In this document: positions 1 to 58,634 of the stretch, one piece after another
Layout: every line of letters starts with the position of its first letter
Position numbering within the stretch: position 1 is the first letter of the stretch
Source: Oscillospiraceae bacterium
Lineage (GTDB): Bacteria; Bacillota; Clostridia; Oscillospirales; Ruminococcaceae
DNA: 58,634 bases
NCBI GenBank assembly: GCA_028720105.1
Contig: JAQYLI010000021.1
Coordinates: 1-58,634, forward strand
Direction: 5' to 3'
The notes under the pieces: generated by a model
The model's input: the letters and a program-made list of their open reading frames with translations, nothing else
Databases searched by the model: none
What the model was told of the DNA's origin: nothing
Made by a program: the position numbers and the translations under genes

Positions 1-541
1 GCTGCCAGCTGTAGTATACCATCATCACGAAAACGCCCACAACGGTAACAGCAGATGAAATAAAGCTTGCAATGGAGTTTGACATCATCTCACGTATGGT
101 GTCGATATCGTTTGTATAACGGCTCATAACATCGCCGTGAGTATGGGTGTCAAAGTATTTTATGGGAAGAGTCTCCATATGAGTGAAAAGATCTGTCCTA
201 AGCTTGAAAAGTGTCCTGGTGGAAACTGTGAGCATAATTCTTGCATAAGCAAAGGTAGAAAGTGCGCCAAGTGCGTATATAAGCCCCATTTTAGCGAGAG
301 TGCCTATAAACTGACCGAACAGTACCTCGTCCTTATTGCCTATCATCGGGGTAAGGTAATCGTCAATTATCACCTGCAAAAACGATGTGCCGATAATATT
401 TGCAAGGGAGCTTAATATGATAAATACTACGACCAGCGCCAGAAGTGCCTTATATTCCGAAGCATAGCCAAGTATTCTCTTGAAAGCCGCTCCTGCGTTT
501 CCTGGCTTCTGAACGGGTCCGTGCTGCTTGCGTGGAGGCAT
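1..541 (-). CDS. ABC exporter ATPase/permease subunit, N-terminal part (cut by window edge)
   Basis: Only the first 180 codons are inside the window; the frame stays open to base 1. The start ATG (541-539) shares one base with the TAA stop of the upstream ABC subunit (TAATG), which implies translational coupling, and that gene's end supplies a GAGGAA-type ribosome binding site. The visible part is a type-I ABC exporter membrane domain: a hydrophilic start (MPPRKQHGPVQKPG), a first membrane helix near residues 33-52, then the conserved RTDLFTHMETLPIKYFDTHTHGDVMSRYTND stretch, quoted here only by its key pieces LPIKYFD and SRYTND, followed by another helix. By position it is the second half of a heterodimeric exporter whose partner is encoded at 541-2271. 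The nucleotide-binding domain is off the window, so the substrate is unknown. Confidence 0.85.
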   Translation of the reverse strand, partial: MPPRKQHGPVQKPGNAGAAFKRILGYASEYKALLALVVVFIILSSLANIIGTSFLQVIIDDYLTPMIGNKDEVLFGQFIGTLAKMGLIYALGALSTFAYARIMLTVSTRTLFKLRTDLFTHMETLPIKYFDTHTHGDVMSRYTNDIDTIREMMSNSIASFISSAVTVVGVFVMMVYYSWQ

Positions 542-2271
542 TATTCCTCAGCTCCTTTCTGCTGTGAGTTGTAGACCTCACGATAGATCTCATTTGTTTT
601 GAGAAGATTTTCGTGAGTGTCAAAAGCGTCGATATTACCGTCGTCAAGAACGATTATCCTGTCTGCCTCGGCAACGGAGGAAATACGCTGTGCAATGATT
701 ATTGTGGTGGTATCCGCAAGCTCCGTCTTGAATGCGTGACGTATCTTTGCGTCTGTAGCGGTATCAACAGCGCTGGTGGAGTCGTCAAGAATAACTATCT
801 TAGGCTTTTTGAGCAAAGCTCTTGCAATACAAAGTCTCTGCTTCTGACCGCCCGAAACGTTAACGCCGCCCTGACCCAGATCGGTATCATAGCCGTCGGG
901 GAAACTCATAACAAAATCGTGAGCCTGCGCCTGTCTGCACGCCTCGATTATCTCCTCGTCGGTTGCGTTCTCATTGCCCCAGCGGAGATTATCCTTTATG
1001 GTTCCCGAGAAGAGAACGTTTTTCTGGAGAACCATGGCAACCTCGTTTCGGAGATTATCTATCTTGTAATCCCTTACATCGTGACCGCCCACCAATATCC
1101 TGCCGTCAAAAACATCATAAAGTCTCGGGATAAGCTGAACGAGAGTGGATTTTGCCGAACCCGTTCCGCCTATGATGCCGATAGTCTCGCCCGTTTTAAT
1201 GTTCAGGTCGATATTTCTCAGATTGAGCTTAGCCTTGTCCTTGGCATAGCTGAAGGAAACATTGTCAAAAACAATGCTGCCGTCCTCGGGAAGGAGCGCT
1301 GGGTCTGCATTGTTATCGGCAATATCGGGCACTTCGTCGAATATCTCCACAATTCTGTGCATTGAAGCCATAGAAATAGTGGTCATAACAAATATCATAG
1401 AGAGCATCATCAGTGACATAAGTATCTGGGTGATGTATGTGATAAAGCTTGAAAGCTGACCGATAAGCATAGTTTCGCCTATGACCATATTTCCGCCGAA
1501 GTAGATAACAGCCACAATGCAGGAATACATAGCTATCTGCATAAGAGGCTGACCGAGAATGACTACCTTTTCAGCCTTTACCTGAGCGGCACGTACATCA
1601 TCTGCAGAAGCAACGAATTTCTCACCCTCAAATTTCTCACGTACAAACGCCTTAACAACTCTGATACCGATAAGATTTTCCTGAACTCTCGAGTTAAGTG
1701 CGTCATACTTTGCAAGCATTTTCTCAAATCTCGGGAATGCGGTTGAGGTAATTACTACCATACCGATACCGAGAACGGGAATTGCAATGAGGAATATCAT
1801 TGCAAGCTTTGCATTGATAGATACAGCCATAATAAGTGCGAAGATAAGCATAAACGGCGAGCGCACCGCCATTCTGATGATCATCATAAATGTGTTCTGA
1901 ACGTTTGTAACGTCTGTGGTAAGCCTTGTAACAAGAGATGCTGTGGAAAATTTGTCCACGTTTGCAAAGGAAAAATCCTGCACCTTGTCGAAAAGCTTTT
2001 TTCTCACATTTTTGGCAAAGCCCATACCTGCCTGTGCAGCAAATTTTCCGCCGAGAGCGCCGCAGGCAAGAGAGAATATTGCCATTACAGCCATCAGCAG
2101 ACCCATTTTAATGGTGTAGGAGATATCGCCCTTACCAATTCCGTTATCAACCATAAAAGCCATTACCAGCGGTATAAGTACCTCCATAATGACCTCGCCC
2201 AGCATTACAATGGGAGTAAGTATTGCGTACTTTTTATACTCCCCCACGCAGGACAGCAGTTTTTTCAGCAT
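541..2271 (-). CDS. Heterodimeric ABC exporter subunit (permease fused to ATPase, 576 aa)
   Basis: Six-helix exporter membrane domain at about residues 10-320, then an ABC ATPase domain. Visible motifs are Walker A GGTGSAKSTL, signature NVSGGQKQRL and Walker B IVILDDSTSAVD. The residue after the Walker B aspartate is Asp rather than the catalytic Glu, and the last Walker A glycine is Ala. This pattern belongs to the non-catalytic half of asymmetric exporters, whose partner (here the gene ending off the left edge) carries the working site. The start overlaps the end of the upstream MarR gene by a few bases, so the three genes form one operon. In this family a MarR plus exporter pair usually handles drugs or other amphipathic compounds; the real substrate cannot be read from the sequence. 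Confidence 0.9.
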   Translation of the reverse strand: MLKKLLSCVGEYKKYAILTPIVMLGEVIMEVLIPLVMAFMVDNGIGKGDISYTIKMGLLMAVMAIFSLACGALGGKFAAQAGMGFAKNVRKKLFDKVQDFSFANVDKFSTASLVTRLTTDVTNVQNTFMMIIRMAVRSPFMLIFALIMAVSINAKLAMIFLIAIPVLGIGMVVITSTAFPRFEKMLAKYDALNSRVQENLIGIRVVKAFVREKFEGEKFVASADDVRAAQVKAEKVVILGQPLMQIAMYSCIVAVIYFGGNMVIGETMLIGQLSSFITYITQILMSLMMLSMIFVMTTISMASMHRIVEIFDEVPDIADNNADPALLPEDGSIVFDNVSFSYAKDKAKLNLRNIDLNIKTGETIGIIGGTGSAKSTLVQLIPRLYDVFDGRILVGGHDVRDYKIDNLRNEVAMVLQKNVLFSGTIKDNLRWGNENATDEEIIEACRQAQAHDFVMSFPDGYDTDLGQGGVNVSGGQKQRLCIARALLKKPKIVILDDSTSAVDTATDAKIRHAFKTELADTTTIIIAQRISSVAEADRIIVLDDGNIDAFDTHENLLKTNEIYREVYNSQQKGAEE

Positions 2272-2801
2272 TTTTCGGAAGTCTCCTTTTCTTTAAATTT
2301 TTCCCTGCCCTTTCCGCACTGCTCCCCGAGAAGCCCCGAGGACTCAATGTTGGAAATGGCAAGCTGTGTGAGCCTTATAAGCTCGCTTTTCTCCTTATCC
2401 GACATATTCCGTGTGATAATATCCTCTATCATATCAATAGTAAGACCCATCTCCGTCTGTAATTTCTGACCCTCGTCGGTAAGAATGACCTTTTTTATAC
2501 GGGCGTCGGACTTATCCACCTCACGGATAATGTAGCCTCCTTTTTCCATATTTGCAAGAATACTTGCAACGGAGGAACGCTTTATGCCGAAGCTGTTTTC
2601 GATATCCTTCTGGAAAACGCAGCTTCCGCTGTCATTGCAGTACCTGATAAACCCCAGTATCCTGCACTGCTCGCCCGTCATAGAATACCCCTTTTCCAGC
2701 AGATACCCGTTTATTGAATAACGGATATCCTTTGAAAGGCGGTTTACATATGCTCCAATATGCTCCACCCTTTCTGTAGGTGCTCCCTCTGAGCAATTCA
2801 C
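2265..2801 (-). CDS. MarR-family transcriptional regulator (178 aa)
   Basis: Winged-helix regulator of the MarR type: residues around QCRILGFIRYC, then the recognition region IKRSSVASILANMEKGGYI and the wing VDKSDARIKKVILTDEG. A TTG at 2819 would give 184 residues, but it lies upstream of the ribosome binding site. I choose the GTG at 2801-2799 because GGAGG (2813-2809) sits seven bases before it. The gene is first in an operon with the ABC exporter and lies just downstream of a promoter overlapped by a palindrome, so it probably represses its own operon. The ligand is unknown. Confidence 0.85.
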   Translation of the reverse strand: MNCSEGAPTERVEHIGAYVNRLSKDIRYSINGYLLEKGYSMTGEQCRILGFIRYCNDSGSCVFQKDIENSFGIKRSSVASILANMEKGGYIIREVDKSDARIKKVILTDEGQKLQTEMGLTIDMIEDIITRNMSDKEKSELIRLTQLAISNIESSGLLGEQCGKGREKFKEKETSEKC

Positions 2802-2820
2802 CTTATCGCCTCCAAGCAAA

Positions 2821-2886
2821 AAATGTTAGACATCTATCAGTTAGACATCTAACATTTATTATACGGTCATTATACTAATATTACAA
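2821..2886 (-). promoter_or_regulatory. marR-ABC promoter with overlapping operator
   Basis: On the minus strand there is a -35 TTGTAA (2886-2881), a 17-base spacer and a perfect -10 TATAAT (2863-2858). Right at the expected start of transcription lies an inverted repeat, AAATGTTAGA (2821-2830) against TCTAACATTT (2848-2857). Nested inside it are two direct copies of TTAGACATCTA (2826-2836 and 2841-2851). This is a good candidate for the binding site of the adjacent MarR protein. Confidence 0.8.
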
Positions 2887-2914
2887 CTAACATTCTGCGA
2901 ACATTCTGTTAACA

Positions 2915-3877
2915 TTATTTTTCAAGAAACATATCCTCAAACCACACCTTGGGAACGGTAAATTCCCTGCCATTTAAATATTCGAGCAATCCCCCGTCGG
3001 TGGAAAAGGCGAATTTCAGCTTGTAGGAATAAAGTGCCTGAGTTTTAATTCCATAGCTCCTGTTCACCTTGTTGCTGCCGTACTTCCCGTCTCCCAGCAG
3101 CGGACAGCCGATATAAGCCATATGCGCCCTTATCTGATGAGTGCGCCCCGTAAGCAGCTCAACCTCAACAAGACTCAGATTTCCGTCGGTTTTAAGTACC
3201 CTGTACTTTGTAATAATGGTCTTGTTGCGGTCGGTCTTTTTGTCGGAAACGGTAACGGTATTGGATTTACTGTCCTTGAAAAGATATGCAGTCATAGTGT
3301 CCGACTTTTTGGGCGGCACTCCCACAACAATGCACAGATACTTCTTCTCAAGCTCCCTGTCCTTTATCTTCTGATTGAGGATACGCAGGGACTCCGCATT
3401 TTTAGCCGCAATGACAATACCTCCCGTATTCCTGTCAAGCCTGTTGCACAGAGAGGGGGTGAAGCTGTTCTCGTCCGCAGGGTCGTACTCCCCTTTTGCG
3501 TAAAGATAGTGCTGCATACGGTTAACAAGGGTGTCCACCGTACCGTCGTTGTCCTCGTGCACCACAAGACCGTTTTTCTTGTCCATAAGCAGGATATTTT
3601 CGTCCTCGTATATCACCGAGATATCCTTGGGAGCCTTGAGAAACTCGTACTTCTCCCCCGAATCGTCCTCCTCAAAGAATTCATCGGGCAGATACAGCTC
3701 CAGCACATCTCCCTCGGAAAGCCTTGTGGATATCTCGCAGCGCTTGCGGTTGAGCTTGATATTTTTCGTGCGTATTCCCTTGTACATTGCGCTCTGCGGC
3801 AGCTTTGGAGCAGCTTTCTGTATGAATTTGTCCACACGCTGCCCTGCGTCATTTGAGTTGATGATGTATTTTTTCAT
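2915..3877 (-). CDS. RluA-family rRNA pseudouridine synthase (320 aa)
   Basis: The protein has an N-terminal S4-like RNA-binding region (residues about 10-75) followed by an RluA catalytic domain. The hallmark CNRLDRNTGG contains the catalytic Asp, and GRTHQIRAHMAYIGCPLLGDGKYG is the second family block (quoted as GRTHQIR and GDGKYG). These enzymes convert uridine to pseudouridine in 23S rRNA (RluC/RluD group); which site is modified is not decided by sequence reading. The ATG at 3877 overlaps the stop of the upstream membrane-protein gene as ATGA, so the two are probably co-transcribed. Confidence 0.92.
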   Translation of the reverse strand: MKKYIINSNDAGQRVDKFIQKAAPKLPQSAMYKGIRTKNIKLNRKRCEISTRLSEGDVLELYLPDEFFEEDDSGEKYEFLKAPKDISVIYEDENILLMDKKNGLVVHEDNDGTVDTLVNRMQHYLYAKGEYDPADENSFTPSLCNRLDRNTGGIVIAAKNAESLRILNQKIKDRELEKKYLCIVVGVPPKKSDTMTAYLFKDSKSNTVTVSDKKTDRNKTIITKYRVLKTDGNLSLVEVELLTGRTHQIRAHMAYIGCPLLGDGKYGSNKVNRSYGIKTQALYSYKLKFAFSTDGGLLEYLNGREFTVPKVWFEDMFLEK

Positions 3878-4845
3878 TGGCTTATATCTTCCTTATAAAT
3901 GATGTTGCTTACCCTCTTATATCCCCCGTCCACCCATGCGAAAAGGCATATTTCATCACCCCTCACAGAATATGGATACTCAAGGGAATTTTCAGCATTT
4001 ATGCCGCAAAGCGCATTATCGATCTGAGTGCTGCAGCCCTTTTTAAATTCGCACCAAGTGAGATTGTCAATTTCATATTCACTCAAGTTTTCTGAGCGGA
4101 TTATCTTATCACCGCTTACGGATATTTCAAAAAAATGCTCAATGCTTTTCTCTCTGCCAAAATCCACAGACGGCTCAACACTTCTGATAAAGCGGGATTT
4201 TTTATACACAGTCACCGTAATGTCAAAGCCCTTCGGCAGGGATTTTTTGAATGAATCATAGTCCTCTTTTCCTATCTGAGCAGAAAAAAGCTTTACCTCG
4301 TTATTGTAGCCATAAATAATATATTCTTTATGATATGATCTTCCGCCCCTGCCAGATGAAGAAATATGTTTCCTACTATCTAACCAAATATCATTAACAA
4401 CAAGTTCGTCATATTCATCTGAGAAATAATCGGAAATACAGTCTGACAAAATAGGGAGATCTCCTAATCCTTCGTCATTATCGGAGAAATACTGCTGCTC
4501 GGCATAACGTGTCCTGTTGATACTGCAGAATAAAACTACGGGAATTGTGATAGTGAGAAATGTTATCCCTATTATTGGAAATAAAGAGCTTTTCATTTCC
4601 TTCCTTTTCTTAATAAGATCCCTGAGAATACCTATGCCGATAATGAATATGGGAACAGAAAGAGAAAGCGCAGACCCCGAGCTGATAAGAATAGCAGAGA
4701 TCGTATTTCCAAGCCCTCTTTTTCCGACCATTACATCATATAGCCCCAACACACCGGGAAGAAAAAATATTATCACCACAGCAACCACATAAATAGCTAC
4801 AAGTATTTCGCTGATGCTGATCTTTTCCTTTTTTTGCTTCTTCAC
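3874..4845 (-). CDS. Membrane protein of unknown function (323 aa)
   Basis: Not recognised. The first half holds three hydrophobic segments (about residues 12-38, 50-80 and 92-115), and the remaining two thirds form a soluble domain with no motif I can name, probably outside the membrane. The open frame extends upstream to a TTG at 4899, but that part runs through a hairpin. I choose GTG at 4845 (NVKKQKKEK becomes MKKQKKEK), with a GGTAGGA stretch just ahead. It overlaps the RluA-type gene by ATGA. Function and start are both uncertain. Confidence 0.6.
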   Translation of the reverse strand: MKKQKKEKISISEILVAIYVVAVVIIFFLPGVLGLYDVMVGKRGLGNTISAILISSGSALSLSVPIFIIGIGILRDLIKKRKEMKSSLFPIIGITFLTITIPVVLFCSINRTRYAEQQYFSDNDEGLGDLPILSDCISDYFSDEYDELVVNDIWLDSRKHISSSGRGGRSYHKEYIIYGYNNEVKLFSAQIGKEDYDSFKKSLPKGFDITVTVYKKSRFIRSVEPSVDFGREKSIEHFFEISVSGDKIIRSENLSEYEIDNLTWCEFKKGCSTQIDNALCGINAENSLEYPYSVRGDEICLFAWVDGGYKRVSNIIYKEDISQ

Positions 4846-4865
4846 ATTTCCTACCCCATACAAAT

Positions 4866-4894
4866 TCACCGTACCCGTAAACCGGGTACGGTGA
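4866..4894 (-). terminator. Hairpin after the nfn operon
   Basis: The stretch CACCGTACCCG, a short TAAA loop and CCGGGTACGGTG can pair into an 11-base stem directly after the stop codon of the glutamate-synthase-like gene. A T run is poor on the minus strand, so it may be a weak terminator or an mRNA 3-prime stabiliser. Confidence 0.5.
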
Positions 4895-4905
4895 AACAAG
4901 TCATC

Positions 4906-6291
4906 TTACTTAGAAAGATATTCGTCAATAGCCTCGGCAGCGGATTTTCCTGCGCCCATTGCAAGGATAACGGTAGCTGCGCCTGTTACAGCGTCGCCGC
5001 CTGCATAAACGCCCTCACGGGAGGTAAGACCGCTTTCGTCCTTAACAACGATACAGCCGTGCTTGTTTGTCTCAAGTCCCTCGGTGGTATTTCTGATGAG
5101 GGGGTTGGGAGATGTTCCGATGGACATTACAACGCAGTCAACGTCGATAACGTGCTCGGAACCTTCCTTTACAACGGGACGGCGTCTTCCCGACTCGTCA
5201 GGCTCCCCAAGCTCCATAGAAACGCACTTGATACCGCTTACAAACTTGTTCTCGTCCCCAAGTATCTCAACGGGATTTGTGAGGGTCTTGAAGATGATGC
5301 CCTCCTCCTTAGCGTGCTCGATCTCCTCCGCTCTTGCAGGAAGCTCAGCCTCGCCTCTGCGGTATACGATATAAACCTCTTCTGCACCAAGTCTGAGTGC
5401 GCAGCGTGCAGCGTCCATAGCAACATTTCCGCCGCCCACAACAGCGACTTTCTTGTTCTCCTTAACGGGAGTGTCGCTGTCCTCTTTGTAAGCCTTCATA
5501 AGGTTAACTCTTGTGAGGAACTCGTTTGCGGAATAAACGCCCTTGAGGTTCTCACCGGGAATATTCATAAATCTGGGCAGACCTGCGCCCGAGCCGATAA
5601 ACACGCTCTTAAAGCCCTGCTCGAAAAGCTCGTCAATGGTAATGGTCTTGCCGATGATAACGTTTGTCTCGATATGTACGCCAATTGCCTTAAGACCGTC
5701 TATCTCACGCTGAACAATGCTCTTTGGAAGTCTGAACTCGGGGATACCGTAAACCAGAACGCCGCCTGCAAGGTGAAGAGCCTCGAAAACTGTAACATCA
5801 TAGCCCTTCTTTGCAAGGTCGCCCGCACAGGTAAGACCCGCAGGACCTGCGCCGATAACTGCGACTTTTTTGCCGTTTGAAGCAGGCTTCTCGGGTTCAC
5901 CCTTGAAGTTTGCGTTGTGATAATCGGCTGCAAATCTCTCAAGTCTGCCGATACCCACAGGCTCACCCTTGATACCTCTTACGCACTTGCCCTCGCACTG
6001 AGTTTCCTGGGGACAAACACGTCCGCATACTGCGGGAAGGGAGCTTGATTTGGAAATTATTCCATATGCACCCTCGAAATTCTTGTTTGCAATTTCCTTG
6101 ATAAATGCAGGAATGTCGATATTAACGGGACAGCCCTTTACGCAGGGCATATTCTTGCAGCCCAGACATCTCTGAGCCTCGTCCACAGCCATTTCTTCGG
6201 TATATCCGAGAGCCACCTCGAGGAAATTCTTGTTTCTTACCTCAGGCTCCTGAGAGGGCATAGGATTCTTTTTAAGCGACATATTAGGCAT
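4906..6291 (-). CDS. nfnB: NfnB-type NADPH oxidoreductase (glutamate synthase small-subunit family, 461 aa)
   Basis: Two cysteine clusters near the N-terminus (CLGCKNMPCVKGCP at about 41-54 and CGRVCPQETQCEGKCVRG at about 89-106) bind two 4Fe-4S centres. They are followed by an FAD-binding GAGPAGL motif and an NADPH-binding GGGNVAMDAA motif. By itself the protein could be a GltD-like subunit. However, the next gene upstream encodes the matching FAD/2Fe-2S partner and no large glutamate synthase subunit is nearby, so the pair is best read as NfnAB, the electron-bifurcating NADH-dependent ferredoxin:NADP oxidoreductase of anaerobes. The AGGAGG ribosome binding site lies inside the end of nfnA. 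Confidence 0.85.
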   Translation of the reverse strand: MPNMSLKKNPMPSQEPEVRNKNFLEVALGYTEEMAVDEAQRCLGCKNMPCVKGCPVNIDIPAFIKEIANKNFEGAYGIISKSSSLPAVCGRVCPQETQCEGKCVRGIKGEPVGIGRLERFAADYHNANFKGEPEKPASNGKKVAVIGAGPAGLTCAGDLAKKGYDVTVFEALHLAGGVLVYGIPEFRLPKSIVQREIDGLKAIGVHIETNVIIGKTITIDELFEQGFKSVFIGSGAGLPRFMNIPGENLKGVYSANEFLTRVNLMKAYKEDSDTPVKENKKVAVVGGGNVAMDAARCALRLGAEEVYIVYRRGEAELPARAEEIEHAKEEGIIFKTLTNPVEILGDENKFVSGIKCVSMELGEPDESGRRRPVVKEGSEHVIDVDCVVMSIGTSPNPLIRNTTEGLETNKHGCIVVKDESGLTSREGVYAGGDAVTGAATVILAMGAGKSAAEAIDEYLSK

Positions 6292-6292
6292 A

Positions 6293-7132
6293 TCACTTTA
6301 CCTCCTTGAATAAGTTGCAGGTTTCCTCGTGCTTCTTTCTTTCAAAAGGCTTGTACATAGTAGAACGTCCCATAGCCTCGTCGAAATCAACAAGATGACC
6401 GTCAAATTCGGGACCGTCAACGCAGGCAAACTTTGTCTCTCCGCCTACAGTGAGACGGCAGCCGCCGCACATTCCCGTACCGTCTATCATAATAGGATTC
6501 ATAGATACAATTGTCTTAATGCCGTATTCCTTAGTGGTAGCGGCAACGAACTTCATCATAATCAGGGGACCGATAGCAATAACCTCGTCATACTGCTCGC
6601 CGCTGTCGATAAGCTCCTTGAGAGCGTTTGTAACAAGACCCTTTGTACCGTAAGAGCCGTCATCTGTCATCATACAAAGCTTGTCGGAGCAGGCTTTGAA
6701 CTCGTCCTCTAGGATAACAAGGTCCTTGCTTCTGAAGCCAACAATGGAGTGTACCTCGCAGCCAACGCTGTGAAGCTTCTTTGCAACGGGATATGCAATG
6801 GCGCAGCCAACGCCGCCGCCCACAACAGCCACCTTTTTAAGTCCCTCGGTGTGAGTTGCTCTGCCGAGAGGGCCTGCAAAATCCTGCAGATAATCGCCCT
6901 CGTTCATATGATTAAGCTTTTCGGTGGTTGCTCCCACGATCTGGAAGATAATGGTAACAGTTCCCTTTTCTCTGTCATAATCGGCAACGGTGAGAGGTAT
7001 TCTCTCGCCGTTCTCGTCAGTCCTCAGAATGATGAACTGACCGGGCTCAGCCTTTTTTGCAACTGCGGGAGCTTCGATATCCATCAGGGTAACAGTAGGA
7101 TTTAAAGCCTTTTTTCTTACAATTTTATACAT
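6293..7132 (-). CDS. nfnA: NfnA-type FAD/NAD-binding, 2Fe-2S subunit (279 aa)
   Basis: The protein belongs to the ferredoxin reductase-like / dihydroorotate dehydrogenase electron-transfer subunit family. It has an FAD region (GQFIILRTDENGERIPL), an NAD-binding glycine stretch (VGGGVGCAIA at about 105) and a C-terminal 2Fe-2S motif GMCGGCRLTVGG with a later Cys in KFACVDGPEFDGH. It precedes nfnB with the two genes one base apart, so they form a two-subunit soluble complex. Its role is to balance NADH, NADPH and ferredoxin pools during fermentation. The start ATG is preceded by GAAAGGACAG. Confidence 0.87.
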   Translation of the reverse strand: MYKIVRKKALNPTVTLMDIEAPAVAKKAEPGQFIILRTDENGERIPLTVADYDREKGTVTIIFQIVGATTEKLNHMNEGDYLQDFAGPLGRATHTEGLKKVAVVGGGVGCAIAYPVAKKLHSVGCEVHSIVGFRSKDLVILEDEFKACSDKLCMMTDDGSYGTKGLVTNALKELIDSGEQYDEVIAIGPLIMMKFVAATTKEYGIKTIVSMNPIMIDGTGMCGGCRLTVGGETKFACVDGPEFDGHLVDFDEAMGRSTMYKPFERKKHEETCNLFKEVK

Positions 7133-7307
7133 TGCACACTGTCCTTTCGTGTAGAAATACGAGCAAACGAGCAGAAGTTATATACCTTAAAATCGGCAGT
7201 ATACGCCGAAAATCAGCATTTTCTGCACACAATTTTATGATATCACATCGTAAGCTTTTTTTGAAATATATAAAATATATGACCCTATATATTTTTTAAC
7301 ATAGCAC

Positions 7308-8810
7308 TTATTCGTCCTTACCAAAGGACTTCTTGTAGCTGAGAGGGCTTACCCCTACATATTTCTTGAATTTATTGTGGAAATAGTTTATGTTGGAATA
7401 GCCCACCATTTCCGCGACTTCGTAGACCTTGTAATCCTCCTCGGCAAGGAGCCTTTTAGCTTCGGAAATACGTATCTCGTCAAGGTAATTGTTGAAATTT
7501 TCTCCTGTGTACTGGTGAAAGACCTTGCCCAGATATGCGCTGTTGTAGCCGAATATTCCTGCGAGCATTTCAAGGCGCAGCTCACGGTTGTAATTTGCCC
7601 TGATGTACTGGACCACCCTCTCCATATTGCTCTTGGTGGTCTTGCTGAAGCAGGCGTCGGACACTCCGATAAGGCATTTGCGCATTTCCTCGATAATATC
7701 TCTGAGACTTGACAGACCGCTTATCCTTGAAACAAATTCATCGGAAATAAGCGTCTCGGGCTTTTTATCCGAAGCGCTCCTGACTATTCTCGATCGGATA
7801 TCCATAAGCAGGGTGATGCAGCTTATTCTCGCCTTTTCGGGGGTGTTGTCCATCGTCTGCATAGACTCCATAAACATATCGAGAGTACGGCTGAGCTTTT
7901 CGGTGTCGTTTATCTCCATATATGCGTAAAGCTGTGAGGCATAATCCGTATCGTCATTATCACGGCTCTGTTTAAGCAGATCTGGGGCGGCGATACCGCA
8001 GTGGCGGAAGATAAATTTATTGGCATAAATTCCCTTTGCTTCGCTGTATGACCTGCAAATCTCCCCGGGAGACCTAACGCTGCTGCCGCAGGCGATGAAC
8101 GCCCGCCCCATAAGGGACTCGTTAAGACGTATAAGCGCCTCCTTCACAGCCTCGTACTCCCAGTCCTTGAACAGCAGTCCCAGCACGCCGTTTATATCTA
8201 CCGGGACGATATCCACATTCTTCATATTATCAAAAAATTTCCGAACTGCCGTACCGCTGTCCGAACCCAGATCCTGTCCGTCATCAAAGCCTATGACAGC
8301 CGCACAGTAGGAGGAATACTCCCCTGCGGCGGCAGCGTCGGCAATGTGACCCTCGTCGCCTGCAAAAAGACCCTTGACCCTCTGTTCGTAAAGATACTCG
8401 TTTCCGATCTCCTGCTGATAGCTTTTCTCACGCTCGCTTCTTATCTTTTCCCCTGCCGCCTTTATGGCTTCGGTAAGCTCGTCCTCGTCAACGGGTTTAA
8501 GAATGAAATTCTCCACTCCAAGAGAAATGGCAGTTTTGGCATAGCTGAAATCCGAATATCCAGACAGGATAATGACCTTGCCCTTAAAGCCCAGAGCCTT
8601 TGCGGCTTCGGTCATTTCAATGCCTGTCTTTCCCGGCATTTTGATATCTGCGATGACGATATCGGGACGGGAGATCATTATCTTTGAAAGGCCGTCGTCG
8701 CCGTCCTCCGCTTCACCGATGATCTCGCAGCCGATATCCTCCCAGGGTATCATCATTTTTATGCCCATTCTTACGTTAGGCTCGTCATCTACCAAAAGCA
8801 CCTTGAACAT
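7308..8810 (-). CDS. YesN-like response regulator with AraC-type DNA-binding domain (500 aa)
   Basis: An N-terminal receiver domain carries the acidic pair VDDE and the phosphorylated Asp55 in IVIADIKMPG, with the late Lys in FILKPVDEDE. A long middle region (about 130-390) has no clear motif. Two helix-turn-helix units of the AraC type close the protein (RELRLEMLAGIFGYNSAYL and VYEVAEMVGYSNINYFHNKF, key residues only). It lies six bases downstream of the sensor kinase gene. In this family such pairs sense extracellular or transported sugars and activate carbohydrate-uptake and glycosidase genes; targets cannot be assigned here. Confidence 0.9.
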   Translation of the reverse strand: MFKVLLVDDEPNVRMGIKMMIPWEDIGCEIIGEAEDGDDGLSKIMISRPDIVIADIKMPGKTGIEMTEAAKALGFKGKVIILSGYSDFSYAKTAISLGVENFILKPVDEDELTEAIKAAGEKIRSEREKSYQQEIGNEYLYEQRVKGLFAGDEGHIADAAAAGEYSSYCAAVIGFDDGQDLGSDSGTAVRKFFDNMKNVDIVPVDINGVLGLLFKDWEYEAVKEALIRLNESLMGRAFIACGSSVRSPGEICRSYSEAKGIYANKFIFRHCGIAAPDLLKQSRDNDDTDYASQLYAYMEINDTEKLSRTLDMFMESMQTMDNTPEKARISCITLLMDIRSRIVRSASDKKPETLISDEFVSRISGLSSLRDIIEEMRKCLIGVSDACFSKTTKSNMERVVQYIRANYNRELRLEMLAGIFGYNSAYLGKVFHQYTGENFNNYLDEIRISEAKRLLAEEDYKVYEVAEMVGYSNINYFHNKFKKYVGVSPLSYKKSFGKDE

Positions 8811-8816
8811 TATGTA

Positions 8817-10613
8817 TCATCGCCTTTCCGAATCTGTTGTAATGCTGCTTCCTGCAGCCGAATTGCGTGAAACGGGATTGCGGGGAAGGGTTATTCTTAT
8901 GGTGGTTCCTTCGCCCTCCTTGGTTTTTATTGTAAGTCCGTACTGCTCGCCGTGGTACATTTTAATTCGCTTGTTTACGTTTGTGAGTCCTATGCTCTTG
9001 CCCGAAGAGGTATCGTTCCGTCTTAGCTTTGCTTCAAGCTCACGGAGCTTATCTTTGCTCATTCCGCTGCCGTTGTCCTTGACGTCGATAATTACGTTGT
9101 CGCCGCTGTAATATACCTTTATGTCGATATGCCCGTTATCCTTGCAGCCCTCAATGCCGTGAACAAATGCGTTCTCTACCACAGGCTGAATTACGAGGGG
9201 CAGTATCATATAATCCTTTGAGACCTCGGAATAAATGCTGTAGGAAACTCTGTCCCCGAACCGCGCTGCCTGCAGCTCAAGATAGCCGTTTGTAAACTCA
9301 AGCTCGGAGCGGAGCGTTACCTCGCCGTCCTTAAATTCAAGACAACGGCGCATAAATTTGCCCAGTTTCTTCACAAGATCGGCAGTTTCCTTGTCATTGT
9401 TGCAAAAAGCCTTCATTCGTATGGTCTCAAGGGTATTGTAAAGAAAATGGGGATTTATCTGGCTGGCAAGAGCCTTGAACTCGGCTTCCATCTGAACGAA
9501 TTTAAATTCCTCATTCTGGAGCTTTGCCTGATAAACATCGTTCATCATAGTCTGCATACTGTGGATCATCTGCTCAAGGTCGGTGTACAGCTCGGCGATC
9601 TCATCGTGACCTTCGTCGGTAAATTCCACATTGAAATCGCCTCCTGCCACAGCGTGCATTTTTTCGCTGAGCAGAGTGACGCGCCTTGAGAAAACGCTGG
9701 TGAACAGTACGATAATGAGCAGCGAAAGGATAAAGAACAGACAGAAATAACCGCCGTATATTATGGACAGCTTATTTATCTCAAGGTCAGCAACTCCCGA
9801 AGGGATAAGGAAAACGATTTGAAAATTCTCTCCATAATTAAAATTTTCCGTTATGGTATATCCCCTGAAACCCAGAAGCCCTTCTTCCATAACATTTCTG
9901 CCATTCATTGATATCGACTCGTCAAATTCTATCCTGCCGCCTTCCTTTGCGCCCTCATAATTGCTGAAAAAGACCTTACCGTCTCCGACGCACAGGATAC
10001 TCTTGCTGTCTTCCGACGATGCGCTTCTTCCTATCCAGCTATCGGAGATAAGCGCGGAAGCCACTCCTATGACCTTATTTTCCTTTTTGATCGCCTTGAT
10101 GCAGCCGAGATGAGCCTTTCCGTCCGTTCGGTCAATAATAACGTCCCAGAAAAAGTCATTGCTTTCAAGCCTTGCCTTTTCATACCAGGTCTGAGACTTG
10201 ATCTGCTCGTCCGCAAAAATATAATCGGCGTTGCACACAAAATCGCTGCGCTCGGTATACACCTTTATGCTTTCTATCTGAGGGAATGAATCAAGATATC
10301 TCTTATGAGGGCCTCGGCTGTAATATTTGTAATATTCGGCATTGCTCTCATATTCGTTCTCCAGAAATGCAATAACATTTTCATCTGTGACGAACATATC
10401 CATAGCCGACTCGGCTGAATCTACCGTATCTGCTATTCTTGTACGGATACTGTCAGCCTTGACGTTTGCGATGCTGATGATCTTATCGGCTGCACCGGAG
10501 CGCAAATTGATAAGCAGCATTATGCTTGCCGCAAAAAGGGGCAGTATTACCGTGAGAAACATTATCAGCATCTGATTTCTGATAGAGCTGTTTTTTAAAC
10601 TGATATGCTTCAT
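8817..10613 (-). CDS. YesM-like sensor histidine kinase (598 aa)
   Basis: A first membrane helix at residues 14-36 and a second at 282-307 enclose an extracellular Cache-like sensing region of about 245 residues. A HAMP linker follows (AVAGGDFNVEF). The His_kinase domain has the phosphorylation site QINPHFLYNTLE with His389. The ATPase part shows PVVENAFVHGIEG and VKDNGSGM. This is the kinase partner of the regulator immediately downstream. The gene has its own sigma-A promoter at 10652-10680. Confidence 0.9.
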   Translation of the reverse strand: MKHISLKNSSIRNQMLIMFLTVILPLFAASIMLLINLRSGAADKIISIANVKADSIRTRIADTVDSAESAMDMFVTDENVIAFLENEYESNAEYYKYYSRGPHKRYLDSFPQIESIKVYTERSDFVCNADYIFADEQIKSQTWYEKARLESNDFFWDVIIDRTDGKAHLGCIKAIKKENKVIGVASALISDSWIGRSASSEDSKSILCVGDGKVFFSNYEGAKEGGRIEFDESISMNGRNVMEEGLLGFRGYTITENFNYGENFQIVFLIPSGVADLEINKLSIIYGGYFCLFFILSLLIIVLFTSVFSRRVTLLSEKMHAVAGGDFNVEFTDEGHDEIAELYTDLEQMIHSMQTMMNDVYQAKLQNEEFKFVQMEAEFKALASQINPHFLYNTLETIRMKAFCNNDKETADLVKKLGKFMRRCLEFKDGEVTLRSELEFTNGYLELQAARFGDRVSYSIYSEVSKDYMILPLVIQPVVENAFVHGIEGCKDNGHIDIKVYYSGDNVIIDVKDNGSGMSKDKLRELEAKLRRNDTSSGKSIGLTNVNKRIKMYHGEQYGLTIKTKEGEGTTIRITLPRNPVSRNSAAGSSITTDSERR

Positions 10614-10651
10614 TTTACAAAACCGCCCCTCAAAAATAAATATACATTTTG

Positions 10652-10680
10652 ATTATACCACAAAGGCACACTTTTTTCAA
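10652..10680 (-). promoter_or_regulatory. Promoter of the sensor kinase/regulator operon
   Basis: Minus-strand -35 TTGAAA (10680-10675), a 17-base spacer and -10 TATAAT (10657-10652) lie about 40 bases ahead of the kinase start. Confidence 0.75.
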
Positions 10681-10726
10681 TAGAAAAAAATCAGAATATT
10701 ACAAAAATTCACTCAATTTAAAATAA

Positions 10727-10753
10727 GAAAGCGGAGCAGGAAAGCGCTCCGCC
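10727..10753 (-). terminator. Terminator of the HD-GYP gene
   Basis: GCGGAGC and GCTCCGC pair around a short loop. On the minus strand the stem is followed by a T-rich stretch (TTTCTTATTTT), as expected at the end of the HD-GYP gene that stops at 10759. Confidence 0.7.
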
Positions 10754-10758
10754 GGAAA

Positions 10759-12171
10759 TCAGATATTTTTGTTTAGTATCTCGTTTATCTTCTTAACAAA
10801 GAACGTAGGTGTAAATGGCTTGGTTATATAACCGCTTATGCCGAATTTAAGTGCCTTGCTAAGAGTTTCCCTGGAGCTGTCGGCGGTAACGAAAATAACG
10901 GGCAGACTGCGGGTCAGTTCATCGGAACGTATGCGTATGAGCGTCTCAATGCCGTCCATAAGGGGCATTTCAACATCAAGAAGGATAAGGTCGATATCGG
11001 TTTCCTCTCTGAGTATCTTCAAAGCAGCCCTTCCGGAGCTTGCCTGAAGTATCTTATACTGCTTGTAGCGGCTGAGAATATACTCCGCCATTTTGAGTAT
11101 CATAGGATCGTCGTCCACAAGAAGAATCTTCCAGTCATTCTTGGATATCTGGCGGCGCTCAAAATTCTTGTCGTCGTAAATTATGGAAAGAATTACCTTT
11201 GCAATCTCAGGGTCAAACTGCGTTCCCGAGCCTTTTATAAATTCCTCGCGTACCTGCTGCTGCTGCATACTGCTGCGGTAAACCATTTCGGAGGTCATCG
11301 AGTCGTAAGCGTCGGCAGCGGCTATTATTCTTGCGGCAAGAGGGATATCCTCGCCGCTCAGTCCGTCGGGATAGCCTGTGCCGTCATATCGTTCGTGATG
11401 CCATCTGATACCCTGATTTATCTCGGGTATCTGGGTAACTCCTTTGAAAATTTTAGAGCCGATAATGGTGTGCTGTCTCAGATCGTTGAACTCTTCCTCC
11501 GAAAGAGACGCTCTTTTGCCGACAATATAATCGGGAATAGCCACCATTCCGATATCGTGAACAAGAGCGGCACAGTATATTTTCATCTGTTCTTCTTCGG
11601 TACCGCCCATTCTTTTAAGTATCTCCCTCGCAAGAGAAGCAGAACGCCTTGAGTGACCTCTGAAGCAGGGATCCTTGACCTCCGCAAGCAGAGATACTGC
11701 CTTGATGAGCTGATATGCCATACTGTTGAGGCAGGACTGGGCTTCGGCAAACATTTCATCGTCGGATTTTTCGTCCTCTGTGGTCCCGGAAGATATGCTT
11801 ATCTCGTCAAAAATACTTTTGATCTTTTCAGCGACCTCGTGAAAATCCTCCGAACGGAAAACAATGAAAAACGAGTCGCTTGCATAGCTTTCCGTTTTCT
11901 CATCGTTCTCTCCCTCGTTCTCAAGGCAGATGACTGTCAGAGCGGACACACGTTCGTCGTTGTGCATAGTACGCGCTATCTCCGCTCTTAGAGCAGGGTC
12001 GGCAATATCAAGCACAACAACGTCGGGGAGAGTCCTGCCGCCTATAGTAAACACAGGCTCATCGGCAGGAGTAAGAAAAAATTCATATCCGGGTCCGAGA
12101 ATTTTATCTATGCTTTGACCGATATCTTCAACATCGGATATTATCAGTATCTTCCTGGAACGCTGGAGCAT
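10759..12171 (-). CDS. HD-GYP domain response regulator (470 aa)
   Basis: Three parts are visible. Residues 1-120 resemble a receiver fold but lack the normal acidic pair (IISDVED), so this is probably a pseudo-receiver. The middle has an HD-GYP domain with HDIGM and HHERYDGTGYPDGLSG. The C-terminus is a full receiver (LLVDDDP, phospho-Asp in LILLDVEMPLMDG, late Lys in YITKPFTP). HD-GYP domains usually hydrolyse cyclic di-GMP. The unusual order, with the intact receiver last, suggests control from both ends. It has its own promoter (12254-12282) and terminator, so it is a single-gene unit. Confidence 0.88.
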   Translation of the reverse strand: MLQRSRKILIISDVEDIGQSIDKILGPGYEFFLTPADEPVFTIGGRTLPDVVVLDIADPALRAEIARTMHNDERVSALTVICLENEGENDEKTESYASDSFFIVFRSEDFHEVAEKIKSIFDEISISSGTTEDEKSDDEMFAEAQSCLNSMAYQLIKAVSLLAEVKDPCFRGHSRRSASLAREILKRMGGTEEEQMKIYCAALVHDIGMVAIPDYIVGKRASLSEEEFNDLRQHTIIGSKIFKGVTQIPEINQGIRWHHERYDGTGYPDGLSGEDIPLAARIIAAADAYDSMTSEMVYRSSMQQQQVREEFIKGSGTQFDPEIAKVILSIIYDDKNFERRQISKNDWKILLVDDDPMILKMAEYILSRYKQYKILQASSGRAALKILREETDIDLILLDVEMPLMDGIETLIRIRSDELTRSLPVIFVTADSSRETLSKALKFGISGYITKPFTPTFFVKKINEILNKNI

Positions 12172-12253
12172 ATCACTACCGCCTTTCTGTTTTCCTATAG
12201 CAAAACATCTTTCTCATATTGTAAAAATCATACAATATATATCATCTTATGTT

Positions 12254-12282
12254 ATTATACCATAATCTTTCATTATTGTCAA
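12254..12282 (-). promoter_or_regulatory. Promoter of the HD-GYP gene
   Basis: Minus-strand TTGACA (12282-12277), a 17-base spacer and TATAAT (12259-12254): a perfect match to the sigma-A consensus. Confidence 0.85.
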
Positions 12283-12390
12283 TATAGTTTACTTTTTATT
12301 ATTTTATGTCAAAACAAGCCGAAATACGGTGTTGTATAAAATGCCTAAAAAAACGTTTTCAAATTCTAAGCTTAAATTTACACAAATATG

Positions 12391-12419
12391 TAGACTTGTC
12401 GAAATAGATGTTGTATAAT
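12391..12419 (+). promoter_or_regulatory. Promoter of the fucA block
   Basis: Plus-strand TAGACT (12391-12396), a 17-base spacer and TATAAT (12414-12419) lie 37 bases before the aldolase start. A related stretch with the same CGAAATA...TGTTGTATAA core occurs about 80 bases upstream (near 12320-12340) and may be a second promoter or a repeated operator. Confidence 0.6.
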
Positions 12420-12456
12420 ATAAACATAAATATTCCCTTGAAAGGATTTTAATCTT

Positions 12457-13146
12457 ATGAATATTAACGAAGTAAAAGAGCAGATGTGCGATGTCTGCCA
12501 TAAAATGTGGCAGCTGGGCTGGGTCGCAGCAAATGACGGAAACGTTTCGGTAAGGCTTGACGACGGCACATTTCTCGCCACCCCCACAGGCATATCCAAA
12601 AGCTTCATCACCCCCGAAAAGATCGTAAGGATAGACGGCGAGGGCAACGTTATTGAAGCTGAAAACGGCTACCGTCCTTCCTCGGAGATAAAAATGCATC
12701 TGCGCTGCTATAAGGAGCGCGAGGACGTAGGCGGAGTTGTTCACGCCCACCCTCCCACTGCCACAGGCTATGCTGTGGCAAACAAAGCTCTTGACGGCTA
12801 TACTATGATCGAAGCGGTCATTGCTGTAGGCAGCGTTCCCGTGACCCCCTACGGCACCCCTTCTACATACGAAGTACCCGACGCCATTGCTCCCTATCTC
12901 AAGGAGCACGATGTAATGCTTCTGCAAAATCACGGGGCACTTACCGTAGGCGCAGACCTGCTCACCGCCTACTACAGAATGGAGACTCTGGAGCTTTTCG
13001 CCAAGATATCCCTCACCGCTCACCTGCTGGGCGGCGAAAGAGAAATATCCCGTGAAAACATAGACCGTCTCTGCAGTATGCGTGAAAACTACAAGGTAAC
13101 AGGCAGGCACCCGGGCTACAAAAAATACCCCTACGGAGACAAGTAA
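12457..13146 (+). CDS. fucA: L-fuculose-1-phosphate aldolase-type class II aldolase (229 aa)
   Basis: Zinc-dependent class II aldolase of the FucA/AraD family. The N-terminal WQLGWVAANDGNVSVR block binds the substrate phosphate. GVVHAHPPTATGYA and the later LLQNHGALTVG supply zinc-binding histidines, and SSEIKMH carries the acidic residue. Length fits FucA (about 215-230). It would split L-fuculose-1-phosphate into dihydroxyacetone phosphate and L-lactaldehyde in the cytoplasm, and FucO downstream would reduce the lactaldehyde. L-rhamnulose-1-phosphate or ribulose phosphate are alternative substrates. The ribosome binding site AAAGGA precedes the ATG. Confidence 0.85.
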   Translation: MNINEVKEQMCDVCHKMWQLGWVAANDGNVSVRLDDGTFLATPTGISKSFITPEKIVRIDGEGNVIEAENGYRPSSEIKMHLRCYKEREDVGGVVHAHPPTATGYAVANKALDGYTMIEAVIAVGSVPVTPYGTPSTYEVPDAIAPYLKEHDVMLLQNHGALTVGADLLTAYYRMETLELFAKISLTAHLLGGEREISRENIDRLCSMRENYKVTGRHPGYKKYPYGDK

Positions 13147-13167
13147 CAGTTCATATGGAGGACGCAG

Positions 13168-13758
13168 ATGGACGAACGGGAACTTATTGCACAGATGGAC
13201 CGCAATCAGCGGCTTATGATACGGATAGACAAGCTGTTTTATGTGACAGGCTTTCTCTGCGTTATCATAAACGGAGTTGTTTCCCTGTTCGATATGATAA
13301 GCATACCGATCCATCTCGGCACCGAAAATATTATAGGGCTGCTTGAAAGTCTCCTTGCCCCCGTATCTGTTGTGTTCAGCATCTTTTCCTCCTGCAAGCG
13401 TGAAAAATGGACTGTGTACGCACTTGCCGTATTCCTCCTGCGTGTTATTTTTGTAATGATATCACAGAAAAGCTTTATGATGGGAGTGCCGTTTCTATTG
13501 CTCTTTGCACTTCCTCAGTTTCTGTGTATGCGGCAGTACAAGGTGCTGTCGGTGCTGAAAGGGCAGTTCGGCTATCCGGGCTTCAATTCGGAAATATATA
13601 TGCATAAGCCCAACCGCCGCACCTCGGGCGAAGAATTTGCCTCCCGAATGAAGCGTGCAAAAAAGAACCCCGAAAGCACCCGTATGGACGATATAAAGCC
13701 TCCTCCCACAAGCGGCGACTACGAGGATATTTTCACACACCGTAAAAAGCCGCTGTAA
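13168..13758 (+). CDS. Small membrane protein of unknown function (196 aa)
   Basis: Not recognised. Four hydrophobic stretches lie at about residues 20-45, 55-72, 80-98 and 105-118, followed by a charged cytoplasmic tail rich in Arg, Lys and Pro with a PPPTSGDYEDIF segment. GGAGG stands six bases before the ATG. The position between the aldolase and lactaldehyde reductase genes, with a gap of only 21 bases after fucA, shows it is transcribed with them. It does not look like a sugar permease (too short, no transporter signature). Confidence 0.6.
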   Translation: MDERELIAQMDRNQRLMIRIDKLFYVTGFLCVIINGVVSLFDMISIPIHLGTENIIGLLESLLAPVSVVFSIFSSCKREKWTVYALAVFLLRVIFVMISQKSFMMGVPFLLLFALPQFLCMRQYKVLSVLKGQFGYPGFNSEIYMHKPNRRTSGEEFASRMKRAKKNPESTRMDDIKPPPTSGDYEDIFTHRKKPL

Positions 13759-13820
13759 AACAGTTAAATTAAGTAACCAATGCAGATCTATCTGCAAAAA
13801 TATAAAGGAGTTGGTAAATT

Positions 13821-14969
13821 ATAGCAAACAGATTTATCCTTAATGAGACATCTTATCACGGCTCGGGCGCAATTGCAGCCATTGCAGACGAAGCAAAGGG
13901 CAGAGGCTTTAAAAAGGCTCTCGTATGCTCCGACCCCGACCTTATCAAGTTCGGCGTTACAAAAAAAGTAACCGATGTGCTTAACAATGCAGGGCTTGCC
14001 TACGAGATCTTCTCGGAAATAAAGCCCAATCCTTCAATCGAAAATGTTCAGTCGGGCGTTGCCGCATTCAAGGCAGCGGGCGCTGATTATCTTATCGCAA
14101 TCGGCGGCGGCTCTTCTATGGACACCGCAAAGGCTGTGGGCATAATCATCAACAACCCCGAATTTGCCGATGTAAGAAGCCTTGAGGGCGTTGCGGACAC
14201 CAAAAACAAGTGCGTGCCTATCCTCGCCGTACCCACCACCGCAGGAACAGCCGCAGAGGTAACTATTAACTACGTTATCACCGATGTTCAGAAGAACAGA
14301 AAAATGGTGTGCGTTGACCCCCACGATATCCCCGTTGTGGCATTTGTTGACCCCGATATGATGTCCTCAATGCCCAAGGGTCTTACCGCCGCAACAGGTA
14401 TGGACGCTCTCACCCACGCAATCGAGGGTTACATAACCGCAGGTGCCTGGGAGCTTTCCGATATGTTCCACTTAAAGGCAATCGAAATTATCGGCAGAAG
14501 TCTCAGAAATGCCGTAGCAAATACTCCCGAGGGCAGAACAGATATGGCTTTGGGACAGTATATCGCAGGTATGGGCTTCTCAAACGTGGGACTTGGAATT
14601 GTACACTCAATGGCTCACCCTCTCGGCGCGCTTTATGACACACCTCACGGCATTGCAAACGCAATAATCCTCCCCACCGTAATGGAGTATAACGCTCCCG
14701 CAACAGGGGAAAAATACCGTGAGATAGCAAGAGCAATGGGCGTTAAGGGCGTTGATGATATGTCTCAGGAAGAATACCGCAAGGCTGCCATTGACGCAGT
14801 TAAGCAGCTTGCAAAGGACGTTGGAATTCCCGAAGACCTGAAGGATATCGTAAAGGCTGAGGATATCCCCTTCCTTTCCCAGTCCGCATACGATGACGCC
14901 TGCCGTCCCGGAAACCCCAGAGAGACTTCCGTTGAGGAGATCGCAGAGCTTTACAGATCCCTCATCTGA
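13821..14969 (+). CDS. fucO: Lactaldehyde reductase, iron-dependent alcohol dehydrogenase, probable ATA (or ATT) start (382 aa)
   Basis: The protein follows the FucO family from its first residues (ANRFILNETSYHGSGA) to its last. It has the NAD-binding GGGSSMDTAK motif and the iron ligands in GMDALTHAIEGYITAGAW and GIVHSMAHPLGALYDTPHG. It reduces L-lactaldehyde to L-1,2-propanediol. No ATG, GTG or TTG exists in frame ahead of the conserved N-terminus. The codon at the family start position is ATA (13821-13823), preceded by ATT and by an in-frame TAA at 13815. AAAGGAG (13804-13810) is well placed. The first usual start codon, GTG at 13977, would remove 52 residues of the nucleotide-binding fold. 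So this uses a rare start codon, or one base is miscalled or mutated. Confidence 0.85.
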   Translation: MANRFILNETSYHGSGAIAAIADEAKGRGFKKALVCSDPDLIKFGVTKKVTDVLNNAGLAYEIFSEIKPNPSIENVQSGVAAFKAAGADYLIAIGGGSSMDTAKAVGIIINNPEFADVRSLEGVADTKNKCVPILAVPTTAGTAAEVTINYVITDVQKNRKMVCVDPHDIPVVAFVDPDMMSSMPKGLTAATGMDALTHAIEGYITAGAWELSDMFHLKAIEIIGRSLRNAVANTPEGRTDMALGQYIAGMGFSNVGLGIVHSMAHPLGALYDTPHGIANAIILPTVMEYNAPATGEKYREIARAMGVKGVDDMSQEEYRKAAIDAVKQLAKDVGIPEDLKDIVKAEDIPFLSQSAYDDACRPGNPRETSVEEIAELYRSLI

Positions 14970-14998
14970 CGAATAATATCTTTCCGCGCAAAGCAAAA

Positions 14999-15040
14999 CA
15001 GGGGCGTTCACCGCAGAGCGCCCTTGTAATGTTTTTGTGA
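14999..15040 (+). terminator. Terminator after fucO
   Basis: CAGGGGCG and CGCCCTTG pair into an eight-base stem (one G-T pair) around a 12-base loop, with a TGTTTTT stretch shortly after. A second hairpin with a 13-base imperfect stem follows at about 15047-15085, just ahead of the acetyltransferase ribosome binding site. Confidence 0.6.
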
Positions 15041-15112
15041 TATTTCCTCCGACGATGAACAGCGTAATTTTCATCATCGGAGCAAAAATCATAAAAAGGA
15101 ATGATAACAAAA

Positions 15113-15679
15113 ATGCGAATGACCCTGAAACGAGTTAAATACTCGCTTCCCGAATACAAACAGATCAAGGAGCTTTATCTGAACGCCTTTCCCCCCGAAG
15201 AACGCCCTCCTTTTTTCCTGCTTATGTCAAAGACAGGCAGAGATGACGTTGATTTCTGGGGAATATACGCCGACGGTAAATGGATAGGGCTTGCATATGT
15301 CATCTCAAAGGACAAGCTTTCATACTTGTTTTACCTTGCAGTATCGGAGGCCGAAAGAGGCAAAGGCTTCGGCTCTGCTATTATCCGAACGCTCAGACGT
15401 ATGTATGACGGTCAGCTGCTATTTCTGGCTCTTGAAACTCTTGATGAAGCTGCACCCAATTATGATGAACGATTAAAGCGGAGAAATTTCTATATGCATA
15501 ACGGTCTGAAACCCGTTGACTGTCAGATAACCGAGGGCGGTGTTACCTATGATGTAATGGGCACATCGGAACACCTTGAGCCCGATGATTACACCCGAAT
15601 GATGAATGAATACGCAGGCAGGCTGTTTTCACACATTTACCCCTATTCTATTTCTCAAACAGAAAGGACAGCAGAATGA
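15113..15679 (+). CDS. GNAT-family N-acetyltransferase (188 aa)
   Basis: The acetyl-CoA-binding motif of the GNAT fold is clear (AERGKGFGSAIIRTL), with preceding beta strands (YLFYLAVSE) and later ALETLDEAAPN and RRNFYMHNGL. The substrate is not predictable. Three ATG codons are possible (15101, 15113, 15119). The AAAAAGGA ends at 15100, directly before the first, so 15113 has the best spacing. The gene's last bases overlap the next gene as ATGA. Confidence 0.78.
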   Translation: MRMTLKRVKYSLPEYKQIKELYLNAFPPEERPPFFLLMSKTGRDDVDFWGIYADGKWIGLAYVISKDKLSYLFYLAVSEAERGKGFGSAIIRTLRRMYDGQLLFLALETLDEAAPNYDERLKRRNFYMHNGLKPVDCQITEGGVTYDVMGTSEHLEPDDYTRMMNEYAGRLFSHIYPYSISQTERTAE

Positions 15680-15996
15680 AGCTTGAACTTAAAATAGATA
15701 TTGATGAAATAAACTATGCACAGGCGATCAGAGCATTGCTCCCCTACATCAAAAAAGAGGACCTGCCAATTCCCGATATGGTTAAAAATGCCGCCGAAAC
15801 CCCCGGGGTACTGGAAAATTTTCTGAAATTTATCCCCAAAAGCAAGCAGGACGAAATACTGTTAAAAGTATTTGAAAAAAACAAAGTCAGAATAATCGCA
15901 AAGGCTCATAGGGTAGCCGAAAACCGCGGCGTAGACGTTACCATATCGGATATCACCCTGACCGAGCAGACCGATGATGTTGTTGTTTTAGGCTGA
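15676..15996 (+). CDS. Hypothetical protein (106 aa)
   Basis: Not recognised. It is a small soluble protein, acidic at the start (MKLELKIDIDEINYAQ) with helical segments (MVKNAAETPGVLENFL) and a beta-rich end (VDVTISDITLTEQTDDVVVL). Translation is coupled to the acetyltransferase by an ATGA overlap. It has no membrane segment, cysteine cluster or known motif. Confidence 0.6.
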   Translation: MKLELKIDIDEINYAQAIRALLPYIKKEDLPIPDMVKNAAETPGVLENFLKFIPKSKQDEILLKVFEKNKVRIIAKAHRVAENRGVDVTISDITLTEQTDDVVVLG

Positions 15997-16028
15997 GAGC
16001 AATGGAATATGAAAGGAAGGATATTTTT

Positions 16029-16556
16029 ATGAACGAAGTTATAAAATGCCTCACCGAGCGCAGAAGCGTCCGCTCCTATGACGGCAGACCCCTGCCAGAC
16101 GATGTGCTTGAGGAAATACTCACCGCAGGAAAATTCGCCCCCAGCGGTATGGACAGACAGCCCACAATAATGGTTGCTGTAAGAAATAAAGACCTTATCG
16201 CCGACCTGTCAATGCTGAACGCAGCCGTTATGGGCAGCAATACTGACCCGTTCTACGGCGCAGGCACGGTAATAATCGTGTTCGCCGACAGCACCGTACA
16301 CACCTATATGGAGGACGGGGCACTTGTAATGGGAAATCTTCTGAACGCCGCTCATTCCCTTGGCGTTGACTCTTGCTGGATACACCGTGCAAGAGAGGTT
16401 TTCGAGACGGAAGAAGGCAGGGCACTTATGAAAAAATGGGGCATTGACGAGAAATACAAGGGTATCGGCAACTGCATTCTCGGCTATTCCGACAAGCCGT
16501 ATCCCGAAGCAAAGTCTCGAAAAGATGGACGTGTAATTTACGTTAACAATAAATAA
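16029..16556 (+). CDS. Nitroreductase-family flavoprotein (175 aa)
   Basis: FMN-binding nitroreductase fold: N-terminal ERRSVRSYDGRPLPDDVLEEIL, the APSGMDRQP loop, then NLLNAAHSLGVDSCWIHRA and the C-terminal GIGNCILGYSDKPYPEAKSRKDGRV (key parts). Such enzymes reduce nitro groups, quinones or other acceptors with NAD(P)H. An upstream ATG at 16002 exists, but AAGGAAGG at 16013-16020 clearly serves the ATG at 16029. It is in line with fucU, 14 bases apart. Confidence 0.85.
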   Translation: MNEVIKCLTERRSVRSYDGRPLPDDVLEEILTAGKFAPSGMDRQPTIMVAVRNKDLIADLSMLNAAVMGSNTDPFYGAGTVIIVFADSTVHTYMEDGALVMGNLLNAAHSLGVDSCWIHRAREVFETEEGRALMKKWGIDEKYKGIGNCILGYSDKPYPEAKSRKDGRVIYVNNK

Positions 16557-16570
16557 AGGAGGATTTTCCA

Positions 16571-16999
16571 ATGCTTAAAAATATACCGAAAATAATTTCC
16601 CCCGAGCTTATCAAGACTCTTATGGAAATGGGTCACGGTGACGAGCTTGTTATCGGAGACGGAAATTTTCCCGCCGAGACCTATGGCAAGAGAGTTATCC
16701 GCTGTGACGGTCACGGCGTTCCCGAGCTGCTTGACGCAATAATGCAGCTTTTCCCCTTAGACACATACACCGAAAAGCCCGTAATGCTTATGGAGGTAGT
16801 ACCCGGCGACCCCGTTGTACCTACTATCTGGGAGGAATACAAGGAGATAATAAACAAGTACGAGCCCGAAAACTGCAAGATAGAAATGATCGAGCGTTTT
16901 GCATTTTACGAGCGTGCAAAAAATGCCTATGCCATTGTTGCAACAGGCGAGGAAGCAATTTACGCAAACATAATACTCAAAAAAGGCGTAGTAAAGTAA
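16571..16999 (+). CDS. fucU: L-fucose mutarotase, RbsD/FucU family (142 aa)
   Basis: The RbsD/FucU fold is seen in LIKTLMEMGHGDELVIGDGNFPAE (key residues His and Asp in GHGDELVIGD) and in the C-terminal YERAKNAYAIVATGE. FucU interconverts alpha and beta anomers of L-fucose and makes the decameric cytoplasmic enzyme. The length agrees with FucU (140-145). The context with a fuculose-phosphate aldolase and FucO favours fucose over ribose. The ribosome binding site AAAGGAGG is placed well. Confidence 0.85.
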   Translation: MLKNIPKIISPELIKTLMEMGHGDELVIGDGNFPAETYGKRVIRCDGHGVPELLDAIMQLFPLDTYTEKPVMLMEVVPGDPVVPTIWEEYKEIINKYEPENCKIEMIERFAFYERAKNAYAIVATGEEAIYANIILKKGVVK

Positions 17000-17017
17000 C
17001 AGAAAGGCGGAAAGATT

Positions 17018-18499
17018 ATGCCCGACGGAAAAAGAAGCGTGCTGGTGTTTGATCTCGGAGCCTCAAGCGGACGGGCAATGCTCTGCTCACTTGAAAACGG
17101 CAGGCTCTCTATGGAGGAGGTGCACCGCTTCTCCAACGATCCCGTAATGCTCCACGGTACATTTTATTGGGATATCCTGAGACTTTTTTTTGAAATAAAG
17201 CAGGGAATTATCAAGGCAAACGCAAAAGGCGGCTTTGAAAGCATCGGAACAGACACCTGGGGAGTGGATTTCGGTCTTATGGGAAAGGACGGAGCGCTGC
17301 TTGAAAATCCCGTAAACTACCGCGACCGCCGCACAAGCGGAATACTCCCCAAAGCCTTTGAAATGATATCCCCCGAGGAGCTTTATGAAGTTACGGGAAT
17401 AGAGATAATGGAAATAAACACCGCATTTCAGCTGCTGTCATTAAGGCTTTGCAGAGAGGGGATATTAAACCGCACGGATAAGATACTGCTCACCCCCGAC
17501 CTGTTAAACTTCTTCCTTACGGGAGAACTTCACAGCGAGCTGTCCATTGCCTCCACCACAGGGCTTCTTGACGCAAAAACAAAGGACTGGTCGGACAAGG
17601 TGATAAACGCTCTCGGACTGCCCCGAAGCATATTCCCCGAAATTATCCCCTCGGGAACACAGGCAGGTATGCTCACCGAAGAACTGTCGGAGGAGCTGTG
17701 CATTCCGAGATGTCCCGTAACGGCAGTCTGCGGTCACGATACTCAGTGCGCCGCCGCAGCAGTCCCTGCCGAGGAGGAGGACTTCATATTCATCTCCTGC
17801 GGCACCTGGTCGCTTTTCGGCACGGAAACGGACAGTCCCGTCCTCACTCCCCTTTCCGCAAAATACAACATCACCAACGAAACAGGCTTCGGCGGAAAGA
17901 CCACATCCCTCAAGAACATCATCGGGCTGTGGTTTATTCAGGAAACAAGGAGATACCTAAAAAAGCAGGGGCAGGAATATTCCTTTGCCGACCTGGAAAA
18001 AGTGGCACGTGAAAGCGAGCCTTTCAAGTGCTTCATAGACCCTGCTGCCCCCGAATTTGTTCCCCCGGGAGACATTCCTCAGAGGGTAAAGGACTACTGC
18101 GCCCACACGGGACAGTACGTGCCGCAGACTCTCGGAGAGGTAATGCGGTGCATTTACGAGAGCCTTGCTTTAAAGTACAGACAGTCTCTTGATGAAATAT
18201 CCGAATGTACGGGCAGAAAATACGATAAGATATATATGGTGGGCGGAGGTATCAAGGATACTTTCCTTTGCAGTCTTGCTGCCTGCTCCTGCGGCTGTAC
18301 CGTAAACGCAGGGCCTGTTGAAGCCACCGCATACGGCAACGGTGCGATACAGCTTATTTCTTTAGGCGCAATAGAAAATATTACGGAAGCAAGGAAAATT
18401 ATACGCCGCTCGGAGGATATAAAGATCTATCGTCCCGAAAACGAAGCAAAATGGGCTGAAAGCTATGAGATATACAAGAAGATAACAGGCATAAGCTGA
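17018..18499 (+). CDS. RhaB-type sugar kinase (FGGY family, 493 aa)
   Basis: FGGY carbohydrate kinase with the ATP-binding start VLVFDLGASSGRAML, then GTDTWGVDFGLMG, VCGHDTQCAAAA, SCGTWSLFGTE and MVGGGIKDTFLC. These blocks match rhamnulokinase (RhaB) rather than the FucK group. It would phosphorylate L-rhamnulose or L-fuculose at C1. Since its neighbours are FucA, FucO and FucU and there is no rhamnulose aldolase here, I infer it serves fuculose, possibly both sugars. No isomerase gene lies in the window. It is 18 bases downstream of fucU. Confidence 0.82.
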   Translation: MPDGKRSVLVFDLGASSGRAMLCSLENGRLSMEEVHRFSNDPVMLHGTFYWDILRLFFEIKQGIIKANAKGGFESIGTDTWGVDFGLMGKDGALLENPVNYRDRRTSGILPKAFEMISPEELYEVTGIEIMEINTAFQLLSLRLCREGILNRTDKILLTPDLLNFFLTGELHSELSIASTTGLLDAKTKDWSDKVINALGLPRSIFPEIIPSGTQAGMLTEELSEELCIPRCPVTAVCGHDTQCAAAAVPAEEEDFIFISCGTWSLFGTETDSPVLTPLSAKYNITNETGFGGKTTSLKNIIGLWFIQETRRYLKKQGQEYSFADLEKVARESEPFKCFIDPAAPEFVPPGDIPQRVKDYCAHTGQYVPQTLGEVMRCIYESLALKYRQSLDEISECTGRKYDKIYMVGGGIKDTFLCSLAACSCGCTVNAGPVEATAYGNGAIQLISLGAIENITEARKIIRRSEDIKIYRPENEAKWAESYEIYKKITGIS

Positions 18500-18518
18500 C
18501 ATCGGAGTGAGACAGACT

Positions 18519-19115
18519 ATGAGTGAAAAAACGTCCTCAAAAGAGCGGCTCGGAATTATATTTACCGCTGTATTTGCAGTAATGATCGTCCTTGCCTTTT
18601 TATACTTACCGTTGAAAACGCAATATGTGACAGGAGTTGCGGGAAACGGGGACGGTAATTTCGCTGTTTGTTTGTCACTCAGAAATGGCGAAAACAGACA
18701 CGACCTGCTGTTTTACAACAATAAAGGTCAGTTTGTTAAAAGGGTGACATTTAATTTTCGGGGAAGCATTGCTATAGGCAGCATTGACGAGCATCTTGTT
18801 GTTCAAGCTAACAATAAATATATCAAATATGTTTATGATTTTAATGGCAATGCTGTTAATGATGTAACGTATTCAAAAAAAATTACTCCGAAATATAAAT
18901 TATCTTCCGATAATTATACAATAAGCTATGAGCAGGATCTCTGGGGCAATGAACATATTTTTTACACTATGGGCAATAACACGATTGATGTTGATATACA
19001 TTATGACTATTACAGGAACTTAAAGCTTGGCAGTGTGATCTTATTGTTTTTAATAGTATTGTTTATAACCTGGAGGCTGGTCATAAAATTCAGAAAAGAA
19101 ATAATAGTTGAATAA
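18519..19115 (+). CDS. Membrane-anchored protein of unknown function (198 aa)
   Basis: Not recognised. One membrane helix near residues 14-36 and one near the C-terminus (LGSVILLFLIVLFITWRLV) flank about 125 mainly beta-strand residues that would face outward. The codons are A/T-richer than the neighbouring kinase gene. I chose ATG at 18519 because GGAG lies 11 bases ahead; a GTG at 18507 falls inside that site. Confidence 0.55.
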   Translation: MSEKTSSKERLGIIFTAVFAVMIVLAFLYLPLKTQYVTGVAGNGDGNFAVCLSLRNGENRHDLLFYNNKGQFVKRVTFNFRGSIAIGSIDEHLVVQANNKYIKYVYDFNGNAVNDVTYSKKITPKYKLSSDNYTISYEQDLWGNEHIFYTMGNNTIDVDIHYDYYRNLKLGSVILLFLIVLFITWRLVIKFRKEIIVE

Positions 19116-19221
19116 GATGAAATCGGGGTGAGATGGGATTTTACGGCGATAAAAAAAATCAGGCGTAAATTCATTTTATATGCTATTTAAAGGGTATATA
19201 TAACGGAAAGGAATACATAAA

Positions 19222-20394
19222 ATGAACAATAAAATTATCTCTTTTATTCTGGCAGTATTTATGTCTGTCAGCTCTTCGGCGTGTGTTAATACAGAAAACA
19301 GCCCTGCCTCGGGAACAAGTCCCACAGCTCAGGAAACAGCTGCGGATATGGGACTCGGGCTTAATCTCGGAAACACGATGGAGGCGTACAGCGCTTCAGG
19401 CTGCGAAAAGATCTCATACGAATGGATACCTGTTATAGGAAGCAATACTCCCCGTGATTATGAGACCTGCTGGGGCGCTGTGGAAACAACTCAGGCGGTC
19501 ATTGACGGTATAAAGGCGGAGGGCTTTGATACCGTCCGTATTCCCGTTTTCTGGGGCAATATGATGAAAAATGACGGTACATACACTATAAATCCCGAAT
19601 ATATCGCAAGGGTAAAGGAAATAGTTGATTACTGTATGAATGCCGATATGTACGCGGTGATAAACATTCACCATTTCGATGAATTTATAATCCGCCGCAA
19701 TTCAACCGAGGAGTGCAGTAATATATTCACTCATTTATGGACACAGATAGCCGAATATTTCAAGGATTATCCGTATACAGTCATATTTGAGGGATATAAC
19801 GAATATCTCGGGGGCAATCAGTTTGACGAAAAAGGACAGCTTACAGAGCTTTCCAAAAAGGACGCCTACGAAATGACAAACACCCTCAATCAGACCTTTG
19901 TGGACGCAGTAAGAGCCACAGGCGGCAATAATGCAGAGCGCGTGCTTATCGTTTCGGGCTACTGGACAAATATTGACAATACAACTTCTCCCGAATTTGT
20001 TGTGCCCGCAGATACGATAAGTGACAGGCTGATGGTATCGGTGCATTACGTTGACAATATGATGTACTGGACAAATAAAATAGGCGGCGACGAGTGGGTA
20101 AAATATACCGATTCGCAGATAGACCTGCTTGACAAAGCGTTTTTGTCGAAGAATATCCCCGTTTTTATGGGCGAGACCTCAGTGAATTACCCTTCCTCAA
20201 ATTTTGCCCGAAACGCAGTATACAAGACCTCCTCGGAATGTGTTGAGGTAGTTCTTCAGAAGCTTACCGATAAAGGCATTGTACCTGTTATTTGGGACAC
20301 AAACGACAATTTTTACTCCAGAACCAAATACAGGATAAAGTCCGACGACGACAGGGAGGTTATTAAGAAAATATCCGAAAAGCTCCGAAAGTAA
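19222..20394 (+). CDS. Secreted GH5 glycosidase lipoprotein, endoglucanase-like (390 aa)
   Basis: A lipoprotein signal ends in the lipobox SSAC (Cys about residue 21), so the enzyme is tethered on the outside of the membrane. The GH5 barrel shows GLGLNLGNTMEA, FDTVRIPVFWG, AVINIHHFDEF, the acid/base Glu in IFEGYNEYLGG and the nucleophile Glu in PVFMGETSVN. Typical substrates are beta-1,4-glucans, xyloglucan or mannan; the subfamily is not decided here. There is no carbohydrate-binding module or dockerin. GAAAGGAA precedes the ATG. Confidence 0.87.
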   Translation: MNNKIISFILAVFMSVSSSACVNTENSPASGTSPTAQETAADMGLGLNLGNTMEAYSASGCEKISYEWIPVIGSNTPRDYETCWGAVETTQAVIDGIKAEGFDTVRIPVFWGNMMKNDGTYTINPEYIARVKEIVDYCMNADMYAVINIHHFDEFIIRRNSTEECSNIFTHLWTQIAEYFKDYPYTVIFEGYNEYLGGNQFDEKGQLTELSKKDAYEMTNTLNQTFVDAVRATGGNNAERVLIVSGYWTNIDNTTSPEFVVPADTISDRLMVSVHYVDNMMYWTNKIGGDEWVKYTDSQIDLLDKAFLSKNIPVFMGETSVNYPSSNFARNAVYKTSSECVEVVLQKLTDKGIVPVIWDTNDNFYSRTKYRIKSDDDREVIKKISEKLRK

Positions 20395-20400
20395 ACGCTG

Positions 20401-20463
20401 AAAAGCTTGACAACGAGTGAAGCAGTTTTATCTGACTATCGCTCATTGTCAAGCTTTATTTTT
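20401..20463. terminator. Bidirectional terminator between convergent genes
   Basis: AAAAGCTTGACAACGAG and CTCATTGTCAAGCTTTA pair into a long stem. The plus strand continues with TTTTT and the minus strand with T-rich sequence, so it can stop both the GH5 gene and the VWA gene that ends at 20486. Confidence 0.75.
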
Positions 20464-20485
20464 GATTATTTAAAAATGCTCGTAA

Positions 20486-21640
20486 TTATTTTTGCTCAAA
20501 CCCTTTGAGAGAATGTTTCTTTAATGCCGCTTCAAGCAGTTCGGGAAGTTTTTCCGGCGGACAGGCAAAGCAGGGAATGTCAAGAGCCGCTGCCTTGTCC
20601 GCCATTGCCGCATCGTACACAGGCTTTCCGCTGTCGGATATGGCAAGAAGTATCACAAGATTAACTCCCGACTGCTTTAATTCTTCAAGCCTGCGGATAA
20701 GTCCGTTTCTGTTGCCGCCCTCCATAAGGTCGGTCACAAGGACCATTGTGGTCTTTTCGGGTTCCTCAATAAGCTCAGTGCAGTATGCCACCGATTTTTC
20801 GATGTCCGTACCGCCGCCAAGCTGTATTCCGTAAAGAAGATCAACAGGGTCGGAGCAATGCTCTGTAAGGTCGGTCACATTTGTATCAAATGCCACCACG
20901 TGAGTTTTCAGTGAGTTCATACTTGCAAGTATGCACCCCACCACAGAGGAATATATTGCCGACTCCCCCATTGAGCCGCTCTGGTCAATATCAATAATGA
21001 CCGTTCTTGAAGCGGAACGGGAGGCTCTTTCGTAAAAATAAAATCTCTCGGGAAGAATTGTGTTAAGGTCGGTATTGAAATTTTTAAGATTTCGCCTTAC
21101 AGTCAGCTTATAGTCAAGTGCCGCCGCAGAGGGTATGGGTGAGTGCGCTCTCCTGTTCATAGCAGATGTCACAGAACGCTTTATGTCGTCCGAAAGACGG
21201 CGGTTAATGTCTTCCACAATTTTTGCGATATACGCTCTTGCGTTGTCCTTTGACTTCTGAGGTATCTGATCTTTAAGCATCAGCAGAAGCGAAGCTGTAT
21301 TTATATCGGGCTCGATTGACTCAAGCATTTCGGGCTCGAAAAGCAGCTGCTTCAAGCCCTTTCTTTCAATAGCGTCATTCTGTATGACCTTTATTTCCAT
21401 TGGAGAAAACAGGGTGCGCAGGTCGCCCAGCCATTTTGTAAGCTTAGGTGAAGAAGGTCCTCTGCCCGCATTGCCCGAAAGCCCCGACCCGTCATTTCCG
21501 TATATCTGGGAAAGTGCGCTGTCCATCAGCAGCTCTTCCGCCGACAATGCCGCAGCACCGCCCATCTGCTCCATCATCTTTTCGCTGTCCGCTCCAAGTA
21601 TTAGCCGCCAGCGTTTGAGAATTTCCTTATTATCCATCAT
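20486..21640 (-). CDS. VWA-domain protein of the SWIM-MoxR operon (384 aa, YehP-like)
   Basis: The C-terminal half is a von Willebrand A domain with the metal-ion site DQSGS (Asp219, Ser221, Ser223), a threonine in GGGTDIEKS and an Asp in LVTDLMEGG. The N-terminal half is helical with no named motif. It is the last gene of the operon and overlaps the DUF5682 gene by ATGA. In MoxR systems the VWA protein is the usual partner of the AAA+ ATPase and acts as a metal-dependent adaptor. The gene set resembles E. coli yehL-yehM-yehP-yehQ, in which this would be YehP. Biological function is unknown. Confidence 0.85.
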   Translation of the reverse strand: MMDNKEILKRWRLILGADSEKMMEQMGGAAALSAEELLMDSALSQIYGNDGSGLSGNAGRGPSSPKLTKWLGDLRTLFSPMEIKVIQNDAIERKGLKQLLFEPEMLESIEPDINTASLLLMLKDQIPQKSKDNARAYIAKIVEDINRRLSDDIKRSVTSAMNRRAHSPIPSAAALDYKLTVRRNLKNFNTDLNTILPERFYFYERASRSASRTVIIDIDQSGSMGESAIYSSVVGCILASMNSLKTHVVAFDTNVTDLTEHCSDPVDLLYGIQLGGGTDIEKSVAYCTELIEEPEKTTMVLVTDLMEGGNRNGLIRRLEELKQSGVNLVILLAISDSGKPVYDAAMADKAAALDIPCFACPPEKLPELLEAALKKHSLKGFEQK

Positions 21641-23877
21641 ATATCACCAAAATCAAAATCGTCAAGCTCGTCAATTGACTGCTGTTCATCACCTGACAGC
21701 TGCATTGTGACGAACTCCGCCGCAGCTTCCTTTGATATTCCAAGCACCTCGCCAATATTTTCCGCAATGTCGGACTTTTCCGCAGGAGAAAAATCGGAAA
21801 AAGTTCTTCTGAGAGCCACAAGAACGGGCTTGAACTCATCGTCATCAAGGCTTGCTACAAAACTGCACAGCTTTTCCCAAACGGAAAGCCTGCTGATAAG
21901 GGAGCGCCTGTTCCGCCTTGCAAGCCCTTCAAACCACATTGCTGCTTCAGCGGGAGGAGTGCCTGCTGAAAGCCGCCTGTTTATCAGCTCGGACAGCTTT
22001 TCGGAAGAGATTTTTCCCCGTTCCGTCAGCACCGCACAGGCATATCCCGAAAGCAGGGGATTTGCAAAATTATTGTCCGCAATGTCCGAAAGCAGGGTGA
22101 TAAATCTGTCGGTATCAAGGAAATCGTGGGCAAGGCAGGCATCGTTTACGGCGGCAATAGCTATAATAAGCTGCTCAACTCCATTTCTGTCGCACACAGC
22201 CGCAGAAGGCATACAGAGACAAAATCTCAGATACAGTTTTTCCATCAGGGGATAAATAGGTTCCGTATCTATTCTTCTGATACTTCCGAATCGGACAATG
22301 GAGGAAAGAGTGCCGATAGTTTTTCCCGTGTCCTCTGCGGAGGAGCAGTCTGCCGTCTGCTTCTGAATGGCGGAAACAGCGGTGGAAATGCAGTCCGTAA
22401 GTCCCCCGTCAAAGGCGTCGGAAAGGATCATCGCCGCCCCGTTTATGCTGTCCGCTTCATACAGCCTGAAATTAAGCTCATACTCTGCCGCCTGCTTTAC
22501 GGTGTCACCCTTGAGAGAAGCCTCGACTATCTCTATCTCAGCCTCGGGAGTCCATTGCAGTCTCCACCGCTCAGCCCAGGTGGCATTGTCCTGAGATCGA
22601 AGCTGAGTCTCCGCAAAGCATATGCCCAGTATCCGCAGACGATGTAGAAAGAAGGAGCGGTTAAGGTCAAGAAATGCCGACTTCTCCGTTTTCACTCTCA
22701 GATTTTCACGCAGATCAAGCTCAATCTCCTCTGCGGCAGCCTTTCTGTATTTTTCAAGCTTCAATTCTTTAAGCTGCCTTGTGAAATCCTCCTGCACCGA
22801 GGTGCATACGGTGCCTTCGGGCAGAGAGCCTATTTTCGTGCCTATCTCCGTATCGGCGCAGGCAAGAGATATTTCTCCGAATGAACCGTGTCCGATACAG
22901 GTTACGGCAGCGTCACGCAGGTCGGTCATACTCGGATATTTTCCCCCGCGCATTGCCGCAAGAGTGTCTGCAAGCCGCTTTGCTTCAATGACCTCGGCTG
23001 TAGATGCTGCATATCCGTTCTCACGCTGATACGAAGCTATCATTGAAAGATATCTGTCCGATGAACTGCCCACAGCGCCCTCAAGCCTGCTGTTCCACAA
23101 AAGCTCAAAGTATGCGGGTGCTTTGCTTCCCGCACCGTAGCCCGAACGGGAGGACAGCCTGTAGTAGGAATAGGGCATAAGGGTTGCCTTTGCCTTTATG
23201 GTGGGAAGCTTTTGGGTAAGCTTTCTGTCATCTGCCGAAAATGGGATATCTTTTATCCCTGCGGTATGAAATGCGCCTGTTATGACGCATATCTTTTCCG
23301 AAGGCACTTCCGCTTCACATTCGGATATCACTTTGCGCATATATGCTTCACGGAGCTTGTTATGCTCGTCATTTTCGGAAAACTCACGAAGGCTCTTACC
23401 GTATTCGGAAACCGCTTCAAGGAAATCCTCATAGCTTTCGCACTGCTCAAAGGTGTATTCCCAAAAGGAGTCGTTATCCGTTCCCGAAACTCTTTCAAGC
23501 TCAGTATAAACAGAGACTCGCTTCGGCTTGTCTTCTTCCCGTTCTTCATCTTCATTATTCTGACGGGACAATAAGCACGTTGAAGGCAGGTCGCAGAACA
23601 TTACCCGTCTGCCCTTTCTAACCGCCCATCTCATAGCCTGATACTCGGGGGAAAACTCTGCAAGGGGAAATAATACGGTCTTTACGGGCGTATCCTCGGT
23701 ATATGCGAGTATCGCCGCAGGCATTTCCGTTTCATTGCTGCAAAGCGGTGCAATGAGACAGCTAAGGTCGGAGGGACCCTCTATCAGCACTATCTCGGGG
23801 TCGTTTCGGTCAAGAAATTCCCTGACATAATAAGCGCAGGCAGGAGAAAGATGCCGCACGCCGAAATATGCCGCCAT
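21637..23877 (-). CDS. DUF5682 family protein (746 aa, YehM-like)
   Basis: I take the ATG at 23877, which shares a base with the MoxR stop (TAATG); an earlier start at 23898 would read through the ribosome binding site GGGAGAG. The N-terminal 210 residues carry GVRHLSPAC (Gly6, His9), IEGPSD (Glu33) and GAFHTAGI (Gly201, His204). Two GxxH motifs with a Glu between them recall the TraB/TIKI, ChaN and erythromycin-esterase superfamily; this link is my inference. The rest is helical. The protein sits between the MoxR ATPase and the VWA protein in the operon, as YehM does in E. coli. Confidence 0.82.
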   Translation of the reverse strand: MAAYFGVRHLSPACAYYVREFLDRNDPEIVLIEGPSDLSCLIAPLCSNETEMPAAILAYTEDTPVKTVLFPLAEFSPEYQAMRWAVRKGRRVMFCDLPSTCLLSRQNNEDEEREEDKPKRVSVYTELERVSGTDNDSFWEYTFEQCESYEDFLEAVSEYGKSLREFSENDEHNKLREAYMRKVISECEAEVPSEKICVITGAFHTAGIKDIPFSADDRKLTQKLPTIKAKATLMPYSYYRLSSRSGYGAGSKAPAYFELLWNSRLEGAVGSSSDRYLSMIASYQRENGYAASTAEVIEAKRLADTLAAMRGGKYPSMTDLRDAAVTCIGHGSFGEISLACADTEIGTKIGSLPEGTVCTSVQEDFTRQLKELKLEKYRKAAAEEIELDLRENLRVKTEKSAFLDLNRSFFLHRLRILGICFAETQLRSQDNATWAERWRLQWTPEAEIEIVEASLKGDTVKQAAEYELNFRLYEADSINGAAMILSDAFDGGLTDCISTAVSAIQKQTADCSSAEDTGKTIGTLSSIVRFGSIRRIDTEPIYPLMEKLYLRFCLCMPSAAVCDRNGVEQLIIAIAAVNDACLAHDFLDTDRFITLLSDIADNNFANPLLSGYACAVLTERGKISSEKLSELINRRLSAGTPPAEAAMWFEGLARRNRRSLISRLSVWEKLCSFVASLDDDEFKPVLVALRRTFSDFSPAEKSDIAENIGEVLGISKEAAAEFVTMQLSGDEQQSIDELDDFDFGDI

Positions 23878-24956
23878 TATGAATTTCTCTCCCTGCACTC
23901 GGCATAAAGCTTGGCACAGCCGCTTCTCTTGCGCATAACATTTTCAAGATATTCCGTCCAGACAGCCTTGTCCTTATTATCGTCCTTGACCACCGCTCCC
24001 TGGAGTGCCCCTGCCAGGTCATAATCGGTGATAACGCCGTTGCCGAAGCTGCCCGCAAGAGCCATACTGTTAATGAGAAGGGATATGGCTTCGGCGGAGG
24101 ACAATACTCCCGAGGTAGTTTTGAGCTTTACCTGACCGTCAAGTGTCTGACCGCTTCTCAGTTCCCTGAAAATGGTAACGACTCTCTCAATCGCAGTTCT
24201 GTCGGGAAGTTCGGCGTTAAGTCCGAAGCTGTCGGCAAGCTGTGCAACTCGGGTTGAAACTATTTCTATTTCCGTTTCAATATTGGCAGGTGCGGGAAGT
24301 ACAACGATATTGAAACGTCTTTTCAGCGCAGAGGACATCTCATTTACGCCCTTGTCACGTGTGTTTGCTGTGGCAATAACTGAGAAACCCTTCTTTGCGG
24401 CAACCTCTTCATTCAGCTCGGGAACGGATATCCGCTTTTCGGAAAGTATGGATATAAGTGCGTCCTGCACCTCGGAGGCGCAGCGGGAAATTTCCTCGAT
24501 TCGGGCAATGGTTCCCGTTTCCATAGCGTTATAAACAGGGCTTTTTACAAGCGCTTCGTGAGAGGGTCCCTTTGCAAGTAGCATTGCATAGTTCCAGCTG
24601 TAGCGTATCTGCTCCTCGGTGGTGCCAGCGGTTCCCTGTATCACTCGGGACGAATTGCCGTTTATGGCGGCGGTGAGATGCTCGGAAAGCCAGGATTTTG
24701 CGGTTCCCGGCTCGCCTATGAGAAGAAGGGCACGGTCTGTTACAAGGGTGGCAATGCATATCTCGGCAATGCGCCTGTCGCCCATATATTTGGGTGTGAT
24801 GACCGTATTCCCCGACTTGCCGCCCATAATGTATGTAAGCACGGATTTCGGCGACATTCTCCAGCCCGTGGGAACGGGATCTTTCTCATTTGCAATAAGA
24901 GCATCAAGCTCGGCTTTGTAAAGCTCCTCTGCTGGGAGTCTTAAAATATCTGACAT
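23877..24956 (-). CDS. MoxR-type AAA+ ATPase, YehL subgroup (359 aa)
   Basis: AAA+ ATPase with Walker A GEPGTAKS (residues 81-88), a Walker B region reading IARIEEISR (about 149-157) in place of the common IDEI, sensor 1 IATANTRDKG and an arginine finger region LKRRF. The EE form of Walker B and the sequence SEVQDALISILSEK are features I associate with the YehL subgroup. Such ATPases use ATP to remodel a target with a VWA partner. Upstream is the HEAT-like gene, six bases away, and the ribosome binding site is AAAGGA. Confidence 0.88.
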   Translation of the reverse strand: MSDILRLPAEELYKAELDALIANEKDPVPTGWRMSPKSVLTYIMGGKSGNTVITPKYMGDRRIAEICIATLVTDRALLLIGEPGTAKSWLSEHLTAAINGNSSRVIQGTAGTTEEQIRYSWNYAMLLAKGPSHEALVKSPVYNAMETGTIARIEEISRCASEVQDALISILSEKRISVPELNEEVAAKKGFSVIATANTRDKGVNEMSSALKRRFNIVVLPAPANIETEIEIVSTRVAQLADSFGLNAELPDRTAIERVVTIFRELRSGQTLDGQVKLKTTSGVLSSAEAISLLINSMALAGSFGNGVITDYDLAGALQGAVVKDDNKDKAVWTEYLENVMRKRSGCAKLYAECRERNS

Positions 24957-24962
24957 ATGCTT

Positions 24963-26807
24963 TTATCCTTTCATAATAAATTCTATCCAGCTTTTGATAC
25001 GTTTCATAAGATCGCTTCGTGTGTTTTCGTTAAAATTGCCCTTTGCCGCCGCAACACGGTTTAAAAGCTCTGTAAGCTCGTCTATCTTGTCGGAACTGGA
25101 CAGAGGCAGTCGATTTATTATTGAACAAGAAGTGGAAGCTCGCTTTGTAATTAGGGTACTGTAAATATATTCCGAAGCAATACCTCTGCACCTGTCAGCC
25201 ATGCTTTCGGGGCAGTACTTCGCAATAATGTCAACACAATAGTAAGAGGGGTATTTATTTGCCATATCAAAAGCAGCTTCAAGTACAGCGGAAACAATGC
25301 GTTCCCTGTCATAAGGCGCACAGCCCTCGATAAATCCCAACAGCGAGGAACAGATATCTTCATAGAATTTTTCATTTATATCGGACAGACTGCACATAAC
25401 ATCAAGCAGGCTGTCGGGAAAGCTTTCAAACAGAAAAGCCTTGCCCGCAGGCTCGCTGCCGTTTTTGGCAGGACCGCAGCGATACTCCGTAAAATATGCT
25501 TTATGAGCGGAAGAATATCTGATGTCGGCAAGAAGCCTTGTTACGGTATAATGCAGCTTTTCAAGGCTGCCCGAAAGAACGGACACAGCATCATCGGGGT
25601 CATCTATAAGTTTCATAAAGAAATATGCAGGAACAAAGTCATTGGGGCATTTCTTATAAAGCTCAAATATCAGACAGCGGAATTTCTCCTTGCCCTGATT
25701 TTGCAGATTTTTTATGAGAGTATCATTAAGAGAAGCATAATAATTTTCAGTCAGCTGCTCTCCTGCGCCCCACTTTTTAATGATATCCACCGCTTCAAGA
25801 TAGCAATTTGCAATGCCGCTTTTGTTTTTGAAAAGCGAAACAGTTCTTTCTATGGACAATGCCGACAATAAAATATCCTTATCGCAAGGAACCTGTGCCG
25901 TTTCATTCATCTTCGCTCTTACGAGCTCCTCAGCAGTTTGTGAGGGCGATATGCGTACATAATCCGAATACTTATCAAATTCCCCCTTTGCCTTTTCAAT
26001 AAGCTTTGAGAGTATTTCCTCAGCCTCGGGCGGGTCAAGCTCCAGCACAGCCATAAGAGCCGCATTTTTCACCTTGCCCTTTTCGGTGTTATAAAGCTCA
26101 AGGAGTACTTCGGCATTTGCAGGGTCATGGGACATTGCTTTTATTGCGGATATTCTTATATTCTGCGGAGCTTCGGAATTTTTTGCAAGGGAAATGTAAT
26201 AACCATTTTCCTTTTCGCCCGCTGCCATATAAATGTAATCTATCCTTGTGCCCGACGCTTTTTCGTCCGTAAGCAAAACGGCATTTTTAAGCATTGGCAC
26301 AATAGCCTCGCCCCATTTGTCTGTAACAATTTCGGCAAAGCTGTCAAGATATACATTGCCTTTTTCCGAGGCTTTAACAAAAGCCGAAAGCACACGCCCG
26401 TCCGAAACAAGCCTTATTTCATTATCGGTAAGCTCCTCAAGCTTAGGACTGCATTTTTCTATTTTCTCACAAAGCCCCGACAAAGCAGAATAGGTAACGG
26501 GAATTATTTTCATTTCCGTATTTATTTCCGACAGTTTCGTTTCGGAAGAGTCTGCAAAGCTGCCCTGTGTAACAGCCAGAGCGTCCGCAAGGGCAATGCA
26601 GTCGGAAAGCACGTCCGCAGGTCTGTCCGCTGTGAAAAGCTTTCCGCAGTCCGAATAAAGCTTCATAAACGCCTTGTTTGCCTGTGCCAGCGGCTCAAAG
26701 GCTTCTATGGCACGCTTTAGTCTGAAATCCTCATTTACAGCAAAGCAGCCCGATGCCGCAGAGGCGTAAAGCCTTGTTTTAAGCTCATAAAAAGGAGTTA
26801 TGTTCAT
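24963..26807 (-). CDS. Helical (HEAT-like) repeat protein of the SWIM-MoxR operon (614 aa)
   Basis: No enzyme motif. The middle has repeated helix pairs of HEAT character (IRISAIKAMSHDPANAEVLLELY and VKNAALMAVLELDPPEAEEIL, quoted in part), so it probably acts as a scaffold. It starts with MNITPFYELKTRLYASAAS, which is closely matched by the 47-residue protein encoded just upstream. Its ATG overlaps that gene's TGA (ATGA). Position between SWIM and MoxR genes is shared with related operons that I recall in other bacteria. Confidence 0.7.
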   Translation of the reverse strand: MNITPFYELKTRLYASAASGCFAVNEDFRLKRAIEAFEPLAQANKAFMKLYSDCGKLFTADRPADVLSDCIALADALAVTQGSFADSSETKLSEINTEMKIIPVTYSALSGLCEKIEKCSPKLEELTDNEIRLVSDGRVLSAFVKASEKGNVYLDSFAEIVTDKWGEAIVPMLKNAVLLTDEKASGTRIDYIYMAAGEKENGYYISLAKNSEAPQNIRISAIKAMSHDPANAEVLLELYNTEKGKVKNAALMAVLELDPPEAEEILSKLIEKAKGEFDKYSDYVRISPSQTAEELVRAKMNETAQVPCDKDILLSALSIERTVSLFKNKSGIANCYLEAVDIIKKWGAGEQLTENYYASLNDTLIKNLQNQGKEKFRCLIFELYKKCPNDFVPAYFFMKLIDDPDDAVSVLSGSLEKLHYTVTRLLADIRYSSAHKAYFTEYRCGPAKNGSEPAGKAFLFESFPDSLLDVMCSLSDINEKFYEDICSSLLGFIEGCAPYDRERIVSAVLEAAFDMANKYPSYYCVDIIAKYCPESMADRCRGIASEYIYSTLITKRASTSCSIINRLPLSSSDKIDELTELLNRVAAAKGNFNENTRSDLMKRIKSWIEFIMKG

Positions 26808-26947
26808 TTCAATTCCCCCTTCGGTTTATTCTGAAATTGTAAAATCAGCTTATCTGTGAATTTTCTTGACTCTTCAAGCATAGCCCCATCTGAAGCCGCA
26901 AATGCATAAAGCCTTTTCCTCATCTCGTAAAATTTTGTAATATCCAT
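26804..26947 (-). CDS. 47-residue protein matching the N-terminus of the HEAT-like protein
   Basis: MDITKFYEMRKRLYAFAASD can be aligned with the first 20 residues of the next protein with 13 identities; after that the two diverge and this one ends in KPKGELK. It begins three bases after the SWIM gene stop and overlaps the following gene by ATGA, so it is translated inside the operon. It may be a leftover of a tandem duplication or a functional stand-alone N-terminal module. Confidence 0.6.
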   Translation of the reverse strand: MDITKFYEMRKRLYAFAASDGAMLEESRKFTDKLILQFQNKPKGELK

Positions 26948-26949
26948 CG

Positions 26950-28383
26950 TCAGCAAAGCCTCAGAATACCCTTTTCGGTTACGATTGAAACAGGGCACAT
27001 ATAAATTCTCTTCTCCTCGGGAATGTAGAAAAGCTCGCCCAGCAATGCGCCGTTTTCAAGATATTCCCTGCTTGTGACCTTGAGAACATCACAGGTCCCG
27101 GGATAATTCTCATTTGCTCTGAGAGCAATTGTCTCTCCGCCAAGTTTCATTACGGGGTGTCCGTCGGATACCGCAAATTCAATGCTGTCAAACCTTATAA
27201 GCATTGCCACGCTACGGTCGGAAAGGGTGTTTTTCAGCTCATTCTTAGCCTTCTTCACAGCCTCGGAAATGCTGCCCTCGGCTTTGGTAATCAGCAATGG
27301 GTATGTCTCCGGAGCAGCGTCTGTTATTTCGGCGGCTTCCCATCTTATGCGCCTGTTCATTCCCCCGGGGTAGCGGTAAAGCTCCTTTATTAAATGCATT
27401 CCGAATGCACTGTCCTCGGATTTGATGTACTTCTGCGCTTTAAGCGGACGGATATTTTCTGTCTTTGATATCTCCCCCGTTTGAATATCAGCCCAGTATG
27501 CGGTGTCGATATCCGCCTTGTGCATATCATCGTGAAGCACAGTAAATGAAAGCTGAATTATCGCCGCATTTTCCTTGTAAAGTCCTATCTCCTTGAGCTG
27601 AGAGAGCTTCCACACATTTCCCATTGCCTCGTAAAGTATGCTGTCCTCGGGCAGAACATCGCCGCTCTCAAGCTTTGAAGCTATGTATGTCTTGCTCTTT
27701 TTTACAGTTGATGACAGCTTGACGCAAAGAGCGGTAAGCCTGTCTGTTTCAGCGTCATCGGGAGCTGAGGAAAGCTTCTGGGCAGCCGAAACTATCTCAT
27801 TCATTATAGCCTGAGGCTCGGGAAGATAATAGTCGCCAAGCTGCTTTGCAAGAGTCTTGTACTGCTCCGCAGAGGCTCTGCTCACCGAGGATATCCCCCT
27901 TGTGAACATATCGGTCACGAACTGCTCTGCAAGTTCCAGACCCTCTGCCTGTTTTTTAAGCTTTTTCTCGGCAGCAGCCTTGTTCTGCTTGGGAGCCTTT
28001 TTCTCCTCGGTAGGCATAGCCGCTTTTTCGGCGCGTTTTGCGGCTTTTTCACGTTTCTGTGCAATGTCCTCGGGTATCTCAGAAACGGTAAAGGGCTTTT
28101 TTGCCAGCCACTCGAACATCAGCGCAAGGCTGTGCTTGCAGGGAAACTGCCTGCTTGGGCAGGAACAGCGGAAGACGGGCGATTCCCCCGAAAAATCCGC
28201 AGAGGTATGATAGGGATTTTTTCCGCTGCCCATACATTCGCCGAAGATAAGTGTTTCGTCCGCAGTCTTTGAAAGCGCTCTGAAATCTCCCGAAGCGGAG
28301 ATCTTCTTTCCGTTTGACACCGCCGCCGCATTAGGCGCAACCGAGCGGATAAGCTCTTCCGTTATGATATTTGCCGAAGCCAT
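26950..28383 (-). CDS. SWIM zinc-finger protein (477 aa)
   Basis: The SWIM motif is Cys73-x-Cys75-x6-Cys82-x-His84 (FRCSCPSRQFPCKH). A Lys/Ala-rich stretch follows (KRAEKAAMPTEEKKAPKQNKA, in part), then a mixed domain with no named motif. SWIM domains bind DNA or proteins. An ATG at 28398 would lie upstream of the site GGGAGG, so I use the ATG at 28383. The protein corresponds in role to E. coli YehQ but is first among the core genes here. Confidence 0.82.
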   Translation of the reverse strand: MASANIITEELIRSVAPNAAAVSNGKKISASGDFRALSKTADETLIFGECMGSGKNPYHTSADFSGESPVFRCSCPSRQFPCKHSLALMFEWLAKKPFTVSEIPEDIAQKREKAAKRAEKAAMPTEEKKAPKQNKAAAEKKLKKQAEGLELAEQFVTDMFTRGISSVSRASAEQYKTLAKQLGDYYLPEPQAIMNEIVSAAQKLSSAPDDAETDRLTALCVKLSSTVKKSKTYIASKLESGDVLPEDSILYEAMGNVWKLSQLKEIGLYKENAAIIQLSFTVLHDDMHKADIDTAYWADIQTGEISKTENIRPLKAQKYIKSEDSAFGMHLIKELYRYPGGMNRRIRWEAAEITDAAPETYPLLITKAEGSISEAVKKAKNELKNTLSDRSVAMLIRFDSIEFAVSDGHPVMKLGGETIALRANENYPGTCDVLKVTSREYLENGALLGELFYIPEEKRIYMCPVSIVTEKGILRLC

Positions 28384-28426
28384 TTTTATTCCTCCCAAAA
28401 TTTCAGTATTTATATCCGTTAAGATA

Positions 28427-28432
28427 ATTATA
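28427..28432 (-). promoter_or_regulatory. Possible internal -10 box ahead of the SWIM gene
   Basis: A minus-strand TATAAT lies 44 bases before the SWIM start, in the 83-base gap after the LRR gene. No good -35 with normal spacing was found, so an internal promoter is only possible. Confidence 0.35.
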
Positions 28433-28466
28433 GCATATTACCTGTGTAAAAAATCGGACAATACGA

Positions 28467-30188
28467 TCAAGGCTCATTTATATGCATATCGGGAAACCGT
28501 TCTCCTAAAAAACAAAGCATTTCCGTATCGCTCTGCTTTTTTGCATACTTTACCGCCCTGCGGATATGGAGCCTTAAATATTCCTCATATCGTGTGCGGC
28601 TCCTGCCTGTAAGCTTATATCCGCCCGCCAGACGCTTGTATGCAATATCAATGAGCATATCCATAGGCATTCCCGTGTCGAGTATCCCTTCATCATAGGC
28701 ATTTATATCAAACATTACATCGAACACCCTGTAATAAAGCTCAATGGTTTTCCTATATGCGGGATTATTGCCGATATTTTTCGGAAAGGCAACAGGAATT
28801 TCGGAACTGCCGTTTTGGGTGATAAAGGTAAGCGTTATATTTGTGCTGACGAATCGGTAAACCGTCGAAGGTCCATTTGAGCTGTATATCTGCACATTGG
28901 GATTTTTGAACGTAAGCCGTTTGGCAAAGGAAAAAAGATTTATATCATTTATCTTCGTAACACTTTCGGGAAAAACTATTTCCATTCCCGATATTTTGCT
29001 CCACCGTCTTTCAAGATCATATCTGCTCATATCGCCCGATATTATGCGGACATTATCGGATATCTGCCACAGGCTGCCCGAAAAATCCGGTCTGATGCTA
29101 AAAAGAACGCCGTTAATAACTATGCCGTCCTTTGTGACGCTTTCGTTTTCAAGTGCCGTTCTCGTAAACGGATAACCTCGGAACTTGATATCGGCACCTA
29201 TTCTGACTCTGCTGTCAAGGCTTAGGCAGTTTTTAAATGCGTCGCCATAAATCACTTTCACATTTCTCAGATCAATGTCCCAAAGCTTTTCACAGTCCTT
29301 AAAGGCGTTTCTGCTTATTGTTCTTACAGAGGGTGGAAGGATAACTCTTTCAAGAGCTTTTATGCTTTTAAAGGCATCCTGTCCTATAACCTTAATTCCA
29401 TCGGGAACGGTGAATACCCTGTCATCTGTACTGACCCTTTGAAGAACATCGCCTGTGATAAGCACATCACAGCTTTTCTCAAAAGGTGTACCGAAAAATA
29501 CCCTATCGCCGCAATACTCAGCCTTTTCCCACGATACCCTTGAAAGCGCTGTGCAATTGCCGAAGCACTCGTCTAAAAGAGAACAGCTTTTCAGCTTCAC
29601 CTCTTCAAGAGCTGTGCACCTGCCAAAAGCACTGCCTTCAATAAATGCCTTTCTACCGAAATGAAGGTTTTTCAGCTTTGTCTGATCGTAAAAGGCAAGC
29701 TTGCCTATTCGCACATAGGCTTCGGGAAAATAAATTTCCGTAAAAATCGGTCCCCACAATTTTTTCTTGATATTACATCCCGGTATTCTGAATGCTCTGA
29801 ACGCACCTTCACCTATTTCAGTCAGAGTATCCGGAAAAACAAGCACAGCATTTTTTATATTAGGTTCAACAATGGGACGGCAGCTGTCGGCTATCCTCAC
29901 AACAGGGTGGTTGTCAATATATGCGGGGATAATTATTTTTTCCGATTTAACGTGAATACTTGTAATGATAACCTGCTTTTTTCTTGTATAACAAAACTGA
30001 AAGCCTGCCTGCTGAGCTTCCCTGAACGTTAAATGAAGCTCGTTGTTTTGGACTTCTGTATCGGGCTTGGGATTATCCGAAACAACAGGAAAAGCAGCCG
30101 GCTTTTCACTTTTTTTATCGGCAGAAGTATTCCCCGAAGGCTTTTTCAGCACCGCTGCAATATCGGAAAGCATTTTGAATATATCCAT
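28467..30188 (-). CDS. BspA-type leucine-rich-repeat protein, apparently cytoplasmic (573 aa)
   Basis: The middle of the protein contains several LRR_5/BspA-like units (VVRIADSC, LTEIGEGAFRAF, IKVIGQDAFKSI, VRTISRNAFKDC). There is no signal peptide, membrane helix or wall anchor, which differs from the many secreted BspA proteins of gut bacteria. The start lies one base after the SDR stop, so the two genes are one unit, and the SWIM operon follows after 83 bases. It could be a recognition partner for the operon. That role is inference. Confidence 0.75.
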   Translation of the reverse strand: MDIFKMLSDIAAVLKKPSGNTSADKKSEKPAAFPVVSDNPKPDTEVQNNELHLTFREAQQAGFQFCYTRKKQVIITSIHVKSEKIIIPAYIDNHPVVRIADSCRPIVEPNIKNAVLVFPDTLTEIGEGAFRAFRIPGCNIKKKLWGPIFTEIYFPEAYVRIGKLAFYDQTKLKNLHFGRKAFIEGSAFGRCTALEEVKLKSCSLLDECFGNCTALSRVSWEKAEYCGDRVFFGTPFEKSCDVLITGDVLQRVSTDDRVFTVPDGIKVIGQDAFKSIKALERVILPPSVRTISRNAFKDCEKLWDIDLRNVKVIYGDAFKNCLSLDSRVRIGADIKFRGYPFTRTALENESVTKDGIVINGVLFSIRPDFSGSLWQISDNVRIISGDMSRYDLERRWSKISGMEIVFPESVTKINDINLFSFAKRLTFKNPNVQIYSSNGPSTVYRFVSTNITLTFITQNGSSEIPVAFPKNIGNNPAYRKTIELYYRVFDVMFDINAYDEGILDTGMPMDMLIDIAYKRLAGGYKLTGRSRTRYEEYLRLHIRRAVKYAKKQSDTEMLCFLGERFPDMHINEP

Positions 30189-30189
30189 T

Positions 30190-31223
30190 TTAATACTCCA
30201 TTATTTTGTAATCCTTGTAAAGTGCGCCAATGTCTTTCGGCTTTTTTTCGTCGTTCAGATGCTCATATATGGGGGCGCAGATACGTGCCGCACCGTCATC
30301 AAAGGATAGATAGGGCTTGAAATTTTTTGAGACATCATACTCCGACGGGAACTGATTTGATATCCAGCCGGGGTCAACGCTGTACATATAAATTCGCTCC
30401 GCGGCAAATTTCCCTGCAAGAGAATGGGTCATCATATTAAGAGAAGCCTTTGCCATATTTGTGTGAACGTGACGGGCAAGCTTTATTTTATGATTGAACC
30501 GCCCCTCCACCGAGGAGACGTTTATAATAAACCTGTTGGGGTGAGCGCTTTTTGCCATATGACCTTTCAGCTGAGCCGTAAGCAGAAAGGGCGCAGTCAC
30601 GTTTATAAGCTGTACCTCAAGCAGCTCTGCGGCGGAAATCTCCTCGCTCTTTGCCACCCAGGAATTATGGTGGGGCGTTTCGTAAAGTGACAGGTCATTG
30701 TCACTGCTTGCAGGAAGAAGCTCATACGCCTCCTCTCCCGAAGTCAGGATACGGGCAGGCAGCTCACCGCAAAATTCCAGCCTAAGCCGTTCCTCCCCTG
30801 CGGCAAGCTCAGCATAATATGACGGTGCCTTGCGTATGGTCTGTGCGGCATTGTTTATGAGAATATCAAGACCGTTCGGGAACATTTCCTTTACATAGGA
30901 AATAAGCATATCCATTCTGTCCGCACGTTTTAAATCAAATCCGCATATATGAAGCCTGTCTCCGAACTCATTAAAATCAGGCTCGGCGGAATATCTTTTC
31001 ATTGCGTCATATGGAAAGCGGGTCACGGCAATGACCTCTGCGCCGTTTCTCAGCAGCCTGAGACAGGTGTGATAGCCGATATTTATCCTTCCCCCGTAAC
31101 AAGCGCCGTGTAGCCCGAAAGGTCGGCGCTCACAGCCCTGTGCAGAGCATTCATTTTCTCGCAGTCGGGACATATTCCGTAATGCTCGATATTTTGCCTT
31201 TTGCATATAAGACACTGCCGCAT
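30190..31223 (-). pseudogene. Zinc-ribbon SDR-family oxidoreductase, broken by a one-base frameshift
   Basis: From ATG 31223 the first frame reads MRQCLICKRQNIEHYGICPDC (two CxxC pairs) and ends with SGYTALVTGEG then a stop at 31083. The second frame continues with GGRINIGYHTCLRLLRNGAEV, ILINNAAQT and the C-terminal part of a short-chain dehydrogenase. Joining them needs one additional G in the G5 run at 31091-31095, giving VTGGRINIG, the normal nucleotide-binding loop. So it is one SDR gene of about 344 codons, disrupted by a homopolymer change or a sequencing error. Further SDR features are the NNA motif and PGWISNQ near the end. It opens the SWIM-MoxR operon. Confidence 0.8.
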
Positions 31224-31245
31224 ATTTCCACCTGCCTTTTTTAAC

Positions 31246-31274
31246 ATTATAACATTATAAAAATAAACTGTCAA
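31246..31274 (-). promoter_or_regulatory. Promoter of the SDR-LRR-SWIM-MoxR operon
   Basis: Minus-strand TTGACA (31274-31269), a 17-base spacer and TATAAT (31251-31246): a full consensus. It stands back-to-back with the tRNA promoter, the two -35 boxes being two bases apart. Confidence 0.85.
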
Positions 31275-31276
31275 TC

Positions 31277-31305
31277 TTGACTTAATATAATTATTGTGCT
31301 ATAAT
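31277..31305 (+). promoter_or_regulatory. Promoter of the tRNA-Gly transcript
   Basis: Plus-strand TTGACT (31277-31282), a 17-base spacer and TATAAT (31300-31305). The 70-base leader that follows contains a small hairpin, GAAAGAG against CTCTTTC (about 31359-31376). Confidence 0.85.
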
Positions 31306-31381
31306 ATATATGCCATTCCTCGTGCATTTGCAGAGCCACACCCTCACATGTGTGTGAAAGAGCCTTGCTCTTTCAGGGGCA

Positions 31382-31455
31382 GCTGTGGTAGTTTAACCGG
31401 TAAAACTCCCTCCCGCCAAGAGGGGAATATGTCGGTTCGAGTCCGACCCGCAGCT
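31382..31455 (+). tRNA. tRNA-Gly, anticodon GCC, with C33 and no encoded CCA
   Basis: A full cloverleaf folds: acceptor GCTGTGG/CCGCAGC (one G-T pair), D arm GTTT/AAAC with loop AACCGGTA, anticodon stem CCCTC/GAGGG with loop CCGCCAA (anticodon GCC at 31115+300, i.e. bases 31415-31417), a six-base variable loop, T arm GTCGG/CCGAC with loop TTCGAGT, and discriminator T. The universally conserved T33 is C here. CCA is not encoded; a T run follows instead. It is a lone gene with its own strong promoter. Confidence 0.8.
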
Positions 31456-31491
31456 TTTTTATAAAACCGGATTTATGGAATACTGCAAAAG

Positions 31492-31532
31492 GCTCCTGCA
31501 TCACTATCTGATTTATAGTGATGCAGGAGCTT
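31492..31532. terminator. Strong hairpin between the tRNA and the YbaN-like gene
   Basis: GCTCCTGCATCACTAT and ATAGTGATGCAGGAGC form a perfect 16-base stem. It can end the tRNA transcript from the left and the converging minus-strand operon from the right. Confidence 0.7.
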
Positions 31533-31643
31533 TACTTTTGGTGATAATTTTGAAAGATCATATAGCTGCGAGAACGAGTATTAAAAATCCCCGGAGCATT
31601 TGCGTATTTGTCAAAACCAATCACCTCTCAATGTTTTAATCGA

Positions 31644-32015
31644 TCATTCGCAGTTTTTTACACCGAACGCAAAATAAATGATATGGAACACCCAAACACA
31701 GGCAAGAACTATCCTGCCCACGGGAACGCTTCCCATCATAACAAATCCCACGGACATAAGCAGAGTCACTGTTATCATAATTCTGATTTTGGTTTTCTTT
31801 GTCATTCCCCTACCCTGAACATAGCTTTCAAGGTTGTTCTTGTAAAGCTTTGTATTCCTGAACCAATTGTACAGCTTTTCCGAGCTTCTTGCAAAGCAGA
31901 ACGCTGCAAGCATTAAAAACGGAAACGCAGGCAGCAGCGGAAGTGCCGCTCCCAATGCCCCAAGTCCCAGTCCGATACAGCCTGCAATAATATACAAAAT
32001 TTTCTTGATATTCAT
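31644..32015 (-). CDS. YbaN/DUF454-family membrane protein (123 aa)
   Basis: Small inner-membrane protein with hydrophobic segments at about residues 6-40 and 75-115. The family pattern GLGALGAALPLLPAFPFLMLAAFCFARSS (in part) is clear, as is YNWF. Function is unknown in the family. The ATG overlaps the upstream stop (ATGA) and AGGAG is placed well. It is the last gene of the CydD-CydC-YgbA-YbaN operon. Confidence 0.85.
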   Translation of the reverse strand: MNIKKILYIIAGCIGLGLGALGAALPLLPAFPFLMLAAFCFARSSEKLYNWFRNTKLYKNNLESYVQGRGMTKKTKIRIMITVTLLMSVGFVMMGSVPVGRIVLACVWVFHIIYFAFGVKNCE

Positions 32016-32338
32016 TCTATACTCCTTTTCTCTTTTCGGTTTTCGATAACGTGCCGCACCGCCATTATGGGGTGATAAAGTATCATTCTCGGACCGGAAA
32101 AGCGCATTACTGCACGAATTTTTTCACGCATTTCGGGCTTGTAGCAATGTACTTTGCAGTTTGAGCAGAATGTTTTTGTTTCCATAAAGGGACACTTATC
32201 GCTCCTCAACGAAGCATATTCCGCAAGTGCTTTACATTCGCCGCAAAGCGTTTTTGTATGATGATTTTTTCGACAGTAAAGCTTTATCATTTCCGTGACA
32301 ATTTGCTTTTCCCGTTCACGCTTGTCCTGAGCTTTCAT
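32012..32338 (-). CDS. YgbA-like (nitrous oxide-stimulated promoter family) protein (108 aa)
   Basis: Cysteine-rich protein with MIKLYCRKNHH, LCGECKALAEYA, CPFMETKTFCSNCKVHCYKPEMRE and the end PRMILYHPIMAVRHV (key parts). These define the YgbA family, whose E. coli member belongs to the NsrR nitrosative-stress regulon. The Cys pattern suggests a bound metal or Fe-S centre. I take the ATG at 32338 (TGATG overlap with the ABC gene, GAGG eight bases ahead) over the ATG at 32344. Confidence 0.82.
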   Translation of the reverse strand: MKAQDKREREKQIVTEMIKLYCRKNHHTKTLCGECKALAEYASLRSDKCPFMETKTFCSNCKVHCYKPEMREKIRAVMRFSGPRMILYHPIMAVRHVIENRKEKRSIE

Positions 32339-33991
32339 CAGCATTTCCTCACGTTTTCAACGGAATATATACTGTCCGCAATGCGCATTGTGGAGGCTCT
32401 GTGGGAAACCAGCAGGATAGCTTTCTTATCCTTCAGTTCGGCTATTGATTTCAGTATAACAGCTTCGTTAAGTGCGTCAAGATTGCTTGTAGGCTCATCG
32501 AAAAGCATAAATTCCGAATCGTGGAGAAAAGCTCTCGCCGCACCGATTCGCTGCTTTTCTCCGCCCGAAAGCATATCCCCGCTCCCCTGCTTCCGTTTCA
32601 TAACCTTTGGGCAGGGACATAATGAAATCGTGTATGGAAGCCTTTTTGCAGGCGGATTCTATTTCTTCACGAGTTGCGTTCAGCTTTGCAATTTTAAGGT
32701 TATTTTCAATGGTGTCCTTAAAAATATGTGTATCCTGCGTGACAAGGCTTTCGCTGTCCCGAAGAGAATTTGTCCTGATAGAATTGATATTTTTGCCCGA
32801 TATGAATATCCTTCCCGAGCTTGTTTCCCAGAAGCGCATAAAAAGCTTTAACAGTGTGGATTTTCCGCTGCCGCTTTTGCCTGTTATGCCCACAATTCCG
32901 TTTGAGGGAATGTCAAGAGAAACATTATCAAGCACCTTTTCATCACCGTAGGAAAAGCTGACGTTATTTGCATTTGCTCCCGTAAATTTTATATCTGCGC
33001 CGCCCATAATTTCGTGAACGGAAGGACTTTCTTCAAGTATGTCAAGAACTCTATCGGCAGCAGCGAAGGTCTGCTGCAATCCGCCGCCTAAGTTTGCAAG
33101 TGCGATAACGGGACCGAATGAGGAAAACATTGCAATGGTTGGAATTATCACTCCGTCAAAACCGATGATGTTTTTTTGATACAAAGCCGCAGAAACGGCA
33201 AGAATTATTATAGGAAATATGATCACGGAAACTGTTGTAAGAGCCGAGCATATGCTGTTATTGCGCTTTAATATCCTGTCTTTTTCAGATAACTTTTCCG
33301 TGCGCTTTTCCATTTCGGTAATGCGCTTTTCTCCCGAGCCGAAACGTATAATTTCCGAAATGCCGTAGAGCGTTTCAAGAACAAATCCGCTTAATTTTCC
33401 GTTTTCTCTGCGGAAATCTTCTGCGGCGCTTCCGCATATTTTTGATATGATAACAGGAATTACTGCGCCCACAAAAATGTATGCCGCAACGGCAATCATC
33501 CCAAGAGAAAAATGATACCGTCCGATAAAAGCAGCCATTATCGCAGAGGTAATTATGCCTATTGCAATGGGCGAAATTGTGTGAGCATAAAAGACCTCCA
33601 GCAGCTCGATGTCCGAGGTTATAACGGAAATAAGGCTGCCCTTGTCCTTACACTCAAGTTTTGCAGGACACAGTTCACGGAGTTTTCCGAACACCTTGTC
33701 ACGCAGAATTGCAAGCAGCCTGAACGCAATGTCATGATTTGAATACTGCTCCGCATAGTGGAGAACTCCTCGCAGAACGGCGATAATTCCGATAATCACA
33801 AGTATTGTTTTCAGCGAAAAAGCAGTCTCAGATCCGAGGATATTCACCGCCGCACAGCCGCCCAGAATGGTGATAAATTCGGCGCAGAGATAGCCTGCAA
33901 CACCCATCAGCACCGCAGGTATCATTATGTACAAAAGCGGCTTTGCTATTGCTCCCAGAGAGAGCATTATTTTTATTTTACTCCGTTTCAC
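32338..33991 (-). pseudogene. CydC-like ABC exporter half, frameshifted near the signature motif
   Basis: The frame from GTG 33991 encodes a membrane domain, Walker A GKSGSGKST and LPKGYETEAGER and then goes out of frame. The other frame resumes at DMLSGGEKQRIGAARAFL and has Walker B LFDEPTSNLD and the switch His (VSHRAS). Family alignment (GERG-x-x-LSGG) is restored if two more G are placed in the G4 run at 32577-32580; removing one G also rejoins the frames but shortens the loop. So the gene is whole except for a homopolymer-sized indel. GTG 33991 is preceded by AGGAGG inside the end of the upstream partner gene. Confidence 0.82.
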
Positions 33992-35711
33992 ATATACCTC
34001 CTATGGCTTCAAGTGCCGACTGCTTTTCCCACAGCTTTGCGTATATCCCGCCGCTTTTCACAAGCTCCGAATGAGTGCCGCTTTCGGCGATGTGTCCTTT
34101 TTCAAAGGCGTATATCTTATCCGCATTTACGGCGTTTGCAAAGCGGTGAGTTATCATTATCACCGTTTTTTCGGCGGACATTTTGCGTATTTCCGAAAGG
34201 ATACACTCCTCGCTTTCAATGTCGATATTTGATGTTGCTTCGTCAAAAATATAAATTCTGCTGTTGTGGAGAATACCGCGAGCAAGAGCAAGCCGCTGCC
34301 GCTGTCCGCCCGACAGATTTGCGCCGCCCTGCGAAAGCTGTGTATCAAGCCCATTTTCGCCTTTGAAAAATTCCGCAAGGCGAACTCTTTCGAGAACGCT
34401 CCACAGCTTTTCTTCGTCGGCATTTTCGTCTGCCATATGAAGATTTTCTCTGACGGTCCCGCCGAAAATATAGCTGCCGCAGCTTATGAGAGTTACGTTT
34501 TCTGTAAGGCTTTTTTCGGAAATATCACGAAGCTCATTGCCGCCGATTTTTACGCTGCCCGAATATCCCTTATTTTTGCCCGATATTATTCCTGCCGCTG
34601 TGCTTTTTCCGCAGCCGCTTTCACCGATAATTGCGGTAAAGCTTTTTTCGGGGAAGTACATTGATATATTTTTAAGTATCTCACGGCTGTCGTCATAGGA
34701 GAAATTCACGTTCTCAAATGCGACTACACTCGAATTGATTTCAAGAGTACCGTTCTCCTTTTCGGGCAGATCAAGGAGACGGAATATCTTATCGCTTGCT
34801 GCCATTCCGTTCATTGCAATATGAAAAAATGAGCCGAGTTTTCTCATTGGCAGGAAATATTCCGCCGACAAAAGCACGATAGAGATAAATCCGCAGAGAG
34901 ATATTTCTCCTTTTGAAAACCCATGTACCGCAAGAATAATTCCTGCCGCCGCTCCGCCGTATGCGAAAATATCCATTACCGTAACGGAGTTAAGCTGCAT
35001 TGTCAGCACCTTCATTGTTATCCTGCGGAAACGCTCCGATTCGGTATTTATTTTTTCGTAGATATGTCCGTCCGACTGATATATTTTCAGCGTTGTAAGT
35101 CCCTGTAAGCTCTCAAGAAAGCTGTCACCAAGTTTTGCATACTGCACCCAATAATCTGCAAGGAGCCGTTTTGCTATCTTCTGCACACAAACTATTGACA
35201 TTGGTATCAGCGGCACGCATATCAGCAGCACTGCCGCTGTTTTAAGGCTGAAAAATGATGTGACGGCAAAGAGAAAAACAGGTGCGAGCATTGCATAGAA
35301 AAACTGGGGCAAATATGCTCCGAAGTAGGTTTCAAGCTGGTCAACGCCCTCTCCCGCAAGCTGCACCACCTCTGCGGTAGCCGTCTGAGAATTATATGAA
35401 CAGCCCAGCCGAAGCAGCTTTTCGATTATTTTTTTGCGTAGCACAAGCTTTACCGATCTTGACGAGTCAAAGCCTGCTTTTTCCGACAGCATTATACATA
35501 CAGCTCTTATTGCAAGAGAAACGGAAACTATAATTATCAGGCGAAACAGACTTCCGTTTGACGTATTTTTTTCGTACAACTTCTGCAAAAAATCGGCAAT
35601 TGAGATAACAGCCGCCGTGCTTGCCGCAAGTCCCACAAGCTGACAGACCACATTTGCGGCTATGTATTTTTTCGATTCGGGAACTGCTTTTATCAGTCGT
35701 GTTTTTATCAT
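33978..35711 (-). CDS. CydD-like ABC exporter half (577 aa)
   Basis: Six-helix membrane domain (residues about 15-310) followed by an ATPase with Walker A GESGCGKST, signature ANLSGGQRQRLALARG, Walker B IYIFDEATSNID and switch His in MITHRF. The membrane part (AGEGVDQLETYFGAYLPQF, FLESLQGLTTLKIY) is of the CydD type. In E. coli CydDC moves reduced thiols and is needed for cytochrome bd and for tolerance of nitric oxide. I use ATG 35711; a GTG at 35729 precedes the AAAGGAAAG site. The partner gene follows with overlap. Confidence 0.82.
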   Translation of the reverse strand: MIKTRLIKAVPESKKYIAANVVCQLVGLAASTAAVISIADFLQKLYEKNTSNGSLFRLIIIVSVSLAIRAVCIMLSEKAGFDSSRSVKLVLRKKIIEKLLRLGCSYNSQTATAEVVQLAGEGVDQLETYFGAYLPQFFYAMLAPVFLFAVTSFFSLKTAAVLLICVPLIPMSIVCVQKIAKRLLADYWVQYAKLGDSFLESLQGLTTLKIYQSDGHIYEKINTESERFRRITMKVLTMQLNSVTVMDIFAYGGAAAGIILAVHGFSKGEISLCGFISIVLLSAEYFLPMRKLGSFFHIAMNGMAASDKIFRLLDLPEKENGTLEINSSVVAFENVNFSYDDSREILKNISMYFPEKSFTAIIGESGCGKSTAAGIISGKNKGYSGSVKIGGNELRDISEKSLTENVTLISCGSYIFGGTVRENLHMADENADEEKLWSVLERVRLAEFFKGENGLDTQLSQGGANLSGGQRQRLALARGILHNSRIYIFDEATSNIDIESEECILSEIRKMSAEKTVIMITHRFANAVNADKIYAFEKGHIAESGTHSELVKSGGIYAKLWEKQSALEAIGGICETE

Positions 35712-35734
35712 TTTCACTTTCCTTTTCACATAAA

Positions 35735-35882
35735 GAGGCTGTCTGCACGACTTTGCAGCAGCCCCAGAAATTAGAATAATTGTGCTATTTCTGTTATATC
35801 AAGAACAGGATTTTGTTCAGATATACAAAATCGGTACTTTTGTTCTTTAAGGTGTTGACAAGTCGCGCAGACGTGCTATAAT
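35735..35882. other. Intergenic stretch with inverted imperfect repeats and a lone plus-strand promoter
   Basis: GTCTGCACGACTT (about 35741-35755) recurs inverted as AAGTCGCGCAGAC (35860-35872). The left copy is part of a hairpin in the leader of the CydD-like gene. A plus-strand TTGACA (35855-35860), 16-base spacer and TATAAT (35877-35882) point into sequence that has no plus-strand gene. It could be the remains of a small mobile element, or promote an antisense or small RNA. Confidence 0.4.
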
Positions 35883-35951
35883 ATAATCACAGTCTTCTTC
35901 CGATTTTTTTCATCTATCTGTCCTGTCATAAATTTTTCTTTTGCAGGCTCA

Positions 35952-36074
35952 TTACACCGTTTTTTCGTCATCTCCTCCTGCGCCGCAGCAGCCGTGAGCA
36001 AGCTTTTTCAGATAGCTTTTTATTGCTGTTATACATATCGCAATGAGCAGAGCTATAATAATTCCCGTTGCCAT
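35952..36074 (-). CDS. Small Cys-containing membrane protein (40 aa)
   Basis: MATGIIIALLIAICITAIKSY is one membrane helix, followed by KKLAHGCCGAGGDDEKTV with a Cys pair. It resembles the FeoB-associated Cys-rich proteins found beside feoB, and lies in the same direction after the regulator. A start at 36086 is possible, but AAGAAGGA sits directly against it; the ATG at 36074 has the better distance. An 81-base two-hairpin element lies just upstream. Confidence 0.6.
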   Translation of the reverse strand: MATGIIIALLIAICITAIKSYLKKLAHGCCGAGGDDEKTV

Positions 36075-36096
36075 TTTGATAAACATTCCTTCTTTA

Positions 36097-36177
36097 GAGT
36101 TTTGTGGTTTGCGAAGCAAATCGAGGCGGCAGCCGAAGAAACAAAACTCGGAGTTTGAAAATCTTTGATCTTCAAAC
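36097..36177 (-). repeat. 81-base two-hairpin element, copy 1
   Basis: On the minus strand: GTTTGAAGATC / GATTTTCAAAC (36177-36153) followed by GAGTTTTGT / ACAAAACTC (36149-36097) with a variable interior. It is followed within ten bases by the ribosome binding site of the small membrane protein. The same arrangement is found at 45505-45585. The stop codon of the DtxR-type gene overlaps its first base. Confidence 0.8.
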
Positions 36178-36550
36178 TAACACCTCTTCAGCAGAAATTC
36201 GGCAAGGTGGTTCACCGTTTTTTCGGAAGCGTGAATAACTATCTTAGCTGCATCGGAATCAGCAGTTCTTGCTTCAAGACCCAAATCCTTTTCAAGAAAA
36301 TCCCGAATGATGATACAGCTTGTGTAAATGGAATTTGCCGCCTTAACGCCACTTTCCGTAAGACCTATCTGTCCGTAATGCGCCTTTCGAATATATCCGC
36401 TTTCGCAGAGCTTCACAGCCATTCGGCAGTGCTTGCTTTGCTTACGCCCACAAGCCTTGCAACTTCCGATGACTTTACTTCTTCTCCGTTCTGCCCAAGC
36501 TTGTATATGGCGAAAAGATATTTCTTCTGTGAATATGTCAGCCCGTTCAC
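36177..36550 (-). pseudogene. DtxR/MntR-family metal-dependent regulator, broken by a one-base frameshift
   Basis: The GTG at 36550 overlaps the upstream stop (GTGA) and has GGAG ten bases before. The frame reads MNGLTYSQKKYLFAIYKL and the helix-turn-helix VKSSEVARLVGVSKASTAE, then meets TGA. The other frame continues with MAVKLCESGYIRKAHYGQIGLTESG and ends at 36177. One extra A (GAAATGG in place of GAATGG at about 36422) gives the family sequence STAEMAVKL. By position it should be the iron-dependent repressor of the surrounding feo genes. Whether it is truly inactive or a base is missing from the sequence is open. Confidence 0.8.
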
Positions 36551-36720
36551 TTTTTTATTTCTCCGTGACAAGCGCAGCCGTTGGGACAAGTGCTGCCATT
36601 AAGGCAGCAGGAGCATTTTCCTCCGCAGAGCGATTTTCCCTGCTTCTTATCCTTGTAAAGCTGTCTTCCCGCAAGAAAGAGAACCGCTGCCACTATCAGA
36701 CCAATAATTACCGTAGCCAT
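36547..36720 (-). CDS. FeoB-associated Cys-rich membrane protein (57 aa)
   Basis: MATVIIGLIVAAVLFLAGRQL forms one membrane helix. The tail CGGKCSCCLNGSTCPNGCACHG holds eight cysteines and a His, able to bind metal. This family is typically next to feoB in Bacillota and may help deliver Fe(II). I chose ATG 36720, preceded by GAAAGG; an upstream in-frame ATG at 36771 lies closer to feoB but has no site. Confidence 0.85.
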   Translation of the reverse strand: MATVIIGLIVAAVLFLAGRQLYKDKKQGKSLCGGKCSCCLNGSTCPNGCACHGEIKK

Positions 36721-36791
36721 ATCGTCACGACCTTTCCGAAAATTTACGTCTGCGCTCCTATGTAAAATCATAGGAACGCAAACAGAATAAG

Positions 36792-39200
36792 TTATGAATT
36801 TACCTTAACACTTGTTGTCAGCCTATTGCTCTCCTTGTAGGGGCGTACAAGCATATACACCATAAACGCAAGCACGATGACTGCACAGATAAGACCGATA
36901 ACATTTACCGAACCTGTGAACAGAAGTCCGAACTGATAGATTATGAGAGATACCGCATATGCGAACAGGCACTGATATGTAATAGCAAAAGCCGTCCACT
37001 TTGGATTATTCATCTCACGTCTGATAGCGCCGATAGCCGCAAAGCAGGGGGCGCAGAGAAGATTGAACACAAGGAAGGAATATCCCGCAAGCTTCGTCAT
37101 TCCCATGAAGTCCAGAACGCCGAATACGCCGACAACTTCTTCCTTTGCAACAAGTCCCATGATAGTGGCGATAGTTGCAGTAGCTTCTCCAAAGCCAAGA
37201 GGTGCGAATATCCAGCAGATAGCATTTCCGATGGTGCCGAGAATGCTGTCCGAAAGCTCAAGCTCGGTGCTGAAGCCGAAACCGCCGTCGGGAAGTGTTC
37301 CGAATACGGAGCCTGCCCAGATGATAACGGAGGAAAGAAGAATTATGGTGCCCGCCTTTTTGATGAATGACCAGCCTCTCTCCCACATTGAACGGAGAAT
37401 GTTGCTGACTGTGGGTAAGTGGTATGCAGGAAGTTCCATTACGAAGGGAGCAGGGTCGCCCGAGAACATCTTAGTCTTTTTCAGCATAATTCCCGAAATG
37501 ATGATAGCCGCAACGCCTACAAAATATGCGCTGGGTGCTACCCACCATGCGTTGCCGAAAAGTGCGCCTGCGATAAGTGCGATGATAGGCATTTTTGCGC
37601 CGCAGGGAATGAATGTTGTGGTCATAATTGTCATTCTGCGGTCACGCTCATTCTCAATGGTACGGCTTGCCATAACTCCCGGAACGCCGCAGCCTGTGCC
37701 GATAAGCATAGGGATAAAGGATTTGCCGGAAAGACCGAATTTTCTGAAAATTCTGTCCATAACGAATGCGATACGAGCCATATATCCGCAGGATTCAAGG
37801 AATGCAAGGAAGATAAACAGCACAAGCATCTGAGGAACGAAACCAAGAACTGCTCCTACACCTGCAACTATTCCGTCAATGATAAGGCTCTTCAACCACT
37901 CCGCACAGCCCACAGCGTCAAGTCCGCTTTCAACGAGGACGGGAACTCCGGGTACCCATACGCCGTAATCCTCTGTTGCGGGAAGTCCCTCCATAGGCTC
38001 CTCCACAAGCGCATTTATGTCATATCCGGCTTCTGCAAGGCTGTCGCCGTAGGAGCCCAGAGCTTCATCAAAGCCGCCCAGGTCTGCCTCTTCAACCGCG
38101 CCGAGAATTTCCTCGCCGCCCACAACTCCTGCGTCTGCGGCAGACTGTGCCAACGCAAGCCGCTCTTCTGTGAAGATGTTTTCCTCTGCATAAGCGGAGG
38201 CAGCTTCATCATATTCGGAAGAGCCGATTCCGAACAGGTGAAAACCGTCGCCGAACAGTCCGTCGTTTGTCCAGTCGGTGACCCATGTTCCCACGGTAGT
38301 CACGGAAACGAAGTACACAACAAACATAACCACCGCAAAAATGGGCAGAGCAAGAAAACGGTTTGTGACTATCCTATCTATCTTATCCGAAATTGTCATA
38401 CCGCCTTTGTTTTTCTTTTTAAGGCAATCCTTGATAATGGTGGCTATGTAGATGTAGCGCTCGTTGGTGATAATGCTTTCGCTGTCGTCGTCCATATCTT
38501 TTTCTGCTGCGGCGATGTCGGTCTCGATATGTGCTTTTTTCTCTGCAGAAATATTGATAGTTTCGTACACCTTTTCATCGTGCTCGAAAAGCTTTATAGC
38601 ATACCAGCGCTGCTGTTCCTCGGGAATATCGTGGAGGACGCATTCTTCAATATGTGCGATAGCGTGTTCAACACATCCGCAGAATTTATGCTGAGGTATG
38701 GTTTTTACTCCCGCTTTTGCTGCATCTACCGCCGCATTTGCAGCATCGTTTATGCCTGTGCCCTTTAATGCGGAAATTTCCACTACCCGACAGCCCAGCT
38801 CTTTTGAAAGCTGCTCGATATTTATTTTGTCGCCGTTCTTGCGTACAATGTCCATCATATTGATCGCACATACAACGGGAATTCCCAGCTCCACAAGCTG
38901 TGTGGTAAGATAAAGATTTCGCTCCAGATTTGTTCCGTCGATAATATTAAGGATAGCGTCGGGACGCTCGCCGATAAGATAATTTCTTGCAACTACTTCT
39001 TCAAGAGTGTAGGGCGAAAGAGAGTAAATTCCCGGAAGGTCGGTGATTATAACGTCCTTGTGACCTTTAAGCTTTCCCTCTTTTTTCTCGACGGTAACGC
39101 CCGGCCAGTTTCCCACAAACTGATTTGACCCCGTAAGTGCGTTAAAAAGCGTGGTTTTGCCTGCGTTTGGATTTCCCGCAAGGGCTATTTTGATTTCCAT
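36792..39200 (-). CDS. feoB: Ferrous iron transporter FeoB (802 aa)
   Basis: The N-terminal GTPase has G1 GNPNAGKTTLFN, the G3 region TDLPGIYSLSPY and G4 NMMD. The membrane part contains the two Gate domains (GTGCGVPGVMASRTIENERDRR in part; GFGEATATIATI) and many helices. Between residues about 350 and 430 lies a long acidic, Ala/Glu-rich insert that would face outward between the first and second membrane helices. It imports Fe(II). The ATG at 39200 follows AAAGGAT; two palindromes of the iron-box type lie between it and feoA. Confidence 0.93.
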   Translation of the reverse strand: MEIKIALAGNPNAGKTTLFNALTGSNQFVGNWPGVTVEKKEGKLKGHKDVIITDLPGIYSLSPYTLEEVVARNYLIGERPDAILNIIDGTNLERNLYLTTQLVELGIPVVCAINMMDIVRKNGDKINIEQLSKELGCRVVEISALKGTGINDAANAAVDAAKAGVKTIPQHKFCGCVEHAIAHIEECVLHDIPEEQQRWYAIKLFEHDEKVYETINISAEKKAHIETDIAAAEKDMDDDSESIITNERYIYIATIIKDCLKKKNKGGMTISDKIDRIVTNRFLALPIFAVVMFVVYFVSVTTVGTWVTDWTNDGLFGDGFHLFGIGSSEYDEAASAYAEENIFTEERLALAQSAADAGVVGGEEILGAVEEADLGGFDEALGSYGDSLAEAGYDINALVEEPMEGLPATEDYGVWVPGVPVLVESGLDAVGCAEWLKSLIIDGIVAGVGAVLGFVPQMLVLFIFLAFLESCGYMARIAFVMDRIFRKFGLSGKSFIPMLIGTGCGVPGVMASRTIENERDRRMTIMTTTFIPCGAKMPIIALIAGALFGNAWWVAPSAYFVGVAAIIISGIMLKKTKMFSGDPAPFVMELPAYHLPTVSNILRSMWERGWSFIKKAGTIILLSSVIIWAGSVFGTLPDGGFGFSTELELSDSILGTIGNAICWIFAPLGFGEATATIATIMGLVAKEEVVGVFGVLDFMGMTKLAGYSFLVFNLLCAPCFAAIGAIRREMNNPKWTAFAITYQCLFAYAVSLIIYQFGLLFTGSVNVIGLICAVIVLAFMVYMLVRPYKESNRLTTSVKVNS

Positions 39201-39221
39201 ATCTAATGATCCTTTCTGAAA

Positions 39222-39256
39222 GTTAGATAAAACTAACATTATTAGCAATTGCTAAC
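39222..39256. promoter_or_regulatory. Two iron-box-type palindromes ahead of feoB
   Basis: GTTAGATAAAACTAAC (39222-39237) and ATTAGCAATTGCTAAC (39241-39256). Both fit [AG]TTAG-n6-CTAAC, which recurs upstream of other genes of this cluster and looks like a DtxR-family operator. Confidence 0.75.
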
Positions 39257-39272
39257 TTATATGTAAAAATTA

Positions 39273-39494
39273 TCAGCCGACCTCGATCATTTCGGCATCG
39301 GCTTTTCTCAGTGAAAGCTCATAACCTCTGACCGTTACCTCAATGGGGTCGCCAAGCGGTGCAACCTTGCGGACGTAAACCTCTGTACCCTTTGTGATAC
39401 CCATATCCATAATTCTGCGCTTGACTGCGCCCTCGCCATTTAGCTTTTTAACCGTAACTGTGGAGCCGATCTTTGCTTCTTTAAGTGTTGACAT
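39273..39494 (-). CDS. feoA: FeoA domain protein (73 aa)
   Basis: SH3-like FeoA protein: KIGSTVTVKKLNGEG, RRIMDMGITKGTEVYV, PLGDPIEVTVRGYELSLRKADAEMI (key parts). FeoA is the small cytoplasmic partner of FeoB. It follows a second FeoA gene with 15 bases between. The site AAAAGGGGG is before the ATG. Confidence 0.9.
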   Translation of the reverse strand: MSTLKEAKIGSTVTVKKLNGEGAVKRRIMDMGITKGTEVYVRKVAPLGDPIEVTVRGYELSLRKADAEMIEVG

Positions 39495-39509
39495 TGCATT
39501 ATCCCCCTT

Positions 39510-39722
39510 TTACACCATAATTTTGCACGCCATTTCTCTCGAAACAGCAACTCTTGAATCCTTGACATTAACGATAACATTACCGCCGATCTCACTGATG
39601 ACGGTTACCGCAGAGCCTGCCACAAAACCTAAATTTTCGAGGAATTTCCTTGTTTCGGGATTTCCTCCGATTTTTTTGATAATGTTTTCCTCGCCTGTAT
39701 TTGCAAGTGTAAGCGGCATCAT
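39510..39722 (-). CDS. Second FeoA domain protein (70 aa)
   Basis: FeoA-like: MPLTLANTGEENIIKKIGG, RKFLENLGFVAGSAVTVISE, GNVIVNVKDSRVAVSREMACKI (key parts). Two single-domain FeoA genes before feoB are common in clostridia. This is the first gene of the feo operon and directly follows the promoter and palindrome at 39742-39827. GGAG lies seven bases before the ATG. Confidence 0.88.
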   Translation of the reverse strand: MMPLTLANTGEENIIKKIGGNPETRKFLENLGFVAGSAVTVISEIGGNVIVNVKDSRVAVSREMACKIMV

Positions 39723-39741
39723 AAATTCACTCCTTCATATT

Positions 39742-39827
39742 GTTAGACAAAGCTAACTTATGCACATTGATTAAGGTTAGCATTAACTAACCTTAATCAT
39801 CATACTCCATATTTTTGCTTTTGTCAA
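39742..39827 (-). promoter_or_regulatory. feo operon promoter with two iron-box-type palindromes
   Basis: Minus-strand TTGACA (39827-39822), a 17-base spacer and TATGAT (39804-39799). Just downstream are GATTAAGGTTAG / CTAACCTTAATC (39769-39798, containing GTTAGCATTAACTAAC at 39776-39791) and GTTAGACAAAGCTAAC (39742-39757). Repressor bound here would block the start of transcription. Confidence 0.85.
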
Positions 39828-39901
39828 GCAGTTTTGATATATTTGTATATTTGCACAGATTTGCTGTTAGCAGTAGGTAACTTTATACTAAAAATATACC
39901 A

Positions 39902-40309
39902 CTATTCAGCAAGTGCTTTTCCAAGCTCTCTGCACTTTTCCAGATTCTCGTCCGAAGGTGTTTCATTTGCAATTACTCCTTCGCCGTTCACAAGAACCGC
40001 ACCGTCTGCCTTGACACGGTCCTCCCAGTTTCTCATCCATTCGCCGTCTCCCCAGCCGTAAGAACCGAATAAAGCGACCTTTTTGCCGCTAAGCTTATCC
40101 TCGATAGATGAGAAAAACGGCTCAAACTCGTCCTCTTCAAGCACTTCTGCGCCCATTGCGGGGCAGCCGAAAGCGACTGCGTCATAATCGTCAATGCTGC
40201 CCGAAAAATCGGATACGCCGAAAAGCTCCGCTCCTGCGCCCTCCGCGACTGCCTTTGCCATAGTCCCGGTATTGCCCGTGCCGCTCCAATAAATAACTGC
40301 TGTTTTCAT
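39902..40309 (-). CDS. Flavodoxin (135 aa)
   Basis: The FMN phosphate loop WSGTGNTGTMAKAV, the middle FGCPAMGAEVLEE and the end LFGSYGWGDGEWMRNWEDR (key parts) mark a short-chain flavodoxin. It replaces ferredoxin as electron carrier when iron is short, which fits the iron-box operators of this cluster. AGGAGG precedes the ATG. Confidence 0.9.
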   Translation of the reverse strand: MKTAVIYWSGTGNTGTMAKAVAEGAGAELFGVSDFSGSIDDYDAVAFGCPAMGAEVLEEDEFEPFFSSIEDKLSGKKVALFGSYGWGDGEWMRNWEDRVKADGAVLVNGEGVIANETPSDENLEKCRELGKALAE

Positions 40310-40321
40310 AAAAAATTCCTC

Positions 40322-40894
40322 CTATGAGATCTTAAGGGCTTGATAAATATCGGCGCCCTCGTTTAATTTATTGCACAGAAAAGTTCTGCACTTATCGTAA
40401 TTTGCAAATGTACGCTTTGCATTTTCCACACTGCCGTAGACCTTCCATGCGCCGCACAGCTTGAAGTTTTCTCCCTTGTTTTCGATAAAGCCCTCCACGT
40501 CCTCAACGGGATAGCCGAGAAAAACGCCTATTTCGTGAGGAAAAATATCACTCTCCCGAATACTCTTTGATAAGCGGTCAAGACATTCTTCAAGAGAATA
40601 TTTTTCGGGATATCCGTATTTTGCAAGAACACTTCGGACAGCATTATCCGCAAGGCGTTTTTTCAGCAATTTTTCACTGTAAACAAGCATCAGCGCACGG
40701 TTTCCGCGGCTGCATAATATCCTGCTTTTCAGTTCCTTTGCGGCAGCTCTGCTGTTGAAATACTGCGTGTGAAAATCAAGGTCAAACTCTGTCGATGAAA
40801 GAGAAACAAGGCTTGCGCACTTTATCCCCAGCAAAGTGGGAGCTGTATGAAACGCAAGCTTTTGTCCGAAATTATCATACTCGGTTTTTGACAA
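40322..40894 (-). CDS. DUF3793 family protein (190 aa)
   Basis: It carries the DUF3793 pattern: HTAPTLLGIKCASLVSL near the start, ALMLVYSEKLLKKRL, and FPHEIGVFLGYPVEDVEGFIENKG (in part) near the end. The function is unknown; members often sit beside flavodoxin and Feo genes. The TTG at 40894 is the start, with GAGGTG six bases before. An iron-box-type palindrome lies at 40914-40929. Confidence 0.85.
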   Translation of the reverse strand: MSKTEYDNFGQKLAFHTAPTLLGIKCASLVSLSSTEFDLDFHTQYFNSRAAAKELKSRILCSRGNRALMLVYSEKLLKKRLADNAVRSVLAKYGYPEKYSLEECLDRLSKSIRESDIFPHEIGVFLGYPVEDVEGFIENKGENFKLCGAWKVYGSVENAKRTFANYDKCRTFLCNKLNEGADIYQALKIS

Positions 40895-40913
40895 AATATC
40901 ACCTCAACGCATA

Positions 40914-40929
40914 ATTAGCATACGCTAAC
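40914..40929. promoter_or_regulatory. Iron-box-type palindrome ahead of the DUF3793 gene
   Basis: ATTAGCATACGCTAAC, the same ATTAGC-n4-GCTAAC form as ahead of feoB and DUF2325. Confidence 0.7.
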
Positions 40930-40948
40930 CCTATTGTAAAAAAATATG

Positions 40949-41230
40949 TCATACACAGTATTGCTCAAGAACATTTTTCAGCGCATTCACGCTGGCATTA
41001 TGTACTCTTGCCACGGGGATATCGTGCTTTTTTGATTTCTGATTTACGCTGTTCACCATTTTGTGGGAACAGGTATTTGTGAAAACAACCATAAGGTCTG
41101 GCACTCCAAGCTTGCTTTCAAAGTTGGAAGGCATTTGAGTGAACACCTTTGCCTTACAGTTATATTCCTCGCAGATATCTTTATATCTTGTTGCCATTCT
41201 ATCGTTTCCGCCTATTACTACTACACTCAT
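40949..41230 (-). CDS. DUF2325 family protein (93 aa)
   Basis: MSVVVIGGNDRMATRYKDICE and VVFTNTCSHKMVNSVN are typical of DUF2325, a small Rossmann-like family of unknown function often found in metal-responsive operons. AAGGAGGTG is a strong ribosome binding site. The gene has its own promoter and iron-box palindrome. Confidence 0.83.
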   Translation of the reverse strand: MSVVVIGGNDRMATRYKDICEEYNCKAKVFTQMPSNFESKLGVPDLMVVFTNTCSHKMVNSVNQKSKKHDIPVARVHNASVNALKNVLEQYCV

Positions 41231-41247
41231 TTTTTCACCTCCTTTCG

Positions 41248-41300
41248 ATTAGCGTTTGCTAACTGAATACAGTATAGCATACGAAGTTATTGTTTGTCAA
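41248..41300 (-). promoter_or_regulatory. Promoter and iron-box-type palindrome of the DUF2325 gene
   Basis: Minus-strand TTGACA (41300-41295), an 18-base spacer and TATACT (41276-41271). The palindrome ATTAGCGTTTGCTAAC (41248-41263) lies just downstream, at the expected start of transcription. Confidence 0.8.
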
Positions 41301-41402
41301 GCATAACTCTCAGAAAAATGAAATAAATACAGCAAATGCAGCGACGAAGTCTGAGCGTGTATCATTACAATTTTGAGGCTGATATCATCACACTACGTAT
41401 GA

Positions 41403-42209
41403 TCAATCACTGCATTTTATTTCATTTACTAGATTAGTTCTTAATCTTTCCAGATCATCTTCGGGTATGCTGTGGCTTTCTCCTTCATACCATATCTTCA
41501 TTGCAAGTTCGGGCAGATATTTTAATTCATCAGGAACATTTTCAATCATCCAGAGACCGCCGTCATACTTTGACAATATCCTTCTTTCCTTTTTAAAAGA
41601 CAAAATCCTGCCTAAAATCAGAATATTGCTTGCAAAGTATCTTGAGTCGTAATTATGAAAATCATAATCGTCAATATCGGCACTGATAGCTGACCAGAAA
41701 TCTTCATCGGAAATATCCGAAAAAACATCTTTTATATCTTGTCCGTACAATACAATGCCGCACTGATTTATAAGCCTGATATAGCTTGTAACATCGGCGT
41801 CGGGAAATTCACGGTCAACTACATATACTTCCACATTGGGGTCATTAAATCTTTTCAGATATTTTTCGGTCCAGAGATCACTGTAATGAAAAACCGATAT
41901 CCCGGGCGTTTTCCAGTTCTTTGCGTCCGATAATTTTATTGCTGACATCTCAAGGGGACAGGGTTCCCTGTCTATCCCCATAATATCCTTTGCGACCGCA
42001 AGCTTAGTTGATATTTTCAGTGAACCGTCTGTTACAACAAGAATATCAATATCTCCCGAATCGGGCTGAAAGGCATTAAGGGCGATGGAGCCGTGCAGAT
42101 ATATTCCCACAAGCTGCTCTCCCAGATGCTTTTTCCAGATATCAACGACTTTGTTTATCTGAGAAGAAATATCCGACGGCAAATCCTTGTATCCAAGCAA
42201 ATTACTCAT
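41403..42209 (-). CDS. AadA-like aminoglycoside nucleotidyltransferase family protein (268 aa)
   Basis: The nucleotidyltransferase motif LHGSIALNAFQPDSGDIDILVV is present (GS...D-x-D). PCPLEMSAI and the helical C-terminal region AKIWYEGESHSIPEDD-like are as in the AadA / ANT(9) group. Those enzymes adenylate streptomycin or spectinomycin. Chromosomal relatives are widespread and not always resistance genes, so activity is unproven. It is 16 bases downstream of the lipoprotein gene and may share the MATE operon. Confidence 0.78.
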   Translation of the reverse strand: MSNLLGYKDLPSDISSQINKVVDIWKKHLGEQLVGIYLHGSIALNAFQPDSGDIDILVVTDGSLKISTKLAVAKDIMGIDREPCPLEMSAIKLSDAKNWKTPGISVFHYSDLWTEKYLKRFNDPNVEVYVVDREFPDADVTSYIRLINQCGIVLYGQDIKDVFSDISDEDFWSAISADIDDYDFHNYDSRYFASNILILGRILSFKKERRILSKYDGGLWMIENVPDELKYLPELAMKIWYEGESHSIPEDDLERLRTNLVNEIKCSD

Positions 42210-42224
42210 TTTCCAAAAACTCCC

Positions 42225-42872
42225 TCAGAATGTCATTCCGTCATAGGATATGGAAGATATTTTCCAAAATCCGTCTGTAAAAACAATGTCAAGCTTCATC
42301 TCACATTCACCGCCGAAGTTATCAAACTTTGTATATGCGGTAAAGCTGCTTTCGCTTACATCTGAAATGGAAATAACAGGCTTTCCGTCCTCTGTTATCC
42401 AGGGATATCCGCAGCCCTTTGCGGTAACATATCCATAGAGCGCTCCGTCAACATCAATATAGTAAGGCTGCTCGCCGCCTGTAATGTGCGAATACCTGCT
42501 TTGGATAAGCTCGTCGGTTAGATTTTCTGTTATATACTGCTCAAGGTCTGCGGTATTTTCAAACTGCGCAGATACCCTTGCATACTGCCTGCCATCCTGC
42601 TCAATAGTGTCCTTCTCGTCCTTCGGAATATTTCCGCCGCCGATACGGTCGATGTAGTCAAGTGCTCCCATAAGTCTGCTTGCTTCGGCAGTAAGCTCCT
42701 CCGTCATATCAAGGGTGACTTCCGTATCTTCCGAAGTGTACTCTGAAATAATATCCGTCATTTCTTCCGTGGTTATGACCGTTATTTCGGGGAACTGTGT
42801 ATTTCCGTTATCCGAACAGGCAGACAAGAGCATACATATTGACGATAATAAAATAATATTCTTACCCTTCAT
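42225..42872 (-). CDS. Lipoprotein of unknown function (215 aa)
   Basis: A signal peptide MKGKNIILLSSICMLLSAC ends in the lipobox LSAC. A Thr/Glu-rich linker follows, then a mixed alpha/beta domain with no named motif (TAYTKFDNFGGECEMKLDIVF). I chose ATG 42872, preceded by AAAGGAAAA; an upstream ATG at 42917 lies inside the end of the MATE gene. Confidence 0.65.
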   Translation of the reverse strand: MKGKNIILLSSICMLLSACSDNGNTQFPEITVITTEEMTDIISEYTSEDTEVTLDMTEELTAEASRLMGALDYIDRIGGGNIPKDEKDTIEQDGRQYARVSAQFENTADLEQYITENLTDELIQSRYSHITGGEQPYYIDVDGALYGYVTAKGCGYPWITEDGKPVISISDVSESSFTAYTKFDNFGGECEMKLDIVFTDGFWKISSISYDGMTF

Positions 42873-42900
42873 TTTTAGTTTTCCTTTCTCTGTTTTTTTA

Positions 42901-44244
42901 TCAGTTTGCGGCTGCAACTGTTTTATCCCAATCGTGAAGTATTTCCCTGAGCTTGAAAAGATTTATCACCGCACGTACAGCTTCGTCGGCTATTACAGCA
43001 AGAAATACTCCTGTCATTCCAAAGCCCAGCGCATACACGAAAAGGCACGCACAGCCTACAACAAAAAATGTGCCGAATATCTGTGTGAAGAACATCCAGC
43101 GTGTGTTTCCGCTGCCTCTGATACCGCTGCCGATAATGATATTTCCCGATTTTCCGAAAAGATTAAGGCACACAAGCAGAAGGTAAATTCCGCAGCCTGT
43201 GATTATCTCCTCGTCCTTTGTAAATAGGGAAAGGATATTTTCCGGAAAGATCAGACAGATCAAAAGTACAACAACTGCCACCCCTGCACAAAGCATATAC
43301 GCTATTTTACACACACCCGAAAACTGCCTGATATCGCCGCTGCCCTTTGCTTCGCCCGAAAGTGTCATTGTTCCGCTGCCGATGGCTCCGATGACAACGA
43401 CTGCAAGCACCTCAACACTGAAAACAATGGAATATATTCCCGCAGCTTTTACATCTATGGAATTAAGTATCCTTATGATAATGAGATTTCCCATATTCCA
43501 CGCAAAGTCCTCAAGTCCTGCGTTTATCCCAAGTCCCACCGATGAAAGAAAAGGCTTAACTGGAGCGGTAATTATGCTTTTAGGCGACGGCTTTGTTTTA
43601 AGCGGCTTATTTGTTATTACGATAAATGCAAACAGACAGCCGCCGTATTCTGCAATTGTGGTTGCTATTGCCGCTCCCTCTATGCCAAGCTCCGGCAATC
43701 CAAATCTGCCGAAAATAAGCACCCAGTCAAGCAGAATATTCAGCCCCGCCCTTATTATTCCGTAGAAAACAAGTGGCTTTGTGTAGTTTGAGGTCTGCAT
43801 TATTACCGAGAATGAGCTTTCTATGCCCACAACAAGAAATGTGGGTGCAAAAAATCTCATATATCCGAGACACATAGGCATAATATCCTCAGAAGCTCCC
43901 ATTGCACGAAGTACATACTCTCCGCAGAACAGCCAGAAAAAGAAAAGAAGTATTGGCAGAATATTGTTCCATTTTATCAATGAAGCTGCATAGCTTTCCA
44001 CCTTTTCGTCATCACCCGCTCCCACGCTCTGGCTTATGAGTATGGACGCTCCCATTACTATGGTAAAGCAGAATGACATTGTTGTCCACATCGGCGCAGA
44101 AACATTTCCCAGCGCACTCATATAAAGCGTGTTCATCTGCCCCAGAAAAATTCTGTCGATTATCATCTGTACCTGTGATATGATATTGCTGAGCATTATG
44201 GGCACAGCAATTATCATAAGCTTTTGTAAATATTTCTTTTTCAT
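42901..44244 (-). CDS. MATE-family efflux transporter (447 aa)
   Basis: Twelve hydrophobic segments over the full length. The family features are IPIMLSNIISQVQMIIDRIFLGQM and the related second-half motif, with ALGNVSAPMW and EYGGCLFAF. MATE proteins expel cationic compounds with Na+ or H+. The gene follows the chimeric DJ-1 remnant in the same direction and is probably driven by the promoter at 44905-44933. Confidence 0.88.
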   Translation of the reverse strand: MKKKYLQKLMIIAVPIMLSNIISQVQMIIDRIFLGQMNTLYMSALGNVSAPMWTTMSFCFTIVMGASILISQSVGAGDDEKVESYAASLIKWNNILPILLFFFWLFCGEYVLRAMGASEDIMPMCLGYMRFFAPTFLVVGIESSFSVIMQTSNYTKPLVFYGIIRAGLNILLDWVLIFGRFGLPELGIEGAAIATTIAEYGGCLFAFIVITNKPLKTKPSPKSIITAPVKPFLSSVGLGINAGLEDFAWNMGNLIIIRILNSIDVKAAGIYSIVFSVEVLAVVVIGAIGSGTMTLSGEAKGSGDIRQFSGVCKIAYMLCAGVAVVVLLICLIFPENILSLFTKDEEIITGCGIYLLLVCLNLFGKSGNIIIGSGIRGSGNTRWMFFTQIFGTFFVVGCACLFVYALGFGMTGVFLAVIADEAVRAVINLFKLREILHDWDKTVAAAN

Positions 44245-44280
44245 ATCAAATATTTCCTCTTTACAAATATATCTTCATTT

Positions 44281-44784
44281 CTAAAACCCCATTGCGTGTT
44301 TTACCGTAAGCATTTTCTCATCTCCGACTAATTTCCTCAGCAGTTCAAATGCAGCATCGGGTGCTGTTTCGGGACAAAATGTGGTAATGATATTATCATC
44401 TATAACAACTCGTTCATTTACAACATTGACCTCAAACTTTGCTAACTGTTTTTGTCTTAATGCGCCGTTTAAATGATATGTAGTTGCTTTTCTGTTTTTA
44501 AGCACGCCGCTTTTGGCTATGGGCAGTGCTGCCACACAAACAAACGCTACGGGTTTATTTTGATGGTCAAACGCTCTTATCAGCTCAAGAAATTTTTCGT
44601 TATAGATTTTCGAGCATAATTTTGTCGCAGACAAGGCAAAAATGCGCAGGCGGGCTGTCGCCCGCCAAGGATTTTTAACGCAGTCTGCGGCAAAATTTCC
44701 CGAAAAGACGTGCGCATATGCTTGTGAAGACAGGTTCTTATTCTCATCAAACTCCAATATAGGGTATTTGTTTTCAGTTATCAC
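44281..44784 (-). pseudogene. Chimeric remnant: DJ-1/PfpI C-terminal half behind a palindromic repeat (167 codons)
   Basis: Residues from about 78 on (KIYNEKFLELIRAF, KPVAFVCVAALPIAKSGVL, KATTYHL, NIITTFCPETAPDAAFELL) match the second half of a DJ-1/PfpI protein. The first half of that family is missing. In its place the frame runs through a palindromic repeat (44618-44697). Before that it reads ENKYPILEFDENKN, which resembles the start of nucleoside phosphorylase-like proteins of clostridia (tentative). So two genes appear joined at the repeat. The open frame may still be translated from the GTG at 44784, but it cannot form the DJ-1 fold. Confidence 0.72.
44618..44697. repeat. MITE/REP-like palindromic element inside the DJ-1 remnant
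   Basis: The outer arms TTTTGTCGCAGAC (44620-44632) and GTCTGCGGCAAAA (44683-44695) pair with one mismatch. The inner arms GGCGGGC (44649-44655) and GCCCGCC (44660-44666) pair perfectly with loop TGTC. It can fold into one long cruciform or RNA hairpin. No second copy was seen in the window. Confidence 0.75.
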
Positions 44785-44904
44785 GGTACTTACCTGACCT
44801 CCATCAATTTTGATTTTTAAGGCAGCTCTTCTTTCTGCACAAATAATATGCTCGTTTTACTTTCTAACTTGCTGTCACGATAAAGCTAACGAACGTTTTC
44901 TATT

Positions 44905-44933
44905 ATTATACCACTCTCATACTCTAATGTCAA
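44905..44933 (-). promoter_or_regulatory. Promoter of the remnant-MATE operon
   Basis: Minus-strand TTGACA (44933-44928), a 17-base spacer and TATAAT (44910-44905): full consensus. Confidence 0.82.
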
Positions 44934-45057
44934 GAAAAAATTTCGGAATATTGTCATTATTTTAACTGCGGTCGCAAAATCTGCTTTTATTATAATGAGC
45001 AAGGAGGTTTTGTCTATTTTCTGCCCTCGGTTAAACCGGAATTTTACATTAAAAAAA

Positions 45058-45094
45058 TATCCTCCGAAAGCAGCAGCTTTTAGGAGGATTTTTT
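45058..45094. terminator. Terminator-like hairpin upstream of the xylanase gene
   Basis: ATCCTCC / GGAGGAT with an inner AAAGC / GCTTT stem and a six-T run on plus, seven T on minus. A related hairpin lies in the leader of the GH43 gene. The rest of the 44940-45480 stretch holds no gene that I can support. Confidence 0.65.
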
Positions 45095-45504
45095 AAGATA
45101 TGAAGAAAATAGGAGAATGTAGAAGAGTTAATGAGACAATTGGTATAACCTTTGAATTTTATTGTAATAATCTGTCAAAAAATCTCTCCGTATATTGCGA
45201 AATACATATCAATTATTGCCGCATTTATAAGAATTTCTATTCGTGTTACAGCGTTCGCAAGACTTAGATATGATATTGCAGCGGTTTACGCAAACATATC
45301 CATTAAAAAATAGCAATTTTTGATTACAAAATGAGCAAAAATTGAGTAGCAACAAACTTGAACATATTATATAATATTTTTAGAAGGGTTAAACAATTTT
45401 TGTGCTTAGCAAACAAAGAATTTAAATAGATCGTATAAATTTCGCACACGCATCAAAATCATTACAGTTCAGCATTTTGATGCTCCTATGCGTAAAGGAG
45501 GAAA

Positions 45505-45585
45505 GTTTGAAAATCAAAGATTTTCAAACCGAGTTTTGTTTTTCGAACTGTCGTCCGATACTTTCTTACGAAAACCACAAAACTC
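45505..45585 (+). repeat. 81-base two-hairpin element, copy 2
   Basis: GTTTGAAAATC / GATTTTCAAAC (45505-45529) then GAGTTTTGT / ACAAAACTC (45531-45585). It lies in the leader of the xylanase gene, six to eight bases before its AAAGGA site, in the same relation to the downstream gene as copy 1. Confidence 0.8.
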
Positions 45586-45607
45586 TCACGAAAGGATGGT
45601 CATAAAA

Positions 45608-47245
45608 ATGAAGCTGAATAGAATTTATGGATTTATGCTTTCCGCACTTATGCTTTCAGCCTGCACCGCTCAGACTCCTGTGCAGGATACTGCTGCGGAA
45701 ACCACCGCTGAGACAGATACAACAGTAGATGTTCTCAGCCTCGAAGCTGAAAAAACAGAAGCTCCCGTTATCAGTGACACCTTCTCCGATGAGAGTTTCA
45801 ATGCTGAAAAAAGAGGAACTGTTATCCTCAGATATACCGAAGATGATGCTGCCGCCGACAAGGGCGCGCTGAGAATATTCAACAGAAACAATTCCTGGGA
45901 CGGCGCACAGTACAATGCTGATAAATTCAGAGGAAACGAACTTGAAGCCGAAGGTTCGTTCCGAAGCACTAACCCGAATGTCAGAATTTCCATTCAGTAC
46001 ACTGTTAACGATAACACCACCTACAACACTATCGCAACCGTTAACACCAAGGAAGCTTCATATTCAAAGGGCAGCGGAAAATATATCGTTCCCAAAAATG
46101 CAGAAAATATTATTGTTTATGTAGAAAGCGACAATCTTGAGGATATATATATCGACGATTTTTCCGTAAGAGTATGCGGGGAATATACATATTATCCCGA
46201 GGCTGTGGCAACAGAGTTTGTGGATACCTCAAATTATCCGTCACTGAAGGAAGAGTACAAGGATTATTTCAGGATCGGCACAGCGACTTCTCCCAATCTT
46301 CTGAAAAAAGAGCCCTACGCCGAACTTATTAAAGCTCAGTACAACAGTATGACAATGGGCAACAGCTTCAAGCCCGACTCCATACTTGACCACAACAAAA
46401 GTGTTCGGGATATTGAAAAGTATATGTACTCCCCTGCTGTAAAATTTGACGCTGTGAAGACAGAGCTTGATTTTGCAAGGGACAACGGACTGACGGTAAG
46501 AGGCCACACCCTTGTATGGTACAGTCAGACTCCCGAGTGGCTGTTCTACAAGAATTACGACATTGGCGGCGAGCTTGCCGACCGTGAGACTATGCTTGCG
46601 AGAATGGAAAACTACATAAAAAATGTTATGGAGTGGACCGAGGAAAACTACCCCGGGCTTGTAAGAGCGTGGGACGTTGTAAACGAAGCTGCCGACGACG
46701 GCGGCGGAATGAGAAAGAGCCTCTGGTACAAGACCATAGGCGAGGATTACATCGAGCAGGCATTTATGTTTGCAAGGAAGTACGCTCCCGAGGACACAAA
46801 GCTTTTCTACAATGACTACAATTCCTATCAGACCAGAAAGCAGAACGACATAATAACATTTCTCCGTCCTGTTGCAGAAGCAGGCAATATTGACGGTATC
46901 GGAATGCAGTCACATATCAATGTGAATATAAACATAACACAGTATATGACAGCCCTGCAGAAATATTACGACGAGCTGGGACTTGAGATAAACGTGACCG
47001 AGCTTGACGTATGCAGAGGAAAGGGTGACAACTGGCAGAAGGAACAGGGCGATTATTTCAAAAGGTTTATGTCAGAGCTTATTGAGCTTCGCAAAAAAGG
47101 TCTCCCCATCACAAGCGTTACCCTTTGGGGAATAAGTGATACCGATTCGTGGATAGCATCTGATTACCCCCTTATCTTCAATGACGATCTTAGCAGAAAG
47201 CCTGCTTTTGACGGTATGATCGAAGCAGTGAACAGTCAGGAATAA
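45608..47245 (+). CDS. Lipoprotein xylanase, CBM22-like module plus GH10 (545 aa)
   Basis: The signal peptide MKLNRIYGFMLSALMLSAC has the lipobox LSAC, so the enzyme is anchored outside. A CBM22-like beta-sandwich follows (about residues 55-195, ALRIFNRNNSWDGAQYN to DIYIDDFSVRV). The GH10 barrel shows RGHTLVWYSQTPEWLF, the acid/base Glu in WDVVNEAADD and the nucleophile Glu in INVTELDVCRG. It cuts beta-1,4-xylan internally. The open frame extends upstream through the 81-base repeat to 45488, but ATG 45608 is where the signal peptide starts, after AAAGGA. The solute-binding protein gene follows after 45 bases. Confidence 0.92.
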   Translation: MKLNRIYGFMLSALMLSACTAQTPVQDTAAETTAETDTTVDVLSLEAEKTEAPVISDTFSDESFNAEKRGTVILRYTEDDAAADKGALRIFNRNNSWDGAQYNADKFRGNELEAEGSFRSTNPNVRISIQYTVNDNTTYNTIATVNTKEASYSKGSGKYIVPKNAENIIVYVESDNLEDIYIDDFSVRVCGEYTYYPEAVATEFVDTSNYPSLKEEYKDYFRIGTATSPNLLKKEPYAELIKAQYNSMTMGNSFKPDSILDHNKSVRDIEKYMYSPAVKFDAVKTELDFARDNGLTVRGHTLVWYSQTPEWLFYKNYDIGGELADRETMLARMENYIKNVMEWTEENYPGLVRAWDVVNEAADDGGGMRKSLWYKTIGEDYIEQAFMFARKYAPEDTKLFYNDYNSYQTRKQNDIITFLRPVAEAGNIDGIGMQSHINVNINITQYMTALQKYYDELGLEINVTELDVCRGKGDNWQKEQGDYFKRFMSELIELRKKGLPITSVTLWGISDTDSWIASDYPLIFNDDLSRKPAFDGMIEAVNSQE

Positions 47246-47290
47246 CAATAATAAAACAATAAATCAAAAAATCACTATGGAGGTATTGTT

Positions 47291-48748
47291 ATGAAAAAAT
47301 TTAAAAGAACAGTTGCCGGCATTTCCGCTCTTACATTTGCTCTCGGTCTTACAGCCTGCGGCGGAGGAAACACGACAGAAAACAGTGAGACTTCTGCAGC
47401 GTCCACTACCGCAGCAACAACCACAGGCGAGACCACAACCGTAACTATGGCAAGCGAGGACGTGGATGCGATAAGCGGCGCTGCTTCCTTGCTCCGTGAC
47501 GAGACCCTGGAAAGCAAGACCATCAAGTTCCTCAGCCACTGGGACATCAACCCCAGCGAAGGCGAATCCCTTCCCGTAGCACTCAGTATGTTCCAGGACA
47601 AATATGACTGCCGCGTTGAATGGATACCCACTACCTGGGAAACACGTTACTCCGACCTGAGCACACACGTACTCGGCGGTACAGGCGTTGACTTCTTCCC
47701 CCGTGATGAAGAGTGCCTTCCCAAGGGCGTTATAAACGGTATGTTCCAGCCTGTTGATGATTATATTGACCTTGACAGCGAGCTTTGGTCCGATGTTGCG
47801 GTGGCTATGGACAAGTACAACTTCAACGGAAAGCACTACGCTTTTGTTACAGGCGTTTCGGCAAACAATGTTGTACTTTACAACAAGCAGACCATTGAAG
47901 AATACGGTCTTGATGACCCCTGGGAGCTTTATGAGGCAGGCGAGTGGAACTGGGATACCTTCTCGAATATGCTCCAGACATTTATTGAAGCCGATCCCGA
48001 CAACAACTGCGGTCTTGACGGCTGGTGGTCTGAGCTTGCTCTCTACCGTTCGGGCGGAGAAGCTTTCATTGAAGCAAAGGACGGCGAGATTGTCGTTAAT
48101 ATGCAGAGCGTGAAGATCGAAAAGGCTATGAACAATATGCTGGATCTTTACAACAAGGGTCTCGTTATGGATAAGTCCCTTTACGACTGGTCCGAGCAGC
48201 CTCAGTTTATGGGTGAAGGCAGAGAGCTGTTCTACATCACAGGTTCCTGGGCTGTTATGAACCCTCCCGAGTCCTGGTCCACAAAGATACCTCCCGAAAA
48301 TCTTGGTATGGCACCCGTTCCCAATGCTCCCGATGCAGAGCACCCCTGGCAGGACGCTGTGCTTGACGGCTTCTGTCTCACCAGAGGCGCACAAAATCCT
48401 CTCGGTGTTGCTCTTTACGCAGAGTGCGGACTTGCTGCAGCTCTGGACGAGGGCGCAAAGGAAGTTTATGACAAGCAGTGCCGTGAGGATTATATGTGGC
48501 CTGAGGACGTAATTGCTCATCGCTATGAGATAAACGATCTTGCTCGTCAGTACCCTGTTGTTGATATTGCAGGCGGTATGTCCAGCGATATCGAAAGCCT
48601 TACCACTTCAAATGCAAATAAGAGCGTTGGTCTTAACGCTGCTCTCCACGGCGTTGAGTGGGCTACCACAAGAGAAGAGCTTTCGGGTGCGCTTGATATT
48701 CTTGTTGACGAAGTTGTTGACGAACTGAATAAGGCTCAAGCTCAGTAA
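47291..48748 (+). CDS. ABC sugar-transport solute-binding lipoprotein (485 aa)
   Basis: Signal peptide with lipobox LTAC followed by a Thr/Ser-rich linker (about residues 30-55), then a family 1 solute-binding domain (IKFLSHWDINPSEGESLPVAL, KHYAFVTGVSANNVVLYNKQ, GEWNWDTFSNML, ITGSWAVMNPPES in part). It would bind a sugar or oligosaccharide outside the cell. It is with the xylanase, so xylo-oligosaccharides are the likely ligand. No permease or ATPase gene is next to it; a terminator follows. Confidence 0.88.
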   Translation: MKKFKRTVAGISALTFALGLTACGGGNTTENSETSAASTTAATTTGETTTVTMASEDVDAISGAASLLRDETLESKTIKFLSHWDINPSEGESLPVALSMFQDKYDCRVEWIPTTWETRYSDLSTHVLGGTGVDFFPRDEECLPKGVINGMFQPVDDYIDLDSELWSDVAVAMDKYNFNGKHYAFVTGVSANNVVLYNKQTIEEYGLDDPWELYEAGEWNWDTFSNMLQTFIEADPDNNCGLDGWWSELALYRSGGEAFIEAKDGEIVVNMQSVKIEKAMNNMLDLYNKGLVMDKSLYDWSEQPQFMGEGRELFYITGSWAVMNPPESWSTKIPPENLGMAPVPNAPDAEHPWQDAVLDGFCLTRGAQNPLGVALYAECGLAAALDEGAKEVYDKQCREDYMWPEDVIAHRYEINDLARQYPVVDIAGGMSSDIESLTTSNANKSVGLNAALHGVEWATTREELSGALDILVDEVVDELNKAQAQ

Positions 48749-48782
48749 GCTTTGATATTTCCTTTTTAGATATTATGATTAT

Positions 48783-48826
48783 TCGCCGCAAAGTCCTGAA
48801 TGTCAAAGGCTTTGCGGCGATTTTTT
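48783..48826 (+). terminator. Terminator of the xylanase/binding-protein operon
   Basis: CGCCGCAAAG and CTTTGCGGCG form a ten-base stem, followed by ATTTTTT. Confidence 0.85.
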
Positions 48827-48849
48827 CGTCATAATTTTGATTGGGGATA

Positions 48850-48885
48850 CAGAAAAGCCGGCACGATAAGGTGTCGGCTTTTTAT
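48850..48885. terminator. Second terminator, serving the convergent GH43 gene
   Basis: AAAAGCCGGCAC and GTGTCGGCTTTTT form a stem with T runs on both strands. On the minus strand it lies 31 bases after the GH43 stop. Confidence 0.75.
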
Positions 48886-48915
48886 TAGAATTTTGAAACC
48901 AAAATAAAGTCCATA

Positions 48916-50256
48916 TTATTTCATAAATACAAATTCTTTCAGCTCGAAAAGACTTCTGTCCTTGAAATAATCTGCAGTCCAGCCATGATAATCCGTTGAT
49001 ATCCTGAAATATACTGCGTGTTTACCCGTAACGGCTTTGACAACTGCTTTTACAATGCCGCTGTCCTGACCGATATCACATACTCCGATCTCCTCATCAT
49101 CGGCAAAAATGTGCATATGACAGTTACAGCCCGTTCCGTTTATCTTTGCAGCAAATTCCATTGTTTTGCTTGAGAAATCATCTCCGAAGTCATAATACTT
49201 GTATCCGATAACATCGCCGTCGTGAATGTTCATTATTACCCGTTCAAATACATTTCTTTCGGTAATGAACGCCTTGCCTTTCAGAACGCAGGCAATATCC
49301 GCAGGAGTGATCTCATAGGGATCAAGACTGTCCGCAAATCCGAGAGATGTCATTTCAACAGGCGGGATAGTACCGTCGGGAAGTATTTCTATCTTCTCCA
49401 CGCAGCCCCGTCTGGACATAATTGTACCGTTGGTCATTCTGTGATAGAAAACATACCACTGACCGTTTATGCAGGCAATGGAGCCGTGATCGTTTCCGCC
49501 CGGATAATTTTCTCCGCTGTCAATAATATATCCCCTGTATGTGTAAGGTCCTGTGGGGCTGTCAGATGTTGCATAGGCAAGTCTGCTGCAATGCTTCGGA
49601 GAATATATCATATAATATGTACCGTTTATTTTTCTGGGTGAGCACGCCTCAAAGAAAAGGGAATCCTCTTCGGTGAAATTGCCTTTTTCTGTCATTTCAC
49701 AGGGAATAAAATGCTCAATGCAAGTATTGTCCAGAACTTCATACATATTGTCGCTGTTTATCTCGGCGAGAAATGATCTCAGATATCCGCAGTATAAATA
49801 TGTACGTCCGTCATCGTCTACAAGCACGCCGGGGTCAATAAAGATACCGCCGCAACATATTTCATCGGGTATCGTATATTTATACTTTGACAGCAGCTTA
49901 AAGGGTCCTTCGGGTCTTTCGCTTACGGCAACGCAGCCCTTTGAATTTGCAATATATGCGTAAAGATAGTATTTTCCGTCCTTTCCGCATACAACATCGG
50001 GAGCAAAAAGTCTGGATTCTTCTCTGCCCCAATCAATGTCGGAAGGGTGATCTCTGTCCGCACGAGTGTGGAATATATCACCGTGACATACCCATTTTGT
50101 CGGGTCGGAAACTGGTGCGCTCCAGCACTTTAAAACATAATCGCAGAACTCATCTGCGCCTGCTGAGTCGTGGGAGCCGTAAATGTAGATCCTGTCTCCG
50201 AATACTCTCGGTTCGCCGTCGGGAATGTATTCCCAGTTTGGTAGATATGGATTCAT
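48916..50256 (-). CDS. GH43 family beta-xylosidase / arabinofuranosidase (446 aa)
   Basis: Five-bladed propeller of GH43: MNPYLPNWEYIPDGEPRVFGDRIYIYGSHD (in part), LFAPDVVCGKDGKYYLYAY with the basic Asp, GGIFIDPGVLVDDDGRTYLY, and FFEACSPRKINGTYYMIYS with the acid Glu. The last 130 residues resemble a CBM6-like sandwich. There is no signal peptide, so it works in the cytoplasm on imported oligosaccharides. Exact specificity (xylose or arabinose) is open. It has its own promoter and a hairpin in its leader. Confidence 0.88.
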   Translation of the reverse strand: MNPYLPNWEYIPDGEPRVFGDRIYIYGSHDSAGADEFCDYVLKCWSAPVSDPTKWVCHGDIFHTRADRDHPSDIDWGREESRLFAPDVVCGKDGKYYLYAYIANSKGCVAVSERPEGPFKLLSKYKYTIPDEICCGGIFIDPGVLVDDDGRTYLYCGYLRSFLAEINSDNMYEVLDNTCIEHFIPCEMTEKGNFTEEDSLFFEACSPRKINGTYYMIYSPKHCSRLAYATSDSPTGPYTYRGYIIDSGENYPGGNDHGSIACINGQWYVFYHRMTNGTIMSRRGCVEKIEILPDGTIPPVEMTSLGFADSLDPYEITPADIACVLKGKAFITERNVFERVIMNIHDGDVIGYKYYDFGDDFSSKTMEFAAKINGTGCNCHMHIFADDEEIGVCDIGQDSGIVKAVVKAVTGKHAVYFRISTDYHGWTADYFKDRSLFELKEFVFMK

Positions 50257-50305
50257 ATTTGTTCGTCCTTTCTGAATATATTTTAACTTTTGGCTGTTAA
50301 AAAAC

Positions 50306-50336
50306 TATCCCCCGCAAGCTGATGCCTCGGAGGATA
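50306..50336 (-). terminator. Terminator-like hairpin in the GH43 leader
   Basis: On the minus strand TATCCTCCG / CGGGGGATA followed by GTTTTTT. It lies between the GH43 promoter and its start codon, so it may act as an attenuator. It might instead end transcription coming from the CE1 gene. Confidence 0.6.
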
Positions 50337-50412
50337 TTTTTTTAGGGTGAAAGAAATGAGGGAATTGGAAGTTTCGGAGATATAAAACTTCAAAACAGTT
50401 TATCATATTTAC

Positions 50413-50442
50413 ATTATATCTGAATTGAGCGTATATTTCCAA
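50413..50442 (-). promoter_or_regulatory. Promoter of the GH43 gene
   Basis: Minus-strand TTGGAA (50442-50437), an 18-base spacer and TATAAT (50418-50413), giving a leader of about 150 bases. Confidence 0.65.
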
Positions 50443-50524
50443 TCATAAATTGCTTTATGTCCACTGAATTTTGCGGAATGGATTTGGGAATTTTATCTTT
50501 TCCTGAGCATATTCAAATATTTCG

Positions 50525-51502
50525 TCATTTGAAAACCACCTGGAAAAAGTCGTAAAGATGAGGCTTTACACTAGTGTGGTCGTGACCTGTGCCGTGAAGG
50601 ACTTTTGTTGTATGCTCTACACCGTTGGCTTCAAGCAGCTTGTGGTAGTTTTCGGGAGTATCTGCGACAACGCCATCGCTGTCTGAATATGTGATATACA
50701 CAAGTCTCGGCTCGCTTCCATCGGTGACGGAAAGCTCACTTTCTTCTATCTGACCCGGGTGCATAGGCGAACCGGGTATCTCAACAAGACCCGGAGCGGG
50801 ACATACCGCACCAACATAGGAGAACAGTTCGGGACGTGTAAATCCGATAAACAGCGATTCTCTGCCGCCCATAGAAAATCCCGTTATAGCTGTATTCTCC
50901 CTGCCCTTTTTAACGGAATAATTTTCCTCAATAAAAGGCATAAGGTCGGTGGTAAGGTCGTTTATGAAGTTGTCATAGGCAAGAGAATTTTCCAGATCCA
51001 TACCTGTACATCTGGGCATTTCCTTGCTGGTGAAGATGTAGGGCAGGACTACTATCATTTCCTCAGCTTTCCCATCAGAATAAAGCTCGGTGAGCATCTG
51101 TGGGATACCTACGACATCTCTTGCCATCCATTGTTCGGTGTCCCAGAAGCCGTGAAGTATGTACAGAACAGGATATTCCTTGTCCTCACTATAGTCGGGA
51201 GGAAGAAGGATATTCACCCCTGTTTCACGTCCTGCGGTATTTGAAAAATAGCTCTTGTATTCAAATGAACCGTAAGGCTCTGTATTCTTTTCCTCATATG
51301 AGGAATCTGCTATGGTCTTTGACGCCCATTCAAAATAACTTTCCTCTGAAGAAGCTGTCACTGCTGCAGTCTCCGGTTTGGTTTCATTGACCGTCGTTTC
51401 AGAAGATGAGGTCGTTTCATTCACATCGGATGAAGGACTTCCGCAGGCTGCAAAGCCGGCAAGTGCCATTACAACAGATAAAATAAGCTGTGCTTTTTTC
51501 AT
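50525..51502 (-). CDS. Lipoprotein carbohydrate esterase, CE1-like (325 aa)
   Basis: Signal peptide MKKAQLILSVVMALAGFAAC with lipobox. After a Ser/Thr/Glu-rich linker comes an alpha/beta hydrolase of the esterase D / CE1 kind: the oxyanion region YPVLYILHGFW, the nucleophile in GFSMGGRES and the His in LHGTGHDHTSV. Such enzymes remove ferulate or acetyl groups from xylan side chains, which fits the xylanase and GH43 around it. I chose ATG 51502 (AAGGAAAAA ahead). Confidence 0.85.
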   Translation of the reverse strand: MKKAQLILSVVMALAGFAACGSPSSDVNETTSSSETTVNETKPETAAVTASSEESYFEWASKTIADSSYEEKNTEPYGSFEYKSYFSNTAGRETGVNILLPPDYSEDKEYPVLYILHGFWDTEQWMARDVVGIPQMLTELYSDGKAEEMIVVLPYIFTSKEMPRCTGMDLENSLAYDNFINDLTTDLMPFIEENYSVKKGRENTAITGFSMGGRESLFIGFTRPELFSYVGAVCPAPGLVEIPGSPMHPGQIEESELSVTDGSEPRLVYITYSDSDGVVADTPENYHKLLEANGVEHTTKVLHGTGHDHTSVKPHLYDFFQVVFK

Positions 51503-51592
51503 AATAAATTTTTCCTTTACGATGTTTTGCAAATTATGATTTTTTTCAAAATCCTGATAGATACTTGCATTTCAAATATCGCTGTATTTTAC

Positions 51593-51621
51593 ATTTTAGC
51601 ACATACTATTTTTTTTAACAA
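51593..51621 (-). promoter_or_regulatory. Promoter of the CE1 esterase gene
   Basis: Minus-strand TTGTTA (51621-51616), a 17-base spacer and TAAAAT (51598-51593), about 90 bases before the start. Confidence 0.55.
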
Positions 51622-51688
51622 GAGAATTTTTGCGATTAAATATGAGCTGATAATCATTTTATGGCAATATGAAAATTATCCGTTCCGG

Positions 51689-54703
<3,015 letters not shown>

Positions 54704-56101
54704 TCATTCTCCTTTGTAAATTCCTATAAATGATATTGTCGGTTCTGTTCTTGAGTCGGTTATATTTATCCTCAGGCAGTCGGTTTTGATTTTGTCAAGC
54801 CTGATTATCCTTTTGTAGCCGATAACGGTGTTTTCGTATATTTTCTTAAAGCTGCCGTTTATAAGAGCCTCTATTTCAAAATGCTCCACACGCTGGCTTT
54901 TCGTGATATTTTCTTTGAGGATTATATTCCCGATACTTTCGGAAGCGTCCCATTTTACAGTAATAACGGCAGTCACAGTATCGGCAATGAAAAAGTCATC
55001 ATAGCTGTCGGCAAGTATCTTTGATTTAATATCCGAGCCATTGTACGAAACATATGCTTGGGAGATAATATTTTCGGCAAATGCTTTACTGAGATATTCC
55101 CCTATCTCTGCAAGCCGCTTAACATCATTCTTATGAAAAAGCCCCTCATTTGTCGGAGGAATATTCAAAAGAAACGTTGAGTTTGCGCCGACGGAATTAT
55201 AGTATATATTTATCAGCTCATCTAACGGACGTACCTTGTCATTTTCGCTTTTATGCCAGAACCAGCCGGGGCGGATAGATGTATTCACCTCGGCAGGATA
55301 CCATATAAGCTCACTCTCATTTTCGAGTATTTCACGGCTGCCAAGATCGGCGTCCAGGGCGGATATTTTTCTCTGTCTGAACTTATCGTTATCCTCCTGC
55401 TGGCTGTTTCCGGCAATTTTTTCCGTATCCCTTGTGCGTGCGGGAACAACGCTCCATTCAGACTTCCTTGTATGTCCCGCCTCATTGCCGCACCAGCGTA
55501 CATCGGGTCCGCAGACATTTATGCAGGTGTCGGGCTGCAGTACACGGATAGTCTTATAATATCTGTCCCAGTCATAGTACTGCTTTTTGCCGTTGGGACC
55601 TTCTCCGCAGGCACCGTCAAACCATACGGAAAATACTTCTCCGTAATTTGTCAACAGCTCGGTAAGCTGACCGATAAAATAATCATCATAATCCTTTCCG
55701 CTGCCGTAGAGCGGAGAGTGCCTGTCCCAAGGGGAAAGATATACGCCGAACTTTATCCCGTATTTTCGGCAGGCGTCCGATACCTCACGAACGATATCAC
55801 GCCCAAACGGACTGTGTTCAACAGTATGCTCCGTAAGCCTGCTGTGCCAGAGGCAGAAGCCGTCGTGGTGCTTGCAGGTCAGTATAAGACCTTTCATTCC
55901 CGCAGATACGACTGCTTTTACCCATTGCTCCGCATCAAGCTTAACGGGGCCAAATATCTCGGGAGATTCTGTTCCGCTGCCCCATTCCAGATCTGTAAAC
56001 GTATTGACTGTGAAATGAACGAATGCGTAAAATTCTGTCTGCTGAAATTTTATCTGCCGCTTGTGGGGAACAATTTCCGCAAGCTTTTTATCCGAGATCA
56101 T
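54704..56101 (-). CDS. Alpha-L-fucosidase, GH29 (465 aa)
   Basis: GH29 barrel: FVHFTVNTFTDLEWGSGTE, LILTCKHHDGFCLWHS, KFGVYLSPWDRHSPLYGSG, nucleophile Asp in VWFDGACGEG and the end region NSTFLLNIPPTNEG (in part). The last 100 residues form a sandwich domain. No signal peptide. The start is ATG 56101 with GGAGG eight bases ahead; an earlier in-frame ATG at 56158 lies in the promoter. It frees L-fucose, which the fuc genes at 12-18 kb could use. Regulation is likely by the divergent AraC protein. Confidence 0.9.
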   Translation of the reverse strand: MISDKKLAEIVPHKRQIKFQQTEFYAFVHFTVNTFTDLEWGSGTESPEIFGPVKLDAEQWVKAVVSAGMKGLILTCKHHDGFCLWHSRLTEHTVEHSPFGRDIVREVSDACRKYGIKFGVYLSPWDRHSPLYGSGKDYDDYFIGQLTELLTNYGEVFSVWFDGACGEGPNGKKQYYDWDRYYKTIRVLQPDTCINVCGPDVRWCGNEAGHTRKSEWSVVPARTRDTEKIAGNSQQEDNDKFRQRKISALDADLGSREILENESELIWYPAEVNTSIRPGWFWHKSENDKVRPLDELINIYYNSVGANSTFLLNIPPTNEGLFHKNDVKRLAEIGEYLSKAFAENIISQAYVSYNGSDIKSKILADSYDDFFIADTVTAVITVKWDASESIGNIILKENITKSQRVEHFEIEALINGSFKKIYENTVIGYKRIIRLDKIKTDCLRINITDSRTEPTISFIGIYKGE

Positions 56102-56129
56102 AAGCACCCTCCATATGTATTTTTCTTTT

Positions 56130-56171
56130 ATTATACACAGCCTTGACTTTTCCGTCAATAAATGATATTAT
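56130..56171. promoter_or_regulatory. Overlapping divergent promoters for GH29-GH2 and the AraC regulator
   Basis: Minus: TTGACG (56158-56153), a 17-base spacer and TATAAT (56135-56130). Plus: TTGACT (56143-56148), a 17-base spacer and TATTAT (56166-56171). The two -35 boxes face each other four bases apart as TTGAC...GTCAA, so only one polymerase could bind at a time. Confidence 0.8.
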
Positions 56172-56209
56172 CATTATATAACAATATGAATATGAGGGAG
56201 TGAATTATT

Positions 56210-57019
56210 TTGTTTTTCTGCGACTATCCGATACTGCGAACCGAAAAGGAGCTGCCGCTGTTTCTTGTGAATATGGGGCAGCAGCATTGTCAGGACCATA
56301 TAATCAGACCTGAGGGATATCCCTGTCCGCAGATACTGTTTTGCACAAAGGGCAGCGGAACGCTTCTTATGGACGGAGATGTTATACCCATTCCGCCTTT
56401 TACAGCTATTTATATGCCGGCACATCATCCTCACGAGTATTACCCAGACGGTGATGTGTGGGATATTCACTGGGTAGTGCCGTCAGGGTATGCAGCAGAG
56501 GATATACTAAAGCATTTCGGGCTTTCGGAGCCGAAAATTTTTGAGCTTAAAGAGGTCAAAATGCTTGAGCATATTTTCAGAAAAATGCACGAAGCAATAC
56601 GGGCAGACAGCGTTTTCGGAAATTACAGAGCCTCAGGATACTTATACGATTTTCTCATTGAATTCTATCGTCTTACCTCCTCGTCAGGTGTATCGGGAGC
56701 AACCAACTCCGCATTGATGAAAGCCGTAGATCATATCAATTTTAACTTTGCTTCACAGATCACAATGGACGATCTTTGCGCTGTGTCGAGCGTATCAAAG
56801 CAATATCTCTGCCTGCTTTTCAGACAAAATCTTGAAACACGCCCTATGGAATATATCGCCAAGCGCCGTATACAAGCGGCAAAGGAACTGCTGACAGGCT
56901 CGGACAAAACAATTGAAGAAATAGCCGAGGAGACAGGCTTCTGCGGCAGCAGTTATTTCTGCAAGCTTTTCAAGAGATATGAAGGAATCACACCTTCTCA
57001 GTTCAGAAATATAAAATGA
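56210..57019 (+). CDS. AraC-family regulator with cupin sensor domain (269 aa)
   Basis: The N-terminal half is an AraC-type cupin (GYPCPQILFCTKGSGTLLMDG, MPAHHPHEYYP in part). The C-terminal half has two helix-turn-helix units (MDDLCAVSSVSKQYLCLLF and IEEIAEETGFCGSSYFCKLFKRYEGITPSQFR in part). It starts at TTG 56210, nine bases after GAGGGAG. By position it should switch the GH29-GH2 operon in response to fucose or a galactoside. Confidence 0.88.
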   Translation: MFFCDYPILRTEKELPLFLVNMGQQHCQDHIIRPEGYPCPQILFCTKGSGTLLMDGDVIPIPPFTAIYMPAHHPHEYYPDGDVWDIHWVVPSGYAAEDILKHFGLSEPKIFELKEVKMLEHIFRKMHEAIRADSVFGNYRASGYLYDFLIEFYRLTSSSGVSGATNSALMKAVDHINFNFASQITMDDLCAVSSVSKQYLCLLFRQNLETRPMEYIAKRRIQAAKELLTGSDKTIEEIAEETGFCGSSYFCKLFKRYEGITPSQFRNIK

Positions 57020-57184
57020 ACTAATATTTCTGATAACATTTTAAATCTTCAATGTATGTTCCTGTTTCCTTTTACCAATGCAGCACTTCAGCTGTGTTAT
57101 ACTAATCTTTAGATTACCCCTCCTATGTAAAATGACAAACTAAACAAATAAGCAAAGGTCAGGCAAAAGAAAAATTGTATAACC

Positions 57185-57228
57185 AACACAAAAACGGTGA
57201 AGAAATTCGCCGTTTTTGTGTTTTAGAG
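57185..57228 (+). terminator. Terminator after the AraC gene
   Basis: ACACAAAAACGG and CCGTTTTTGTGT form a stem around a 12-base loop; TTTTAG follows. The rest of 57020-57280 shows no gene. Confidence 0.75.
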
Positions 57229-57282
57229 GACTTTCTCAAACAGGAAGTCCTTTTTCTTTTGCACTAAAGCAAGGAGGAGACT

Positions 57283-57519
57283 ATGAAAGAAATTGTAATA
57301 GATGTAGCTGTACTTGACAAAGCCATTCTTATTCCACCAGAGCTTTACAAACGCTCAGATGTGTGTGGGGATATCATCACTTTGGCAAGAGCGTTCTTCT
57401 CTTCCATAGTAAGCTCGTCCCACCTGTTCAGCGGTTCAAGCAAAGGCTTGGTGTCAATTTTCTTTACCTTGCGTTCTATCAGAAGAAGCTGTTTTTCATA
57501 TTCGTTCTTCTTGGCGTGA
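57283..57519 (+). pseudogene. Cut-off gene start running into the mobile element
   Basis: AAGGAGGAG at 57270-57278 and ATG 57283 open a frame MKEIVIDVAVLDKAILIPPEL. At about codon 27 it enters the antisense of the recombinase gene end. The reading beyond is not protein-like. This looks like the 5-prime end of a host or element gene interrupted by integration; I cannot name it. Confidence 0.4.
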
Positions 57520-58634
57520 AGCTCGCTTATCTTCTCCTGAATGTACCCGAAAAGAACATCGTCCGCATCTATCAGCCTGTCAATGAGCTTTTTGGTGTCT
57601 GTATCAATGCGAAGAAGCTCCGCCTTGATTCTCTCCGCTTCTGAGGACTTGTTTGCACTGCTGTTTTTCGCTACCTCAAATTCTGAAATATGCTCCTTCA
57701 TAGCCTTATATACTGCTTTCTCCACATCATCGGGACGGACTTTCAGACGTTCGGTCTGACGAGAGCAGCCTTTTATGGTTTTAAGCCCTGTGCAAATGTA
57801 ATATCTCCACATCTTGGATTTATCTACACTGTACCCATAATTTATCAGTAAGGCTCTTCCGCAATGTCCGCACTTGGTAAGTCCCACAAGCCACGATTTG
57901 AGTTCTCCCCTCGATCTCGGTATCTGATGATTATGCGATTTCTTATCCTGCACCGCAAGCCACGTTTCCGAATCCACAAGTCCCTCGTGATAACCGACTT
58001 TGATAAATCTGTCCTCGCTTTTCTGCTTGTGCCACATAAGACCATGAACACCGTCAAAAGCATCTATATCGTCAATGATCGTAAAACCTCTCGACAGGAA
58101 AAACTCATAGACATTCCTGTCGGCACGAACATACAGCGGATTTTCAAGTATTCTCGAAATCTCACTCCGGTCAATAATTCTGTTGATAGGAGCATTACCC
58201 GTCATTGATGATGTAGGCAAATCATGTTCCTTTATGTAGTTTACCACATCAAGCAAGGACGTCCCCGGCTCTTTATACACCTCATATGCAGCTATAACAG
58301 TCTGAGCTGCTTCCGAAGGAACAAGCACCGATCCTGTCTTGCCGTTAATGGTCTGCCTGCTCGACTGAAAGCCGAAGAACATTTTACCGCCCTGATAAAA
58401 GCCTGTTTCGACAGCCTTTGTGCTGTATGCGTCCTTTACTCTCGCCGCAATGGTTTCTCTCTCAAATTCTGCAAAGTTCAGCAGATTGTTTCTCATCATT
58501 CTGCCCTCTTTGGTTTCCGTATTGAACGGCTCGGAAAGAGAAATAACGCCTACTCCGTATCTGTCAAGCTCATCGGTTATGTTGAGATATTCCCTCATAT
58601 TACGGCTGAAACGGTCATATTTTTTCACGATTAT
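57345..58634 (-). CDS. Large serine recombinase, N-terminus beyond the window
   Basis: The frame is open to the right edge (IIVKKYDRFSRNMREYL), so the catalytic serine and first part of the resolvase domain are not seen. Visible are the resolvase end (EFERETIAARVKDAYS), the recombinase domain (NRIIDRSEISRILENPLYVRAD, in part), a zinc ribbon (LTKCGHCGRALL ... YYICTGLKTIKGCSRQ) and a long coiled coil (about 310-410). These enzymes move integrative elements or phages. The C-terminus ends abruptly in AKVMISPHTSERL next to the cut-off plus-strand gene start, as expected at an element boundary. Confidence 0.88.
   Translation of the reverse strand: MIVKKYDRFSRNMREYLNITDELDRYGVGVISLSEPFNTETKEGRMMRNNLLNFAEFERETIAARVKDAYSTKAVETGFYQGGKMFFGFQSSRQTINGKTGSVLVPSEAAQTVIAAYEVYKEPGTSLLDVVNYIKEHDLPTSSMTGNAPINRIIDRSEISRILENPLYVRADRNVYEFFLSRGFTIIDDIDAFDGVHGLMWHKQKSEDRFIKVGYHEGLVDSETWLAVQDKKSHNHQIPRSRGELKSWLVGLTKCGHCGRALLINYGYSVDKSKMWRYYICTGLKTIKGCSRQTERLKVRPDDVEKAVYKAMKEHISEFEVAKNSSANKSSEAERIKAELLRIDTDTKKLIDRLIDADDVLFGYIQEKISELHAKKNEYEKQLLLIERKVKKIDTKPLLEPLNRWDELTMEEKNALAKVMISPHTSERL

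Follow-up and report, generated by a model that had tools for sequence, protein, structure and literature searches.

The question that this locus raises is whether a tightly packed run of eight genes on the minus strand constitutes a single system, and what such a system may do for the cell. The stretch analysed is a contig of 58,634 nucleotides from an Oscillospiraceae bacterium (assembly GCA_028720105.1, contig JAQYLI010000021.1), hereafter the window. An earlier note had suggested that the run may unite a recognition module, a scaffold, an ATPase switch and a possible effector in a stress, quality-control or defence system; our analyses agree with it on the conserved core and do not support it on the short-chain dehydrogenase (SDR) gene, the leucine-rich-repeat (LRR) gene, the shared promoter and the role in defence. 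The locus looks like two adjacent modules, a core and an SDR-LRR pair, rather than one eight-gene system: five of the eight genes constitute a widespread bacterial operon, also found in E. coli, for which we infer a protein-remodelling role.

The ORFs and Pfam matches of the window place a co-oriented run of minus-strand genes with named domains at 20486-31223, comprising seven domain proteins and a 47-codon ORF. Read from 31223 to 20486, the order is SDR, LRR, SWIM, 47-codon ORF, HEAT-like, MoxR, DUF5682 and VWA. The features are as follows:

20486..21640, minus strand: VWA protein (CoxE-like), 384 aa, core; VWA_CoxE E 1.9e-43
21637..23898, minus strand: DUF5682 protein, 753 aa, core; PF18934 E 5.5e-154, N-terminal ~250 aa probably Tiki-superfamily-like
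23877..24956, minus strand: MoxR-type AAA+ ATPase, 359 aa, core; AAA_5 E 1.5e-40
24963..26807, minus strand: HEAT-like helical-repeat protein, 614 aa, core; HEAT_2 E 0.015, below cut-off
26804..26947, minus strand: 47-codon ORF, possible truncated duplicate; likeness to the N-terminus of the HEAT-like gene
26950..28398, minus strand: SWIM zinc-finger protein, 482 aa as listed, core; SWIM E 1.4e-4, above cut-off
28427..28435, minus strand: extended -10 TGCTATAAT, candidate separate core promoter; consensus match
28467..30188, minus strand: BspA-type leucine-rich-repeat protein, 573 aa, neighbouring module; LRR_5 E 4.8e-27
30190..31223, minus strand: zinc-ribbon short-chain dehydrogenase gene split over two frames, neighbouring module; adh_short E 2.9e-18
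31246..31274, minus strand: promoter-like TTGACA-17-TATAAT with TG, before the SDR gene; 12/12 consensus positions

By their coordinates, the SDR and LRR genes are separated by 1 bp, SWIM and the small ORF by 2 bp, and the HEAT-like and MoxR genes by 6 bp, while the small ORF and the HEAT-like gene share an ATGA overlap, MoxR and DUF5682 overlap by 22 bp with a GTG start, and DUF5682 and VWA overlap by 4 bp. The 68 bp between LRR and SWIM are the exception to this tight spacing. The eight-gene run described earlier is confirmed for its genes and domains, with corrections for the 68-bp gap and for the SDR gene, whose frame is interrupted. The SWIM gene may start at a later ATG than that listed for 482 aa. 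Nineteen residues of the 47-codon ORF are 68% identical to the N-terminus of the HEAT-like gene, and the ORF may therefore be a truncated duplicate of it; a tandem pair of full-length HEAT-like genes was observed inside another core operon (L033:8251-12156). The genes around the locus are metabolic and transport genes. Divergent from the operon, a tRNA-Gly (gcc) gene lies on the plus strand at 31381-31456, and after it, at 31489-31533, comes a strong hairpin resembling a terminator.

The run had been placed under one consensus promoter. The 12/12 consensus match, at 31274-31246, lies ahead of the SDR gene, and a second consensus match, the extended -10 TGCTATAAT, lies on the minus strand inside the 68-bp LRR-SWIM gap; a single promoter for the whole run is therefore not established. 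Among 15 type-A loci (described below), 7, including the window and one locus with a variant hexamer, have a consensus match to an extended -10 no more than 90 bp ahead of SWIM. The extended -10 TGNTATAAT occurs 9 times in the window as a whole, where shuffles lead one to expect 2.3.

The core had also been matched to yehLMPQ of E. coli, and a conserved unit of this type was borne out both by the gene order in E. coli and by the neighbourhoods of 63 other DUF5682 loci. Within 9 kb of these loci, many of which are cut by contig ends, MoxR was found in 58/63, VWA in 58/63 and SWIM in 47/63. The 63 comprise 24 family, 14 order and 25 wider loci; several genomes give more than one locus, and several of the wider loci come from a single genome. 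Left out of the count were the fragmented contigs of G016 and G103 (L055-L058), a weak match in G020 (L059), E. coli (L104), the phage-labelled L222 and the window itself. DUF5682 was matched in 28/197 family genomes (27 above the cut-off), in neither of the two congeners in the family sample, and in 18/295 genomes of the order sample, which overlaps the family sample. An empty-site comparison with the two congeners gave no match there for two flanking-gene queries.

Two types of locus were distinguished in the family. Type A, to which the window belongs, has the order SWIM-HEAT-MoxR-DUF5682-VWA, with the HEAT-like gene in the same slot in 11/24 loci. Type B has the order MoxR-DUF5682-VWA-SWIM-DUF4132 or a variant of it, with DUF4132 in 10/24, and the remaining 3/24, one of them a short contig, have neither. 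The HEAT-like type also occurs in a Fusobacterium record. Annotated records of a plasmid collection contain SWIM-DUF5691-MoxR-DUF5682-VWA, or SWIM fused to DUF5691; 36 records carry the core, although some of these are chromosomes (e.g., of 2.1 and 11.9 Mb). The operons of Deinococcus, Rhizobium and Methylosinus share the order and four of the five gene families with the window, but have DUF5691 between SWIM and MoxR, and no alignment of DUF5691 with the HEAT-like protein of the window was obtained; in Hymenobacter the SWIM and DUF5691 genes are fused. The SWIM proteins of the window type and of the DUF5691-type operons do align in a profile comparison (E 1.9e-26). Counts of DUF5691 in Actinobacteria made with a profile that included a SWIM part were not used; once that part is taken out, only 3 loci pass. 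In the Methylosinus plasmid copy, the VWA region (L229:12211-13379) lies in three frames and the gene may be broken. The recurrence of the core order across phyla indicates more than chance.

In E. coli K-12, yehL (MoxR), yehM, yehP (VWA) and yehQ (SWIM) are consecutive, and yehM matches DUF5682. The window thus has the MoxR, DUF5682, VWA and SWIM genes of the E. coli operon together, with MoxR, DUF5682 and VWA in the same relative order. The full E. coli order, however, is yehI(DUF4132)-yehK-yehLMPQ, with SWIM placed after VWA; its large helical partner, encoded upstream, is the DUF4132 protein YehI and not a HEAT_2 protein, whereas the window locus has the HEAT-like gene. The HEAT-like scaffold of the earlier proposal is supported as a member of the core, as a helical-repeat protein. 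The yehLMPQ genes, with at least 80% of the query covered, were found in 5162/5426 E. coli genomes and are nearly all chromosomal. RavA and YehL are given as the two MoxR proteins of E. coli in PMC3893208. The papers listed in our literature search for yehL, yehM, yehP or yehQ almost all carried a surname of the same spelling, and no paper naming DUF5682 or DUF5691 was found in the literature searched, beyond which such work may exist.

The SDR-LRR pair behaves differently from the core, and looks like a separate neighbouring pair. Although both genes had been counted as parts of the unit, SDR adjoins none of the 63 other DUF5682 loci, and LRR only 2/63, both from one genus. Relatives of the SDR were found in 5/197 family genomes and 2/295 order genomes, the window's own being counted in both. 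All 5 other SDR-positive genomes carry DUF5682, with SDR and core on different contigs where this was looked at. In the family sample, DUF5682 is present in 4/4 other SDR-positive genomes versus 26/196 overall (p 2.5e-4, or 0.002 when one genus is collapsed). In two genomes of the genus with the two LRR cases (G028 and G139), an LRR gene follows the SDR within 10 bp on contigs other than that of the core, and the LRR proteins are 24% and 19% identical to that of the window; in two others (G103 and G135) the SDR has no following LRR gene. Among far SDR homologues, core genes were close by in 1/66 loci and DUF5682 was present in 14/50 genomes. As the far homologues mostly lack the core and the pair occurs on separate contigs, the SDR-LRR pair is able to stand by itself, and in this family it may be loosely tied to the core.

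The SDR gene itself lies in two frames: the zinc ribbon, with its ATG at 31223, is encoded in one and the dehydrogenase domain in the other, with the change in a G run at ~31091-31095; in the aligned relatives both parts are in a single frame, and the frame change may be either a sequencing error or real. The classical SDR active site is YxxxK. In the SDR of the window (30190-31119), the tyrosine position is occupied by T253 (alignment A1), which is invariant in 6/6 sequences, and the classical motif is not present. A regular-expression look at the C-termini of the LRR proteins gave nothing usable. In two species of a genus other than the window's (g29; L051 and L054), BspA-type LRR genes lie between the MoxR, DUF5682 and VWA genes, at partly different positions.

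A competing view is that all eight genes form one functional unit, in which the LRR protein serves recognition and the SDR is an enzyme. The tight spacing, the presence of DUF5682 in SDR-positive family genomes above chance, the LRR genes interleaved with the core in genus g29 and the small number of LRR_5 matches in the window's genome (only 4) are consistent with it, but we regard it as very unlikely in view of the adjacency counts, the SDR-LRR genes on non-core contigs in G028 and G139, the candidate core promoter within the 68-bp gap, the core missing near most far SDR homologues and the interrupted SDR frame. The neighbourhood comparison proposed in the earlier note gave a divided answer: SDR adjoins none and LRR few of the other DUF5682 loci, but SDR-positive family genomes carry DUF5682 and LRR genes occur inside the g29 core.

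Returning to the core as a module of its own, its members differ greatly in their rate of divergence. The mean pairwise identity among 11 type-A loci (55 pairs) was 77% for MoxR, 66% for VWA, 55% for DUF5682, 50% for SWIM and 33% for the HEAT-like protein, which is the fastest-diverging core member. In the close pair L037-L040, however, the HEAT-like gene is as conserved as the other core genes. Four pairs were compared part by part for this protein: conservation peaks at the N-terminus in two of them, and in three the C-terminal half shows the greatest divergence. The core genes are under purifying selection in the three pairs with finite dS for every gene (dN/dS 0.03-0.20); positive selection on the HEAT-like gene was considered and rejected, as its dN/dS of 0.10-0.20, where measurable, points to relaxed or diversified purifying selection instead. 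Alternative helical proteins (HEAT-like, DUF4132 or DUF5691) accompany MoxR. By hhalign, the HEAT-like protein has a weak link to DUF4132 (E 5.8e-4) and could not be aligned with DUF5691 (E 0.62), and the equivalence of these last two therefore rests on position.

The MoxR-VWA pair of the window has intact nucleotide and MIDAS-type motifs. In MoxR, whose nearest solved relative is midasin, GEPGTAK, N198, R213 and R214 (Walker-A, sensor and arginine positions) are invariant among 27 sequences. In VWA, D219, S221, S223, T278 and D304, which we take to be the MIDAS-type set, are likewise invariant (n=27). The SWIM protein carries the CSCPSRQFPCKH motif common to its type-A relatives. RavA-ViaA and CoxD-CoxE resemble the window in pairing a MoxR ATPase with a VWA partner; both belong to subfamilies other than those of the window proteins, and neither is known to have a DUF5682, SWIM or HEAT-like partner.

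The N-terminal domain of DUF5682 is probably a hydrolase-type domain of the Tiki superfamily (ChaN/TraB/EreA-like), a weak-to-moderate assignment made from sequence comparison. Among 23 DUF5682 proteins, ChaN was matched by 8 (best E 9.2e-4), TraB by 3 (best 0.0098) and erythromycin esterase by 1 (0.11), all below the curated Pfam cut-offs; the window's own DUF5682 gave no Tiki-type Pfam match. Aligned by hhalign with 6 ChaN sequences, the N-terminal region gave E 2.4e-4 over 183 columns (probability 44%), compared with 0.78 when the profile was reversed and at best 0.07 among 100 column shuffles; with 5 TraB sequences the value was 7.6e-4 (reversed 0.052; best of 100 shuffles 0.052), and ChaN and TraB themselves aligned at 0.003. 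The closest of eight other control alignments was to the SDR, with E 0.0078 over 17 columns; the remaining controls gave 0.05 or worse. H16, E40, D103 and H211 are invariant in the 23 sequences; among the Tiki proteins (ChaN, TraB/GumN, erythromycin esterase), ChaN aligns with the motifs around H16, E40 and H211, and both H16 and H211 align with ChaN histidines. DUF5682 differs from these proteins in its long further helical region and in having R where GExH has E; as GEFH of ChaN corresponds to GVRH in DUF5682, its activity is uncertain. A search of solved structures with the DUF5682 profile returned only E 2.3 and 7.1, a single-sequence comparison with YbaP was weak (E 0.04), and two single-sequence AlphaFold models (mean pLDDT 43 and 35) were unusable. 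Even so, the suggestion that DUF5682 is a possible effector gains support from this likeness.

We next consider what the core may do. One possibility is an anti-phage or other conflict system not yet recognised as related to the MoxR-vWA ternary systems, in which the variable helical protein would serve as sensor and DUF5682 as effector. Its layout follows the logic of the systems of Kaur et al. 2020 (PMC7159879), and PMC12839542 describes MoxR-vWA-iSTAND systems of similar layout with peptidase effectors. The spread is patchy (28/197 family genomes, 0/2 congeners), and 36 records of the plasmid collection, some of them chromosomes, carry the core. Close to the Methylosinus copy are a toxin-antitoxin pair, a recombinase and transposases, and the Hymenobacter copy has a PDDEXK nuclease and a recombinase nearby. 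In the ternary systems (VMAP, iSTAND and others; PMC7159879), a MoxR-VWA pair is likewise joined by further components, one of them fast evolving; the window core, however, has a separate Tiki-like protein rather than a VWA-fused effector. The seven window proteins gave no Pfam match to a VMAP, iSTAND, FtsH or beta-propeller third component, the window MoxR fell just below the cut-off for bpMoxR (26.5 versus 27 bits), and YehL is not mentioned in the excerpted text of Kaur et al. (PMC7159879).

Several further results argue against a conflict system. The best PADLOC match of the seven window proteins, with matches up to 0.1 taken, had E 0.0021. In a rough test, the PADLOC matches listed for the core flanks (139 proteins; 25 of 40 families) were mostly to kinase- or regulator-type families, whereas 132 control proteins from the same genomes included a restriction-modification locus; as the flanks showed no visible excess of defence families over the controls, a defence island was rejected. 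Phage carriage was rejected as well, two pattern scans of viral contigs being empty and the sole phage-labelled match looking bacterial otherwise. That record (L222; MT835988.1, marked UNVERIFIED) is 14 kb long and carries MoxR-DUF5682 genes, and its other long ORFs look bacterial in our reading. Together with yehLMPQ being present, nearly always on the chromosome, in most E. coli genomes examined, these results do not bear out the defence role envisaged earlier, and we consider it unlikely.

The core might also be a complex that responds to genotoxic or general stress, which would fall within the explanation that we prefer as a special case; we hold this to be less likely still. The DUF4132 partner of type-B loci and of E. 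coli also exists in D. radiodurans, as DRA0166, which is induced by mitomycin C via IrrE/DdrO according to PMC8533742, where MolR is said to have been described as a LexA-regulon member. Deletion of molR1 (47.3 min) has a synthetic growth defect with lepA in E. coli (PMC4245954), and both findings hint at a stress role. However, the D. radiodurans DUF4132 genes are not tied to a MoxR-DUF5682 operon in the sources cited, a LexA-like box was absent from the 160 bp upstream of SWIM in all 15 loci scanned, and such boxes are no commoner in the window than in shuffles.

Cofactor insertion of the CoxD/CoxE kind, for example into molybdenum enzymes, is suggested by VWA_CoxE being the best VWA family, by the old name molR in the E. 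coli neighbourhood and by a MoaC gene (L036:2241-2648) ~4.6 kb from the core in G157. MoaC is nevertheless present in 4/27 DUF5682-positive versus 17/170 other genomes (Fisher p 0.50), and 23/27 carriers, including the window's own 86%-complete genome, lack it. With no MoaC association, molybdenum-cofactor insertion was rejected, and we give this reading hardly any weight.

The reading that we prefer, with a probability of roughly 40% and thus tentatively, is that the locus comprises two modules and that the core is a cytosolic MoxR/VWA machine controlling a Tiki-type DUF5682 hydrolase via a variable adaptor. The MoxR AAA+ ATPase and VWA would act as a cytosolic chaperone-cochaperone pair working with DUF5682. 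The helical-repeat subunit, HEAT-like here and DUF4132 or DUF5691 elsewhere, would dock to the complex through its conserved N-terminus and hold the substrate by its variable part, while SWIM may provide a zinc-dependent contact with nucleic acid or protein. By analogy with the MoxR-VWA principle described by Kaur et al. (PMC7159879), in which VWA captures a peptide and ATP-driven remodelling follows, VWA would capture a peptide and ATP use by MoxR would then remodel the complex, whereupon DUF5682 may act on the target. Such a machine probably processes proteins conditionally or serves their quality control, phage defence being the less likely role.

A bolder version, which we hold to be rather doubtful, is that DUF5682 is an ATP-gated Tiki hydrolase and the operon a fifth kind of MoxR-vWA machine, whose swappable, fast-diverging helical protein (HEAT-like, DUF4132 or DUF5691) picks the target for regulated processing in the cytosol, in several phyla including E. 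coli. Although uncharacterised, the operon spans several phyla and is carried by most of the E. coli genomes examined. If DUF5682 is a Tiki-type hydrolase, this conserved machine would gain a testable chemistry and named residues, with E. coli K-12 as a convenient laboratory host.
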